A stretch of DNA of 45,266 bases from Salinisphaera orenii subsp. halophila YIM 95161 (GTDB lineage Bacteria; Pseudomonadota; Gammaproteobacteria; Nevskiales; Salinisphaeraceae). A program made the translations under genes and the position numbers. The stretch spans positions 1 through 45,266 of the forward strand of contig NZ_AYKF01000076.1 in the NCBI RefSeq assembly GCF_003732545.1, read 5' to 3'. Below, one piece after another: positions 1 to 45,266 of this stretch; position 1 is the first letter of the stretch, and the number at the start of each line of letters is the position of its first letter. The notes under the pieces were generated by a model. It was not told the DNA's origin. It did no database searches and saw only the letters and a program-made list of their open reading frames with translations.

Positions 1-107
1 CGGTGAAGATGTCGAAGACCCGATATCCGCTCAATCGGCAAGCCGCGCCGCTTAAGTGAACGGCATTACGCCGGTGGCGGGCTTTGAAGGCGATCGTGAA
101 CGACCGC

Positions 108-1124
108 TCAGGTCATGGTCAGCACGACGCGGAAACGGGCGTCGTTGTTGATCATGCGGGCGTAGGCGTCGTTGACCTCGGACAGCGGATAGGTCTCGAT
201 CCGCGTCTGGATATCGCGCAGCGCCGAGAAGTCCAGCGTGTCCTCGGAGTCCCGCGGGGTGCCGCTCGGGTGGCCGGCCACGCTGCGGCGGGCCATCAGC
301 AGCTGGAACGGCGAGACCTCGATGGGCTCGGGCGAAGCCCCCAGCACCAGCAGCCGGCCATTGACGCCCAGCCCGTCGACCACCGAGCTCATCAGCTTCG
401 GATTGGGCGCGGTGGCCACGATCACGCGGGCGCCGCCCAGCGCCTGCAGGGCCTCGACCGCATCCTGGGCCTCGGTGTCGATGTAGGTGTCGGCACCGAG
501 CTCCTCGGCCAGGGCCTTCTTGTCCGTGCCGCGCGACATGGCCACGGTGTGAAAGCCCATGGCGTGGGCGTACTGGATGGCCAGATGACCGAGCCCGCCG
601 ATGCCCTGGATCGCGACCACGTCGCCGGCCACCGCGCCGGTGTTGCGCATGCCGTTGTAGGTGGTCACGCCGGCACACAGCAGCGGCGCCGCGTCCACCG
701 ACGACAGGGTGTCCGGGATCGCGACCAGCGCCTCGGCCGGGGCGATCATGTATTCGGCGTAGCCGCCGTCATAGGAGATACCGCAGATCTGCTCGTTGGC
801 GCAGGTGACGAAGTCGCCGCGGCGGCAGGACTCGCAGGAAAAGCAGTGCCCCCCGTGCCAGCCGACACCGACCCGCTGACCGGGCTGCCAGTGATCGACG
901 TCATCGCCGAGCGCGTCCACGGTACCGGCGACCTCGTGGCCCGGCACGCGCGGGTACTCGAGCCCCGGGAAGCCGCCGTCCTTGACGAAGGCATCGGAGT
1001 GACAGATGCCGCAGGCCTCGATCTTCACCCGCACCTGATCGGGTCCGGGCTCGGGGATGTTGCGTTCGACCAGTTCGAAATCGGCGCCGGCGGCGCTGAG
1101 CTGTGCGACTTGCATGCGCGACAT
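108..1124 (-). CDS. Zinc-dependent alcohol dehydrogenase (AdhP-like MDR family)
   Basis: A 338-residue cytosolic NAD(P)-dependent alcohol dehydrogenase that interconverts alcohols and aldehydes. Catalytic zinc ligands are visible as Cys38 (EACGICHSD), His63-Glu64 (PGHEVAG) and Cys150 (LLCAG). A complete four-cysteine structural zinc lobe lies at Cys94, 97, 100 and 108. The Rossmann glycine motif GIGGLGHLAIQYA follows near residue 173. Length and motif order match AdhP/AdhA-type bacterial enzymes. The ATG is preceded by AAGGAG at good spacing. It is divergent from an aldehyde dehydrogenase 156 bp away, suggesting that the aldehyde made here is oxidised by the neighbour; that pairing is inference. 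The natural substrate cannot be read from the sequence. Confidence 0.93.
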   Translation of the reverse strand: MSRMQVAQLSAAGADFELVERNIPEPGPDQVRVKIEACGICHSDAFVKDGGFPGLEYPRVPGHEVAGTVDALGDDVDHWQPGQRVGVGWHGGHCFSCESCRRGDFVTCANEQICGISYDGGYAEYMIAPAEALVAIPDTLSSVDAAPLLCAGVTTYNGMRNTGAVAGDVVAIQGIGGLGHLAIQYAHAMGFHTVAMSRGTDKKALAEELGADTYIDTEAQDAVEALQALGGARVIVATAPNPKLMSSVVDGLGVNGRLLVLGASPEPIEVSPFQLLMARRSVAGHPSGTPRDSEDTLDFSALRDIQTRIETYPLSEVNDAYARMINNDARFRVVLTMT

Positions 1125-1280
1125 GACCGTTCTCCTTGTGCTGCATGACTGCGCGGTCCCGAGCCTAACACCGCGGTCCCGCCCGCGCGGCGCGCGGCCG
1201 GGTTACGCGCTACTACTGATGCCGGCCCGCGTCGGCGGCTGTTAGCGTTCTGCGTCCGAGGCATCCAAGCGAGAGCAACC

Positions 1281-2726
1281 ATGGAACTGATGCACGAACA
1301 GGCCTATGTCGGCGGTCGCTGGATCGTGGCCGACGACCGTTCGACCACGGCCGTGGACGACCCCGCCACGGGCGAGACGCTCGGCCAGGTGCCCGCCCTG
1401 TCGGCGACCTACATGGACGGCGCGATCGACGCCGCGCATGCGGCCTTCGACGCCTGGCGGCAGCGCCCCGTGCTCGAACGCGCCGACGTCCTGCTGACCT
1501 GGTATCAGGGCATGATCGACCACCGCGAGGCGCTCGCGCGGCTGATGACCCGCGAACAGGGCAAGCCCATCGCCGAGGCGCGCGGCGAAGTCGACTATGC
1601 GGCGAGTTTCCTGCGCTGGTTCGCCGAAGAGGCCCGCCGCACGACCGGCGCCACCATCCCGCCGGAGGACCCGACGGTGGCCATCGGCACTCTGCGCGAA
1701 CCGGTCGGCGTGGCGGCGGTGATCACGCCCTGGAACTTCCCGCTGGCCATGATCACCCGCAAGGTGGGCGCGGCCCTGGCGGCCGGCTGCACGACGCTGG
1801 TCAACCCGGCCAACGAAACCCCGTTCTCTGCGCTGGCGCTGGCTGCGCTGGCGGCCGAGGCGGGCCTGGACCGCGGCGAATTCAACGTCGTCACCGGCCC
1901 GGGCCGAACGTTTGCCGAACGCGTGTGCGCCGACGCCCGCGTCCGGGCGCTGTCGTTCACGGGCTCGACCGAGGTCGGCAAGTCGCTGATCCGTCAGAGC
2001 GCGGACACGGTCAAGTGCATGGCCATGGAACTCGGCGGCAACGCGCCGCTGATCGTCTGCGACGATGTCGACGTGGAGACCGCGGTCGATACCGCGATCG
2101 CCGCCAAGTTCCAGACCTCCGGTCAGGACTGCATCGCCGCCAATCGCATCTTCGTCCACCGCGCCCTCTACGACGACTTCCTCGATCGCTTCGTCGAACG
2201 GACGAACGCCCTGGCCGTGGGCAACGGCCTCGACGAGGCCAACGCCATCGGTCCGCTGATCCACGAAGGCGCGGTCGACAAGGCGCAGGGGCTGGTCGAC
2301 GACGCCCGTCAGCAAGGCGCGCGCATCCTCGGCCGCGATCAGGCCGAGGCGCCCGGGCCGCGCTTTTTCATGCCCACGGTCGTCGCCGATTTCACCCCCG
2401 GGATGCGGGTATTCTCGGAGGAGGCCTTCGCCCCGGTCGCCCCGATCTGTGCCTTCGACGATGACGACGCCGTGATCGCCGCGGCCAACGACACCGTCTT
2501 CGGCCTGGCCGCCTATGTGCTCACGCACGCCGACGCCCGCATCCGCCGCTTCCTCCGCGGGCTCGACTACGGCATGGTCGGCGTCAACACCATGGACATC
2601 ACCGGCCCGCACGTGCCCTTCGGCGGCGTGAAGCAGTCCGGTCTCGGCCGCGAGGGCGCCCATGTCGGCATCGAGGAGTATCTCGAGACCAAGTACTACT
2701 GCATCGGCGGCCTGCCGCAGGGATAA
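1281..2726 (+). CDS. gabD: NAD(P)-dependent succinate-semialdehyde dehydrogenase-like aldehyde dehydrogenase
   Basis: A 481-residue aldehyde dehydrogenase, closest in pattern to GabD, which oxidises succinate semialdehyde to succinate in GABA degradation. Visible landmarks are PWNFP (Asn152), the Rossmann helix SFTGSTEVGK (about 226-234), general-base Glu250 in ELGGNAP, nucleophile Cys284 in SGQDCIAANR, and the C-terminal PFGGVKQSGLGREG with a GabD-like EEYLETKYYCIGG tail. An oddity is VNPANETP at 174-181, where the family normally has a Lys in KPA that contacts the coenzyme ribose/phosphate; here it is Asn175. No gabT transaminase is adjacent, so the true substrate may be another semialdehyde or aldehyde. 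The ATG is preceded by a weak GAGAG. Confidence 0.9.
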   Translation: MELMHEQAYVGGRWIVADDRSTTAVDDPATGETLGQVPALSATYMDGAIDAAHAAFDAWRQRPVLERADVLLTWYQGMIDHREALARLMTREQGKPIAEARGEVDYAASFLRWFAEEARRTTGATIPPEDPTVAIGTLREPVGVAAVITPWNFPLAMITRKVGAALAAGCTTLVNPANETPFSALALAALAAEAGLDRGEFNVVTGPGRTFAERVCADARVRALSFTGSTEVGKSLIRQSADTVKCMAMELGGNAPLIVCDDVDVETAVDTAIAAKFQTSGQDCIAANRIFVHRALYDDFLDRFVERTNALAVGNGLDEANAIGPLIHEGAVDKAQGLVDDARQQGARILGRDQAEAPGPRFFMPTVVADFTPGMRVFSEEAFAPVAPICAFDDDDAVIAAANDTVFGLAAYVLTHADARIRRFLRGLDYGMVGVNTMDITGPHVPFGGVKQSGLGREGAHVGIEEYLETKYYCIGGLPQG

Positions 2727-2741
2727 CCGCGACGCAGGCGG

Positions 2742-3482
2742 ATGCCGCGGCGCGCCATGGCCGCTGAACCCCGCGTGATCGGCGTCGACGGCTGCCGCGC
2801 CGGCTGGATCGCGGCGACGCCCGCCGGCCTGGCCGTCGGCCCGACGCTGGCCGGCCTGCTGGACACGCTCGGTGCGGATCCGGCACGCAGCGTGGTCGCC
2901 GTCGACATGCCGATCGGCCTGCCCGTCTGCGGCAGCCGCGACTGCGACCGGGTCGCGCGGGAACAGCTCGGCGGACCGCGCCGTGCCAGCGTGTTCGACA
3001 CGCCGACGCGGGCGGCCGTGCACGGCGCCGCCTCCCAGGCCGAGGCCACCCGCATCAACCGCGCGCACGGCGGCGCCGGGGTCTCCGCCCAGGCCTACAA
3101 TCTATTCGACAAGCTGCGCGAGGTGGATCGGCTGCTGCACGACGATCCGCGCTGGCGGGCGTCGATGGTCGAGGCCCATCCGGAGCTGTCGTTCGCGGCC
3201 TGGAATGGCGGCGAGAGCACGCGCCTGCAGCCGATGCCGCATCCCAAGACCGCCGCCCTGGGCGCCTTCGATCGCCTGACACTGGTCCTGGCACGCCACG
3301 ACCGCCGCCTGCTCGAAGCCGTGCGCGCAGCCCATCCACGCAAAGCCCTGGCCGACGACGATATCGCCGATGCCCTCGCCTGTCTGTTCACCGCCGAGCG
3401 GGTGGCCGCCGGCCGCCATCAGGTGCTGCCGGGTCGCCCGGCGTACGACACCGAGGGCCTGCCGATGCGGATCTGTATCTGA
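2742..3482 (+). CDS. DUF429 family protein (predicted RNase H-fold nuclease)
   Basis: A 246-residue DUF429 protein. It opens with the family signature VIGVDGCRAGWIAA, followed by VAVDMPIGLP, the conserved RRASVFDTPTRAAV segment, the GVSAQAYNLFDKLREVD stretch, EAHPELSFAAWNG, and a C-terminal DDDIADALACLFTAERVAAG helix. The family is predicted to have an RNase H-like fold with acidic active-site residues (Asp in VDG, Asp in VDMP, Glu in VEAHPE, and the DDD cluster), but its biochemical role is unknown. A second in-frame ATG at 2757 (MAAEP) would remove five residues and fits the family start equally well. It lies 15 bp after the aldehyde dehydrogenase, probably co-transcribed, and ends 11 bp from a convergent gene. 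Confidence 0.88.
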   Translation: MPRRAMAAEPRVIGVDGCRAGWIAATPAGLAVGPTLAGLLDTLGADPARSVVAVDMPIGLPVCGSRDCDRVAREQLGGPRRASVFDTPTRAAVHGAASQAEATRINRAHGGAGVSAQAYNLFDKLREVDRLLHDDPRWRASMVEAHPELSFAAWNGGESTRLQPMPHPKTAALGAFDRLTLVLARHDRRLLEAVRAAHPRKALADDDIADALACLFTAERVAAGRHQVLPGRPAYDTEGLPMRICI

Positions 3483-3493
3483 GCGCGGCGCGC

Positions 3494-4717
3494 TCAGCCG
3501 ACCAGCTGACCGAAGATGCGAAAACCGGCGATATAGGTGCCGGCCGCCGAGCCGATGGTCGAGAACACGAACACCAGCAGCGTGCGCGAGACGCGGTTGC
3601 GCCACCACCCGGCCGGCCGGGTGACGTCCGTCTTGAGGGTGGAGAAATCCCCCACCCGCGGCTTGCGCAGCCACAGCTCCGCGGCCGCCGTGACCATGCC
3701 GGCGCCGATGGTCGGGTTGAGGGAGGTCAGCGGCGCGGCGACGAAGGCGGTGAGCACGGTCAGCGGATGCGCCAGCGCGACCGCCGCCCCGAGCGCGGAC
3801 AGGGCGCCGTTGATGAGCACCCATTCCACGACCATCTGCTGGCCGAGCCCGGTGTCGCGGGAGAAACCCAGGGCGAAACCGCAGACCACGAGCGCCACCA
3901 CCACCCACGGGATCCACTTCACCCAGCGCGCCCCCGGCGGCACCCGGTCCAGTGCGGCGACGGTGGCCGCCGGGTCGTCCATGCCCGCTTCGAGATAGCC
4001 CGCCAGGCCCTTGAGGTGGCCGGCGCCGACGACGACCAGCGTGCGCGAAGCGCCGGTCTGCTGGAGCAGGCGCGCGGCCATGTAGCGATCGCGCTCGTCG
4101 ATGAGCGCCTCGTGCAGGTCGGCGGACTCCTGCGCGAACTCGTTGAAGGTGGATTCGAGCATGTCGCCGCGCTTGAGCTTCTCGATGTCCGACTCCTCGA
4201 TCTTCTCGCGCGAGAGCAGGCTCGCGAACAGGGCGCCAAGGGTGCTCAGCCGTTGCCACCAGGGGATGCGACGGTAGACGCGCTTGAGCGTGATGCCGAT
4301 GTTGCGATCGACCAGCTGCAGCGGCAGGCCGGCCCGGGTGCTGGACTCGATCGCTGCGCGCATCTCGGCGCCGGGCTCGATGCCGAACTGGTCGGCCAGC
4401 CGCTGCTGATAGGCGCCCAGCGCCAGATTGGCGGCGACCATGCCGGCCTTGCCCTGGCGCAGCACCTGAAACAGGTCCATCTGTTCGAGTTCGCCCGAGC
4501 GGGTGAGGGCGGCGTGGCGCGCATCGCAGAGCTCGATGGCCACGGCGTCGTAGTCGCCGGACTCGATCTCTTGCCGGACCTCGTCCGCGCTGGCCCGGGA
4601 GACGTGGGCGGTGCCCAGCAGCAGATAGTCGCCCTCGGCGCGCGTCACGCGGCGACGGGGTCCGGCCTCCGCGCCGGCTTCTATGTCGTGGTCGCCTGGG
4701 CTATCGGTTTCAGCCAT
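3494..4717 (-). CDS. TraB/PrgY family membrane protein (GumN-like N-terminal domain)
   Basis: A 407-residue member of the TraB/PrgY (pheromone shutdown) family. The N-terminal TraB domain begins with LLLGTAHVSRASADEV, the conserved GTAH motif, and continues with DAVAIELCDARHAAL, which carries the conserved Glu. A second GAGH motif (VVVGAGHLKGLAGYLE) closes the domain. Several hydrophobic segments then follow from about residue 250 to the end (WIPWVVVALVVCGFALG, VLINGALSALGAAVALA, and IGSAAGTYIAGFRIF near the C-terminus), indicating an inner-membrane protein. Enterococcal relatives reduce pheromone activity; bacterial housekeeping functions are not established. I start at ATG 4717 because AAGGA lies just upstream; an upstream start at 4738 is open but lacks a site. 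Confidence 0.88.
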   Translation of the reverse strand: MAETDSPGDHDIEAGAEAGPRRRVTRAEGDYLLLGTAHVSRASADEVRQEIESGDYDAVAIELCDARHAALTRSGELEQMDLFQVLRQGKAGMVAANLALGAYQQRLADQFGIEPGAEMRAAIESSTRAGLPLQLVDRNIGITLKRVYRRIPWWQRLSTLGALFASLLSREKIEESDIEKLKRGDMLESTFNEFAQESADLHEALIDERDRYMAARLLQQTGASRTLVVVGAGHLKGLAGYLEAGMDDPAATVAALDRVPPGARWVKWIPWVVVALVVCGFALGFSRDTGLGQQMVVEWVLINGALSALGAAVALAHPLTVLTAFVAAPLTSLNPTIGAGMVTAAAELWLRKPRVGDFSTLKTDVTRPAGWWRNRVSRTLLVFVFSTIGSAAGTYIAGFRIFGQLVG

Positions 4718-4779
4718 GCCTGTCCTTGCGCGCCGCACGGGCGCCGCGGCCGGTCGCGGCCCGCGGCCGCACCGGCGTG

Positions 4780-5229
4780 TCAGAAGTTGTTCGGGTTGCC
4801 CTCGACGATCGTGCCCCGGCCTTCGGTCTCGCCATCGCGCCGCCAGCTGACGCTGTCACCGTCGATGCGCACGTCGTAGCAGTCCGCCTGTGGGGCCTCG
4901 TCGTAATCGAAGCACATCCGGTCGCCGTCGATCCGCCATTCGGCCTCGTAGCCGGGGCCATGGATGGTGCCGTCCTCGGCGTAGTACTCAGTGTAGCTGC
5001 TGTCCGGCGACATGGTGCCGCCGACCGTGTTGCCGATGATGCGCGCGCGGATCCGCTCGGCGCTCGCGGTGCCGGCGCCGGACGACGCGCCGTCCTCGGT
5101 CGTTGCATCGGCGCCGGCGCTCTCGTCGTCGCTGTCGCAGCCACTCACGAGACCGACGGCCGACAGGGCCAGCAGCATCGCCGCAACCTGGGCGGCGCGC
5201 GAACGGACCGGATATCCGGGAAAGCTCAT
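4780..5229 (-). CDS. Small predicted lipoprotein, function unknown
   Basis: A 149-residue exported protein. After an arginine-containing N-region and a hydrophobic stretch (AAMLLALSAVGLVSG), a lipobox LVSGC places the lipidated cysteine at residue 31. A low-complexity acidic, Ser/Ala/Thr-rich linker follows. The C-terminal 100 residues look like a small beta-rich domain with repeated acidic, aromatic strands (YTEYYAEDGTIHG, AEWRIDGDRMCFDYDE, ADCYDVRIDGDSVSW) and two cysteines that could pair. That pattern resembles small secreted beta-sandwich domains of unknown function, and I do not recognise a named family. ATG 5229 is preceded by GGAA; a TTG four codons upstream is possible. It lies upstream of, and on the same strand as, the TraB-like gene. 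Confidence 0.72.
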   Translation of the reverse strand: MSFPGYPVRSRAAQVAAMLLALSAVGLVSGCDSDDESAGADATTEDGASSGAGTASAERIRARIIGNTVGGTMSPDSSYTEYYAEDGTIHGPGYEAEWRIDGDRMCFDYDEAPQADCYDVRIDGDSVSWRRDGETEGRGTIVEGNPNNF

Positions 5230-5307
5230 GCCATGTTCCAAAGGGCGTGGGAGCGCCGATGGTATCGGTTTCCGGCCGAAACCGTCAGGCCCGCGTGGCC
5301 GGGCTCC

Positions 5308-5354
5308 TGTACAGGACGATGGTTTGCCAAATATAATTAAGAATCGTTCTCATT
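5308..5354 (+). promoter_or_regulatory. Fur-box promoter of the first TonB receptor
   Basis: A perfect -10 TATAAT lies at 5332-5337, with TGTACA at 5308-5313 as a -35 (18-bp spacer). The -10 overlaps a 19-bp Fur-like palindrome at 5336-5354, ATTAAGAATCGTTCTCATT, whose reverse strand reads AATGAGAACGATTCTTAAT. It keeps the inverted-hexamer layout of the consensus AATGATAATGATTATCATT. The local sequence is strikingly AT-rich for this genome. Binding of Fur with iron would block polymerase, so the receptor at 5397 should be induced by iron starvation. Confidence 0.78.
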
Positions 5355-5396
5355 CATATACAGCCGCGGTTCACTATCGCGGTCAGGGGGATTCAC

Positions 5397-7565
5397 GTGC
5401 GACCGTTTTCGTCCAACGCTCATCCGCACCGCACCGCGCTGGCGTCGGCGCTGGCCGTCGGCCTCGCCATGGCGCCGCCGCCCGGACTCGCCCAGAACAG
5501 CGCAACCGCATCGGAGACGCTGTCGGAGATCAGCGTCGAGGGCGACAGCGACGTGCCCTCGGCCACAGCGCCGGTCGACGGCTACAGCGCCGAGCGCACG
5601 CGCTCGGCCACCAAGACCGACGCACCGCTGGCCGAAACCCCGCAGGCGGTATCGGTGATCGCCGCCGACCAGATCGACGCCCAGGGCGCACGCGATCTCC
5701 GCCAGGTCATGCGCTACGTCTCGGGCGTGGTCCCCGAACTGCGGGGCAATGTGGCCAGCCGTTATGACCAGCTCACGCTGCGCGGTTTTCAGCCGGATCT
5801 CTATCTCGACGGCCTCAAGCAGCTCAGCTACTTCTACACGATTCCCAAGACCGATCCGTTCCTGCTCGAGCGCGTGGAAGTCGTCAAGGGCCCTGCGTCC
5901 GTGCTCTACGGACAGACGCCCCCGGGCGGCCTGATCAATCTGGTCTCCAAGCGCCCCGTCGAGGACCAGGAGAACCGCTTCTATCTGGAGACGGGCAACG
6001 ACAGCCGCCTGGGCGCCGGTTTCGATATCGGCGGCGCGCTCGACGAGGACGGCGACGCGCTCTACCGCGTGGTGGCCACCGGCAGCCGGCGAGACGGGCC
6101 CCAGGAGACCGTCGAGACGTCGAACTTCTCCATCGCGCCGTCGCTGCGGCTGCGACTGTCCGAGGACACGGAGTTCACGCTGCTGGGCAAGTACCGCAAC
6201 GACCCGGACTCCGGCTCCTACGGCGCCCTGCCCTATCGCGGCACCGTCGACCCGCTGGGCGACGGCTCGAAGCTGGATCGCGATTTCTACGACGGCGACG
6301 AGAGTTTCGAGAGCTTCGACCGCAAGACGGTCCAGATCGGCTACGAATTCTCGCACTGGTTCAACGACAGCCTCGAGTTCCGTCAGAACTTCCGTTTCCG
6401 TGACGCCGAGGTCGACTATCGCAGCGTCTACGGCGCCGGCCTGGTCGACGACGAGACGCTCGCACGGGGGACCGCGGCTTCGCAGGAGAGCGTCAACGGC
6501 ATCCTCGTCGACAACCAGCTGCTGGGCTACGCCGACACCGGCCCGGTCGAACATACGCTGCTGGCCGGTTTCGATTACCAGAACCTCGACGCGGACCGCT
6601 ACTACGGCCTGGGCGCGGCGCCGTCCCTGTCGATCGCCGATCCGAACAACGATCAGGCGATCACGCCGCCGGCCCGCAGCAGCTACGACTTCGATCAGGA
6701 CCAGATCGGCTTCTATCTCCAGGATCAGGCCAAGCTGGGCCGCCTGACGATGCTGGCCGGCGGGCGCTACGACGTCATCGACACGACCGCCGTCGGCCCG
6801 GACGGCACCAATCGCGACACGCGTACGGACCGCGCCTTCACCGGCCGGCTCGGCGCGCTCTACGCGTTCGACAACGGCATCGCGCCGTATGTCAGCTACG
6901 CCGAGTCGTTCCAGTCGCCGGCGACGAGCAACACCGCCGCCGGTATTCTTGACCCGACCGAGGGCGAGCAGTACGAGGCCGGGCTGAAGTATCAGCCGCC
7001 GGGCAGCGACGCCCTGTTCACCGCCTCCGCCTTCGAGCTGACGCGCACCAACGTGCCCACGACGGACCCGGCCACGCAGATCACCACCCAGACCGGCGAA
7101 GTCCGCATTCGCGGCTTCGAGATCGACGGCAAGGCCAGCCTGGCCAGCGGTCTCGACCTGTCGCTGGCCGCGGCCTATCTCGACTCCGAGATCACCAGCG
7201 CCGACGACGGCACCGAGGGCAACGAGTTCTCGCAGACGCCCGACTACACCGCCTCGCTGTGGCTCGACTACACGCAGCCGGGCGGTGCCTGGAAGGGCGC
7301 CGGCGCCGGAGTGGGCCTACGCTACGTCGGCGAACAGCAGGTCACCAACGACAACGACCTGCAGGTGCCGGACTACACCGTCGCCGACGCCGCCCTGCAC
7401 TACGAGCTCGGCGGCATCAAGCCCGCCTGGGATGGCTGGCGTGTAGCCCTGAACGTGCAGAACGTGTTCGACAAGAAGTACGTCTCCTCCTGCGCGAGCC
7501 CGAATTTCTGCTACTACGGCTACGGTCGCGAAACCACGGCCACGGTGAGCTATCGCTGGCGTTGA
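5397..7565 (+). CDS. TonB-dependent siderophore receptor (FhuA-like)
   Basis: A 722-residue outer-membrane receptor that would take up ferric siderophores using TonB energy. A signal peptide ends near PGLAQ (about residue 33). The plug domain shows TKTDAPLAETPQAVSVI, the family's TDxPxxExPQ signature, followed by RDLRQVMRYVSGVV, LERVEVVKGPASVLYGQ and PGGLINLVSKRP. The rest is a 22-strand-type beta barrel ending TATVSYRWR. A Cys-x5-Cys pair close to the C-terminus (CASPNFC followed by YYGYGRE) corresponds to the C-terminal disulfide of FhuA, supporting a hydroxamate-type ligand. The start is GTG, with AGGGGG six bases upstream. It is controlled by the Fur-box promoter at 5308-5354 and followed by a strong terminator, so it is probably monocistronic. 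Confidence 0.93.
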   Translation: MRPFSSNAHPHRTALASALAVGLAMAPPPGLAQNSATASETLSEISVEGDSDVPSATAPVDGYSAERTRSATKTDAPLAETPQAVSVIAADQIDAQGARDLRQVMRYVSGVVPELRGNVASRYDQLTLRGFQPDLYLDGLKQLSYFYTIPKTDPFLLERVEVVKGPASVLYGQTPPGGLINLVSKRPVEDQENRFYLETGNDSRLGAGFDIGGALDEDGDALYRVVATGSRRDGPQETVETSNFSIAPSLRLRLSEDTEFTLLGKYRNDPDSGSYGALPYRGTVDPLGDGSKLDRDFYDGDESFESFDRKTVQIGYEFSHWFNDSLEFRQNFRFRDAEVDYRSVYGAGLVDDETLARGTAASQESVNGILVDNQLLGYADTGPVEHTLLAGFDYQNLDADRYYGLGAAPSLSIADPNNDQAITPPARSSYDFDQDQIGFYLQDQAKLGRLTMLAGGRYDVIDTTAVGPDGTNRDTRTDRAFTGRLGALYAFDNGIAPYVSYAESFQSPATSNTAAGILDPTEGEQYEAGLKYQPPGSDALFTASAFELTRTNVPTTDPATQITTQTGEVRIRGFEIDGKASLASGLDLSLAAAYLDSEITSADDGTEGNEFSQTPDYTASLWLDYTQPGGAWKGAGAGVGLRYVGEQQVTNDNDLQVPDYTVADAALHYELGGIKPAWDGWRVALNVQNVFDKKYVSSCASPNFCYYGYGRETTATVSYRWR

Positions 7566-7590
7566 GGATTCCGTCCACCCGTCACCACAA

Positions 7591-7616
7591 CGCGGCCTTC
7601 GGGCCGCGTTTTTTTT
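7591..7616 (+). terminator. Intrinsic terminator after first TonB receptor
   Basis: A perfect 7-bp GC stem, CGCGGCC / GGCCGCG (7591-7597 with 7602-7608), carries a stable TTCG-type tetraloop and is followed at once by eight T residues (7609-7616). It lies 26 bp after the receptor stop codon. Confidence 0.92.
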
Positions 7617-7654
7617 GCCCGCGAGGGCCCAGACCACAGGAGAGCGAACGCCGC

Positions 7655-7707
7655 TTGCAGCTTCCGATCTTTTGTATATAATGCGAATTATTCGCATTCG
7701 CGAATGC
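7655..7707 (+). promoter_or_regulatory. Promoter with overlapping tandem Fur-like boxes
   Basis: A perfect -10 TATAAT sits at 7677-7682, with TTGCAG at 7655-7660 (16-bp spacer). A 19-bp near-palindrome, AATGCGAATTATTCGCATT, covers 7680-7698. A 14-bp perfect palindrome, GCATTCGCGAATGC, covers 7694-7707 and shares a half-site with it. The arrangement gives three alternating half-sites, as expected where two repressor dimers overlap. It should drive the reductase and second receptor downstream under iron control. Transcription would start near 7688-7690, inside the boxes. Confidence 0.72.
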
Positions 7708-7781
7708 GTCTTCGTTCGCCAGCCGGCGCGAGGCACCGCGCTCGCGAATGCGATTTGGGGAAACCTCCCACTCGGTGGATT

Positions 7782-7806
7782 GCGCGGCCTTCGGGCCGCG
7801 CTCTTT
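7782..7806 (+). promoter_or_regulatory. Terminator-like hairpin in the leader (possible attenuator)
   Basis: An 8-bp stem GCGCGGCC / GGCCGCGC (7782-7789 with 7794-7801) with a TTCG loop is followed by TCTTTT. It is almost the same hairpin as the terminator at 7591, but lies 100 bp downstream of a promoter and 180 bp upstream of the next gene. It could prematurely end transcription, or could be a weak end for read-through. A further perfect 8-bp hairpin, GGCCGGCG / CGCCGGCC, lies at 7831-7850, just before the ribosome site of the small ORF at 7865. Confidence 0.5.
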
Positions 7807-7864
7807 TAAGCGTGGGATGACGGTAGCACCGGCCGGCGGCCGCGCCGGCCAACAGGGGGACAGG

Positions 7865-7990
7865 ATGACGTCGAACGAGGCCCACGCCCGCGGACTGCGC
7901 GCAGATCGCCTGTCGACGCCCGCGCCGTCACCACGGCTGGCGCAGCACTGGACGGCTCGAGCCGGCGCGGCGCCAAGGAGTATCCGATGA
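7865..7990 (+). CDS. Possible 41-residue leader peptide coupled to the reductase gene
   Basis: A short open frame begins at ATG 7865 and is preceded by a strong AGGGGG-type ribosome site (7853-7860 region, CAGGGGGACAGG before the ATG). It ends in a TGA that overlaps the ATG of the next gene (ATGA at 7987-7990), the usual sign of translational coupling. The peptide is arginine- and alanine-rich, with no membrane segment and no recognised family. The strong site, the exact ATGA overlap and the structured leader upstream make it credible as a coupling or leader ORF. Such frames also arise by chance in GC-rich DNA, so confidence is low. Confidence 0.3.
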   Translation: MTSNEAHARGLRADRLSTPAPSPRLAQHWTARAGAAPRSIR

Positions 7991-10521
7991 CGCTTCGGGA
8001 CCGACTGCGGGCACTCCATCCGATCTTTCAGCTCCACTGGCTGCTCGGCATCACGGCCGGCTCGGTGCTGGTGGTCGTCGGCGTGACCGGCGGCCTGATG
8101 TCGTTCCAGCAGGACATCCTGGAATGGCTCAATCCCGCCACCGTCGAACGCCTGCGTGCCGACACACCGCGCCTGTCGCCGCCCGAGCTCGTGGCGCGCT
8201 ATCATGAGGCTCACCCGGAGCACCGGGTGTCATCACTGTTCTGGCGCCAGGACCGGCCGTATCCGCTGCTGATCGGCTATGACACGCCCGAGAGCACGGA
8301 CCAGCGCGGCGGGCGCGCGCTCCTCGACCCCTACACCGCCGAACCGATGGCCCAGCCACGCGGGCAGTGGACATTCGGCCTCATCCGCCAGCTCCACGAG
8401 CGCCTGGCCGCCGGGCGCACGGGCCAGATCATCGTCGGCATCTCGACGATCACGCTCGTGGTGCTCTCGATCAGCGGGCTGTACCTGCGCTGGCAGCGAC
8501 GGCCGCGTCAGGGCTGGCGCTGGCTCTGGCCGCGCGCGCTCGGCGGCAAGCTCGCCGGCGAATGGCATGCGGTGCTCGGCGTCTGGGCGCTCGTCGCCTA
8601 TCTGCTGGCTTCGCTCACCGGGCTGATCTGGTCGTTCGACTGGTACCGCGACGGCGCAAACGCCCTGTTCGCCTCCGGCGAGACCGCCGCGCACCCCAGC
8701 CTCGAGGCGCCGGTCGCCGACCCCGACCTCGAACGGATCTGGGCAGGCATCGCCCCCGAGATGGCCGACGCGCTCTCGGTGTTCATCCGCCTGCCGGACG
8801 AACCCTCGGCCACGGTCGACGTGCACTATGTCCCGGGCGACGCCCAGCACCGTTTCGCCGACAGCGAGCTGTTCGTCCACCCCGGCACGGGCGAGATTCT
8901 CGGTCGCGAAAGCTTCGCCGAACTCGGCTTCGGCGACAAACTGCTGGCCAGCGCCTACGCCCTGCACATGGGCGCCTTCTTCGGCACGCCGGGCGTGGTG
9001 TTCATGATGCTCGCCAGCCTGGCCATGCCCGTGTTCTTCGTCACCGGCTGGCTGCTGTATCTGCGCCGACGCCGCATGAAAAGACAGGTGGCCGCGCCGA
9101 CGCGGCGGGCCGTCGACGCCGCGCCGGGCGAGCAGACGGTGCTGGTGGCCTATGCCAGCCAGAGCGGGCTGGCCCAGCGTATCGCCACCCAGACCGCGAA
9201 CACGCTGCAGCAGGGCGGCCGCGCCGTGCGCATGGCCGATCTGGGCGCGTTGACGCCGACCTGTCTGCGCGCACACCGACGCGCCCTGTTCGTGGTCAGC
9301 ACCCACGGCGAAGGCGATGCGCCCGTGGCCGCGCGCCACTTCGACCGCCGTTTCTGTCACGCCGGCGAGCCGCGTCTCGAACAGCTCGACTATGCCCTGC
9401 TGTGCCTGGGCGACAGCGACTACGCCGACAGCTACTGCGCCTTCGGCCGGCGACTGGACCGCAGCCTGCGCGAACGCGGGGCCCGCACGCTGCTCACGCC
9501 GATCGAGGTCGACAAGGCCGATCAGCACGCGCTCGCCCGCTGGCACGCCGCGCTGGCCGGGCTGTTCGGCGTCGCCGCGGCCCGGGCCGAGCCGGCGTTC
9601 TCGCGCTGGCGGCTGGCCGAACGCGCGGTACTCAACCCCGCCAGTCTCGGCACGCCGACGGCCTGGCTGCGCCTGACCTGCGACGAGGCGCCACCCGGCG
9701 AGTGGCGCGCCGGCGACATCGCCGAGATCCGGCCGCATCATGCAGGCGCGCGGGTCGCCGCATGGCTGGACCGCCACGGGCTCGACCCCTGCGCGATGGT
9801 CGTGCGCGGCCACGTCGCGATGAATCTGCAGGATGCGCTCGCCGACCGGCAATTGCCCGAGACGGCCGACGCCGACGCCCGCGCCGATCTGCAGGCCTGG
9901 TACGACGGCCTGCCGCCCCTGGCCGCACGCGATTACTCCATCGCCAACATCGACGCCGGCCGCGGCATCGAGCTGGTCGTCCGTCTGGCATGCCACGACG
10001 GCGGCACCGGCGTGGCCTCGGGCTGGCTCATCGAACACGCGGCCCTCGGCGCGGCCGTCGACGTCCGTCTGCGGGCCAACCCCGGCTTTCGCGCCGATGC
10101 GGACGCGCTCGCCCGACCCGCCCTGCTGATCGGCAACGGCACCGGCATCGCCGGCCTGCGCGCCCATCTGCAAGCCCGCATCGCCGCCGGCCGCCACGAC
10201 AGCTGGCTGATATTCGGCGAGCGCCAGCGTGCCCGTGATTTCTACTTCGCCGAGGAACTCACGGCCCGGGAGCGCGAGGGCCGGCTGCGGCTGGATCCGG
10301 TGTTCTCGCGCGACGGCGAGACGCGGCGTCATGTGCAGCACTGGCTCGCCGAACGGGCGGACGTCGTTCGCGAGTGGCTGGCCGCGGGCGCCATCGTCTA
10401 TGTCTGCGGCAGCCACGAGGGCATGGCGCCGGGCGTGACCGCGGCGCTGGCCGAGATCGTCGGCGACGCCGGGCTGGACCGTCTGCATGCCGAAGGCCGG
10501 ATCCGCATGGATGTGTACTGA
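7987..10521 (+). CDS. PepSY / flavodoxin / ferredoxin-reductase fusion, predicted ferric-siderophore reductase
   Basis: An 844-residue inner-membrane reductase. The N-terminal 370 residues are a PepSY-associated membrane region with four transmembrane helices (about 17-40, 147-168, 193-216 and 335-360) and His residues near the helices (His17, His137, His194, His327). Residues about 383-520 form a flavodoxin domain (TVLVAYASQSGLAQRIA, VVSTHGEGDAP, CLGDSDYADSY). The remainder is a CysJ-type FAD/NADPH reductase, with RDYSIANI for FAD, LLIGNGTGIAGLRAHL and FGERQRARDFYFAEEL for NADPH, and a YVCGSHEGMAPGV tail. The layout matches PA4513-type proteins found beside siderophore receptors. It probably moves electrons from cytosolic NADPH to periplasmic ferric siderophore; that role is inferred. 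The downstream receptor begins 82 bp later, probably in the same operon. Confidence 0.88.
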   Translation: MTLRDRLRALHPIFQLHWLLGITAGSVLVVVGVTGGLMSFQQDILEWLNPATVERLRADTPRLSPPELVARYHEAHPEHRVSSLFWRQDRPYPLLIGYDTPESTDQRGGRALLDPYTAEPMAQPRGQWTFGLIRQLHERLAAGRTGQIIVGISTITLVVLSISGLYLRWQRRPRQGWRWLWPRALGGKLAGEWHAVLGVWALVAYLLASLTGLIWSFDWYRDGANALFASGETAAHPSLEAPVADPDLERIWAGIAPEMADALSVFIRLPDEPSATVDVHYVPGDAQHRFADSELFVHPGTGEILGRESFAELGFGDKLLASAYALHMGAFFGTPGVVFMMLASLAMPVFFVTGWLLYLRRRRMKRQVAAPTRRAVDAAPGEQTVLVAYASQSGLAQRIATQTANTLQQGGRAVRMADLGALTPTCLRAHRRALFVVSTHGEGDAPVAARHFDRRFCHAGEPRLEQLDYALLCLGDSDYADSYCAFGRRLDRSLRERGARTLLTPIEVDKADQHALARWHAALAGLFGVAAARAEPAFSRWRLAERAVLNPASLGTPTAWLRLTCDEAPPGEWRAGDIAEIRPHHAGARVAAWLDRHGLDPCAMVVRGHVAMNLQDALADRQLPETADADARADLQAWYDGLPPLAARDYSIANIDAGRGIELVVRLACHDGGTGVASGWLIEHAALGAAVDVRLRANPGFRADADALARPALLIGNGTGIAGLRAHLQARIAAGRHDSWLIFGERQRARDFYFAEELTAREREGRLRLDPVFSRDGETRRHVQHWLAERADVVREWLAAGAIVYVCGSHEGMAPGVTAALAEIVGDAGLDRLHAEGRIRMDVY

Positions 10522-10603
10522 CGCCGCCGCCATACCGGCGGCCCGGCCAGCCGATGCTTCAGGAAACGACCGAACCACAACCCAGCACGCCAAGGGGGAC
10601 CTC

Positions 10604-12838
10604 ATGCCCACACCAACCGCACCCAACACCTCGCGACGACCGGCTCAGCGACCGTCGACGACCCTGCGAAAAGCGCTGACCACCCTGCCGCTGGTACTGT
10701 TCGCCGCCGGCGCGGCCGCCCAGAGCGAATCCGGCGAGACGCGGCTGGCGCCGATCAATGTCGAAGGCGCCGGCGTCGACAGTGCTTACGCGCCGGTCGA
10801 CGGCTACGTCGCCGAGCGCAGTGCCACCGCCACCAAGACCGACATCCCGCTGATCGAGTCGCCCCAGGCGGTGAGCGTGATCGGCCGCGAGCAGCTCGAG
10901 GATCGCGATGCGGATACGCTGACCGAGGCGGTGGAATACAGCCCCGGCATCGCGGTGCTCAATCGCTTCAACAACAACATCATCGATTCGATCGGGATCA
11001 ACATCCGCGGCTTTCAGGCCTCGGACGCCACCTATCGCGACGGCACCCGCCTGTTCGCCGGCCTGCCCTACGACGCGCCGATCGAGCCCTACGGCCTGGA
11101 GCGTATCGAAGTGCTGCGCGGGCCGGCCTCGGTGCTCTACGGCCAGGGCCAGCCGGGCGGCATAATCAACCTGGTGACCAAGCGCCCGACCGCCACGCCG
11201 CTGCGCGAGATCGGCCTGGAGATGGGCAGCGACCACCACAAGCAGCTCAAGGGCGACGTGAGCGGACCCATCGACGAGGACGGCCACTGGCGGTATCGCC
11301 TGACCGGGCTCATGCAGGACGCCGAGTCGCCGATCAACTTCATCGAGGACGATCGCGTCTATATCGCCCCGGCGCTGACCTGGGCGCCGAGCGCGCGCAC
11401 CGAGCTGACCGTCCTCGCCGACTATCAGAAGAACGAATCCGACTACTACTGGACCGGCTTTCCGCGCGCAGGCACCGCCTACGACAGCGACAACGGCCGC
11501 ATCCCCGAGGACCGCTATATCGGCATCCCGGGCCTCGGCGGCTACGAGTCGGAAGTCTATTCCGTGGGCTATCTGTTCGAGCAGCTCATCGGCGATCGCA
11601 TCACCTTCCGCCAGAACGCCCGCTATCGCCATATCGACTACGACGTGGTCGACGTCTTCCGCGACTATTTCGCCAACCCCGACGACCCGGACGATCCGCT
11701 CTACCCACTGAACGAGGACCTCACCCAACTGTCTCGCGACGCGCGTCTGCGCTTCGACGAGGGCGATACCCTAACCGTCGACAACCAGCTCGTCACCGAG
11801 CTGTCGCACGGCAACTTCGACCACAGCGTTCTGGTCGGCTTCGACTACAAGACGCTGGACTACGAGGCCCGCAACAGCGGCTTTCGCAACCCGACCACCG
11901 ACATTCCGCCGCTGGATCTCTACGATCCCGACTACAGTCAGGACTACGCCCTGCCGACCACCTTCACCCGCAGCCGCACCGAAGCCGACCAGTACGGCCT
12001 CTACGTGCAGGATCACGTCAAGTACGGCGACCACTGGGCGTTCACCGCCGGCGCGCGCCAGGACTGGGTCAAGGAAGAATCGCTGGGCGCCGACGAGAAC
12101 GATCAGAACAACCTGAGCTGGCGCGCCGGGCTGGTCTATCTCGCCGACAACGGCCTGGCGCCGTATGCCAGCTATAGCGAATCGTTCACGCCACAGTACG
12201 GTGTGAACGAGGCCACCGGTGCCAGCTACGAGCCGATCAGCGGCGAGCAGTACGAGATCGGCCTGCGTTATCGGCCGATCGGCTGGAACGCCTCCTTCGA
12301 GATCGCGGCCTTCGATATCAGCCGCGAAAACGAACTGGTCGCCCTGCCCAGCAACCCGACCGTACAGGACCAGATCGGCGAAACGCGCTCGCGCGGCGTC
12401 GAACTGGGCGCGGAAATCGATCTCACGCGCGGGCTGTCGGCGATCGCCAGCTATACCTGGAACGAGGTCGAGGTCGTGGAAGCCGGCGGCGCCCAGGCCA
12501 CCAACGGCAAGCGCGTTGTCGATCGCCCCGAGCATATCGCCAAGCTCTGGCTCGACTATGAATTCCAACGCCCCGTGCTCGACGGCCTGGGCATGGGCGC
12601 GGGCGTGCGCCATCGCGGCTCGGCGTTCAGCAACGCCGACAACACCGCACGCTACCCCTCGGCGACACTCGTCGATGCTGCCGTGCGCTACACGTTCGAC
12701 AACGTGCGCCTGCAGGTCTCGGCCCGCAACGTCTTCGACGACGTGAAGGTCTATTGCACCGGCAACGAGCCGAGTTCGTTCTGTGATTACGGCGTCGGAC
12801 GCAACGTTCTGGGCAGCATCACCTACCGCTGGGATTAG
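10604..12838 (+). CDS. TonB-dependent siderophore receptor (FhuA-like), second copy
   Basis: A 744-residue outer-membrane receptor. A signal peptide ends near AGAAAQ. The plug carries ATKTDIPLIESPQAVSVIGREQL, LERIEVLRGPASVLYGQGQPGG and INLVTKRP, followed by a beta barrel with strands such as YRLTGLMQDAES and LAPYASYSESFTPQYG. Near the C-terminus two cysteines (YCTGNEPSSFCDYGVGR) match the FhuA-type terminal disulfide. The last residues are YRWD, so the usual C-terminal aromatic residue is one position from the end, as in the other receptor here. ATG 10604 is chosen because AAGGGGG lies directly upstream and the signal peptide starts there; the reading frame stays open further upstream without a site. 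It follows the reductase gene and probably shares its Fur-controlled promoter. Confidence 0.93.
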   Translation: MPTPTAPNTSRRPAQRPSTTLRKALTTLPLVLFAAGAAAQSESGETRLAPINVEGAGVDSAYAPVDGYVAERSATATKTDIPLIESPQAVSVIGREQLEDRDADTLTEAVEYSPGIAVLNRFNNNIIDSIGINIRGFQASDATYRDGTRLFAGLPYDAPIEPYGLERIEVLRGPASVLYGQGQPGGIINLVTKRPTATPLREIGLEMGSDHHKQLKGDVSGPIDEDGHWRYRLTGLMQDAESPINFIEDDRVYIAPALTWAPSARTELTVLADYQKNESDYYWTGFPRAGTAYDSDNGRIPEDRYIGIPGLGGYESEVYSVGYLFEQLIGDRITFRQNARYRHIDYDVVDVFRDYFANPDDPDDPLYPLNEDLTQLSRDARLRFDEGDTLTVDNQLVTELSHGNFDHSVLVGFDYKTLDYEARNSGFRNPTTDIPPLDLYDPDYSQDYALPTTFTRSRTEADQYGLYVQDHVKYGDHWAFTAGARQDWVKEESLGADENDQNNLSWRAGLVYLADNGLAPYASYSESFTPQYGVNEATGASYEPISGEQYEIGLRYRPIGWNASFEIAAFDISRENELVALPSNPTVQDQIGETRSRGVELGAEIDLTRGLSAIASYTWNEVEVVEAGGAQATNGKRVVDRPEHIAKLWLDYEFQRPVLDGLGMGAGVRHRGSAFSNADNTARYPSATLVDAAVRYTFDNVRLQVSARNVFDDVKVYCTGNEPSSFCDYGVGRNVLGSITYRWD

Positions 12839-12852
12839 AGCAGTCGGGCCCC

Positions 12853-12892
12853 ACGCCCGCCCGGACCGCGATATCGCGGCCCGGGCGGGCGT
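12853..12892. other. Long GC hairpin after the second receptor
   Basis: ACGCCCGCCCGG (12853-12864) pairs with CCGGGCGGGCGT (12881-12892). The interior is itself a 14-bp palindrome, CCGCGATATCGCGG (12866-12879), so nearly the full 40 bases can fold, with a single A/C mismatch. It starts 14 bases after the stop codon and has no T tract. It may act as a 3'-end stabiliser or a factor-assisted terminator. Confidence 0.6.
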
Positions 12893-13092
12893 GACGGCCG
12901 GCGCCCTGCCAGCGCGGATCGCGTTGCGGCGCGGATTGCAATCAGCCGGGCGCCGCGACCGGCCACGGCGACTCCCGCACGCGGCGGCACGGCACGTCCG
13001 GGCGACTAATCGATCGGCCAGGAACGCACGATCGAGTCCTTCGACAGCGGTTACCGCCTCGACCGGGCCGCGCCGGCGGTTTGCGCCCCGCG

Positions 13093-13382
13093 CCGGTTGA
13101 CACGTCTCCCGAGTGCCGCCGGCCACCGCACCTCGGGCGTGCAACCCCAAGGCGCCGATCGCAGCGCGCCACGATGACGACACGTGCCGCGTCGCAGGGC
13201 GCCTGGGGTCAAGGACTTCTGGGCGGTCCGAGTCGTCGGGCAGAACGCGCGTATACGAACAACGTGCCGCAATCCAGCGTTGCTACATGCCGGCGCGGCG
13301 CGGCTGCGCGACCCGTAAGACCTCTCGCCCTGCCACACAACAGCGCGCGGCCCGAGCTCGCATGACGGCGTGGTGGCCCCTA
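13093..13382. repeat. Eroded copy of the ~300-bp inverted-repeat element
   Basis: The gap 12839-13379 has no credible gene. From 13093 it resembles the clear repeats at 38739 and 44896. The left end GTTGACACGTCTCCCGAG parallels GTTGACGTGTCCTGCGAG. Inside, TGGGCGG(T/C)CCGA, GCAATCCAGCGTT and CACAACAGCG occur in the same order and at similar spacing. The right end finishes in GGCCCCTAG, against GGCCCTAG in the first clear copy. Much of the remainder has diverged. The right end coincides with the TAG stop of the acetyltransferase on the other strand. Confidence 0.42.
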
Positions 13383-13973
13383 GCCGAAACGCTCGAGCTG
13401 GAAATCCAGATTCTGGCGTACCGCCGGCCACTCGATATCGATGATCGAGAACACCACCGTGTCGCGGTAGATCCCCTCGGCACTGACCTGGTGGTTGCGC
13501 AGCACACCGTCCTGCTTGGCCCCGAGGCGCGTGATCCCAGCCCGCGAAGCGCGGTTGTGCCAGTGGGTGCGAAACTCGACGGCGATCGCGCCGAGCGTAT
13601 CGAAGGCATGGCCCAGCATCAGCCGCTTGCACTCGCTGTTGATCGCGGTGCGCTGAAAGCGCGCGGCGTACCAGGTGTAGCCGATCTCGGCGCGTCGATT
13701 GGCGGCGTCGACGTGACAGAAGCGGGTCGACCCGATCACCGAGCCGCCGGCGCGCTCGCGCACCGCGAACGCGAGCCCGCCCTGCGCGCGCTCGGCCGTC
13801 GCGGTCTCGATATAGGCCTCGACCGCATCGGGCTCGGGTACGAAGGTGTACCACAGTCGCCAGAGCTCGCCGTCGCGGGCCGCATCGGCGAGCGCCGGCG
13901 AATGCGCGGGCGCCAGCGGCTCGAGCGAGACATGTCGACCGGCCAGCGTGGTCGGCTCTATCCAGTGCGTCAT
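13380..13973 (-). CDS. GNAT family N-acetyltransferase (RimJ/RimL-like)
   Basis: A 197-residue acetyl-CoA-dependent acetyltransferase of the RimJ/RimL type, which acetylates amino groups on proteins or small molecules. The pattern runs LAGRHVSLEPLAPAHSPAL at the N-terminus, FAVRERAGGSVIGSTRFCHVDAANRRAEIGYTWYAA (strands 3-4), INSECKRLMLGHAFDTLGAIAVEFRTHWHNRASRAGITRLGAKQDGVLRNH (acetyl-CoA binding arm and last strands) and a closing VFSIIDIEWP segment. Length and order match the family. The start at ATG 13973 (MTHWIEP) fits the family N-terminus; an upstream in-frame start at 14039 adds 22 residues without support. The stop codon lies at the edge of an eroded repeat. The substrate is unknown. 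Confidence 0.88.
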   Translation of the reverse strand: MTHWIEPTTLAGRHVSLEPLAPAHSPALADAARDGELWRLWYTFVPEPDAVEAYIETATAERAQGGLAFAVRERAGGSVIGSTRFCHVDAANRRAEIGYTWYAARFQRTAINSECKRLMLGHAFDTLGAIAVEFRTHWHNRASRAGITRLGAKQDGVLRNHQVSAEGIYRDTVVFSIIDIEWPAVRQNLDFQLERFG

Positions 13974-14261
13974 CGGGCCATCCGTTGAATCATCGGCAGC
14001 CGAGAGCTTAATGCAGCGGTGCTGCGAGATGAAATTCACGCGCCGCGTTCGGGCGTGTCAGCCGGGCGTCGGCAGATTGCCATAGGTCCGCCGATGACAA
14101 CGAGCGCTCGCCGACACCCGCATCGAAGCGACGCCGCGCCGCACCGAACCGCGCGGGGTCGTGGCCGTACCAGGCGTGGCGGCCGCCGCCACGGGCCGTG
14201 CCGCCGGCGGTCGCGGCGAGCGCCATTTGACGCGGACGCGGCCACCGCCTACAACAGCGCC

Positions 14262-15170
14262 ATGCGATTCGGCGTCATCGGTGACATACACGGCTTCTGG
14301 GACGAACGCGACACCGCGTTCTTCAACGCCGCCGGCTACGACATGCTGCTGTTCGTGGGCGATTTCGCCCACGTGACCGGCAGCCGGCCGGTCGCGCGTC
14401 GACTGGCCGGCCTGACCACCCCGGCCTGGGCCATCCCCGGCAATCATGACGGCGTGACCCTGCCCCAGCTGCTCGCCGAGATCCGCGATCGGCCGTCAAT
14501 GGCGCGTCTGGGCGCCATCGGCATGGGCCGACGCGTCCGGCGCATGGCGCAGGCCATGGCCCCCGTACGACTCGGCGGCTACACGCTGGAGACGCTGAGC
14601 GACGATCTGGGGCTGCTGATCGCGCGCCCGCACGCCATGGGCCCCGACCGGTTCTACTACCGCAGCTATCTGCAGCGCCGCTTCGGCGTATCCGACTTCG
14701 AATCGAGCGCGGCCCGCCTGGCACGCCTGATCGACGCCGCGCCGCGGGACCTGATCGTCCTCGCCCACAACGGGCCGTCGGGGCTGGGCGACGAAGCCAC
14801 CGCCCCGTTCGGCTGCGACTTCAAGCCGGATCTCGGCGACTTCGGCGATCCGGACCTGCGCGCCGCCATCGCGCACGCCCGCGCGAGCGGACGCCGTGTG
14901 CGCACGGTGCTCGCCGGCCACATGCATCATCGCAGCAAGCACAGCGGCGCCTGGCGCCGGACCCACCTCCGCGAGGCGGAGACGCTGATGCTCAACTGCG
15001 CCCGCGTGCCCCGCATCGAGGCCGATGGCGCCCGGCGCCATCATGTCGCGCTCACGGTGACACCGGAGGCACTCGAGGCCGAGACCGTGTTCGTCGACGC
15101 CGCCGGCGATGTCGTCGAACGCACACCGATCGAGCCGCCGGCGGCCAGTAACGACGCGTCGCCGCTCTAG
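14262..15170 (+). CDS. Calcineurin-like metallophosphoesterase
   Basis: A 302-residue cytosolic phosphoesterase with the full two-metal motif set: GDIHG at Asp8/His10, LFVGDFAH, IPGNHDGV, LIVLAHNGPSG and LAGHMHHRSK. Together these residues bind two metal ions that activate water to cleave phosphate esters. The C-terminal 50 residues (TLMLNCARVPRI onward) resemble TIGR04168-type phosphoesterases described mainly from cyanobacteria and plastids. The substrate is unknown. The start at ATG 14262 puts the first beta strand MRFGVIGDIHG at the N-terminus as expected; upstream open frame has no coding signal. The 288 bp before it hold no gene that I can support. It is convergent with the MFS carrier. 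Confidence 0.88.
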   Translation: MRFGVIGDIHGFWDERDTAFFNAAGYDMLLFVGDFAHVTGSRPVARRLAGLTTPAWAIPGNHDGVTLPQLLAEIRDRPSMARLGAIGMGRRVRRMAQAMAPVRLGGYTLETLSDDLGLLIARPHAMGPDRFYYRSYLQRRFGVSDFESSAARLARLIDAAPRDLIVLAHNGPSGLGDEATAPFGCDFKPDLGDFGDPDLRAAIAHARASGRRVRTVLAGHMHHRSKHSGAWRRTHLREAETLMLNCARVPRIEADGARRHHVALTVTPEALEAETVFVDAAGDVVERTPIEPPAASNDASPL

Positions 15171-15241
15171 CCGCCCTGGCCGCCTGCGGCGAAAGCGCGA
15201 CCCCGGGCGCTGTCATCGACCGCCCCGGGCGGGGCCGGGCA

Positions 15242-16555
15242 CTAGCCCCGCTCGCGCACCGCCAGCCAGCGCAGTGGCACCGCCATGAGCAGGATCGAGG
15301 CCGCGACCGCGCCGTAGGCCGGGCCGTAGCCGAACAGCCGGCCCAGCTCGAGGCCGGCGGCCGGACCGAACGCGCCGCCGAGATCGCTGGACCACTGGTA
15401 GACCGACAGCGCCCGCCCGTGCAGGTGCCGCGGCGCAACATCGCCGAGCAGGGTCAGCATCGGGATGGTCAGCCCGCCGGAGCCCACGCCGATGACCAGC
15501 AGTGCGGCGACCGCGGTGGCCACCGATCCGGCCTGGCCCAGGGCGACCAGACCCGCAGCCACCAGCAGCATGGCCGGGAGCAGCAGCCGGGTGCGCGAGG
15601 ACGCCCGGTCGAGATAGCGCCCGGCGGCCAGCGACGCGCTCGCCCGCGCGCCCATCAGCACGGCCATGAACAATCCCGCGCTGCCCTCGGCCCCGAAGCC
15701 GAACAGATACAGGGCCCGCTGGCCGACCAACACCGCGATGGTCGCCAGCAGCACCCCGGACACGGCGAAGAACAGCAGCGCGTTGGCGCCCCAGATGATG
15801 CGCAGCGTCGGCATCGCCAGCAGCGCGCGCCACTCCGCGCGACGCTCGGCCCGGCCGGCCGTGCGGCTGGACGGCGGCGCGCGCCGATCGACCCGGGCCG
15901 GCAGCACGCGGAGCGCGGCCAGCGCCGCCACCAGACTCAGGCCGGTGGCCGCGAGAAAGGCGGCATTGGCCGAGACCCCGTCGGCGACCAGGCCGCCGAT
16001 GACCAGTCCGGCCGGCAGCCCCAGGCTGATGGCCGTGCGCACCCGTGCCGTCAGGCTGCCGCGACGTTCGACCGGGGCGATCGCCATCACTGCGGCCAGC
16101 GTGCCGACCAGCAGCAGCGACGAGCCGATGCCCCAGATCACGCGCCCGGCCAGAAACCACACCGCCGGAGAATCGGCGACGAGCGCGGCCGAAAAGGCCA
16201 GCGTGCCCAACGCCTCGATGGCGAGCCCGGCCGCGACCGGCCAGCGCGCGCCGAAGCGATCCAGCAGGCTGCCCGTGATCGGATTGAAACCCAGCCGCGT
16301 GATGCGGTTGGCCGACAGGATCAGCCCGACCATGAACCCGGAGATGCCCAGGTCCAGTCCGACGACCGGCAGGATCGGAAACACCACGCCGCCACCGACC
16401 CCGCCGAGGAAGGCGATCGCGGCGATGCCCCAGGCACGCGGGGCGACGGCGGAGCCGGCGCCGGCGGCGCTCAGGAGCCGCTGCCCGCCGACGGCTGCGG
16501 CCCGCTCGTGGCCCGGTCCGCGGCGCGGCCGTAGCGGCGGGCGATGACCGCGCAC
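15242..16555 (-). CDS. MFS transporter
   Basis: A 12-helix major facilitator carrier of the drug/metabolite-exporter type. The core starts with AWGIAAIAFLGGVGGG and VFPILPVVGLDLGISGFMVGL. The loop 2-3 signature is present as ITGSLLDRFGARWPVAAGL, and motif-like RTAISLGLPAGLVIGG follows helix 4. A central basic loop (RVDRRAPPSSRTAGRAERR) separates the halves, and the second half ends at WLAVRERG. The start is unclear: there is no ATG before the first helix. GTG at 16555 (used here, 437 residues) overlaps the upstream gene by 85 bp. A CTG at 16474 would form a CTGA overlap with that gene's stop and give a more typical 410-residue protein. The cargo is unknown. Confidence 0.8.
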   Translation of the reverse strand: MRGHRPPLRPRRGPGHERAAAVGGQRLLSAAGAGSAVAPRAWGIAAIAFLGGVGGGVVFPILPVVGLDLGISGFMVGLILSANRITRLGFNPITGSLLDRFGARWPVAAGLAIEALGTLAFSAALVADSPAVWFLAGRVIWGIGSSLLLVGTLAAVMAIAPVERRGSLTARVRTAISLGLPAGLVIGGLVADGVSANAAFLAATGLSLVAALAALRVLPARVDRRAPPSSRTAGRAERRAEWRALLAMPTLRIIWGANALLFFAVSGVLLATIAVLVGQRALYLFGFGAEGSAGLFMAVLMGARASASLAAGRYLDRASSRTRLLLPAMLLVAAGLVALGQAGSVATAVAALLVIGVGSGGLTIPMLTLLGDVAPRHLHGRALSVYQWSSDLGGAFGPAAGLELGRLFGYGPAYGAVAASILLMAVPLRWLAVRERG

Positions 16556-17475
16556 ACGATCAGCTGGATCTGGTGGAAGATCATCAACGGCAGCACCACG
16601 GCGCCCAGCGCACCGCCGGCGAACAGCACCTTGGCGATCGGGATGCCGCTGGCCAGGCTCTTCTTGGAGCCGCAGAACAGCAGCACGATCTCGTCCTCGC
16701 GCGCGAAGAAGCGCCGGCCGACGGCGAAGGTCACCCCGAGCACGATCGCGAGCAGCACCGCCGAAACCAAGAGCAGCAGCAGCAGCGCCTGGAGGGGCAA
16801 TTCCTGCCACAGCCCTTCGTTGACCGAGGCGCTGAACGCACCGTAGACCACCAGCACGATCGCGCCCTGATCGACGAACTTGACCAGCTTCGGATGCGCG
16901 CTCACCCAAGCACCGACCCAGCGCCGGGCGATCTGGCCGACCCCGAACGGCAGCAGGATCTCGAGCACGATGGAGGCGACCGCATCCAGCGAGAAGCCGG
17001 CGCTGCCCTGGCTGCTGATCAGCCAGCCGGCCAGCAACGGCGTGACCAGCACGCCCAGCAGGTTGGAGGCGCTCGCGCTGCAGACCGCCGCGGGCACGTT
17101 GCCACGCGCCATGGAAGTGAAGGCGATCGAGGACTGCACCGTCGACGGCAGCACGCACAGAAACAGCAGGCCGGTGTAGAGTTCCGGCGTCAGCCAGTCC
17201 GACAGCAGCGGCCCGCCGGCCAGACCGAGCACCGGAAACAGCACGAAGGTGGCCGCGAGCACGCACAGATGCAGCCGCCAGTTGGTCGCGCCCGCATACA
17301 CCGCCTCGCGCGAGAGCTTGGCCCCGTGCAGAAAGAACAGCAACGCGATCGCGGCCGTGGTGATGTGGCCGTAGACCGCCGCCGGCGCACCGGATATCGG
17401 CAGCACCGTGGCCAGCACGATCGCGCCCACGAGCGCCAGAATGAAGTTATCCGGGAGAAAAACGGGTCGTTTCAT
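16471..17475 (-). CDS. Bile acid:sodium symporter-like transporter (SBF/YfeH family)
   Basis: A 334-residue inner-membrane protein with about ten transmembrane segments, of the bile acid:sodium symporter-like (SBF, YfeH) family. Recognisable stretches are ITTAAIALLFFLHGAKLSREAV, LFLCVLPSTVQSSIAFTSMARGN, AAVCSASASNLLGVLVTPLLAG, LEILLPFGVGQIARRW and LLFCGSKKSLASGIPIAKVLF. The crossing motifs around STVQSS and GSKKSLA correspond to the unwound helices that bind sodium and substrate in this fold. Bacterial members carry organic anions or unknown solutes. The start MKRPVFLPDNF is an ATG, and the first helix follows directly. Its end overlaps the MFS gene, so the two carriers are probably translated from one message. 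Confidence 0.9.
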   Translation of the reverse strand: MKRPVFLPDNFILALVGAIVLATVLPISGAPAAVYGHITTAAIALLFFLHGAKLSREAVYAGATNWRLHLCVLAATFVLFPVLGLAGGPLLSDWLTPELYTGLLFLCVLPSTVQSSIAFTSMARGNVPAAVCSASASNLLGVLVTPLLAGWLISSQGSAGFSLDAVASIVLEILLPFGVGQIARRWVGAWVSAHPKLVKFVDQGAIVLVVYGAFSASVNEGLWQELPLQALLLLLLVSAVLLAIVLGVTFAVGRRFFAREDEIVLLFCGSKKSLASGIPIAKVLFAGGALGAVVLPLMIFHQIQLIVCAVIARRYGRAADRATSGPQPSAGSGS

Positions 17476-17836
17476 GATGCAATTGTAGCGTTGCCGCAGG
17501 TCGCGTGTCGCGCTGCAGCATAGGCGAGCCCGGGCACCGATGACAGCCGCGCCCCTCCATGCGGCTTATACGACGGTGGAAACGATCAGCGCCCGCGTCC
17601 AGCCACAGCCGCGCGTACGGCGCCTACGGCGGCCGATGTCCCACGCGTCCTGACGTTGATACTGGCACCCGCCGCAAAAGCTGACGCATACCCGTTCCGG
17701 CTCTACGGACCGCGCGGGCCGGCACCGCACGCACCGGCGCGAGCTCGCTGCGTCACGACGCCGGTGTTCGCCAGGGCGACAGGCGTCGCCGCCCCGACGC
17801 TCGGCGACCTCGCTCGCGGGGCGACCGACGGCGACA
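17476..17836. other. Gap without a supported gene
   Basis: Between the symporter start and the end of ada I see no coding frame with family resemblance, no clear terminator and no repeat copy. The open frames here are arginine- and proline-rich shadows of GC-rich DNA. Confidence 0.5.
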
Positions 17837-18922
17837 TCAGTCCGCGGCGTCGCGCTCCCGGGCGAGCAGCGCCCGCTTGCGCTCGACGCCCCAGCGATAG
17901 CCTGACAACCCGCCGTCGCTGCGCACCACGCGATGACAGGGCACGGCCAGCGCCAGCGGATTGGCACCGCAGGCCGCGGCCACAGCGCGAGCCGACCCCG
18001 GCGCGCCGATGGCGCGGGCGATCTCCGCGTAACTGGCCGTATCCCCGAGCGGGATCTCCGACAGCGCCCGCCAGACGCGGCGCTGGAACACCGTGCCGCG
18101 GATGTCCAGCGGCAGATCCAGCCCCAGCGACGGCGTTTCGACGAAACCCACCACGCGGGCGACATGCGCCGCGAATCCGTCCTCGTCCGCCACCAGCGAA
18201 GCGCGCGGGAAACGCGCCTGCAGCCCGCGTACCAAGGCGTCGGGATCGTCGCCGAGGGCGATGGCACAGACACCGCGCTCGGCGCCGGCGACGAGCACGG
18301 CACCCAGCGTCGCCTGGCCGACAGCGAAACGGATCGTGCTGCCCGCCCCGCCGCGGCGATAGCGCGACGGCGGCATGCCCAGGGCGCCGGTGGCCCGGGC
18401 GTGCCCGGTCCCGCCGGCATCATGACCGGCTTCGCCCAGCGCTCGGGCGACCGGCGCGCCGTCCGCCAACGCGCACCGCAGACGTTCATCGCGCTGGGCG
18501 CGCTCGTACTGATGCGGCGTCAGCCCGGTGTGTTCGCGAAACAGACGATGAAAATGGCCGCGACTGAGCCCGGCCGCCGTCGCCAGATCCGCCAGCGATA
18601 CGCGGCCCGGCCCGGCGTCGATCCGCCGGCAGGCGCGCACGACCAACTCGCGGTGGCGCTCGGCGCGGCTTCGGCCGCTCGGCAGACAGCGCTTGCAGGG
18701 TCGATAGCCGGCCTCCGCGGCGGCCGTGCCGGTGTCGAAGAAGACCACGTTCGCGCGCCGCGGCTGGCGGGAGACACAGCCCGGGCGACAGTACACACCG
18801 GTCGTGCGCACGGCATAGACGAAGCACCCGTTCGCGCGCCTGTCGTTGGCGCAGACCGCCCGCCAGCGCGCGGCATCGCCATCGAAATTCGTCGACACCG
18901 CAGCCTCGCTCTCCTCGCTCAT
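17837..18922 (-). CDS. ada: Ada: bifunctional DNA alkyl repair protein and transcription activator
   Basis: A 361-residue Ada protein. The N-terminal zinc domain carries Cys45, Cys49, Cys76 and Cys79 (GVYCRPGC and PCKRC); Cys45 corresponds to the residue that takes methyl groups from phosphotriesters and turns the protein into an activator. An AraC-type DNA-binding region spans about 85-190 (SLADLATAAGLSRGHFHRLFRE). The C-terminal methyltransferase domain has TVFQRRVWRALSEIP, IARAIGAPGSARAVAAACGANP and the active site PCHR at Cys329, which accepts methyl from O6-methylguanine. The second AraC helix-turn-helix is unusual (AGHDAGGTGHARATGALG), lacking the SSSRFYE-like recognition helix. Length is typical (E. 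coli Ada is 354). No alkB or alkA is adjacent. Confidence 0.93.
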   Translation of the reverse strand: MSEESEAAVSTNFDGDAARWRAVCANDRRANGCFVYAVRTTGVYCRPGCVSRQPRRANVVFFDTGTAAAEAGYRPCKRCLPSGRSRAERHRELVVRACRRIDAGPGRVSLADLATAAGLSRGHFHRLFREHTGLTPHQYERAQRDERLRCALADGAPVARALGEAGHDAGGTGHARATGALGMPPSRYRRGGAGSTIRFAVGQATLGAVLVAGAERGVCAIALGDDPDALVRGLQARFPRASLVADEDGFAAHVARVVGFVETPSLGLDLPLDIRGTVFQRRVWRALSEIPLGDTASYAEIARAIGAPGSARAVAAACGANPLALAVPCHRVVRSDGGLSGYRWGVERKRALLARERDAAD

Positions 18923-19531
18923 CGGACACGCTCCGTCACCGATCGCATGCCGTCAGTCTGAACCGGCGCCCCGCGGGTTGCACGTCCGATGTTGCGCGTT
19001 CATTCGTGCGGCGAGCGGCCGCTCGCCCGAAGGCACATCGGCTCCGGCCTCGGCGACCCCGTGTCGCCTGCTACGCAGGGCGCGGAGGCAAGACCGGCCG
19101 ATACGTTCGCGCGTTCGCCTCGAACGCGATTCCGCCGACTTCGCCAACACCAGGGCATGCGCCGCGCGGCCATCTCCCCAACACACGGGCCGGCGATCCG
19201 CCGCGTGATTCGCGACACGGCAAGCCGACGCGCGATGCGCTCGCGTCGAACCTCCAATAAGCGGGCCGCAGCGGCGTTGCGGGCCCGCTCACGAACTCGA
19301 CGGCCGAACGCCGCGAGCGCCCACGGACGCAGCAACCGACCCGGCCGCGCGGGCCCGCCGCGACGCGGGATCGGCTGGCCCATCGAACGGCCTGCGCTCC
19401 CTGCAGAGCCGGCCCTGATCGCCGCCTGCGCTCGCGGGCATCAGCCGCTGGTCCGTCGCGACCCGGCCTGCCGAAACGGCCCGAGTGTCGACCGCTCGCG
19501 CCGCACGCGGATGCCGCACCCGCGGCTCGGG
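18923..19531. other. Gap of ~600 bp with palindromes and no supported gene
   Basis: No frame here resembles a protein family. An 18-bp perfect palindrome, GGCGAGCGGCCGCTCGCC, occupies 19010-19027. An 8-bp hairpin, AGCGGGCC / GGCCCGCT, occupies 19260-19267 with 19282-19289. The remainder is featureless GC-rich sequence. Confidence 0.5.
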
Positions 19532-20599
19532 TCAGCGTCGGGCGCGTTCGTACTGCGGTGGCCAATCGGCCTCGGCGTGGCGCAGTTCGGCGGCCGCGCG
19601 CAGCGGAAAGTGAGGATCGCGCAGGAATTCGCGGGCGAGCAGCACGCAGTCGGCCTGGCCCGAGTGCACAATGTGTTCGGCCTGCACCGGCTCGGTGATC
19701 AGCCCGACCGCGCCGGTGGCGATGCCAACCTCGTGACGGATGCGCGCGGCGAACGGGGTCTGATAGCCGGGCCCGGTCGGAATCACGGCATCCGGGGTGC
19801 TGCCGCCGGCCGAGCAGTCGACGAGGTCCACGCCCTCGGCCTTGAGCCAGTGCGCCAGCCGCACGGACTGCTCGATGTCCCAGCCGCCGTCGACCCAGTC
19901 GGTGGCCGAGATGCGCACGAACAGCGGCAACGCCTTCGGCCAGACCGCGCGCACGGCGCGCACGACCTCGAGCGGAAACCGGGCGCGGTTTTCCAGCGCG
20001 CCGCCGTAGTCGTCGTCGCGTTCGTTCGACAGCGGCGACAGGAACTCGTGCAGGAGATAGCCGTGGGCCATGTGGATCTCGAGCACGCGGATGCCGGCAT
20101 CCCGGGCGCGCCGGGCCGCGTCGGCGAAAGCGGTCACGGTCTCGGCGATGTCGTCGGCGCTCATCGCTCGGGGCACGGGATGCCCCTCGGCGAAGGCCAG
20201 CGCACTCGGGGCCACGGGCGTCCAGCCGCGTTCGTCCGGGCCCAGCGGCCGACCGCCGCGCCAGGGGGCGTCGGTCGAGGCCTTGCGCCCGGCATGGGCG
20301 ATCTGCATGCCGGCGACCGTCCCCTGGGCGTGCATGAAATCGACGATGCGACGGAACGAGTCGATATGCGCCTCGTCCCAGATGCCCGAGTCGTCCGGGG
20401 TGATCCGGCCATCCGGCGTCACCGCGGTGGCCTCGATCATCACCAGGCCAGCGCCGCCGACCGCCCGACTGCCCAGATGCACGAAGTGCCAGTCGGTCGG
20501 GTGCCCGTCCGCGCTGGAGTACTGGCACATCGGGGCGACGAAGATGCGGTTGCGGAAAGTGACTTCGCCCAGGGTCCAGGGGGAGAAGAGATCGCTCAA
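19532..20599 (-). CDS. Old yellow enzyme family NADH:flavin oxidoreductase (YqjM-like)
   Basis: A 355-residue FMN enzyme of the YqjM class that reduces activated C=C bonds (enones, N-ethylmaleimide, nitro compounds) with NAD(P)H. YqjM hallmarks are present: Cys25 and Tyr27 in APMCQYSS, HAGRKAS, the EIHMAHGYLLHEFLSPLSN barrel strand with the active-site His pair region, FVRISATDWVDGG, and the C-terminal phosphate-binding GLITEPVQAEHIV then CVLLAREFLRDP. I start at TTG 20599 (SDLFSPW) because GGAG sits six bases upstream and this matches the family N-terminus. An ATG 51 bp further upstream lacks a site and adds residues that do not look like the family. It lies 93 bp after the RND permease on the same strand. 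Confidence 0.9.
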   Translation of the reverse strand: MSDLFSPWTLGEVTFRNRIFVAPMCQYSSADGHPTDWHFVHLGSRAVGGAGLVMIEATAVTPDGRITPDDSGIWDEAHIDSFRRIVDFMHAQGTVAGMQIAHAGRKASTDAPWRGGRPLGPDERGWTPVAPSALAFAEGHPVPRAMSADDIAETVTAFADAARRARDAGIRVLEIHMAHGYLLHEFLSPLSNERDDDYGGALENRARFPLEVVRAVRAVWPKALPLFVRISATDWVDGGWDIEQSVRLAHWLKAEGVDLVDCSAGGSTPDAVIPTGPGYQTPFAARIRHEVGIATGAVGLITEPVQAEHIVHSGQADCVLLAREFLRDPHFPLRAAAELRHAEADWPPQYERARR

Positions 20600-20692
20600 G
20601 AGCAGCTCCGGTCTGGGGTGACGTGTCGACGCCGGACGGCGTCTTTCCATGCATTCTACATCGGCCGCGGCGGGGGTGTATCGCCCTCCGTC

Positions 20693-23600
20693 TCACGACG
20701 CCGCGAAGCGCCGCTCGCGCCAGCGCAGCACGCCGGTGAGCATGGCGGGCAGGAACGTCACGGTCGTGAACATCGTGAACAGCAGGCCGAACATGACGAT
20801 CGCCCCGAGGCCGCGATACAGCTCGGTGCCCGCGCCCGGCAGGAAAACGAGCGGGGCGAGGCCGAACGTGGTCGTGATGGTGGTCATCAGGATCGGCCGC
20901 AGCCGCACCTGCACGGCCTCGACCACGGCATCCGCGGCGGCCATGCCCCCGGCGGCGTTGGCCCGCGCCCGTTCCACGATCAGAATCGGGTTGTTCACCA
21001 CTGTGCCCACCAGGATCAGGAAACCCAGCATGGTGATGAGATCGAAGGGCTGGGAGAGCGCGCCGATGCCGATCGCGGGCAGCCAGCTTCCGAGGGCATT
21101 CAGCAGCCAGAGTCCGACGATGCCACCGGCGATGCCCAGCGGCACGCTCGTCAGGATCAGCAGCGGATACCCCCAGTGGGAGAAGATCGCCACCAGCAGC
21201 AGGTAGCAGACCAGCAGGGCCACGATGTAGTTGCCGGTGAGCGCGTTGCGCGTCACCTCCAGTTCGTCCGAGGCACCGGAGATGTCGATGTCGACCGAGG
21301 ACGGGATCTCGCCGGCGTCGCGCATCTCGCCGATGATGTCGCTCATCACGCGATCGACCCCGGCCTCCAGCGGCACATCCTCCGGCGGAATGATGCGCAG
21401 CGTCACCGTGCGCCGGCTGTCCAGTCGACGGATCACGTCGGTGTCCACGGTGGGCTCGACCCGCGCCAGCGCGGTCAGCGGCAGCACCCCGGCCTCGGGC
21501 GTGTAGATCGGCAGCCGCGAGAGCGCGTCGACGGCGTCGGGCTTGCCGCCGCCGTCATAGAGGTACATGTCGACCTTGTCGTCCGCGAAGAAATATTCGT
21601 CGACATAGGCGCCGTCGACCAGCGCCGAGACCGCATAGCCGATGGACTCCGCGTCCAGCCCCAGTTCGGCGATGCGCGGATAATCCGGCTCGACCCGCAG
21701 CAGCGGCTGGGCGAGGGTCAGCGTGGACGGCTCGGCGAGCAGCTGCGGATCGTCGAAGACGGTCTCGGCGCGGTCGTAGGCGGTCTCGGCCACGGCGTAG
21801 ATGTCGGCGAGCTCCGGCGCCGAGATGTCGAGATTGATCGCCCGCGTGCCGCCGTCGTTGGAGGAGATGATCGAGCCGCGCGTGGAGAACGCCCGCATGC
21901 CCGGATAGGCCTCGAAACGCTCGTTGAAGGCCCGCATCAGCGCGGCCAGATCGCCGTCGTCGACCGGCTCCGAGATGATGCGCAGCTCGTTGGTCGACAC
22001 GCTCATGTTCATGTAGGCGATCGGCGGCACCGCGTTGTCGTCGGCGGCGATGTCGCCGTCCTCGTCGACCACGTAATCGAGGAGCTCGGCCCGCAGTTCC
22101 TCGGCGATGCCCGCCATTTCGGTGAGGTTGTAGCCCGGCGGCGGCAGCATGGTCGAGAAGGTCTTGGCCTCCTCGCCGTCGGGCAGATACTCGGCCGGCG
22201 GCGTGAGCGCGTAGACGCCGAGGCCCAGCGCGCCGGCGATCGAGAGCATCGTGCCCCAGCGCCGCATCCGGCGCGCCACGATCCAGCCGGCCAGCGCCAG
22301 CACGCCCCGCGAGAAGCGCCCGGGCGCGGCGTCCACATCGGAGACCTGACGCGGCAGCACGCGCGCGGCCGCCGCCGGCACGACCATGATCGCGACCACC
22401 ATGGAGGTCAGGATCGCCGCCGCAATGGCAATCGAAATGTCCGAATAGAGCTGGCCGGCCTTCTCGGTGATGAACAGCACCGGCGCGAAGACCATCACCG
22501 TGGTCAGCGTCGAGGCCAGCACCGCCGGCCAGACCTCGCGCACCCCGGCCACCGCCGCATCCCATCGCGAGCGCCCGCGGCGGCGCTCGCGCTCGATGTT
22601 CTCCAGCACGACGATGGTGTTGTCCAGGGTCATGCCGATCGCGAAGGCGATGCCGGCCAGCGAGATCACGTTGATCGTGCGGCCGAAGATCAGCAGGCCG
22701 ATGAAGGCGGCGATCGCGCATACCGGGATGCCGAGCACGGTGATCAGCGTGGCCGGCAGCGACCGCAGGAAGAGAAACATCACGATGGCGGCCAGCACTG
22801 CGCCCAGCGCCAGATTGCGCCAGACACTGGCGATCGAGGCCTCGACATAGCGCACGTCGTCCGAGGTCAGCGCCAGGCGCATGCCGGCCGGCTCGGCGAT
22901 GCGGGCGTTGATGTCCTCGACCGCGGCGGCCATGTCGTTCTTGATGTCGATCACGTTGAAGCCCGGCTGACGCCGGACCTGGAGGTTGATCACCTCCTCG
23001 TCGTTGAAGAACGACAGCTGGCGCTGCTCGGCGTGATCCAGCCGGATGCGGGCGACGTCGCCGAGCGTGGTCACGGCGTCGCCCTCGCGCTCGAGCACGA
23101 CGTCGGACAGTCCCGAGATATCCTCGAAGCGGCCGACGGTGCGGATCAGGTAGCGCCGCTTGCCGGCGTCCATGTCGCCGCCGGAGAAATCCTGGTTGCG
23201 CTCGCGGATGGCGTCGCGCACATCCGCCAGGCCGATGCCCAGCGCGGCCAGCTGCGACGGGTCCACCGCGATGCGGATCTGGCGTTCGGCGCCGCCGCCG
23301 ACCTCGACGTCGGCCACGCCCGGCACCCGTTCCATCCGTCGTCGGATCGAGTCGTCGACGAAATCGCGCATGAAGGCCATGTCCAGGCCCGCGGGATTGC
23401 CCTCCAGTGGCGCGACGTTGAAGTACATGAACGAGTTCTGGGAGAACGAGGCCGCGATGACCTCCGGCTCGTCAACGTCCCCGGGGTAGCTCGGCACCTG
23501 CATCAGCGCGTTGGTCACGCGGATGAGGGCTTCGTTGATGTCGGTCGAGAAGGGGAACTCGAGCTCGATCTCGGCCTCGCCGGTCTTGGCCTCGGCGGTC

Positions 23601-23833
23601 ATCCGCTGCAGGCCGATGATGTTGGCGAGATACTCCTCCTGCTCGATCAGGATCTCGTTCTCGATATCCTGCGGCGTCGCCCCGGCCCAGCTGGTGTTGA
23701 CCGTGATCGTGCGCACGGCCAGATCGGGGATCATCTGCACCGGGATGCGCATCGCCGCGAGCACCCCGAACAGACAGATCAGCAGCACGGTGATCGTGAT
23801 CAGCGTGCCGCGCCGCATCAGCGCCTCGAACAT
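20693..23833 (-). CDS. RND efflux permease (AcrB/MdtBC superfamily)
   Basis: A 1046-residue inner-membrane proton-driven exporter, full length for the family. The layout is standard: helix 1, periplasmic porter domain (about 30-335), helices 2-6 with GMTLDNTIVVLENIERERRRG, helix 7, second porter domain (560-865), helices 8-12. In helix 4 the AcrB Asp-Asp pair is Asp404-Asn405, and in helix 10 the AcrB Lys is replaced (TVVNNPILIVERAR, Asn947-Asn948), so the proton relay differs from AcrB. This variant is found in a subgroup of environmental RND pumps. It lies three bases after the adaptor gene, forming a two-gene operon. No TolC-type channel is nearby, so it would use one encoded elsewhere. 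The substrate is unknown. Confidence 0.94.
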   Translation of the reverse strand: MFEALMRRGTLITITVLLICLFGVLAAMRIPVQMIPDLAVRTITVNTSWAGATPQDIENEILIEQEEYLANIIGLQRMTAEAKTGEAEIELEFPFSTDINEALIRVTNALMQVPSYPGDVDEPEVIAASFSQNSFMYFNVAPLEGNPAGLDMAFMRDFVDDSIRRRMERVPGVADVEVGGGAERQIRIAVDPSQLAALGIGLADVRDAIRERNQDFSGGDMDAGKRRYLIRTVGRFEDISGLSDVVLEREGDAVTTLGDVARIRLDHAEQRQLSFFNDEEVINLQVRRQPGFNVIDIKNDMAAAVEDINARIAEPAGMRLALTSDDVRYVEASIASVWRNLALGAVLAAIVMFLFLRSLPATLITVLGIPVCAIAAFIGLLIFGRTINVISLAGIAFAIGMTLDNTIVVLENIERERRRGRSRWDAAVAGVREVWPAVLASTLTTVMVFAPVLFITEKAGQLYSDISIAIAAAILTSMVVAIMVVPAAAARVLPRQVSDVDAAPGRFSRGVLALAGWIVARRMRRWGTMLSIAGALGLGVYALTPPAEYLPDGEEAKTFSTMLPPPGYNLTEMAGIAEELRAELLDYVVDEDGDIAADDNAVPPIAYMNMSVSTNELRIISEPVDDGDLAALMRAFNERFEAYPGMRAFSTRGSIISSNDGGTRAINLDISAPELADIYAVAETAYDRAETVFDDPQLLAEPSTLTLAQPLLRVEPDYPRIAELGLDAESIGYAVSALVDGAYVDEYFFADDKVDMYLYDGGGKPDAVDALSRLPIYTPEAGVLPLTALARVEPTVDTDVIRRLDSRRTVTLRIIPPEDVPLEAGVDRVMSDIIGEMRDAGEIPSSVDIDISGASDELEVTRNALTGNYIVALLVCYLLLVAIFSHWGYPLLILTSVPLGIAGGIVGLWLLNALGSWLPAIGIGALSQPFDLITMLGFLILVGTVVNNPILIVERARANAAGGMAAADAVVEAVQVRLRPILMTTITTTFGLAPLVFLPGAGTELYRGLGAIVMFGLLFTMFTTVTFLPAMLTGVLRWRERRFAAS

Positions 23834-23836
23834 GGG

Positions 23837-25018
23837 CTAGCCGCTCGTGCCGTCGGACAGTCGCAGCGACCGGTCGGTGGCGGTCGCGGGCCGGTCCGGA
23901 CCGGCGCGCGGCTCGGCCAGGCGTACGCGCTGGCCGCGGGACAGGCTCTCGTTGCCGCGCACGATCACCCGGTCACCCGCCGACAGCCCCGACAGCACCT
24001 CGACCCGGTTGTCGGCGCTCCGACCGAGGCTGACCTGACGTTCCACGGCGCGCAGGCCCTCGTCGCCGGATTCGACGATCCAGACGCGCGTGCCGCCACG
24101 GGGCTCGCGCACCAGCGCGTCGCGCGGGATTACCAGCACTTCCTCCGGCGAGGTGATCTCGAAGAGCACCTTCGCCGACATTCCCGGCGTGAGGCGCCCT
24201 GCGGCGTTGTCCACGAAGATGCGGGCGAGAAAGGTCCGTGCCAGCGCGTCCGAGGCCGCGACCTTCACGTCCACCTTGGCCTCGAGTGTCTCGCCGTGCA
24301 GCGCTTCGGGCTGGATGCGCACCGGCATGCCGGCCTCGATCGCGGAGAAATACTGCTGGGGCGCGGCCACATCCATGCGCAGCCGCTCGGTCGCCACCAG
24401 GCCCACCACCGGCGTGGATTCGGCGACGTACTCGCCCGGCTCGACCAGGCGCTCGCGCACCGTGCCCGCGAACGGGGCGACGATCTCGTGGCGGTCGAGC
24501 ACCTCGCGCTGGCGCGCCGCCTCTGCCCGCAGCCGATCCAGCGCCGCGGCCTGCACATCCACTTCGGAACGCCGGCTGGCCAGCTCCGTCTGCGAGATGG
24601 CGCTGCGCGCGGCCAGACGCTCGGCCTCGGAGGCCAGGCGCTCGGCCTCGGCCAGCTGCGCCCGGGCCTCGGCGACCGACGCCTCGAGCGTGTTCAGGGT
24701 GAGACGCGCCAGCGACCGGTCCAGGGTGATCAGGGTCTCGCCCGCGTCCACGCGATCGCCGGCGTCGACATCCACCCGCTCGACCAGGCCCGCGACCCGC
24801 GGCGTGAGCTCGGCGTCGCGCGGCGACGTCAGCGTGCCGTAGAGCGGCAGGGTCTGGCGCCAGCGCTGCTGTTCCACATCGACCGTCTCGACCATGGTCG
24901 GCGCCGCCAGCGCCGTGCTGCCGACGAACAGCATGACCAGCCAGACGGCGGCCCGACCCGTACTGAATGCGGCTTTCGGGCCGCAGACGTTTCCTGCGCC
25001 GAGCAATCGACGAATCAC
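23837..25018 (-). CDS. RND periplasmic adaptor subunit (HlyD/AcrA family)
   Basis: A 393-residue membrane-fusion protein linking the RND permease to an outer-membrane channel. A signal-type N-terminus ends near STALAAP (about 38). Then come the lipoyl half-motifs (LPLYGTLTSPRDAELTPRVAGLVERVDVDAGD and IVAPFAGTVRERLVEPGEYV) and, between them, a coiled-coil hairpin rich in Ala/Glu/Arg (EASVAEARAQLAEAERLASEA). The beta-barrel domain (LRMDVAAPQQYFSAIEAG) and membrane-proximal domain (VSLGRSADNRVEVLSGLSAGDRVIVRG) follow. I start at GTG 25018 because GGGGGA precedes it. The frame stays open upstream to 25306, but that part is not family-like. It is the first gene of the adaptor-permease operon. Confidence 0.9.
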   Translation of the reverse strand: MIRRLLGAGNVCGPKAAFSTGRAAVWLVMLFVGSTALAAPTMVETVDVEQQRWRQTLPLYGTLTSPRDAELTPRVAGLVERVDVDAGDRVDAGETLITLDRSLARLTLNTLEASVAEARAQLAEAERLASEAERLAARSAISQTELASRRSEVDVQAAALDRLRAEAARQREVLDRHEIVAPFAGTVRERLVEPGEYVAESTPVVGLVATERLRMDVAAPQQYFSAIEAGMPVRIQPEALHGETLEAKVDVKVAASDALARTFLARIFVDNAAGRLTPGMSAKVLFEITSPEEVLVIPRDALVREPRGGTRVWIVESGDEGLRAVERQVSLGRSADNRVEVLSGLSAGDRVIVRGNESLSRGQRVRLAEPRAGPDRPATATDRSLRLSDGTSG

Positions 25019-25345
25019 GTTTCCCCCATGCGAATGGTCCGGCGGCCCGCGATATGCGGGCCCGTCTCCTGGGCCTACGCATATAGAACCCGCAGCGACG
25101 CACAAGGTTCCGGATGGGCACGAAATTTCCTGCAACCCGCATCTTCGGGGGCCACGGTCGCCCGCGGAAACCGCTCGCCATGCGCGCTCATGCCGACGGC
25201 CGCTGCGCGCCGCCGGCCGGGCATATCGGCCTGCGCTCCCCGGAACGTCGTCACGCAGCGGCTGCGGCAGCCCGGGGACGCGCGCTGGCCGGCGCGGCGG
25301 TTTCATGCGTAAGCTGGTGACAACCCTTTCCGGCCCGCCTAGATC

Positions 25346-26389
25346 ATGACCCGCACCCCAACCACGCTCGCCGCGCTATTCATCGGTCTGCTGACGGCGC
25401 TGGCCGCTCCGGCGGCCTTCGCCGCCGACGACGAGTCCGACGTCCGGGCCCTGGGCGCGAACCTCGAACACTACGACTATCCCTGGCCGGTCGAGCGTCA
25501 CACGCTCGAGGCGCCGCAGGGCGAGGTGTCGATGGCCTATATGGACATCGCGCCGGACGACGACATCAGCGACCCGCCGGTGGTGGTGCTGCTGCACGGC
25601 AAGAACTTCTTCGGCGCCTACTGGGAGGATACGGCGCGCGCGCTGGCCGCCAACGGCTATCGGGTGATCGTTCCCGACCAGATCGGCTTCGGCAAGTCCG
25701 ACAAGCCGGCCGCCTACAGCTACACCTTCCACCATCTGGCCGAGAACACGCGCACGCTGCTGGACGATCTCGATATCGACACCGCGACCGTCGTCGGCCA
25801 CTCCATGGGCGGCATGCTCGCGGCCCGCTATGCGCTGATGTATCCGCAAGCGGTCGAGCGGCTGGTGCTGGTCGATCCGATCGGGCTGGAGGACTGGAAG
25901 GCCAAGGGCGTGCCCTATCGCGGCATGAACGCCTGGTATGCGCGGGAGATGAAAAAGGACTATGCCGCGATCAAGGCCTATCAGAAGAAAAGCTACTACG
26001 ACGGCGAATGGAACGAGGACTACGCCGAGTGGGCTAAGGCGCTGGCCGGCATGTACGCCGGCGAGGACCGGGCGCGCGTGGCCTGGGCCCAGGCCGCGAC
26101 CTACGACATGGTCTACACCCAGCCGGTGGTGCACGAATTCGGCCAGCTGACGGTGCCCACCACGCTGATGATCGGTACCCGCGACCGCACCGCACTCGGC
26201 AAGGACCTGGTCTCCGACGAACTGCGCGCCCGGCTCGGCGACTATCCCCGGCTCGGCCGGCAGACCGTGGCCGCGATACCGGAGGCGGAACTGGTGACCT
26301 TCGAGGGGATCGGCCACCTGCCGCCCATCGAAGCGCCCGAGCGCTTCCGCCAGGCCCTGTTCGACGCTCTCGGCACGCCCCACGACTAG
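25346..26389 (+). CDS. Secreted alpha/beta hydrolase
   Basis: A 347-residue alpha/beta-hydrolase with a clear signal peptide (LLTALAAPAAFAAD; cleavage near 26), so it probably acts in the periplasm or outside. The catalytic set is complete: oxyanion loop HGKNF, nucleophile Ser in VVGHSMGGML (about residue 153), acid Asp in IGTRDRTALG, and His in FEGIGHLPPIEAP near the C-terminus. A cap region spans about 190-260 (YRGMNAWYAREMKKDY). The spacing resembles epoxide-hydrolase/haloalkane-like hydrolases and esterases; the substrate cannot be told from sequence. The ATG lies close behind a weak site. It appears to be a single-gene unit, and a 746-bp gap follows. Confidence 0.9.
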   Translation: MTRTPTTLAALFIGLLTALAAPAAFAADDESDVRALGANLEHYDYPWPVERHTLEAPQGEVSMAYMDIAPDDDISDPPVVVLLHGKNFFGAYWEDTARALAANGYRVIVPDQIGFGKSDKPAAYSYTFHHLAENTRTLLDDLDIDTATVVGHSMGGMLAARYALMYPQAVERLVLVDPIGLEDWKAKGVPYRGMNAWYAREMKKDYAAIKAYQKKSYYDGEWNEDYAEWAKALAGMYAGEDRARVAWAQAATYDMVYTQPVVHEFGQLTVPTTLMIGTRDRTALGKDLVSDELRARLGDYPRLGRQTVAAIPEAELVTFEGIGHLPPIEAPERFRQALFDALGTPHD

Positions 26390-27135
26390 TACCCGACGAC
26401 CGTGCGGGTCGCATTCCCGCCCATCGTCGTGATCCGGCTCGGCGTCGGCGCTTGCAGTGCCCGGAGCCGGCGCCGTGCGACACCGGCCGGCGCGGCTTAG
26501 TGGGCGCCGCGATCCGGCACGGCGACTCGACGAGAGAGGGCCGGCCCCGAGGCGGCTCGGCGCCGAGCGCCCCGTCGCTTGCCGGCGAGTTGCGGATCGG
26601 CGTGCGATCCGCATCGACCCGCGCGCGCCGGTCGAAGGGCCGGAACACACGGCCCGGCGCATGGACGGCTGCACGCCGCGCGCAGTCGGTGCGGACGCCG
26701 CCACCGCCCCTGCCGATCATGCGCTGTAGGCTCAACGGCTTCGGCCATCCGACGCGCCGTGGTCGATGACCGATCGCGGGTCGCGGCTTTCGAAACGTGG
26801 ATGCATTCCCAACGCCCGCGCCACTGGCGATTCCTCGCGTCGGGGCGGCCCGGCTGTCGCGGATGTCGGCTGGTCAGCCGTACTCACAGTCTCGTCGAGC
26901 GACTCGGGCGACCGTGCATGCGCTGTGGACGGCCTGTCGGGGCCGTCGACATACCCGACGACCGACCGCCGGAGCCGCCACGACGCGCGTCGGTCACGCC
27001 GGGCCGCGGCAATCCGTCGACTCCTTCGTCCCGGCGCACCGCCGATCCGCGCTATCCGCCGTCCCGCCAGGGCACGGCGCACGCCGGCGCGGCGACGCCG
27101 GCTAGAATGACACGCTGTCCGCGAACCGATACGCC
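26390..27135. other. Gap of ~750 bp without a supported gene
   Basis: I find no family-like frame on either strand. An 8-bp perfect hairpin, GCGGATCG / CGATCCGC, lies at 26592-26612, and GCCGGCG / CGCCGGC at about 27083-27102. A TAGAAT at 27103-27108, 28 bases before the amidase ATG, could be its -10, with no convincing -35. Confidence 0.5.
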
Positions 27136-28614
27136 ATGACCATGACCGAACTCCATCAGCTGTCCGCCCGCGCGCTGGCGCGCGCGATCGCTACCGGCGA
27201 GACCGGCAGCCGCGCCGCGCTCGATCATTATCTCGAACGCATCGAACGCCTGGGCTCGCCGATCAACGCCGTGATCGCGCTCGACGCCGAGGGCGCGCGC
27301 GAACGCGCCGACGCCGCCGATGCGGCGATCGCCCGCGGCGAATCGTGGGGGCCGCTGCACGGCGTGCCCATGACCGTGAAGGACACCTACGAGGTGCGCG
27401 GCCTGCCGACGGTCGTCGGCGAACCCAAGCTGCGGGACTATGTCAGCGACCGGGACGCCGTGGCGGTGGCGCGTCTGCGCGCGGCGGGCGCGGTGATCTT
27501 CGGCAAGACCAACACCCCGCGGCTGGCCCAGGACGTGCAGACCAGCAACCCCGTCCACGGGACGACCCACAACCCCTGGAACCACGACCGCACCCCGGGC
27601 GGCTCCTCCGGCGGCGCCGCGGCCGCCCTGGCCGCGGGTCTGTCCGCCCTGGAGATCGGCTCGGATCTGGCCGGCTCGATCCGCACCCCCGCAAGCTGGT
27701 GCGGCGTCTACGGCCACAAGGCCAGCTACGGGCTGATCCCGATGCGCGGCCATGTGCCCGGGCCGCCGGGCACGCGGGCCGAACCGGATCTGTGCGTGGC
27801 CGGACCGCTGGCGCGCAGCGCCGACGATCTCGGGCTCGCACTGGAGGTGCTCGCCGGCCCGGATGCCGTGGATGCCACGGTGTGGTCGGCGCGCCTGCCG
27901 GCCCCCGGCCCGACCACCTTCGGCGACTTCCGCGTCGCCCACTGCTTCGACCACGCCTTCTGCCCGGTCGCGTCGGCCGTACGGCAACGACTCGAGGACG
28001 CGCTGGAGACGGCCCGCCGCGCCGGCGCCCGCGTGGCGGCGATCGACGATCTACCGGGCGGTTTCGAGACCGGCTACGACACCTACGACCGGCTGCTCAA
28101 CGGGATGGTTGGTGCGGCCATCCCCGACAAGCTCTACGCCAAGGCGCGCCGCGGCGCACGCTTTCTGGGCCTGGCCGGCCGCGACAAGGGCCCCGGCACG
28201 CTCGCCAGCTTCACCCGCCGGGCCACCACCAGCCATCGCGACTGGATGGTCGCCAACGAAGCGCGCCACCGGCTGCGCGAGACCTGGCACGAATTCTTCC
28301 GGGACTGCGACGTGCTGCTACTGCCGAGCGTCTGTGTCCCCGCCATCGCCCACGACCACAGCGGCAACGTGCTCTCGCGGCGTATCGACGTGGACGGCCG
28401 CAGCCGCGGCTACACCGATCTGTTCCGCTGGATCGCACCGGCCACCGTGGCCGGACTGCCCGCCACCAGCGCGCCGGTGGGCGTCACCGCGGCCGGGCTG
28501 CCGGTCGGCCTGCAGATCGTGGCCGACTACGGCCGCGACACCACGGCCATCGCCTTCGCCCAGCATCTGGCCGCGGCCATGGGCGGCTTCAGCGCGCCGC
28601 CGACGTTTGCCTGA
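27136..28614 (+). CDS. Amidase (amidase signature family)
   Basis: A 492-residue amidase-signature enzyme that hydrolyses amides to acid and ammonia or amine. The Ser-cisSer-Lys triad is visible: Lys82 in PMTVKDTYEV, cis-Ser157 in TPGGSSGGAAAALAAG, and nucleophile Ser181 in GSDLAGSIRTPA. Upstream LGSPINAVIAL and downstream CGVYGHKASYGLIPMRGH, GPLARSADDL and the C-terminal AGLPVGLQIVADYGRD also fit. GatA, the tRNA amidotransferase, belongs to the same family, but gatB and gatC are absent nearby and several GatA-specific stretches are missing, so a catabolic amidase is likelier. Its last 26 bp overlap the end of tesA on the opposite strand. Confidence 0.91.
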   Translation: MTMTELHQLSARALARAIATGETGSRAALDHYLERIERLGSPINAVIALDAEGARERADAADAAIARGESWGPLHGVPMTVKDTYEVRGLPTVVGEPKLRDYVSDRDAVAVARLRAAGAVIFGKTNTPRLAQDVQTSNPVHGTTHNPWNHDRTPGGSSGGAAAALAAGLSALEIGSDLAGSIRTPASWCGVYGHKASYGLIPMRGHVPGPPGTRAEPDLCVAGPLARSADDLGLALEVLAGPDAVDATVWSARLPAPGPTTFGDFRVAHCFDHAFCPVASAVRQRLEDALETARRAGARVAAIDDLPGGFETGYDTYDRLLNGMVGAAIPDKLYAKARRGARFLGLAGRDKGPGTLASFTRRATTSHRDWMVANEARHRLRETWHEFFRDCDVLLLPSVCVPAIAHDHSGNVLSRRIDVDGRSRGYTDLFRWIAPATVAGLPATSAPVGVTAAGLPVGLQIVADYGRDTTAIAFAQHLAAAMGGFSAPPTFA

Positions 28615-29233
28615 CCTTCGTCACCAGCGGCTCCAGCGCCGGCCAGACGTGCTCGAGCAACGCCGGCTGGGCCGCGGCATCGGGGTGCACGCCGTCGTCC
28701 TGGAAAGCGCTGCGGTCGCGGGCGATCGGCGCCAGGAAGAACGGCACGTAGGCCACGTCATGACGCTCGGCCAGGGTCTCGAAACTCGCGTGGAAGCGTT
28801 CGCCGTAGTCGCGGCCGTAGTTGGTCGGGATGCGCATGCCCAGCAGCAACACCTCGGCCCCGGCCTCGCGGCTGGCCTCGATCATGGCCGCGAGGTTGGC
28901 CTGCATGGCCTCGAGCGACAGCGCCCGCAGGCCGTCGTTGGCGCCCAGCTCGAGCACGACGATATCCGGCTCGGTGCGGGCCAGCGCCTCGGGCAGGCGC
29001 TCGCGGCCGCCCGCGGTGGTCTCGCCGCTGACGCTGGCGTTGTGCACGGCCAGCGATGCATCGGCGGCGGCCAGACGCTCGCGCAGCAGGGCCACCCAGC
29101 CGGCGCTGCGATCGATGCCGTAGGCCGCGCTCAGGCTGTCGCCGAAAACCAGAATCCCGCCGGCTGCGTATACCGGCACCGTCGCGCCCAGCAACAGGGC
29201 GCACACGAGCAGGCGCCAGCCGCGCCCGCGCAT
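28589..29233 (-). CDS. tesA: TesA-like periplasmic GDSL arylesterase / lysophospholipase L1
   Basis: A 214-residue SGNH/GDSL hydrolase with a signal peptide (LLVCALLLGATVPVYAA). Block I is FGDSLSAAYGI with nucleophile Ser33, the block II Gly is in ASVSGETTAGG, block III is LELGANDGLR with the oxyanion Asn, and block V is DGVHPDAAAQ with the catalytic Asp and His. This matches E. coli TesA (acyl-CoA thioesterase I/protease I/lysophospholipase L1), a periplasmic esterase of broad substrate range. The start at ATG 29233 puts the signal peptide first; an open extension to 29281 would overlap the next gene. It is divergent from ybbA with 32 bp between starts, as in E. coli. Confidence 0.92.
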   Translation of the reverse strand: MRGRGWRLLVCALLLGATVPVYAAGGILVFGDSLSAAYGIDRSAGWVALLRERLAAADASLAVHNASVSGETTAGGRERLPEALARTEPDIVVLELGANDGLRALSLEAMQANLAAMIEASREAGAEVLLLGMRIPTNYGRDYGERFHASFETLAERHDVAYVPFFLAPIARDRSAFQDDGVHPDAAAQPALLEHVWPALEPLVTKVRQTSAAR

Positions 29234-29265
29234 CCGTGAATCATTCGTCCGGGGAAAACCGTTCA

Positions 29266-29943
29266 ATGGCCTCTCCTGCATTGGTGGCCCGCGGCGTGGC
29301 CAAGACCGTCGCCAGCGGTGAGCGTACGCTCACGATACTCGACGACATCGAACTGACGCTGACTGGCGGCGACACGCTGTCGATCGTGGGGACGTCCGGC
29401 TCCGGCAAATCGACGCTGCTGGCCCTGCTCGCCGGGCTCGACGCCCCCAGCCGCGGCCGCATCGAGCTGCTCGGGCGCGACCTCACCGAGCTGGACGAGG
29501 ACGCCCGCGCGGCCTGGCGTGCCGCGCGCGTGGGTTTCGTTTTCCAGTCCTTTCAACTGCTGGCCGGCCTGTCGGCGCTGGACAACGTGATCCTGCCGCT
29601 GGAACTGGCCGGTACGGATCTGACGACGGCCCGGGCCACCGCCCGCGACCTGCTCGACCAGGTGGGCCTGGGCGATCGCCTGACGCACACGCCGCGCCAG
29701 CTCTCCGGCGGCGAACAGCAGCGCGTGGCCATCGCCCGCGCCTTCGCCTGCCGGCCGCGGATCCTGTTCGCCGACGAACCGACCGGCAATCTCGACGGCG
29801 CCACCGGCGCGCATGTGGCCGACCTGCTGTTCGCCCTGAACGCCGAGCAGGCGACCACGCTGGTCCTGGTCACCCACGACGACACCCTCGCCGGACGCTG
29901 CAGCCGCAGCGCCCGGCTGGCGGACGGCCGGCTGCATGTCTGA
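29266..29943 (+). CDS. ybbA: ABC transporter ATP-binding protein YbbA
   Basis: A 225-residue LolD/MacB-type ATPase. Walker A is GTSGSGKST, the Q-loop is VFQSFQLLAGLSALDNVILPLEL, the signature is LSGGEQQRVAIARA, Walker B is ILFADEPTGNLD, and the switch His is in LVTHDD. It supplies energy to the YbbP membrane partner, whose ATG overlaps its stop by 8 bp. The set tesA / ybbA-ybbP is conserved in gammaproteobacteria, and the transport role is still not defined; mechanotransmission or lipid handling is assumed from the type VII ABC fold. ATG 29266 is preceded by GGGGAA. Confidence 0.93.
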   Translation: MASPALVARGVAKTVASGERTLTILDDIELTLTGGDTLSIVGTSGSGKSTLLALLAGLDAPSRGRIELLGRDLTELDEDARAAWRAARVGFVFQSFQLLAGLSALDNVILPLELAGTDLTTARATARDLLDQVGLGDRLTHTPRQLSGGEQQRVAIARAFACRPRILFADEPTGNLDGATGAHVADLLFALNAEQATTLVLVTHDDTLAGRCSRSARLADGRLHV

Positions 29944-32464
29944 GCGCGGCAACGAGGCGTCCGCCCTCGGTCTGGCCTGGCGCCATGGCCGGCGCTCCGC
30001 CGGGCGCGGCGAATGGCTGATTCTGCTCGTCGCGCTGGCGGTCGCGGTGGCGGCCGTGACCGCGGTCAGCCTGCTGACCGACCGCGTGCGCTCGGCCATG
30101 GTGCGTCAGGGCGCGACCACGCTGGCCGCGGATCTGCGGCTGTCGACGCGGGCGCCGCTGGAGGCCGATCGCGCCCGCGCGCTGGCGGCCACCGGCGTGG
30201 AGACCGCGGGAGTCACGGTCTTTCCGAGCACGCTCTCCGATGACGACGCGGTGACGCTGGTCTCGGTCAAGGCGGTCGAGCGGGCCTATCCGCTGCGCGG
30301 CACGCTCACTCTGCGGCGGGGACCGCCGGGCACGGCCACCGAGACCGTGGCCCACGGCCCGCCGCCGGGCCGCGTCTGGGTCGCCCAGCGCGTGCTCGAC
30401 GAACAGAACCGCGGCGTCGGCGACCGGCTGCAGCTGGGCGATGCCGAGCTCACGATCGACGCCGTGCTGGTGACCGAACCCGACCGCGATCCGGGCTTTG
30501 CCGGCCTCGCGCCGCGGGTGATGATCGCCGCGGCCGACATCGAGGCCACCGGGCTGCTCGGCTTCGGCAGCCGGGCCGAGTACGCCACGCTGATCGCCGG
30601 CGACGCCCCGGCAGTGGCCGCGGCGCGGGCCGCGCTCGATGACGACCTGGCCGCCGGCGAACGCCTGCAGACGCCGGCGGAGTCGAACCGGGCCCTGTCG
30701 CGGGCGCTCTCGCGGGCGGATGTCTTCCTCGACCTCGCCGCCCTCGTGGCGGTGGTGCTGGCGGGCGTGGCCATCGCCCTGACCGCACGGCGCCACGCCG
30801 AGTCGCGGCTCGACGAGATCGCATTGCTCAAGACGCTCGGCGCCCGCCGCGGGCTGATCGCCCGGGTGCTGGCCTGGCAGCTGGTCCTGATCGGCGTGCT
30901 GGGCATCGCCGGCGGGTTGATTCTGGGCGCCGCGGCGCAGGCGGGCATCGGCCGCGTCATCGCCGGCGCCTTCGAGATCGCGCTGCCCGGCCCGGCCTGG
31001 AGCGGGCTCTGGCCGGGGCCGATCGCCGGCGCCCTGCTGCTGGCCGGCTTCGCCTGGCCGGCACTGGCGCGCGCCCGCCGGACACCGCCGGCGCGCGTGC
31101 TGGCCCGCGCCCTGGCCGACGACGATCGCCGGGCGTGGCGGATGCACGCCGGCGCGATCGCGAGCGTGGCCGTGCTCGCGGCGCTCGCGACCCGGGATGC
31201 AATGCTTACGGCCTGGGTGCTCGGCGGCGCGCTCGCCGGCGCCGCGGCGCTGGCGCTCGGCGCGCTCGGCCTGCTCTGGTGCGTCGAGCGGGCGCGCACC
31301 GGCCTGGGTGGACGGCTCGGGCCCGGCATCCGGCTGGGGCTGGCCGCGCTGTCGCGTCGACGCGCGGCCAGCGTGCTGCAGATCGTCGCCTTCGGCGTCG
31401 GTCTGATCATACTGTTCCTGCTGGTGATCGTGCGCGGCGATCTGCTGGCCGGCTGGCGTGCGGATATCGCCGCCGACGCGCCCAATCGCTTTCTGATCAA
31501 CATCACGCCGGATCAGCAGCCGCGGGTGGCCGATTTTCTGGCCGAGCACGGCATCGAGGCGCCCGCCTTCTTTCCGCTCGTGCGGGCACGCCTGACCACG
31601 GTCGACGGCCGGGCGATCGAATCCGATCCGGCGCTGGCCGAGTCCGCCGGCGAGCTCGCCCGGCGCGAGCTGAATCTGTCGTGGACGGACACTCTCAAGG
31701 CCGACAACCGTCTGCTCGAGGGCCGCTGGTGGCAGCCGGCCGATCGCGGCGAGCCGCATGTGTCGATCGACGAATCGGTCGCCGAACGGCTCGGTGTCGG
31801 CATCGGCGACACGCTCGGCTTCGACCTCGCCGGGCGGACGTTCACCACCGAGATCCGGAGCATCCGCAGCATCGACTGGTCGAGCCTGGAGGCCAATTTC
31901 TATGTGCTCTTCCCGCCCGGCTTTCTCGACGATTATCCGAGCACCTACATCACCAGTTTCCATCTGCCCGACGACCGGCGGGCGGTGCTGGGCGATCTGG
32001 TCCGCGAGTTCAACAACGTCAGCGTCATCGATATCGCCGCGATCCTCGACCAGCTGACCACGCTGATCGACCGCGTGAGCCTGGCGGTCGAGCTGGTCTT
32101 CGGTTTCACCCTGGCCGCGGGTCTGGTCGTGCTGCTGGCGGCGATGCAGGCCAGCCGCAGCGCCCGCCGGCGCGAGGCGGCCCTGCTGCGCGCCCTCGGC
32201 ACGCGCGCCCGCTGGCTGCGCCAGGCGGTGGTCGTGGAATGCCTGCTGCTCGGCGCCTGCGCCGCGGTGCTGGCGGCTGTCGTCGCCCAGATCGCGGCCG
32301 TCGTGCTGGCCACCCAGGTGCTGGACCTCGGCTACACCTGGCGGCCCGGCGTGTGGCTGGTCGCGGTGACCTCGGCGACGATCGCCATCGCGCTGGCCGG
32401 GCTGGCGTCGCTGGGCGATGTGCTGCGCCAGCCGGCCTGGACGAGCCTGCGCGCCGAAGACTGA
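29936..32464 (+). CDS. ybbP: ABC transporter permease YbbP (FtsX-like, duplicated)
   Basis: An 842-residue inner-membrane protein. An N-terminal helix (WLILLVALAVAVAAVTAVSLL) is followed by a large periplasmic domain (about 45-255) and FtsX domain 1 (LAALVAVVLAGVAIALTARRHAESRLDEIALLKTLGARRGLI). Paired central helices at about 400-440 come next, then a second periplasmic domain (about 490-690) and FtsX domain 2 (ELVFGFTLAAGLVVLLAAMQASRSARRREAALLRALGTR). The E(I/A)(A/L)LLxxLGxR coupling motifs, which contact the ATPase, are present in both halves. Length and ten-helix layout match E. coli YbbP (804). It is translationally coupled to ybbA. Confidence 0.92.
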   Translation: MSERGNEASALGLAWRHGRRSAGRGEWLILLVALAVAVAAVTAVSLLTDRVRSAMVRQGATTLAADLRLSTRAPLEADRARALAATGVETAGVTVFPSTLSDDDAVTLVSVKAVERAYPLRGTLTLRRGPPGTATETVAHGPPPGRVWVAQRVLDEQNRGVGDRLQLGDAELTIDAVLVTEPDRDPGFAGLAPRVMIAAADIEATGLLGFGSRAEYATLIAGDAPAVAAARAALDDDLAAGERLQTPAESNRALSRALSRADVFLDLAALVAVVLAGVAIALTARRHAESRLDEIALLKTLGARRGLIARVLAWQLVLIGVLGIAGGLILGAAAQAGIGRVIAGAFEIALPGPAWSGLWPGPIAGALLLAGFAWPALARARRTPPARVLARALADDDRRAWRMHAGAIASVAVLAALATRDAMLTAWVLGGALAGAAALALGALGLLWCVERARTGLGGRLGPGIRLGLAALSRRRAASVLQIVAFGVGLIILFLLVIVRGDLLAGWRADIAADAPNRFLINITPDQQPRVADFLAEHGIEAPAFFPLVRARLTTVDGRAIESDPALAESAGELARRELNLSWTDTLKADNRLLEGRWWQPADRGEPHVSIDESVAERLGVGIGDTLGFDLAGRTFTTEIRSIRSIDWSSLEANFYVLFPPGFLDDYPSTYITSFHLPDDRRAVLGDLVREFNNVSVIDIAAILDQLTTLIDRVSLAVELVFGFTLAAGLVVLLAAMQASRSARRREAALLRALGTRARWLRQAVVVECLLLGACAAVLAAVVAQIAAVVLATQVLDLGYTWRPGVWLVAVTSATIAIALAGLASLGDVLRQPAWTSLRAED

Positions 32465-32476
32465 CGTCGCCGCACG

Positions 32477-32505
32477 AAAAAGGCGGAGCCCGTCGGACTC
32501 CGCCT
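32477..32505 (-). terminator. Intrinsic terminator for the small heat-shock gene
   Basis: Read on the minus strand, AGGCGGAG (32505-32498) pairs with CTCCGCCT (32488-32481), and a T run follows (A residues at 32477-32481 on the plus strand). It also lies 12 bp after the ybbP stop, where the hairpin alone could help end that message. Two more perfect hairpins lie between it and the heat-shock gene (32518-32542 and 32543-32560). Confidence 0.8.
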
Positions 32506-32574
32506 GATGAGCGGCCACGCGACGCCCGCGCGGGGCGTCGCGGTCGCAGCCGTCTGCGACAGGCCTGCGGCGCG

Positions 32575-33045
32575 CTAGCCCTTGACCTCGATCCGCCGCG
32601 GCTCGCTCTGCGGCTTCTTGGCGATCGACAGGCGCAGCACGCCGTTCTCGGCAGTGGCCTCGACGTTGTCCTCGTCGGCGGTCTCCGGCAGCGAGAAGCG
32701 GCGCACGAAACGGCCGTAACTGCGCTCGATGTGGCGTGTCTGCTCGCCGCGACCGCCGTCGTTGTCGCCGGCCGCTTCCGCGGCCTTCTCGTGCGTGCTG
32801 CGACGCTCGCCCTTGAGCGTGAGCACGCCCTTGTCGAGGGTGACCTCGATGTCGGCCGGGTCGATGCCGGGGATCTCGGCGTCGATCAGATAGGCGTCGG
32901 CGTTCTCGTGTATGTCGACCGCGGGGCGCCAGCTGCCCCCGGCGAACGCCGGCACGGCGTCGGTCTCGCCGAGAAACATGCGGTTGATCTCGTCGTTGAA
33001 CTGCTGCAGCAGGCTGCTGGTCGGCTGAAAGCGCTGGATTGCCAT
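32575..33045 (-). CDS. Hsp20/alpha-crystallin small heat-shock protein
   Basis: A 156-residue ATP-independent chaperone that holds unfolding proteins. A short N-terminal arm (RFQPTSSLLQQFNDEINRMF) precedes the alpha-crystallin domain, with PAVDIHENADAYLIDAEIPGIDPADIEVTLDKGVLTLKGERR, an acidic Ala/Gly/Asp-rich loop, YGRFVRRFSLPETADEDNVEATAENGVLRLSIAKK, and the C-terminal IEV tail that docks neighbouring subunits. ATG 33045 has a strong AGGAGG seven to eight bases upstream; an open extension to 33099 should be ignored. Induction by heat is expected from the family, but I do not see a convincing sigma-32 promoter. Confidence 0.93.
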   Translation of the reverse strand: MAIQRFQPTSSLLQQFNDEINRMFLGETDAVPAFAGGSWRPAVDIHENADAYLIDAEIPGIDPADIEVTLDKGVLTLKGERRSTHEKAAEAAGDNDGGRGEQTRHIERSYGRFVRRFSLPETADEDNVEATAENGVLRLSIAKKPQSEPRRIEVKG

Positions 33046-33200
33046 GTCGAACTCCTCCTGTGTGAATGGGCCTTGTTGCCTGTCCAGAACGATGGGCACG
33101 GCGCGACACGTTTCAACGGTTGTTTTATCGTTTTTCCGTAACGTCTTTGCTTCGTCCCGGGGGAACTGCTACAACCGCTGCATATTCCCTAACCCGCAAT

Positions 33201-34475
33201 ATGATTATGCGACCCACTATTCTCAGACTCCTCGCCGGCTCGGCCGCCATGGCCGGCGGCGTACTGGCCGCCCCGGCGGCGCTGGCCCAATCCTGCGACA
33301 CCGCCGGGCTGGACCTGCCCGACGGCTTCTGCGCCACCGAGTTCGCCACCGACGCCCACCAGCCGCGTCATCTGGCCGTCGCCGACAACGGCACGGTCTA
33401 CGTCAATCTCGCCAGCGAGGGCGACGACGGCGGCCTGATGGCGCTGCGCGACAGCAACGACGACGGCAAGGCCGACGAGCGCGCGACCTTCGGCAAGGGC
33501 GGCGGCACCGGGCTGGCCATCCATGATGGCTGGCTCTATGCCGCGACAGTGACCGACATCTACCGCTACCGACTGGGCGATTCGCTCACCCCGGAAGGCG
33601 AACCGGAACACCTCGTGACCGGCATGCCGGAGCAGGACTCGCACGCCGCCCGCGGCCTGGCGGTCGGCGACGACGACATGATCTACGTCAACAACGGCGC
33701 GCCGTCCAACGCCTGTCAGGAAGAGGATCGCTCGCCGGGCTCCAAGGGTCAGGACCCCTGTCCGCTGCTGGAGAATCACGGCGGCATCTGGCAGTTCTCG
33801 GCCACCGAGACGGGCCAGGAATTCTCGCCGGATGCGCGCTTCGCCACCGGTCTGCGCAACATGTTCGCGCTCGCCTTCCACGACGGCCAGCTCTACGGCG
33901 TGCAGCACGGCCGCGACCAGCTGCACTCGAACTGGCCGGATGAATTCACCCAGAAGCAGAGCGCACACCTGCCGGCCGAGGAGATGTTCGCCGTTTCCGA
34001 GGGCGACGACTTCGGCTGGCCCTACTGCTACTACGATCCGGATCAGGACAAGAAGGTGCTCGGGCCGGAATACGGCGGCGACGGCGAGAAGGTCGGCCGC
34101 TGCGACCAGTTCAAGGATCCCATCGCCACCTTCCCCGCGCACTGGGCGCCGATGGACATCGCGTTCTACAGCGGCGACGCCTTCCCGAAGGACTATCGCG
34201 GCGGCGCGTTCATCGCCTTCCACGGCTCCTGGAACCGGGCACCGAGCCCGCAGGCGGGCTATCGCGTAGTCTATCTGCCGTTCGAGAACGGCAAGCCGGC
34301 AGACGACCATCGTACGTTCGCCGAGGCGAAAGGCTTCACCGGATCGGACACGATCCGCTCGCCCGGCAGCGCCGAGCATCGCCCGGCCGGCCTGGCGACC
34401 TCCGCCGACGGCGCGCTCTATATCAGCGACGATCAGGGCAGCACGATCTTCCGTGTGACCCACGGCGGCGACTGA
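33201..34475 (+). CDS. Secreted sorbosone dehydrogenase-family beta-propeller protein
   Basis: A 424-residue exported protein with signal peptide (AGGVLAAPAALAQ). The mature part is a glucose/sorbosone-dehydrogenase-type six-bladed propeller. It has the family's opening LPDGFCATEFATDAHQPRHLAVADNGTVYV, SHAARGLAVGDDDMIYVNNGAPSNACQ, FATGLRNMFALAFHDGQLYGVQHGRDQL, GDDFGWPYCYYDPDQ, APMDIAFYSGDAFPKDYRGGAFIAFHGSWNR and HRPAGLATSADGALYISDDQGSTIFRV. Relatives are PQQ-dependent aldose dehydrogenases, but many sorbosone-like members have no proven activity. Two methionine starts (33201 and 33207) precede the signal; neither has an obvious ribosome site. A strong terminator follows. Confidence 0.9.
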   Translation: MIMRPTILRLLAGSAAMAGGVLAAPAALAQSCDTAGLDLPDGFCATEFATDAHQPRHLAVADNGTVYVNLASEGDDGGLMALRDSNDDGKADERATFGKGGGTGLAIHDGWLYAATVTDIYRYRLGDSLTPEGEPEHLVTGMPEQDSHAARGLAVGDDDMIYVNNGAPSNACQEEDRSPGSKGQDPCPLLENHGGIWQFSATETGQEFSPDARFATGLRNMFALAFHDGQLYGVQHGRDQLHSNWPDEFTQKQSAHLPAEEMFAVSEGDDFGWPYCYYDPDQDKKVLGPEYGGDGEKVGRCDQFKDPIATFPAHWAPMDIAFYSGDAFPKDYRGGAFIAFHGSWNRAPSPQAGYRVVYLPFENGKPADDHRTFAEAKGFTGSDTIRSPGSAEHRPAGLATSADGALYISDDQGSTIFRVTHGGD

Positions 34476-34500
34476 GCGCGCGCCCACGCGCGCGAATGCA

Positions 34501-34532
34501 AAAGGCCGGCACGTGCGGTGCCGGCCTTTTTT
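34501..34532. terminator. Intrinsic terminator between convergent genes
   Basis: A perfect 12-bp stem, AAAGGCCGGCAC (34501-34512) with GTGCCGGCCTTT (34518-34529), encloses a 5-base loop and is followed by T to 34532. It serves the sorbosone-dehydrogenase gene. The A residues on the left give a shorter T run for the monooxygenase coming from the other side, so it may work both ways. Confidence 0.92.
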
Positions 34533-34569
34533 CGTGCGCCATCTTCCGGACCGCCGGCGAAATGTCGGA

Positions 34570-36126
34570 CTACGCCGCTCGCGCCGAATGCCCTCGGCCC
34601 GCCGAAGCGTCGCGACCGACCTCCTCGTAGTCCCCCGGGGCGAAGCGCCACAGCCGCAGGCGATACTCCCAGTTGAAGCCGGGATAGAGCGTGGTGTTCT
34701 TGCCGGAGTCGGTGAGATACCAGCTGTTGCAACCCGAGGTCCAGGACGTGTGTTTCATCCGCCACTGGATGCCGCGGTTGAATCGATCCTGCACCCGCTG
34801 CTTGACGTCGACGAACTTCAGCCCGCGGCGCGCGACGTGCGCGATGGCCTGCAGGGCATAGTCCATCTGCTGCTCGGTGAAGGCCAGCACCGAGGTATGG
34901 CTCGGCCCGGTGTTTGGCCCCATCAGGAAGAACAGGTTGGGAAAGCCCGACACCGTCACGCCCTTGTAGGCCTCCGCGCCGTCGGCCCAGACGCGGTTGA
35001 GATCGACGCCGCTGCGGCCGGTCACCTCGAAGGGCGAGGCCGTGCTCGGCACCCGGAAGCCGGTCGCGCAGACGATCGCGTCGACCTCGATCTCGCGGCC
35101 GTCGCGGGTGACGATTCCGTGCTCGGTGATGCGCTCGGGCCCGTCGCCGATCAGCTCGACGTTGTCCTGCTGCAGGGCCGGATACCAGTCGTTGGAGATG
35201 AGAATGCGCTTGCAGCCGATCTGATAGTCCGGCGTGACCCGCCGGCGCATGGCCGGGTCGGCGACCTGCTTGCGGATGTGGCGCCGGGCGATCGCCTCGG
35301 CCTGCTTCTTGAACAGCCCGACATCCGAGATGATGAACGGCGCGAACAATTCGTTGAGCCAGTAGATGCGCAGCCGGCGTGCACGCAGCTTCAGCGGCGA
35401 TTCGCTGTATTTTTCCTGTTCCGAATCCGGAATCGGCCGGTCCGGCTTGGGCATGATCCAGCTCGGCGTGCGCTGGAACACGGTCAACTGCGCGGCCTGG
35501 CCTGCGATCTCCGGCACCACCTGGATCGCGCTGGCGCCCGAGCCGATCACCGCCACGCGCTTGCCGGCGAGGTCGTAGTCGTCGTCCCACTGTGCGGTAT
35601 GCATCAGCTTGCCGCGGAAGCCGTCCAGGCCGGCGATGCGCGGATAGGCCGGATCGGCGAGCGCGCCGACCGCGGAGATCACGAAGTTCGCGGTCAGGGT
35701 GTCGCCGTCGGCGGTGGTCACCGTCCAGATGCCGCTCTGCTCGTCGAACGTCGCCGAGACCACGGCCGTGTTGAAGCGGATGTAGCGACGCAGGTCGTAT
35801 TTCTCCGTGCAGCGGCGGATGTAGTCGAAGATCTCCGGCTGCCGGCCGAAGGCACGCGACCAGTTCGGGTTCTGCTCGAAGGAGAACGAATACAGATGCG
35901 AGGCGACGTCGCAGGCCGCACCCGGATAATGGTTGTCCCGCCAGGTGCCGCCGACGTCGTCCGCGCGCTCGAGGAGAGTGAAGTCGTCGAGGCCGGCCTC
36001 CTTGAGGCGGATGGCCATGCCGAGGCCGGAGAAACCGGCGCCGATGATGACGACGTTCATGTCGGTGTCGACCGTGGTGTCGGTCGACAGCGGATTGAAG
36101 CGTGAAAGCAGGGAGGAGACGCCCAT
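34570..36126 (-). CDS. Baeyer-Villiger-type flavin-containing monooxygenase
   Basis: A 518-residue FAD/NADPH monooxygenase that inserts oxygen next to a ketone or oxidises N/S atoms. The FAD motif IIGAGFSGLGMAIRL is near residue 25, with YPGAACDVASHLYSFSF after it. The Baeyer-Villiger fingerprint FxGxxxHxxxW is present exactly as FRGKLMHTAQW, then the NADPH motif VIGSGASAIQVVPEI, and late CATGFR and MGPNTGPSHTSV. Length and motif order match steroid/cyclohexanone-type enzymes. ATG 36126 is used; ATG 36060 (MNVVIIGAG) would give a shorter N-terminus and cannot be excluded. A Fur box lies 138 bp upstream but faces the divergent iron operon. The substrate is unknown. Confidence 0.92.
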   Translation of the reverse strand: MGVSSLLSRFNPLSTDTTVDTDMNVVIIGAGFSGLGMAIRLKEAGLDDFTLLERADDVGGTWRDNHYPGAACDVASHLYSFSFEQNPNWSRAFGRQPEIFDYIRRCTEKYDLRRYIRFNTAVVSATFDEQSGIWTVTTADGDTLTANFVISAVGALADPAYPRIAGLDGFRGKLMHTAQWDDDYDLAGKRVAVIGSGASAIQVVPEIAGQAAQLTVFQRTPSWIMPKPDRPIPDSEQEKYSESPLKLRARRLRIYWLNELFAPFIISDVGLFKKQAEAIARRHIRKQVADPAMRRRVTPDYQIGCKRILISNDWYPALQQDNVELIGDGPERITEHGIVTRDGREIEVDAIVCATGFRVPSTASPFEVTGRSGVDLNRVWADGAEAYKGVTVSGFPNLFFLMGPNTGPSHTSVLAFTEQQMDYALQAIAHVARRGLKFVDVKQRVQDRFNRGIQWRMKHTSWTSGCNSWYLTDSGKNTTLYPGFNWEYRLRLWRFAPGDYEEVGRDASAGRGHSARAA

Positions 36127-36263
36127 GATGCGTGCCACCGTTGGTCGAATGGATCGGCCGGTCTCGGGCCCCGGCGGATCTGAAAATACCAAGTTTCATT
36201 ATTTCTGACAAGACACGATGTCACATTAAACGACTGGCGCCGCCAGCAGTCGCGGGTTACCGT

Positions 36264-36282
36264 ATTGATAATGATTCTCATC
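36264..36282 (+). promoter_or_regulatory. Fur box upstream of the fhuF-exporter operon
   Basis: ATTGATAATGATTCTCATC matches the 19-bp Fur consensus AATGATAATGATTATCATT at about 16 positions by eye and is the best such site in the window. GATAAT at 36267-36272 within it could be the -10, though no clear -35 is seen. It lies 64 bp before the FhuF start and between divergent genes, so it could also affect the monooxygenase on the other strand. Confidence 0.82.
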
Positions 36283-36346
36283 ATCTCACGCCGCGCGGAC
36301 GCGCCCCGGCCGCCTCGTTCGACGCCGCCGTTCTAGGCGCGGATCC

Positions 36347-37075
36347 ATGTACGCCGAGCACTTCCAGGGCCTGTTGACCGGTTTCGCCGACGCGCTCGTC
36401 GCCCGCCTGCCCGCGGCGCCGATCGTGCTCGACGGCAACCAGTTGCGCGAGCCGGATCACCTCGACGCACTCCTGGATCGCTACGCCGAATCCGCCGGCT
36501 GTCGCGAACGCCGCGCGACCGCCTCCCAGTGGTCGAAGTATTTCTTCAGCCGGCTGGGCATCGCGGTCACCGTGGTCCAGCTCGCCACCGACCGCGCGCT
36601 CGACGTCGATCTGGAGCGGCTGCGCATCGCCTTCGACGCCGACGGATTGCCGCAGCATTTCAGCGGCGTGCGCCCGCGCCCGGCACCCGGCGACAATTTC
36701 GACGGCCTGCTCGACGGCGCCTTCGCGCCGGTGATCGCCACACTGCACGAGCGCTCGGGCCTGGCGCCGCGGATCTTCGCCAGCAACGCCTCGATCTATT
36801 TCGAATGGGCGCTCGGCCAGCTGCGCGCCCAGGGTCGGGTGCCGGCGCCGCGCCTGGCCCGGGCCGAGAAGCTGATGGAGGTACGGCGGCGCAACGGGCA
36901 CCGCAACATCCTCCACGCCCCCTACAAGCGCTTGCCGCCCGGCGCGCGCGACGGCGAGGGCGAACCCGTGAGCCACTGCCGCCGCCTGTGCTGCGTGCGC
37001 GACCTGGATGCACAATGGGGGCTGTGCGCGAACTGCCCGCGGGCGATCACGCTCGCGACCGGCACCCACGGCTGA
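36347..37075 (+). CDS. fhuF: FhuF-like ferric-siderophore reductase (2Fe-2S)
   Basis: A 242-residue cytosolic protein that would release iron by reducing ferric siderophores after import. The C-terminal cluster site is the FhuF pattern Cys215-Cys216-x10-Cys227-x2-Cys230 ([19 protein letters not shown]), with an extra Cys211 nearby. The body includes [52 protein letters not shown] and the [17 protein letters not shown] stretch, as in siderophore-iron reductases. E. coli FhuF acts on ferrioxamine and coprogen, which are hydroxamates, in line with the FhuB/C/D genes nearby. It is the first gene after the Fur box and ends 4 bp before the exporter. Confidence 0.88.
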
Positions 37076-37079
37076 TCCG

Positions 37080-38738
37080 ATGACCCTGCTCCGCCTCGTG
37101 CTGCGCGACTACCGCGCGGCATTCATCGCCGTCATGGCCGCGAGCATCGCCAGCGCGGCGCTCGGCATCGGCGTGATCGCCTTCATCAACGCCCGCCTGA
37201 TCGAGACCGGCGACCACGCGCTGAGCGCCCTGCCCCAGTTCTTCGGCCTGATCGCGCTGCTGCTGGCGGTATCGCTGGCCGCCCAGCTGGGGCTGACCTG
37301 GCTGGGCCACCGCTTTGTGCTCGACCTGCGCACGCGCCTGGTCAAGCGCATCCTCGACACCGACATCGAGCGCATCGAGGCCCTGGGCAGCGCCTCGCTG
37401 CTGGCGAGCCTGTCGGCGGACATCCGCAACGTCACCATCGCCTTCGTGCGCCTGCCGGAGCTGGTCCAGGGCACCATCCTGACGGTCGCCAGCATCGCCT
37501 ATCTGGCCTGGCTGTCGCCCTCGATCCTGGTCGTCACCGCGCTCTGGATCGGCCTGACCATGGGAGTCGGCGCCTGGCTGGTCGCGCGGGTCTATCACCA
37601 TCTGCATCACGTGCGAGAGGCCGAGGACGCCCTCTACCGCGACTACGAGACCGTGATCGACGGCCGCAAGGAGCTGGGTCTGAACCGGGCGCGCGCCCGC
37701 CGGGTCTTCGAGGACGTCTTCCGCGCCAACGCCCGGCGCTATCGGCACCACATCGTGCGCTCGGACACCTTCCATCTGAGTGCGAACAACTGGGCGAACA
37801 TCATGATGCTGGGCGCCATCGGGGTGGTGTTCTTCCTGGCCAACGGCCTGGGCTGGGCGAGCACCTCGGTGGCGGCGACCTATGCCCTGACGATCCTGTT
37901 CCTGCGCACGCCCATGATCCAGGCGATCGGCGCCCTGCCGACGCTGATCAACGCCCAGGTCGCCTTCGACAAGCTCGCGACGCTGGCCCTGGCCGAGCAC
38001 GACCCCGCCTTCGACACCCCCGCGCCGCTCGACACCGACTGGCAGACCATCGAGCTCCGTGGCGTGACCTTCGCCTACGACCGCGAGGACGGCTTCGGCA
38101 TCGGCCCCATCGACCTCACGATCGAACGCGGCGAGCTGATCTTTCTCATCGGCGGCAACGGCAGCGGCAAGACCACGCTGGCCCGGCTGCTGACCGGGCT
38201 CTACCGCCCCACCGGCGGCACCATCCGGGTCGACGGCCGGCCGGTCGCCGAAGCCGAGCGCGGCGCCTATCGGCGCCTGTTCACGGCGGTGTTCACCGAC
38301 TTCCACCTGTTCGACACGCTGCTGGACGGCGCCGGCAATCCGGCCGATGCGGCATTCGTCGACGACTGGCGACACCGCCTCGGGCTGGACGCCAAGCTGA
38401 GTGTCGACGCCGATGCCCGCATCGCCGACACGGCGCTGTCCCAGGGCCAGCGCAAGCGTCTGGCCCTGATGCTGGCGCTGGCGGAGTCGCGCGACGTGCT
38501 GCTGCTCGACGAATGGGCGGCCGATCAGGACCCGGGCTTTCGCCGTGTGTTCTACCGCGACCTGCTGCCGATCTTCCGCGAACGCGGGCACACGGTCTTC
38601 GCCATCAGCCACGACGACAGCTATTTCGAGCACGCCGACCGCCTGCTCGAGATGCGCGCCGGCCGGCTGACCGAGCTGACCGGCGAGATGCGCCGCGCGG
38701 CGAGTGCGGATGCCGTGGCCCGGACCGGCGAACGCTAG
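37080..38738 (+). CDS. Cyclic-peptide/siderophore export ABC transporter (PvdE/SyrD type)
   Basis: A 552-residue half-transporter with an N-terminal six-helix membrane domain (about 1-300; [30 protein letters not shown] at the start) and a C-terminal ATPase. Walker A is [10 protein letters not shown] (about 358), the signature is [15 protein letters not shown] (about 452), Walker B is [15 protein letters not shown], and the switch His is in ISHDDSY. The helix-loop features [13 protein letters not shown] and [16 protein letters not shown], and the DEWAADQDP Walker B, are typical of the PvdE/SyrD/TIGR01194 group, which moves cyclic or lipopeptides such as pyoverdine precursors to the periplasm. 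It is co-transcribed with fhuF. No peptide synthetase is present in the window. A repeat element begins at the base after its TAG stop. Confidence 0.88.
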
Positions 38739-39027
38739 AGTCTGTTGACGTGTCCTGCGAGCGCTCTGTTTCCGACCGCACATCCTGTCCGGCAAGGCGC
38801 GAACCGCCGGCTCTGGGCGTGTCACGACCCAGGCCCGCAACGCCGGCCCCCTGGTCGTTTTTCATGGGCGGCCCGACCCATCGGAACAAACGCCCGGAAA
38901 ATCAGCGATACGACGGCAATCCAGCGTTCTAGCGTGCTTGTGCAGAATGACTGCACGGCGCGCTACTAAGCCTCGTCTTGCCGCACAACAGCGTTTGGCG
39001 CGGACGCGTACGAAACGTCAAAAGGCC
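38739..39027. repeat. Inverted-repeat element, copy 1 (MITE-like, ~289 bp)
   Basis: A non-coding element flanked by CTAG on both sides (38735-38738 and 39028-39031); the left CTAG includes the exporter's TAG stop. The left end AGTCTGTTGACGTGTCC and the reverse complement of the right end, GGCCTTTTGACGTTTCG, are imperfect terminal inverted repeats. It aligns along its whole length with the copy at 44896, sharing GCTCTGTTTCCGACCG, CATGGGCGGCCC, ACGACGGCAATCCAGCGTT and a 17-base hairpin GTGCAGAATGACTGCAC (38940-38956). The ends resemble IS5-family tips, but no transposase is inside. It fills most of the gap to fhuB; 39032-39118 holds nothing I can name. Confidence 0.82.
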
Positions 39028-39118
39028 CTAGCCGTCCGACGCGGCGGCGCGGTCGGCGGCACCCGCGGCCGATACCGGATCGTTCACCGCCCCGCGCGGT
39101 ATGCGTCTCAATGCCCGG

Positions 39119-41089
39119 CTAGAGCCGCCGGAGTCGCCACATGAAATAGCTGCCGCCGACCAGCGTGGCCACCAGCCCGGCCGGTATTTCATTGGGAAAC
39201 AGCAGCATGCGGCCGAGCCAGTCGGCGGCGATCATCAGCAGCCCGCCGAGCAGCGCCGCACCGACGAACTGCTCGCGCGCCCGGGCCAGTCCGAGCAGAC
39301 GGGCCATGTGCGGCGCCAGCAGGCCGACAAAGCTGAGTGGGCCGACCACCAGCGTCGCTCCGGCGGTCAGCACCGCCATGACCAGGAGCAGGATCAGGCG
39401 GCTCCAGGTGACGTTGACCCCGAGCGCGCGCGCCGTGGGCGCGCCCAGCGGCAGCAGATCCAGCCACACCACCAGCGGCCGGACCACCAGGAGCAGCAGC
39501 GCGGCGAGCACCGACACGGTCAGCGCCAGCGACAGATCGACGTAATAGGTGGTCCCCGACATCCAGGCCAGCAGCTGCTGGGTGCGCGGATCGCTGCCGG
39601 CGAGCACGATCTTGGAGATGGCGTCGAACAGAAACAGCACGCTGATGCCGGTCAACAGCACGCGCTCCGGCTCGAAGCCGCTGCGGGCGTTGAGTGCGAC
39701 CAGCAGCGCCAGCGTGAGCAGCGCCCCGACCACCCCGGCGCCCAGCATCGCGGGCGTGCCGGCCGTCGGCCAGACCAGCACCAGACCGAGCACGCCGATG
39801 GCGGTGCCGGCGCTGATGCCCAGCACTTCGGGACTCGCCATGGGGTTGGCCGAGACGCGCTGCACGATGGTGCCGGCCACCGCCAGCATCACGCCAGCCG
39901 CGCCCGCCGCGAGCACCCGCGCGCCCCGCCACGCCCCGGTCTCGGCCCAGGGCAGCTCGAACGGCCAGTTCCAGCCGTGCACGCCCTGACCGACGAGCAG
40001 CGCCACCACCACCATGGCCGCCATCGCCGCCAGCAGGCCAAGCAGGAGGCCGCCCGTGGCGGAACGGCGCGGCGCCGGGGCACCGGCGACCGCGGTCGGC
40101 GCCTCACGATGCATGTTCAGACGCGGGATCAGCCACAGCAGCAGCGGCGCACCCAGCGCCGCAGTGGTCGCCCCGGTCGGGATCAGCGCCGCGCCGTCCG
40201 CAGTCCACAGCTGGAGCAGCTGGTCGGTGACCGCCAGCAGCAGGGCGCCGAGCACCGGCGCCCAGACCAGCCGCGCCAGCAATCGGCGCGCGCCGGCCAG
40301 GCGCACGATCGACGGCGCCGCCAGACCGATGAAACCGATGACGCCCAGCTCCACGACCACCGCCGTGCTGGTGAACACGGCCACGCCCAGGCTCGCCGCG
40401 CGCAGCCAGGCCAGCGACACGCCCAGATTGCGGGCGTTGGTGTCATCCAGATCCAGCAGGGCCAGGGCGCGCGCCAGGGCGGCCGCGGCGACGCCGCCGA
40501 TCAGCAGCCGCGGCAGCAGATAGCCGACGCCGCCCCAGTTGTTCTGGGCCAGTGAACCGGCGCCCCAGATCATCATGCCCCGCAGGGCCTCCTGGTTGAA
40601 CAGCAGCAGCACGACCGCGAGCGAGCCGAGATAGAGGTTGACCACCAGCCCGGCGAGCACCACGACCGTCGGCGCCAGCGATCGTCGCCAGGCCAGCAGG
40701 AACACCAGCCCCATCGCCGCGGCGCCGCCGACGAACCCGACCACGCCGCGGGCGTGCAACATGAGCGCGGGGGCGAAAAGCGTGCCGAGCAGCAGGAACA
40801 GATGCACGCCGCTGACCACGCCGAGCGTGGTCGGCGCGGCCAGCGGGTTGCGCAGCGTCTGCTGCATGAGCACGCCGGCCAGGGCCAGCCCCGCACCGCC
40901 GAGCAGCGACGCCGCCAGCCGCGGCAGCCAGACGTGGCGGGCGAGAATGCCGGACAGCGATTCCCCGGGCGCCCAGAGCGCGGCCAGACCCGCCGGCGCG
41001 CTCTCGCGCAGCGTCAACACCGCGAGCACCGCGAGCACGACGGCGAACAGGCCGCACAGCCGGCCGGGGGTGAGCGCGGGCCGCGGCAT
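39119..41089 (-). CDS. fhuB: Fused Fe3+-siderophore permease (FhuB-like)
   Basis: A 656-residue inner-membrane permease in which two FecCD/BtuC-type halves are joined, as in FhuB (660 residues). The first half has LPRLAASLLGGAGLALAGVLMQQTLRNPLAAPTTLG, the coupling region and FIGLAAPSIVRLAGA. The second repeats the pattern with ARVLAAGAAGVMLAVAGTIVQRVSANPMASPEVLG and FVGLLAPHMARLLG. Each half has about ten helices. It imports ferric hydroxamates handed over by the binding protein, powered by the ATPase upstream. ATG 41089 overlaps the fhuD stop (ATGA), so fhuC-fhuD-fhuB form one coupled operon, transcribed leftwards. The frame upstream to 41185 overlaps fhuD and is not used. Confidence 0.93.
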   Translation of the reverse strand: MPRPALTPGRLCGLFAVVLAVLAVLTLRESAPAGLAALWAPGESLSGILARHVWLPRLAASLLGGAGLALAGVLMQQTLRNPLAAPTTLGVVSGVHLFLLLGTLFAPALMLHARGVVGFVGGAAAMGLVFLLAWRRSLAPTVVVLAGLVVNLYLGSLAVVLLLFNQEALRGMMIWGAGSLAQNNWGGVGYLLPRLLIGGVAAAALARALALLDLDDTNARNLGVSLAWLRAASLGVAVFTSTAVVVELGVIGFIGLAAPSIVRLAGARRLLARLVWAPVLGALLLAVTDQLLQLWTADGAALIPTGATTAALGAPLLLWLIPRLNMHREAPTAVAGAPAPRRSATGGLLLGLLAAMAAMVVVALLVGQGVHGWNWPFELPWAETGAWRGARVLAAGAAGVMLAVAGTIVQRVSANPMASPEVLGISAGTAIGVLGLVLVWPTAGTPAMLGAGVVGALLTLALLVALNARSGFEPERVLLTGISVLFLFDAISKIVLAGSDPRTQQLLAWMSGTTYYVDLSLALTVSVLAALLLLVVRPLVVWLDLLPLGAPTARALGVNVTWSRLILLLVMAVLTAGATLVVGPLSFVGLLAPHMARLLGLARAREQFVGAALLGGLLMIAADWLGRMLLFPNEIPAGLVATLVGGSYFMWRLRRL

Positions 41090-42021
41090 CAGGAGTCGGG
41101 CGTCCCGGCCACCTGCGGCGCGCTCAGCGCGTCGGCGAGCGCCCGCGCAAAGCGCGCCGCCGAGGGCAGCCCGCCGAAACTCCATACCGCCGGCAGGTCC
41201 AGCACCGGCCCCTGCCTCACGGCCGGCAGATGGTTCCAGAGCACGCTGCCATCGATCTCCTCGGCCACGCCGACCGGCATCGGATCGAGCACGGCCATGC
41301 GCGCGTCGTCGACCTCGGCCAGCCGCTCGAGCGAGACGAGCGCAAAGCCCCAGAAGGTGGTCGAGCCGGTCCAGGCATTGTCGAGACCCATGCGCGTCAT
41401 CACGTCGTCGAGCAGGCTGCCCTCGCCGTAGACGCGCACGTGACGCGCGTCGATGAACTGCACCACCAGCAGCCGCGGCGCCTCGGCCGGGACACGTTCG
41501 GCCGCCGTCTCGACGGTCCGACGCGTGTCCGCCACCAGCCGCTCGGCCGCGTCCGCGCGACCGACCAGCGCCCCCAGGCGGCGGGTCGACTCGACGGTGT
41601 TATCCCAGGCGCTGCCCTCGTGGTAGTAGACGTCGATGGTCTCCACCGGAGCGATCGCCTCGAGCCGCGCGCGCGAACTGGCATACATCGGCGTGATCGT
41701 GATCAAGTCGAGATCCAGCTGCGACATCAGCTCCATGTTCGGCTGCACCCGCAGGCCGAGTTCGCGCACCGAGTCGGGCACCGGCGGCACGCCCACCCAG
41801 TCCTGATAGGCATCGATCTGGGCCATGGCCACCGGCGGCGCGCCGAGCGCGATCAGCGTCTGCGCCTGCCCCCAGTCGATGGCGGCCACCCGCGGGCGGT
41901 CCCCGCCGTCGGTCGCGGCCGCCACGGCGCCGCAAAAAAACAGGGCCAGCCCGACGAGCCAGCCCGAAGTCCACGCGCGCCGCCGCCCGGCGGCGCTGCG
42001 AGCGCCTGCCCGCCGCGTCAC
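41089..42021 (-). CDS. fhuD: Ferric-siderophore periplasmic binding protein (FhuD-like)
   Basis: A 310-residue periplasmic binding protein of the type III fold. The signal region is an Arg-rich start then WLVGLALFFCGAVAAA. The mature protein shows RVAAIDWGQAQTLIALGAPPVAMAQIDAYQDW, LGLRVQPNMELMSQLDLDLITITPMY, IDVYYHEGSAWDNTVESTRRLGALVGR, the second lobe FIDARHVRVYGEGSLLDDVMTRMGLDNAW and WNHLPAVRQGPVLDLPAVWSFGGLPSA. The pattern matches FhuD, which binds hydroxamates such as ferrichrome. A charged Arg run at the extreme N-terminus could allow Tat export, though no canonical twin-Arg motif is seen. It lies between fhuC and fhuB with ATGA overlaps at both junctions. Confidence 0.92.
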   Translation of the reverse strand: MTRRAGARSAAGRRRAWTSGWLVGLALFFCGAVAAATDGGDRPRVAAIDWGQAQTLIALGAPPVAMAQIDAYQDWVGVPPVPDSVRELGLRVQPNMELMSQLDLDLITITPMYASSRARLEAIAPVETIDVYYHEGSAWDNTVESTRRLGALVGRADAAERLVADTRRTVETAAERVPAEAPRLLVVQFIDARHVRVYGEGSLLDDVMTRMGLDNAWTGSTTFWGFALVSLERLAEVDDARMAVLDPMPVGVAEEIDGSVLWNHLPAVRQGPVLDLPAVWSFGGLPSAARFARALADALSAPQVAGTPDS

Positions 42022-42785
42022 TGGACGACGGCGATGGGGTGGTTGTCCGCGGGGTGGGCCATCACGCTCATGCGGATGCCGTAGATGGCCTCGAGCGTCG
42101 TGTCCCGCATGAGTTCGTGCGGCGTGCCCCGGGCCAGCAGACGGCCGCCGCGCAGGGCCACGAGCTGATCGCAGTAGCGCGAGACCATGTTCACGTCGTG
42201 CAGCACGATGATCACGCCCAGCCCCAGCGAACCGGCGAGCTCGCGGATCAGCGCCAGCGTGTCGACCTGATGCGCGATATCCAGCGCCGACAGCGGCTCG
42301 TCGAGCAGCAGGAAACGGCTGCCCTGGGCCAGCAGCATCGCCAGCCAGACGCGCTGCTTCTCGCCGCCGGAGAGCGTGTCGACCATGCGCTCGGCGAGCG
42401 TGGCCGTGTGCGTCAGATCGAGCGCGCGATCGACCTGGCCCCGGTCTTCGGCGGTCATGCGCCCGAGCAGACCGCGCCAGGGATAGCGCCCGAAGGCGAC
42501 CAGTTCACGCACGGTCAGGCTGGTCGCCCCGGGCAGATGCTGGGGCAGATAGGCCACGTTGCGCGCGAACTCGCGGTCGCCCCAGGCCTGCACCGATCGG
42601 CCGTTGAGACAGACCTCGCCGCAGCTGGCGCACTGCTGGCGCGCGAGCAGCTTGAGCAGCGTCGACTTGCCCGAGCCGTTGTGGCCGATCAGGCCGTAGA
42701 CCAGTCCCTCGCGGAAACTCAGATCGTCGGCCTCCAGCAGACAGTGGCCGTTGACCTCGAAGCGGCAGGCGTTGAGTTCGAACAT
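42018..42785 (-). CDS. fhuC: Ferric-siderophore ABC ATP-binding protein (FhuC/FepC-like)
   Basis: A 255-residue ATPase of the iron-siderophore class. Walker A is GHNGSGKSTLLK, the Q-loop is YLPQHLPGATSLTVRELVAFGRYPW (the GRYPW motif typical of iron-complex ATPases), the signature is LSGGEKQRVWLAMLLAQ, Walker B is FLLLDEPLSALD and the switch His is in VLHDVN. It pairs with the fused permease downstream. The ATG is preceded by a short, AT-poor leader, and the promoter with its Fur-like palindrome lies 57 bp upstream. It is the first gene of the fhuCDB operon and overlaps fhuD by 4 bp. Confidence 0.93.
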   Translation of the reverse strand: MFELNACRFEVNGHCLLEADDLSFREGLVYGLIGHNGSGKSTLLKLLARQQCASCGEVCLNGRSVQAWGDREFARNVAYLPQHLPGATSLTVRELVAFGRYPWRGLLGRMTAEDRGQVDRALDLTHTATLAERMVDTLSGGEKQRVWLAMLLAQGSRFLLLDEPLSALDIAHQVDTLALIRELAGSLGLGVIIVLHDVNMVSRYCDQLVALRGGRLLARGTPHELMRDTTLEAIYGIRMSVMAHPADNHPIAVVQ

Positions 42786-42841
42786 GGGCTTCTCCAGGGC
42801 GCCCGCCGCGAACGCCGTCCGGCGGCGGGGAGCGCGCCACG

Positions 42842-42870
42842 AGAATAAACTGAATACGAATGCGTATCAA
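42842..42870 (-). promoter_or_regulatory. Fur-like promoter of fhuCDB
   Basis: On the minus strand, TTGATA (42870-42865) and TATTCT (42847-42842) form a good sigma-70 promoter with an exact 17-bp spacer. A 19-bp near-palindrome covers 42851-42869 (plus strand TGAATACGAATGCGTATCA) and lies across the -35 and spacer. It fits a degenerate Fur box and would repress fhuCDB when iron is plentiful. Confidence 0.72.
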
Positions 42871-43187
42871 AAAGAGCGGCGCTTCGGCAGGCGCCGCGTG
42901 AGACCGCGCTCGTGGTGCCTGACAACCGCACTGCAGGCCACACTGCGACGGTATCCGGCCCGCAGTGTGCGCCCCCGCGCGCCGGCGTGCGAGACATGGA
43001 ACCCCGCCGGGCGATTAGTCGGTCGGCGGCGCCCGCGCGTTTCGGCGGCGTGGCCCGCCCCGCCGAAGCCGACGACATCCGATATCGTCTTGCGTATCGG
43101 TGGCTTATGCAGGTACCGAACGCAGCGGCTCGCACTCGTCGCCCGCCGCGCTTAAGCTGCTGCGATCGCGAGCGGCAAGGAGACGGG
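42871..43187. other. Gap before the rhodanese gene
   Basis: No gene is supported here. The stretch 43007-43027 (CCGGGCGATTAGTCGGTCGG) resembles 12998-13018 at 18 of 21 positions. TTGCGTATCGG near 43091 and an AT-richer run are possible promoter parts of the rhodanese gene, but I cannot place -35 and -10 with confidence. Confidence 0.4.
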
Positions 43188-43586
43188 ATGTCGATTCTGC
43201 ACTGGACCCGATCACTGATCGACGGCGCAAAGGCGCCACCCGCCGACGACCCCACCGCCGTTTCCCTTGCCGGCGCCTACCGCGCCTATCGCGCGGGCGC
43301 GCGCTTCGTGGACGTGCGCCAGACGTTCGAATGGCGCGACGGCCATATTGCGGGATCGGTGCATCGGCCGGTCGACCAGATCGTGTCCGACCCGCGCCTG
43401 ACGGTGACCGCGGACGCCCTGATCGTGACCTACTGCGCGGCCGGCGCACGCGCGGCCCGGGCGGCGGCCGCACTCCGGGCCAACGGCTACGCCCGGGTGC
43501 GGGCCCTGGCCGTCGGCTATGGCGACTGGCGCCGTGCCGGCTATCCGGTGGAACGGCCCGAGCGGCGCGACCCGTCCGCGCGCTGA
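43188..43586 (+). CDS. Single-domain rhodanese (sulfurtransferase)
   Basis: A 132-residue rhodanese-domain protein. The family pattern is FVDVRQTFEWRDGHIAGSVHRPVDQI (about 40-65), followed by the active-site loop TYCAAGARA with Cys83 as the persulfide-forming residue, then ALRANGYARVRALAVGYGDWRRAGYPV. Such proteins pass sulfur from thiosulfate or persulfides to acceptors. No signal peptide is present, so it is cytosolic. ATG 43188 is preceded by a good AAGGAGA site. Open frame upstream is not family-like. No sulfur gene is adjacent, so the partner is unknown. Confidence 0.9.
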   Translation: MSILHWTRSLIDGAKAPPADDPTAVSLAGAYRAYRAGARFVDVRQTFEWRDGHIAGSVHRPVDQIVSDPRLTVTADALIVTYCAAGARAARAAAALRANGYARVRALAVGYGDWRRAGYPVERPERRDPSAR

Positions 43587-43732
43587 ACCGCGCAGCGGGC
43601 GCACGCGTGGCCCGTACTGGCGTTCGCCGACGGTCGGATGCGCCCCGCGCCCGAATCGCCGCCAGCCGCATGTCAACACGTGTTCACGCCGATTCACGGC
43701 CGCCGCGCGGGCCCCGCCATCGCGCCGCAACG

Positions 43733-43761
43733 TTGACGCTGGCGGTCTCGATACCGATATT
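43733..43761 (+). promoter_or_regulatory. Sigma-70 promoter of the KAS III gene
   Basis: TTGACG (43733-43738) and GATATT (43756-43761) are separated by exactly 17 bp, in the 280-bp gap between the rhodanese and the synthase. The predicted start near 43768 gives a leader of about 100 bases. The rest of the gap holds nothing I can name. Confidence 0.6.
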
Positions 43762-43866
43762 GTCGCTTGACCCGCGCCGCGGGTGCACCGCCCGAGGCCG
43801 GGCGGCGACCGAAAGTTCAGGGAGAGCCGCGTTGACCCGTCTGCCGCCGGAAAAGGACTGGAGCTG

Positions 43867-44895
43867 ATGCCCGCCGTCATCGACGCCATCGAATACATGC
43901 TGCCGGCGCGCACCGAATCGATCGAGGAGATCGCCGCACGCTTTCCCAACTGGCCGCTGGAGAAGATCGCCGAGAAGACCGGCATCCGCGCCCGCCACGT
44001 CGCCGCCGAAGACGAATGCGCCTCCGACTTCGGCGTGATCGCGGCCCGCCAGCTGTTCGAACGCACCGGCACCGATCCGGGCGAGATCGACTATCTGATC
44101 TTCTGCACCCAGACGCCGGACTATCTGGCCCCGACCACCGCCTGCCTGATCCAGGACCGGCTCGGCCTGGGCCGTCACGTCGGCGCGCTGGACATCAATC
44201 TCGGCTGCTCGGGCTACATCTACGCGCTGGGCGTGGCCAAGGCGCTGCTCGAGACCGGCCAGGCGAGCCGGCTGCTGCTGATCACCGCCGACACCTACAG
44301 CAAGTTCGTCCATCCGGGCGACAAGAGCGTGCGCGCGCTGTTCGGCGACGCGGCCGCGGCCACGCTGATGAGCAACCGCGGCGACGACGAGACCATCGGC
44401 CCATTCGTCTACGGCACCGACGGCTCGGGCGCCAACGATCTGATCGTGCCCACCAGCGGCATGCGCAAGCAGCCCTACAATCACAGCGCCGAGGAATACA
44501 CCGATCGCCACGGCAACACCCGCAGCGATCATCACATCTACATGAACGGCCGCGCGGTGATCGAATTCACGCTGCGCGAGGTGCCGAAGTCCATTCTGAC
44601 ACTGTGCGAGCGCGCCGGCCTGTCGCTGGACCAGATCGACGCCGTCATACCCCACCAGGCCAGCGCCACCGTGCTCAACGGCGTGCGCAAGAAGCTGGGC
44701 CTGCCCCCGGAGCGCTTCATCGTGTGCATGGAGGACATCGGCAACACCGTCTCCTGCAGCGTCCCGATCGCTCTCAAGCGCGCGGCCACCGAGGGCCGCA
44801 TCGGCCCGGGGGATCGCCTGCTGCTGGCCGGCTTCGGCGTCGGCCTGTCCTGGGGCGCGACCATCGTGCGCCTGCCGACGGACTTCCAGCGCTAG
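43867..44895 (+). CDS. Ketoacyl-ACP synthase III (FabH-like, stand-alone)
   Basis: A 342-residue thiolase-fold condensing enzyme with the KAS III triad: Cys114 in NLGCSGYIYAL, His263 in IPHQAS and Asn293 in EDIGNTVSCS. The opening EYMLPARTESIEEIAARFPNWPLEKIAEKTGIRARHVA and FGDAAAATLMS match FabH-type enzymes. It joins an acyl-CoA starter to malonyl-ACP. It differs from housekeeping fabH by its setting (no plsX, fabD or fabG around) and by a long insert GTDGSGANDLIVPTSGMRKQPYN, so it may be a specialised homologue for a secondary lipid, polysaccharide or signal. A repeat element begins at the base after its TAG stop. Confidence 0.88.
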   Translation: MPAVIDAIEYMLPARTESIEEIAARFPNWPLEKIAEKTGIRARHVAAEDECASDFGVIAARQLFERTGTDPGEIDYLIFCTQTPDYLAPTTACLIQDRLGLGRHVGALDINLGCSGYIYALGVAKALLETGQASRLLLITADTYSKFVHPGDKSVRALFGDAAAATLMSNRGDDETIGPFVYGTDGSGANDLIVPTSGMRKQPYNHSAEEYTDRHGNTRSDHHIYMNGRAVIEFTLREVPKSILTLCERAGLSLDQIDAVIPHQASATVLNGVRKKLGLPPERFIVCMEDIGNTVSCSVPIALKRAATEGRIGPGDRLLLAGFGVGLSWGATIVRLPTDFQR

Positions 44896-45204
44896 GGGCT
44901 GTTGAGGTTTCGTACGCGCGCTCTGTTTCCGACCGCCAATCGTAGCCGGTAAGGCGCGAGCTGCCGACTCTGGGCGTGCCACGACTCAGTCTCGCAACGC
45001 CGCCGGGCGCCCCTAGTCGATCTTTCATGGGCGGCCCAACCCTTCGGGACAAGCGCCCCAAAAATCAACGACACGACGGCAATCCAGCGTTGTCGCACGC
45101 TGGTGCAGAATGACTGCACGGCGCGCGCTACGCCTCGTTTTGCCGCCCATAGTTAATTTTTCAAGAAGCGCTTGGCGCGGCCACATACGGAACCTCAACA
45201 GGCC
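44896..45204. repeat. Inverted-repeat element, copy 2 (MITE-like, ~309 bp)
   Basis: The best-preserved copy. The left end GGGCTGTTGAGGTTTCGTA and the reverse complement of the right end GGCCTGTTGAGGTTCCGTA agree at 17 of 19 positions, so it has true terminal inverted repeats. It is flanked by CTAG (44892-44895, containing the synthase TAG stop) and CTTG (45205-45208), a possible decayed 4-bp target duplication. It aligns with copy 1 over its length and adds an AT-rich insert of about 20 bp near 45150-45170. The shared hairpin GTGCAGAATGACTGCAC is at 45103-45119. No transposase frame is inside. The last 62 bases of the window after it hold nothing I recognise. Confidence 0.85.
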
Positions 45205-45266
45205 CTTGTGTCTTGCCAGCGGGGTTGTTTAGCTAGCAGCCCCAGTGCCCGGCCGGGTGAGCATCC

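Follow-up and report, generated by a model that had tools for sequence, protein, structure and literature searches.

The two repeats of about 300 bp at positions 38,738 to 45,205 of the window (the whole stretch of 45,266 nt from Salinisphaera orenii subsp. halophila YIM 95161 that was analysed) are non-autonomous MITEs of one Salinisphaera family. That is, they are short, lack a transposase gene and carry terminal inverted repeats, and the family comprises dispersed copies with empty sites and a target duplication. The best explanation of the data as a whole is that the family is moved by an IS5-family transposase (probability about 0.9). It is apparently new to the literature; our search for a described Salinisphaera MITE found none, such that the earlier note's "possibly undescribed" holds as far as this search reached.

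The two copies and their family

The best-supported ends of the copies (Table 1) were taken from the alignment and from empty sites; both copies begin inside a CTAG. As the earlier note had claimed, they align along their length, i.e., with 78% identity across 309 aligned positions when gaps are allowed and with ungapped blocks of 113 nt at 82% and 104 nt at 88%. Its terminal match for copy 2 was reproduced, and the tips of copy 1 pair at 14/19 positions on inspection of the sequence. The reported lack of a transposase is likewise consistent with the ORF list, where no ORF of at least 90 aa lies entirely within either copy. The site of copy 1 is also filled in S. orenii (genome G003), one substitution apart, and gene comparison finds the site of copy 2 empty there.

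Table 1. Features of the window and IS copies of other Salinisphaera genomes
Feature	Position or locus	Strand	Remarks
ABC exporter gene (NF007813; also cyclic-peptide export TIGR01194)	37080..38738	+	TAG stop inside the CTAG of copy 1
Left TA of copy 1, putative target duplication	38736..38737	.	within CTAG 38735-38738; flank pattern
MITE copy 1	38738..39028 (291 bp)	+	left tip GAGTCTGTTGACG..., right tip ...CAAAAGGCCC
Right TA of copy 1, putative target duplication	39029..39030	.	within CTAG 39028-39031
FhuB-type permease gene	39119..41089	-	downstream of copy 1
Beta-ketoacyl-ACP synthase III gene	43867..44895	+	TAG stop inside the CTAG of copy 2
Left TA of copy 2	44893..44894	.	within the CTAG holding the ketoacyl synthase stop codon
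MITE copy 2	44895..45205 (311 bp)	+	tips matched at 17/19 positions
End of IS110-family insertion sequence	45206..45266	+ (probable, from the G003 and G009 copies)	sits at the right tip of copy 2 and continues past the contig end
IS5-family (NF033580) Salinisphaera copies	L183, L197, L180, L169, L170, L182		

The earlier note had named a genome holding only these two copies as counter-evidence; BLAST against the host genome instead yields 42 matches to the family, part of them fragments, and the best paralogue (E = 6e-104) puts the repeat far beyond chance. All 14 Salinisphaera genomes show matches, many of them dozens, as do at least 2 of 71 other genomes of the same order. No match was found in the plasmid and phage collections. 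The copies share terminal inverted repeats of about 20-27 bp in the alignment, and 102 of 109 element records measure 250-319 bp, where the records were collected by tip similarity and length (limit 200-345 bp) and decayed or odd copies are therefore under-counted.

Several host contigs terminate inside or beside MITE copies, so the family probably helps to break short-read assemblies.

Target sites and stop codons

The earlier note had described the copies as lying between CTAG or CTTG. The former stands for three flanks, i.e., left of both copies and right of copy 1. To the right of copy 2, CTTG is no target, because these bases belong to the end of an IS110-family element (family assigned by NF033542 from its copy in genome G009). 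Treating CTTG as a target variant was rejected because a copy on contig C116 with 83% identity is followed by these bases too. The right-hand CTAG of copy 2 presumably lies on the far side of the IS110-family element, where contig C112 ends. Tip targeting of this kind is known from IS4321/IS5075, which are of IS110/IS1111 type and target the terminal inverted repeats of Tn21-family transposons; the target sequence differs from that of the Salinisphaera element.

Among 114 element records, the left flank is most often CTAG (52), followed by CCAG (18) and TTAG (9); the respective right-flank counts are 55 for CTAG, 15 for CTGG and 8 for CTAA. Just 18/98 elements have CTAG on both sides. Five sites filled in the host are empty in S. 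orenii, one by gene comparison and four via joined-flank queries (n = 17), where 4/17 is not a rate because the queries were chosen as sites without an orthologue in the prior comparison. One of these four shows a clean CTA[element]TAG versus CTAG, and the remaining three have one or both flanks altered. Insertion boundaries, whose absence at empty orthologous sites the earlier note had listed as speaking against its reading, thus do appear. Judging from these flanks, the duplicated target is best read as TA.

The family is often placed exactly on stop codons, with the adjoining genes left intact. A called gene ends with its TAG stop at 49/92 elements versus 100/427 other CTAG sites, or 100/322 when the control is restricted to CTAG sites outside genes; these counts use genes from our own codon-usage script, treat orthologous copies in close relatives separately and are to be read with the caveat that selection would remove insertions within genes (0/92 elements lie within a called gene). 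At the site of copy 2, a single CTAG of S. orenii (L224 2610-2613) is common to the ketoacyl synthase gene and the sigma-54 regulator that converges on it, and sequence inspection finds the TAG stop retained in both host genes. The IS of genome G010 is placed in a similar way: one flanking CTAG holds the end of a glutamate racemase gene and the other that of a PdxY gene.

The folded interior

Folding of the interior of copy 2 is strong, with z = -2.9 for one strand and -5.4 for the other. Between copies, both sides changed in 41/87 pairs, compared to 21.5 for shuffled and 21-25 for slid controls, the 87-pair structure having been drawn by us from the same alignment on which covariation was tested. 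In 40 of 109 elements the loop of the central hairpin is TTC, and in 23 it is GAA, the reverse complement and thus a flipped loop.

These flips fit a process that is compatible with IS5-type movement, namely that template switching during replication, rather than selection, be it for transposition or by the host, made the palindromes and the symmetry of the tips. The published marks of template switching are arm homogenisation and spacer inversion, as given in the available text of PMC8604942 and PMC8794818, and the latter is what the loop flips among MITE copies resemble. Few paired changes are observed between resident orthologous copies, however, and the drawing of the 87 pairs from the tested alignment also tells against this origin, which we consider unlikely.

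The resident copies bear equally on whether the fold serves the host. Between the host and S. orenii, 21 orthologous copies differ by 422 substitutions, of which 293 fall on paired positions (4264/6148 sites are paired). Pairs changed on both sides and still pairing number 15, where random both-side hits amount to 18.6. Restricting the data to the 15 comparisons with at most 30 substitutions gives 101/145 at paired positions versus 69.3% of sites. Paired positions are thus substituted at the chance rate, i.e., the interior structure is not preserved in place. A host-adapted repeat of REP/ERIC/BOX type, whose RNA hairpins at gene 3' ends would terminate or stabilise transcripts, could explain why about half of the copies adjoin stop codons and why the interior fold is strong with covarying pairs. 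We nevertheless consider it highly improbable, given that resident orthologues drift without keeping their pairing and that Rfam has no match at gathering thresholds (searched for 38400-45266). REP palindromes are moreover small (20-40 bp, according to the available text of PMC3733652), and the 102 elements of 250-319 bp with inverted tips fall outside the REP/BIME size.

A more speculative reading, which we regard as possible but rather doubtful, is that the doubly branched palindromic interior is required for mobility and not by the host, such that copies founding further insertions would regain pairing and resident ones would lose it. As the terminal G and C would make a preserved TAG of any TA in a stop codon, the family may then have evolved to use stop codons, including shared ones, as a safe harbour.

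Candidate parent elements

The earlier note had named a full-length IS with the same tips in the genome as what would confirm the parent; such ISs are found in congeners and were not found in the host assembly. Six ISs of 858-866 bp (Table 1) sit in YTAG with tips such as CTAGGGCGTGTTGAGGTTTC or CTAGGGCCTGTTGATGTTTC. L183 and L197 each hold a 267-aa ORF, that of L183 being assigned to IS5 family NF033580 with E = 7e-74, and the ORF is broken in some of the other IS copies. These ISs have the CTAG target and the outermost ~20 bp of the tips in common with the MITE and differ from it by carrying a transposase gene. Further inside, MITE and ISs have no convincing sequence in common, which gives no support for an origin of the MITE by internal deletion.

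The tip variants allow for a finer comparison. ISs sharing these ~20-bp tips and the CTAG target occur in genomes G010 and G001, and ISs with TTGCCG tips in G006 and G008. MITE tips of G010 read TTGATG or TTGAGG in 53/68 cases, which are both tips of the IS of that genome, and those of G001 read TTGAGG, its IS tip, in 7/10, albeit from few elements (5). TTGCCG is found instead in 8/8 tips of G009 and 6/6 tips of S. japonica. TTGAGG tips are also present in G002, where the PF01609 search gave no match. Host tips are mixed (n = 68: TTGACG 11, TTAACA 9, TCAACA 8, TTGAGG 6, TTGATG 4, TTGCCG 3, others), as are those of S. orenii, and no IS bearing TTAACA or TCAACA tips was found.

Within the host assembly, an inspection by eye of the list of 83 tip sites gave no inward-facing tip pair 0.6-3 kb apart, and the best-scoring transposase relative is 38% identical. 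Tip pairs of more than 450 bp in 168 sequences (n = 9) all contain MITE pieces, none with an IS5 transposase match. Contig C153 was considered as a possible autonomous parent whose ends lie far apart, and was rejected because its two copies are separate and adjoin ordinary-looking genes. Since the host assembly consists of 153 contigs, a parent IS may have been collapsed or be missing from it.

A non-IS5 transposase, e.g., an unrelated TA-targeting one with convergent tip likeness, would fit the lack of a host parent, the TTAACA and TCAACA tips, for which no IS was found, and the confinement of convincing IS likeness to the ~20-bp tip, but is highly improbable given that tips, CTAG target and genus are all common to MITE and ISs and that tip variants in G010 and G001 match the IS residing there.

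Proposed mechanism

The earlier note's reading of IS5-type mobilisation is backed by the copies, their inverted tips, the empty sites, the CTAG preference and the congener ISs with the same tips and target. Because the candidate parents lie in other Salinisphaera species, we infer rather than observe that an IS5-family transposase mobilises the MITE in trans within the host. An NF033580-type transposase would recognise the outer ~20 bp, i.e., GGGCCTGTTGANGTTTC and variants, and insert the element at a YTAR site, mainly CTAG, with duplication of TA. As the element starts with G and ends with C, TAG would be rebuilt on both sides, such that a gene ending at CTAG, or two convergent genes on one CTAG, would retain the stop codon; stop codons would hence be a harmless niche. 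Once inserted, copies would decay and may act as landing sites, where the IS110-family element would enter at the junction of YTAG and GGGYSTGT.

Relation to known systems and implications

MITEPsy1 of Pseudomonas syringae is likewise non-coding and of IS5 type ("IS5?" in the table of PMC3189936). In the available text of that paper, it inserts after CTAG or YTAA and its repeats resemble the full-length IS5-family ISPsy2. It differs by its 100 bp and 6 copies in the strain (the Salinisphaera MITE is mostly 250-319 bp with dozens of matches in many of the genomes), by another tip sequence and by a reported 4-nt target duplication, in contrast to TA. QMITE2 of Coxiella burnetii has direct repeats of 7-11 nt with variable sequence, and there IS1111 targets the REP within the MITE, compared to the outer tip junction for the Salinisphaera IS110-family element (available text of PMC5896051; review PMC10969869).

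Candidate parents, MITE tips that match those of the parent in two species, occupied and vacant sites in close relatives and the decay of resident copies form a natural series in this family. The series makes it possible to test how a transposon lands harmlessly in overlapping stop codons and whether covarying hairpins of mobile repeats point to a role for the host or for movement. The natural target of the IS110-family passenger is apparently fixed and would suit bridge-RNA work.

The two copies and the anatomy of the family

The two copies in the window (see table) are homologous over their whole length, with 78% identity across 309 aligned positions and pairwise matches of 113 nt at 82% and 104 nt at 88%. 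This agrees with the end-to-end alignment made by eye in the earlier note, whose count of 17/19 matched tip positions for copy 2 was likewise recovered from the sequence (copy 1: 14/19). In keeping with its statement that no transposase is present, neither copy holds a whole ORF of at least 90 aa.

Coordinates of the elements and loci discussed
Feature	Position or loci	Basis
MITE copy 1	38738-39028	best ends from alignment of copies and empty sites
MITE copy 2	44895-45205	best ends from alignment of copies and empty sites
IS110-family element end	45206-45266 (last 61 bases of the window)	NF033542 by a copy in G009
Further IS110-family elements at tips	L262 2268-3467; L257-L261; L263; L264	
Divergent orthologous pairs (host/S. 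orenii)	L004/L267, L023/L301, L003/L271, L021/L274, L072/L298, L029/L299	

Across the family, the ends are GGGCCTGTTGACGTTTCGTACGAG plus its inverse (variants included), adjoining CTAG. Lengths of 250-319 bp are found in 102/109 records, which form two main classes, and the interior contains two inverted-repeat arms, both branched. For 31 short copies, we drew an 87-pair structure from the same alignment on which it was tested, which retains two poorly fitting rows (L143:5663 and L149:434). Here, standard pairs fill 90.0% of the cells, and 41 of the 87 pairs show changes on both sides, whereas shuffles gave 21.5 and slid controls 21-25. The central hairpin loop (A1 columns 148-156 in the 31 copies) reads TTC in 40/109 elements and the reverse complement GAA in 23/109, which looks like loop inversion through template switching. 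Three tip pairs 621-632 bp apart (L090 2738-3358, L107 1578-2199, L123 3217-3848) hold MITE pieces and show no IS5 transposase match, and could represent copies in tandem or nested within each other.

Copy number and range

The earlier note had considered that only the two window copies might exist. In the host (3.79 Mb in 153 contigs), copy 2 obtained at least 42 BLAST matches, some of them fragments. Since 40 of 86 candidates were scored, this number sets a minimum for the family. Within the genus, all 14 genomes have matches (1 to 43 per genome, with scoring of candidates limited in the same way). A core-pattern scan of named genomes returned 84 stretches, all with Salinisphaera titles except for rows of Endozoicomonas sp. 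G2_2. This public record carries the family (L095, L115, L118, L135, L140, L142, L148, L163), and its title looks wrong.

An order-wide search covered 85 genomes, with scoring limited to 8 candidates in each. Beside the 14 genomes of the genus, it found a strong match in G084, from another genus of the same family (G084:C70:256-465, E = 3e-26), and weak ones in the more distant G052 (C14, C18; E = 9.5e-5), which may be transfers or old copies. The other 69 genomes gave no match among these candidates, nor did the plasmid and phage collections searched.

Insertion sites

Copy 1 is common to the host and its close relative S. orenii (G003), with 1 substitution. The ketoacyl synthase upstream of copy 2 is 99% identical between the two, and in S. 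orenii the gene ends in CTAG, the next 1.2 kb being without an element. Many host copies have orthologous filled sites among the S. orenii stretches, which were picked for holding copies. For the 17 host elements without such a site, joined flanks were searched in S. orenii; as we sorted the rows, 4 were contiguous (empty), 9 separated by about the element length (filled), 1 about 445 bp apart, 1 found on one side only and 2 unmatched. The earlier note would have given way if empty orthologous sites showed no boundary at the proposed ends; query 2 reads CTAG when empty and CTA[element]TAG when filled. The contiguous sites of queries 1, 5 and 9 show differences in one or both flanks.

Among 114 element records, the left flank is CTAG in 52, with CCAG ranking next (18; TTAG: 9), while the right flank is CTAG in 55, followed by CTGG (15) and CTAA (8). 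CTAG stands on both sides of 18/98 elements having long flanks. We read this pattern as a YTAR target whose TA is duplicated and whose flanks probably change afterwards, as if the CTAG adjoining an element mutates by transitions.

Association with stop codons

The gene upstream of each window copy has its stop within the left CTAG. We called genes with a codon-usage script around 92 elements having 400-bp flanks and compared them with 427 control CTAG sites elsewhere. A TAG stop adjoins 49/92 elements, 4 of them on both sides, and none of the 92 lies inside a called gene; the controls comprise 100 stops, 105 sites inside genes and 222 intergenic sites (stop vs. intergenic p = 1.3e-4, stop vs. 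all p = 4.5e-8). A cruder earlier stop test gave 46/98 elements vs. 108/449.

The ketoacyl synthase gene of S. orenii converges with a gene for a sigma-54 response regulator, the two overlapping within a single CTAG. In the host, the regulator gene has its 3' end on contig C112. This contig terminates in the opposite end of the IS110 element (72/72 bases, CTAG included), and the regulator gene extends to a TAG within that CTAG, its last bases differing from S. orenii. The link between C112 and the window's contig C76 is inferred from synteny. For the IS of the congener G010, the left CTAG holds the end of the glutamate racemase gene and the right CTAG that of the PdxY gene, so that both likely shared a single CTAG before insertion.

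Candidate parents

From PF01609 transposases collected across the genus, we obtained six ISs of 858-866 bp, sited in YTAG and matching the MITEs over about 20 bp at their tips. A full 267-aa ORF is present in L183 and L197, while some of the remaining ISs have stops or split frames; the L183 protein belongs to IS5 family NF033580 (E = 7e-74). Relatives of at least 60% identity were found in G010, G001, G006 and G008 and, as fragments, in G004 and G012. The host has transposase relatives at 36-42% only, and its assembly shows no inward tip pairs 0.6-3 kb apart. Full-length ISs with the same tips, which the earlier note sought as the parent, were found in congeners and not in the host assembly, and the suggested IS5-type mobilisation in trans is likely.

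Tip variants were counted with locus-to-genome labels assigned by hand and two elements left unlabelled. In G010, 53/68 MITE tips carry one of the two tip variants of its own IS, TTGATG or TTGAGG; in G001, 7/10 carry TTGAGG and 6/10 start with GGGCGTG, both as in its IS. TTGCCG is found in G009 (8/8), S. japonica (6/6) and G011 (7/12), and occurs in the ISs of G006 and G008. Against an agreement of tips and parents count the mixed variants of the host and S. orenii as well as G002, where both tips carry TTGAGG yet no PF01609 match was found.

An IS110-family element at the tips

Copy 2 carries an IS110-family element on its right tip. Ten IS110 ends, all retrieved by searching with that end (G000 2, G003 1, G001 2, G009 5), adjoin a GGGYSTGT tip in 10/10 cases, with the same IS110 end facing the tip each time; a BLAST-supported MITE is at the tip in 8/10, and YTAG precedes 7/7 full IS110 copies. 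These IS110 elements occupy the outer tips of MITEs or of an IS5-like end. The host MITE L046 is without IS110, while its S. orenii orthologue carries one between CTAG and GGGCCTG (flanks 1468 bp apart vs. 267 bp in the host); therefore, the IS110 element either entered a site already holding the MITE or left it.

Drift of resident copies

In 21 orthologous comparisons of host and S. orenii, 293/422 substitutions are at paired positions (4264/6148 sites are paired), and of the pairs altered on both sides 15 can still form, compared to 18.6 both-side hits expected at random. For the 15 comparisons with at most 30 substitutions, these numbers are 101/145 vs. 69.3% of sites, and the 20-bp tips are not spared (27/145 substitutions for about 13.7% of sites). 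Resident copies thus change without regard to pairing and do not retain their fold at the site; we infer that it is maintained in moving lineages. Six comparisons show 34-67 substitutions despite matching flanks, pointing to the exchange of one copy for another or to a second insertion.

Relation to known elements

The nearest systems found are MITEPsy1, given as IS5-type at CTAG or YTAA in PMC3189936, and QMITE2 with IS1111 (PMC5896051). Our literature search for Salinisphaera MITEs turned up no paper, in line with the earlier suggestion that they are possibly undescribed. We consider the Salinisphaera MITEs a new, large family of an already known sort, whose insertion is well supported and for which an IS5-family transposase is a likely candidate mover.
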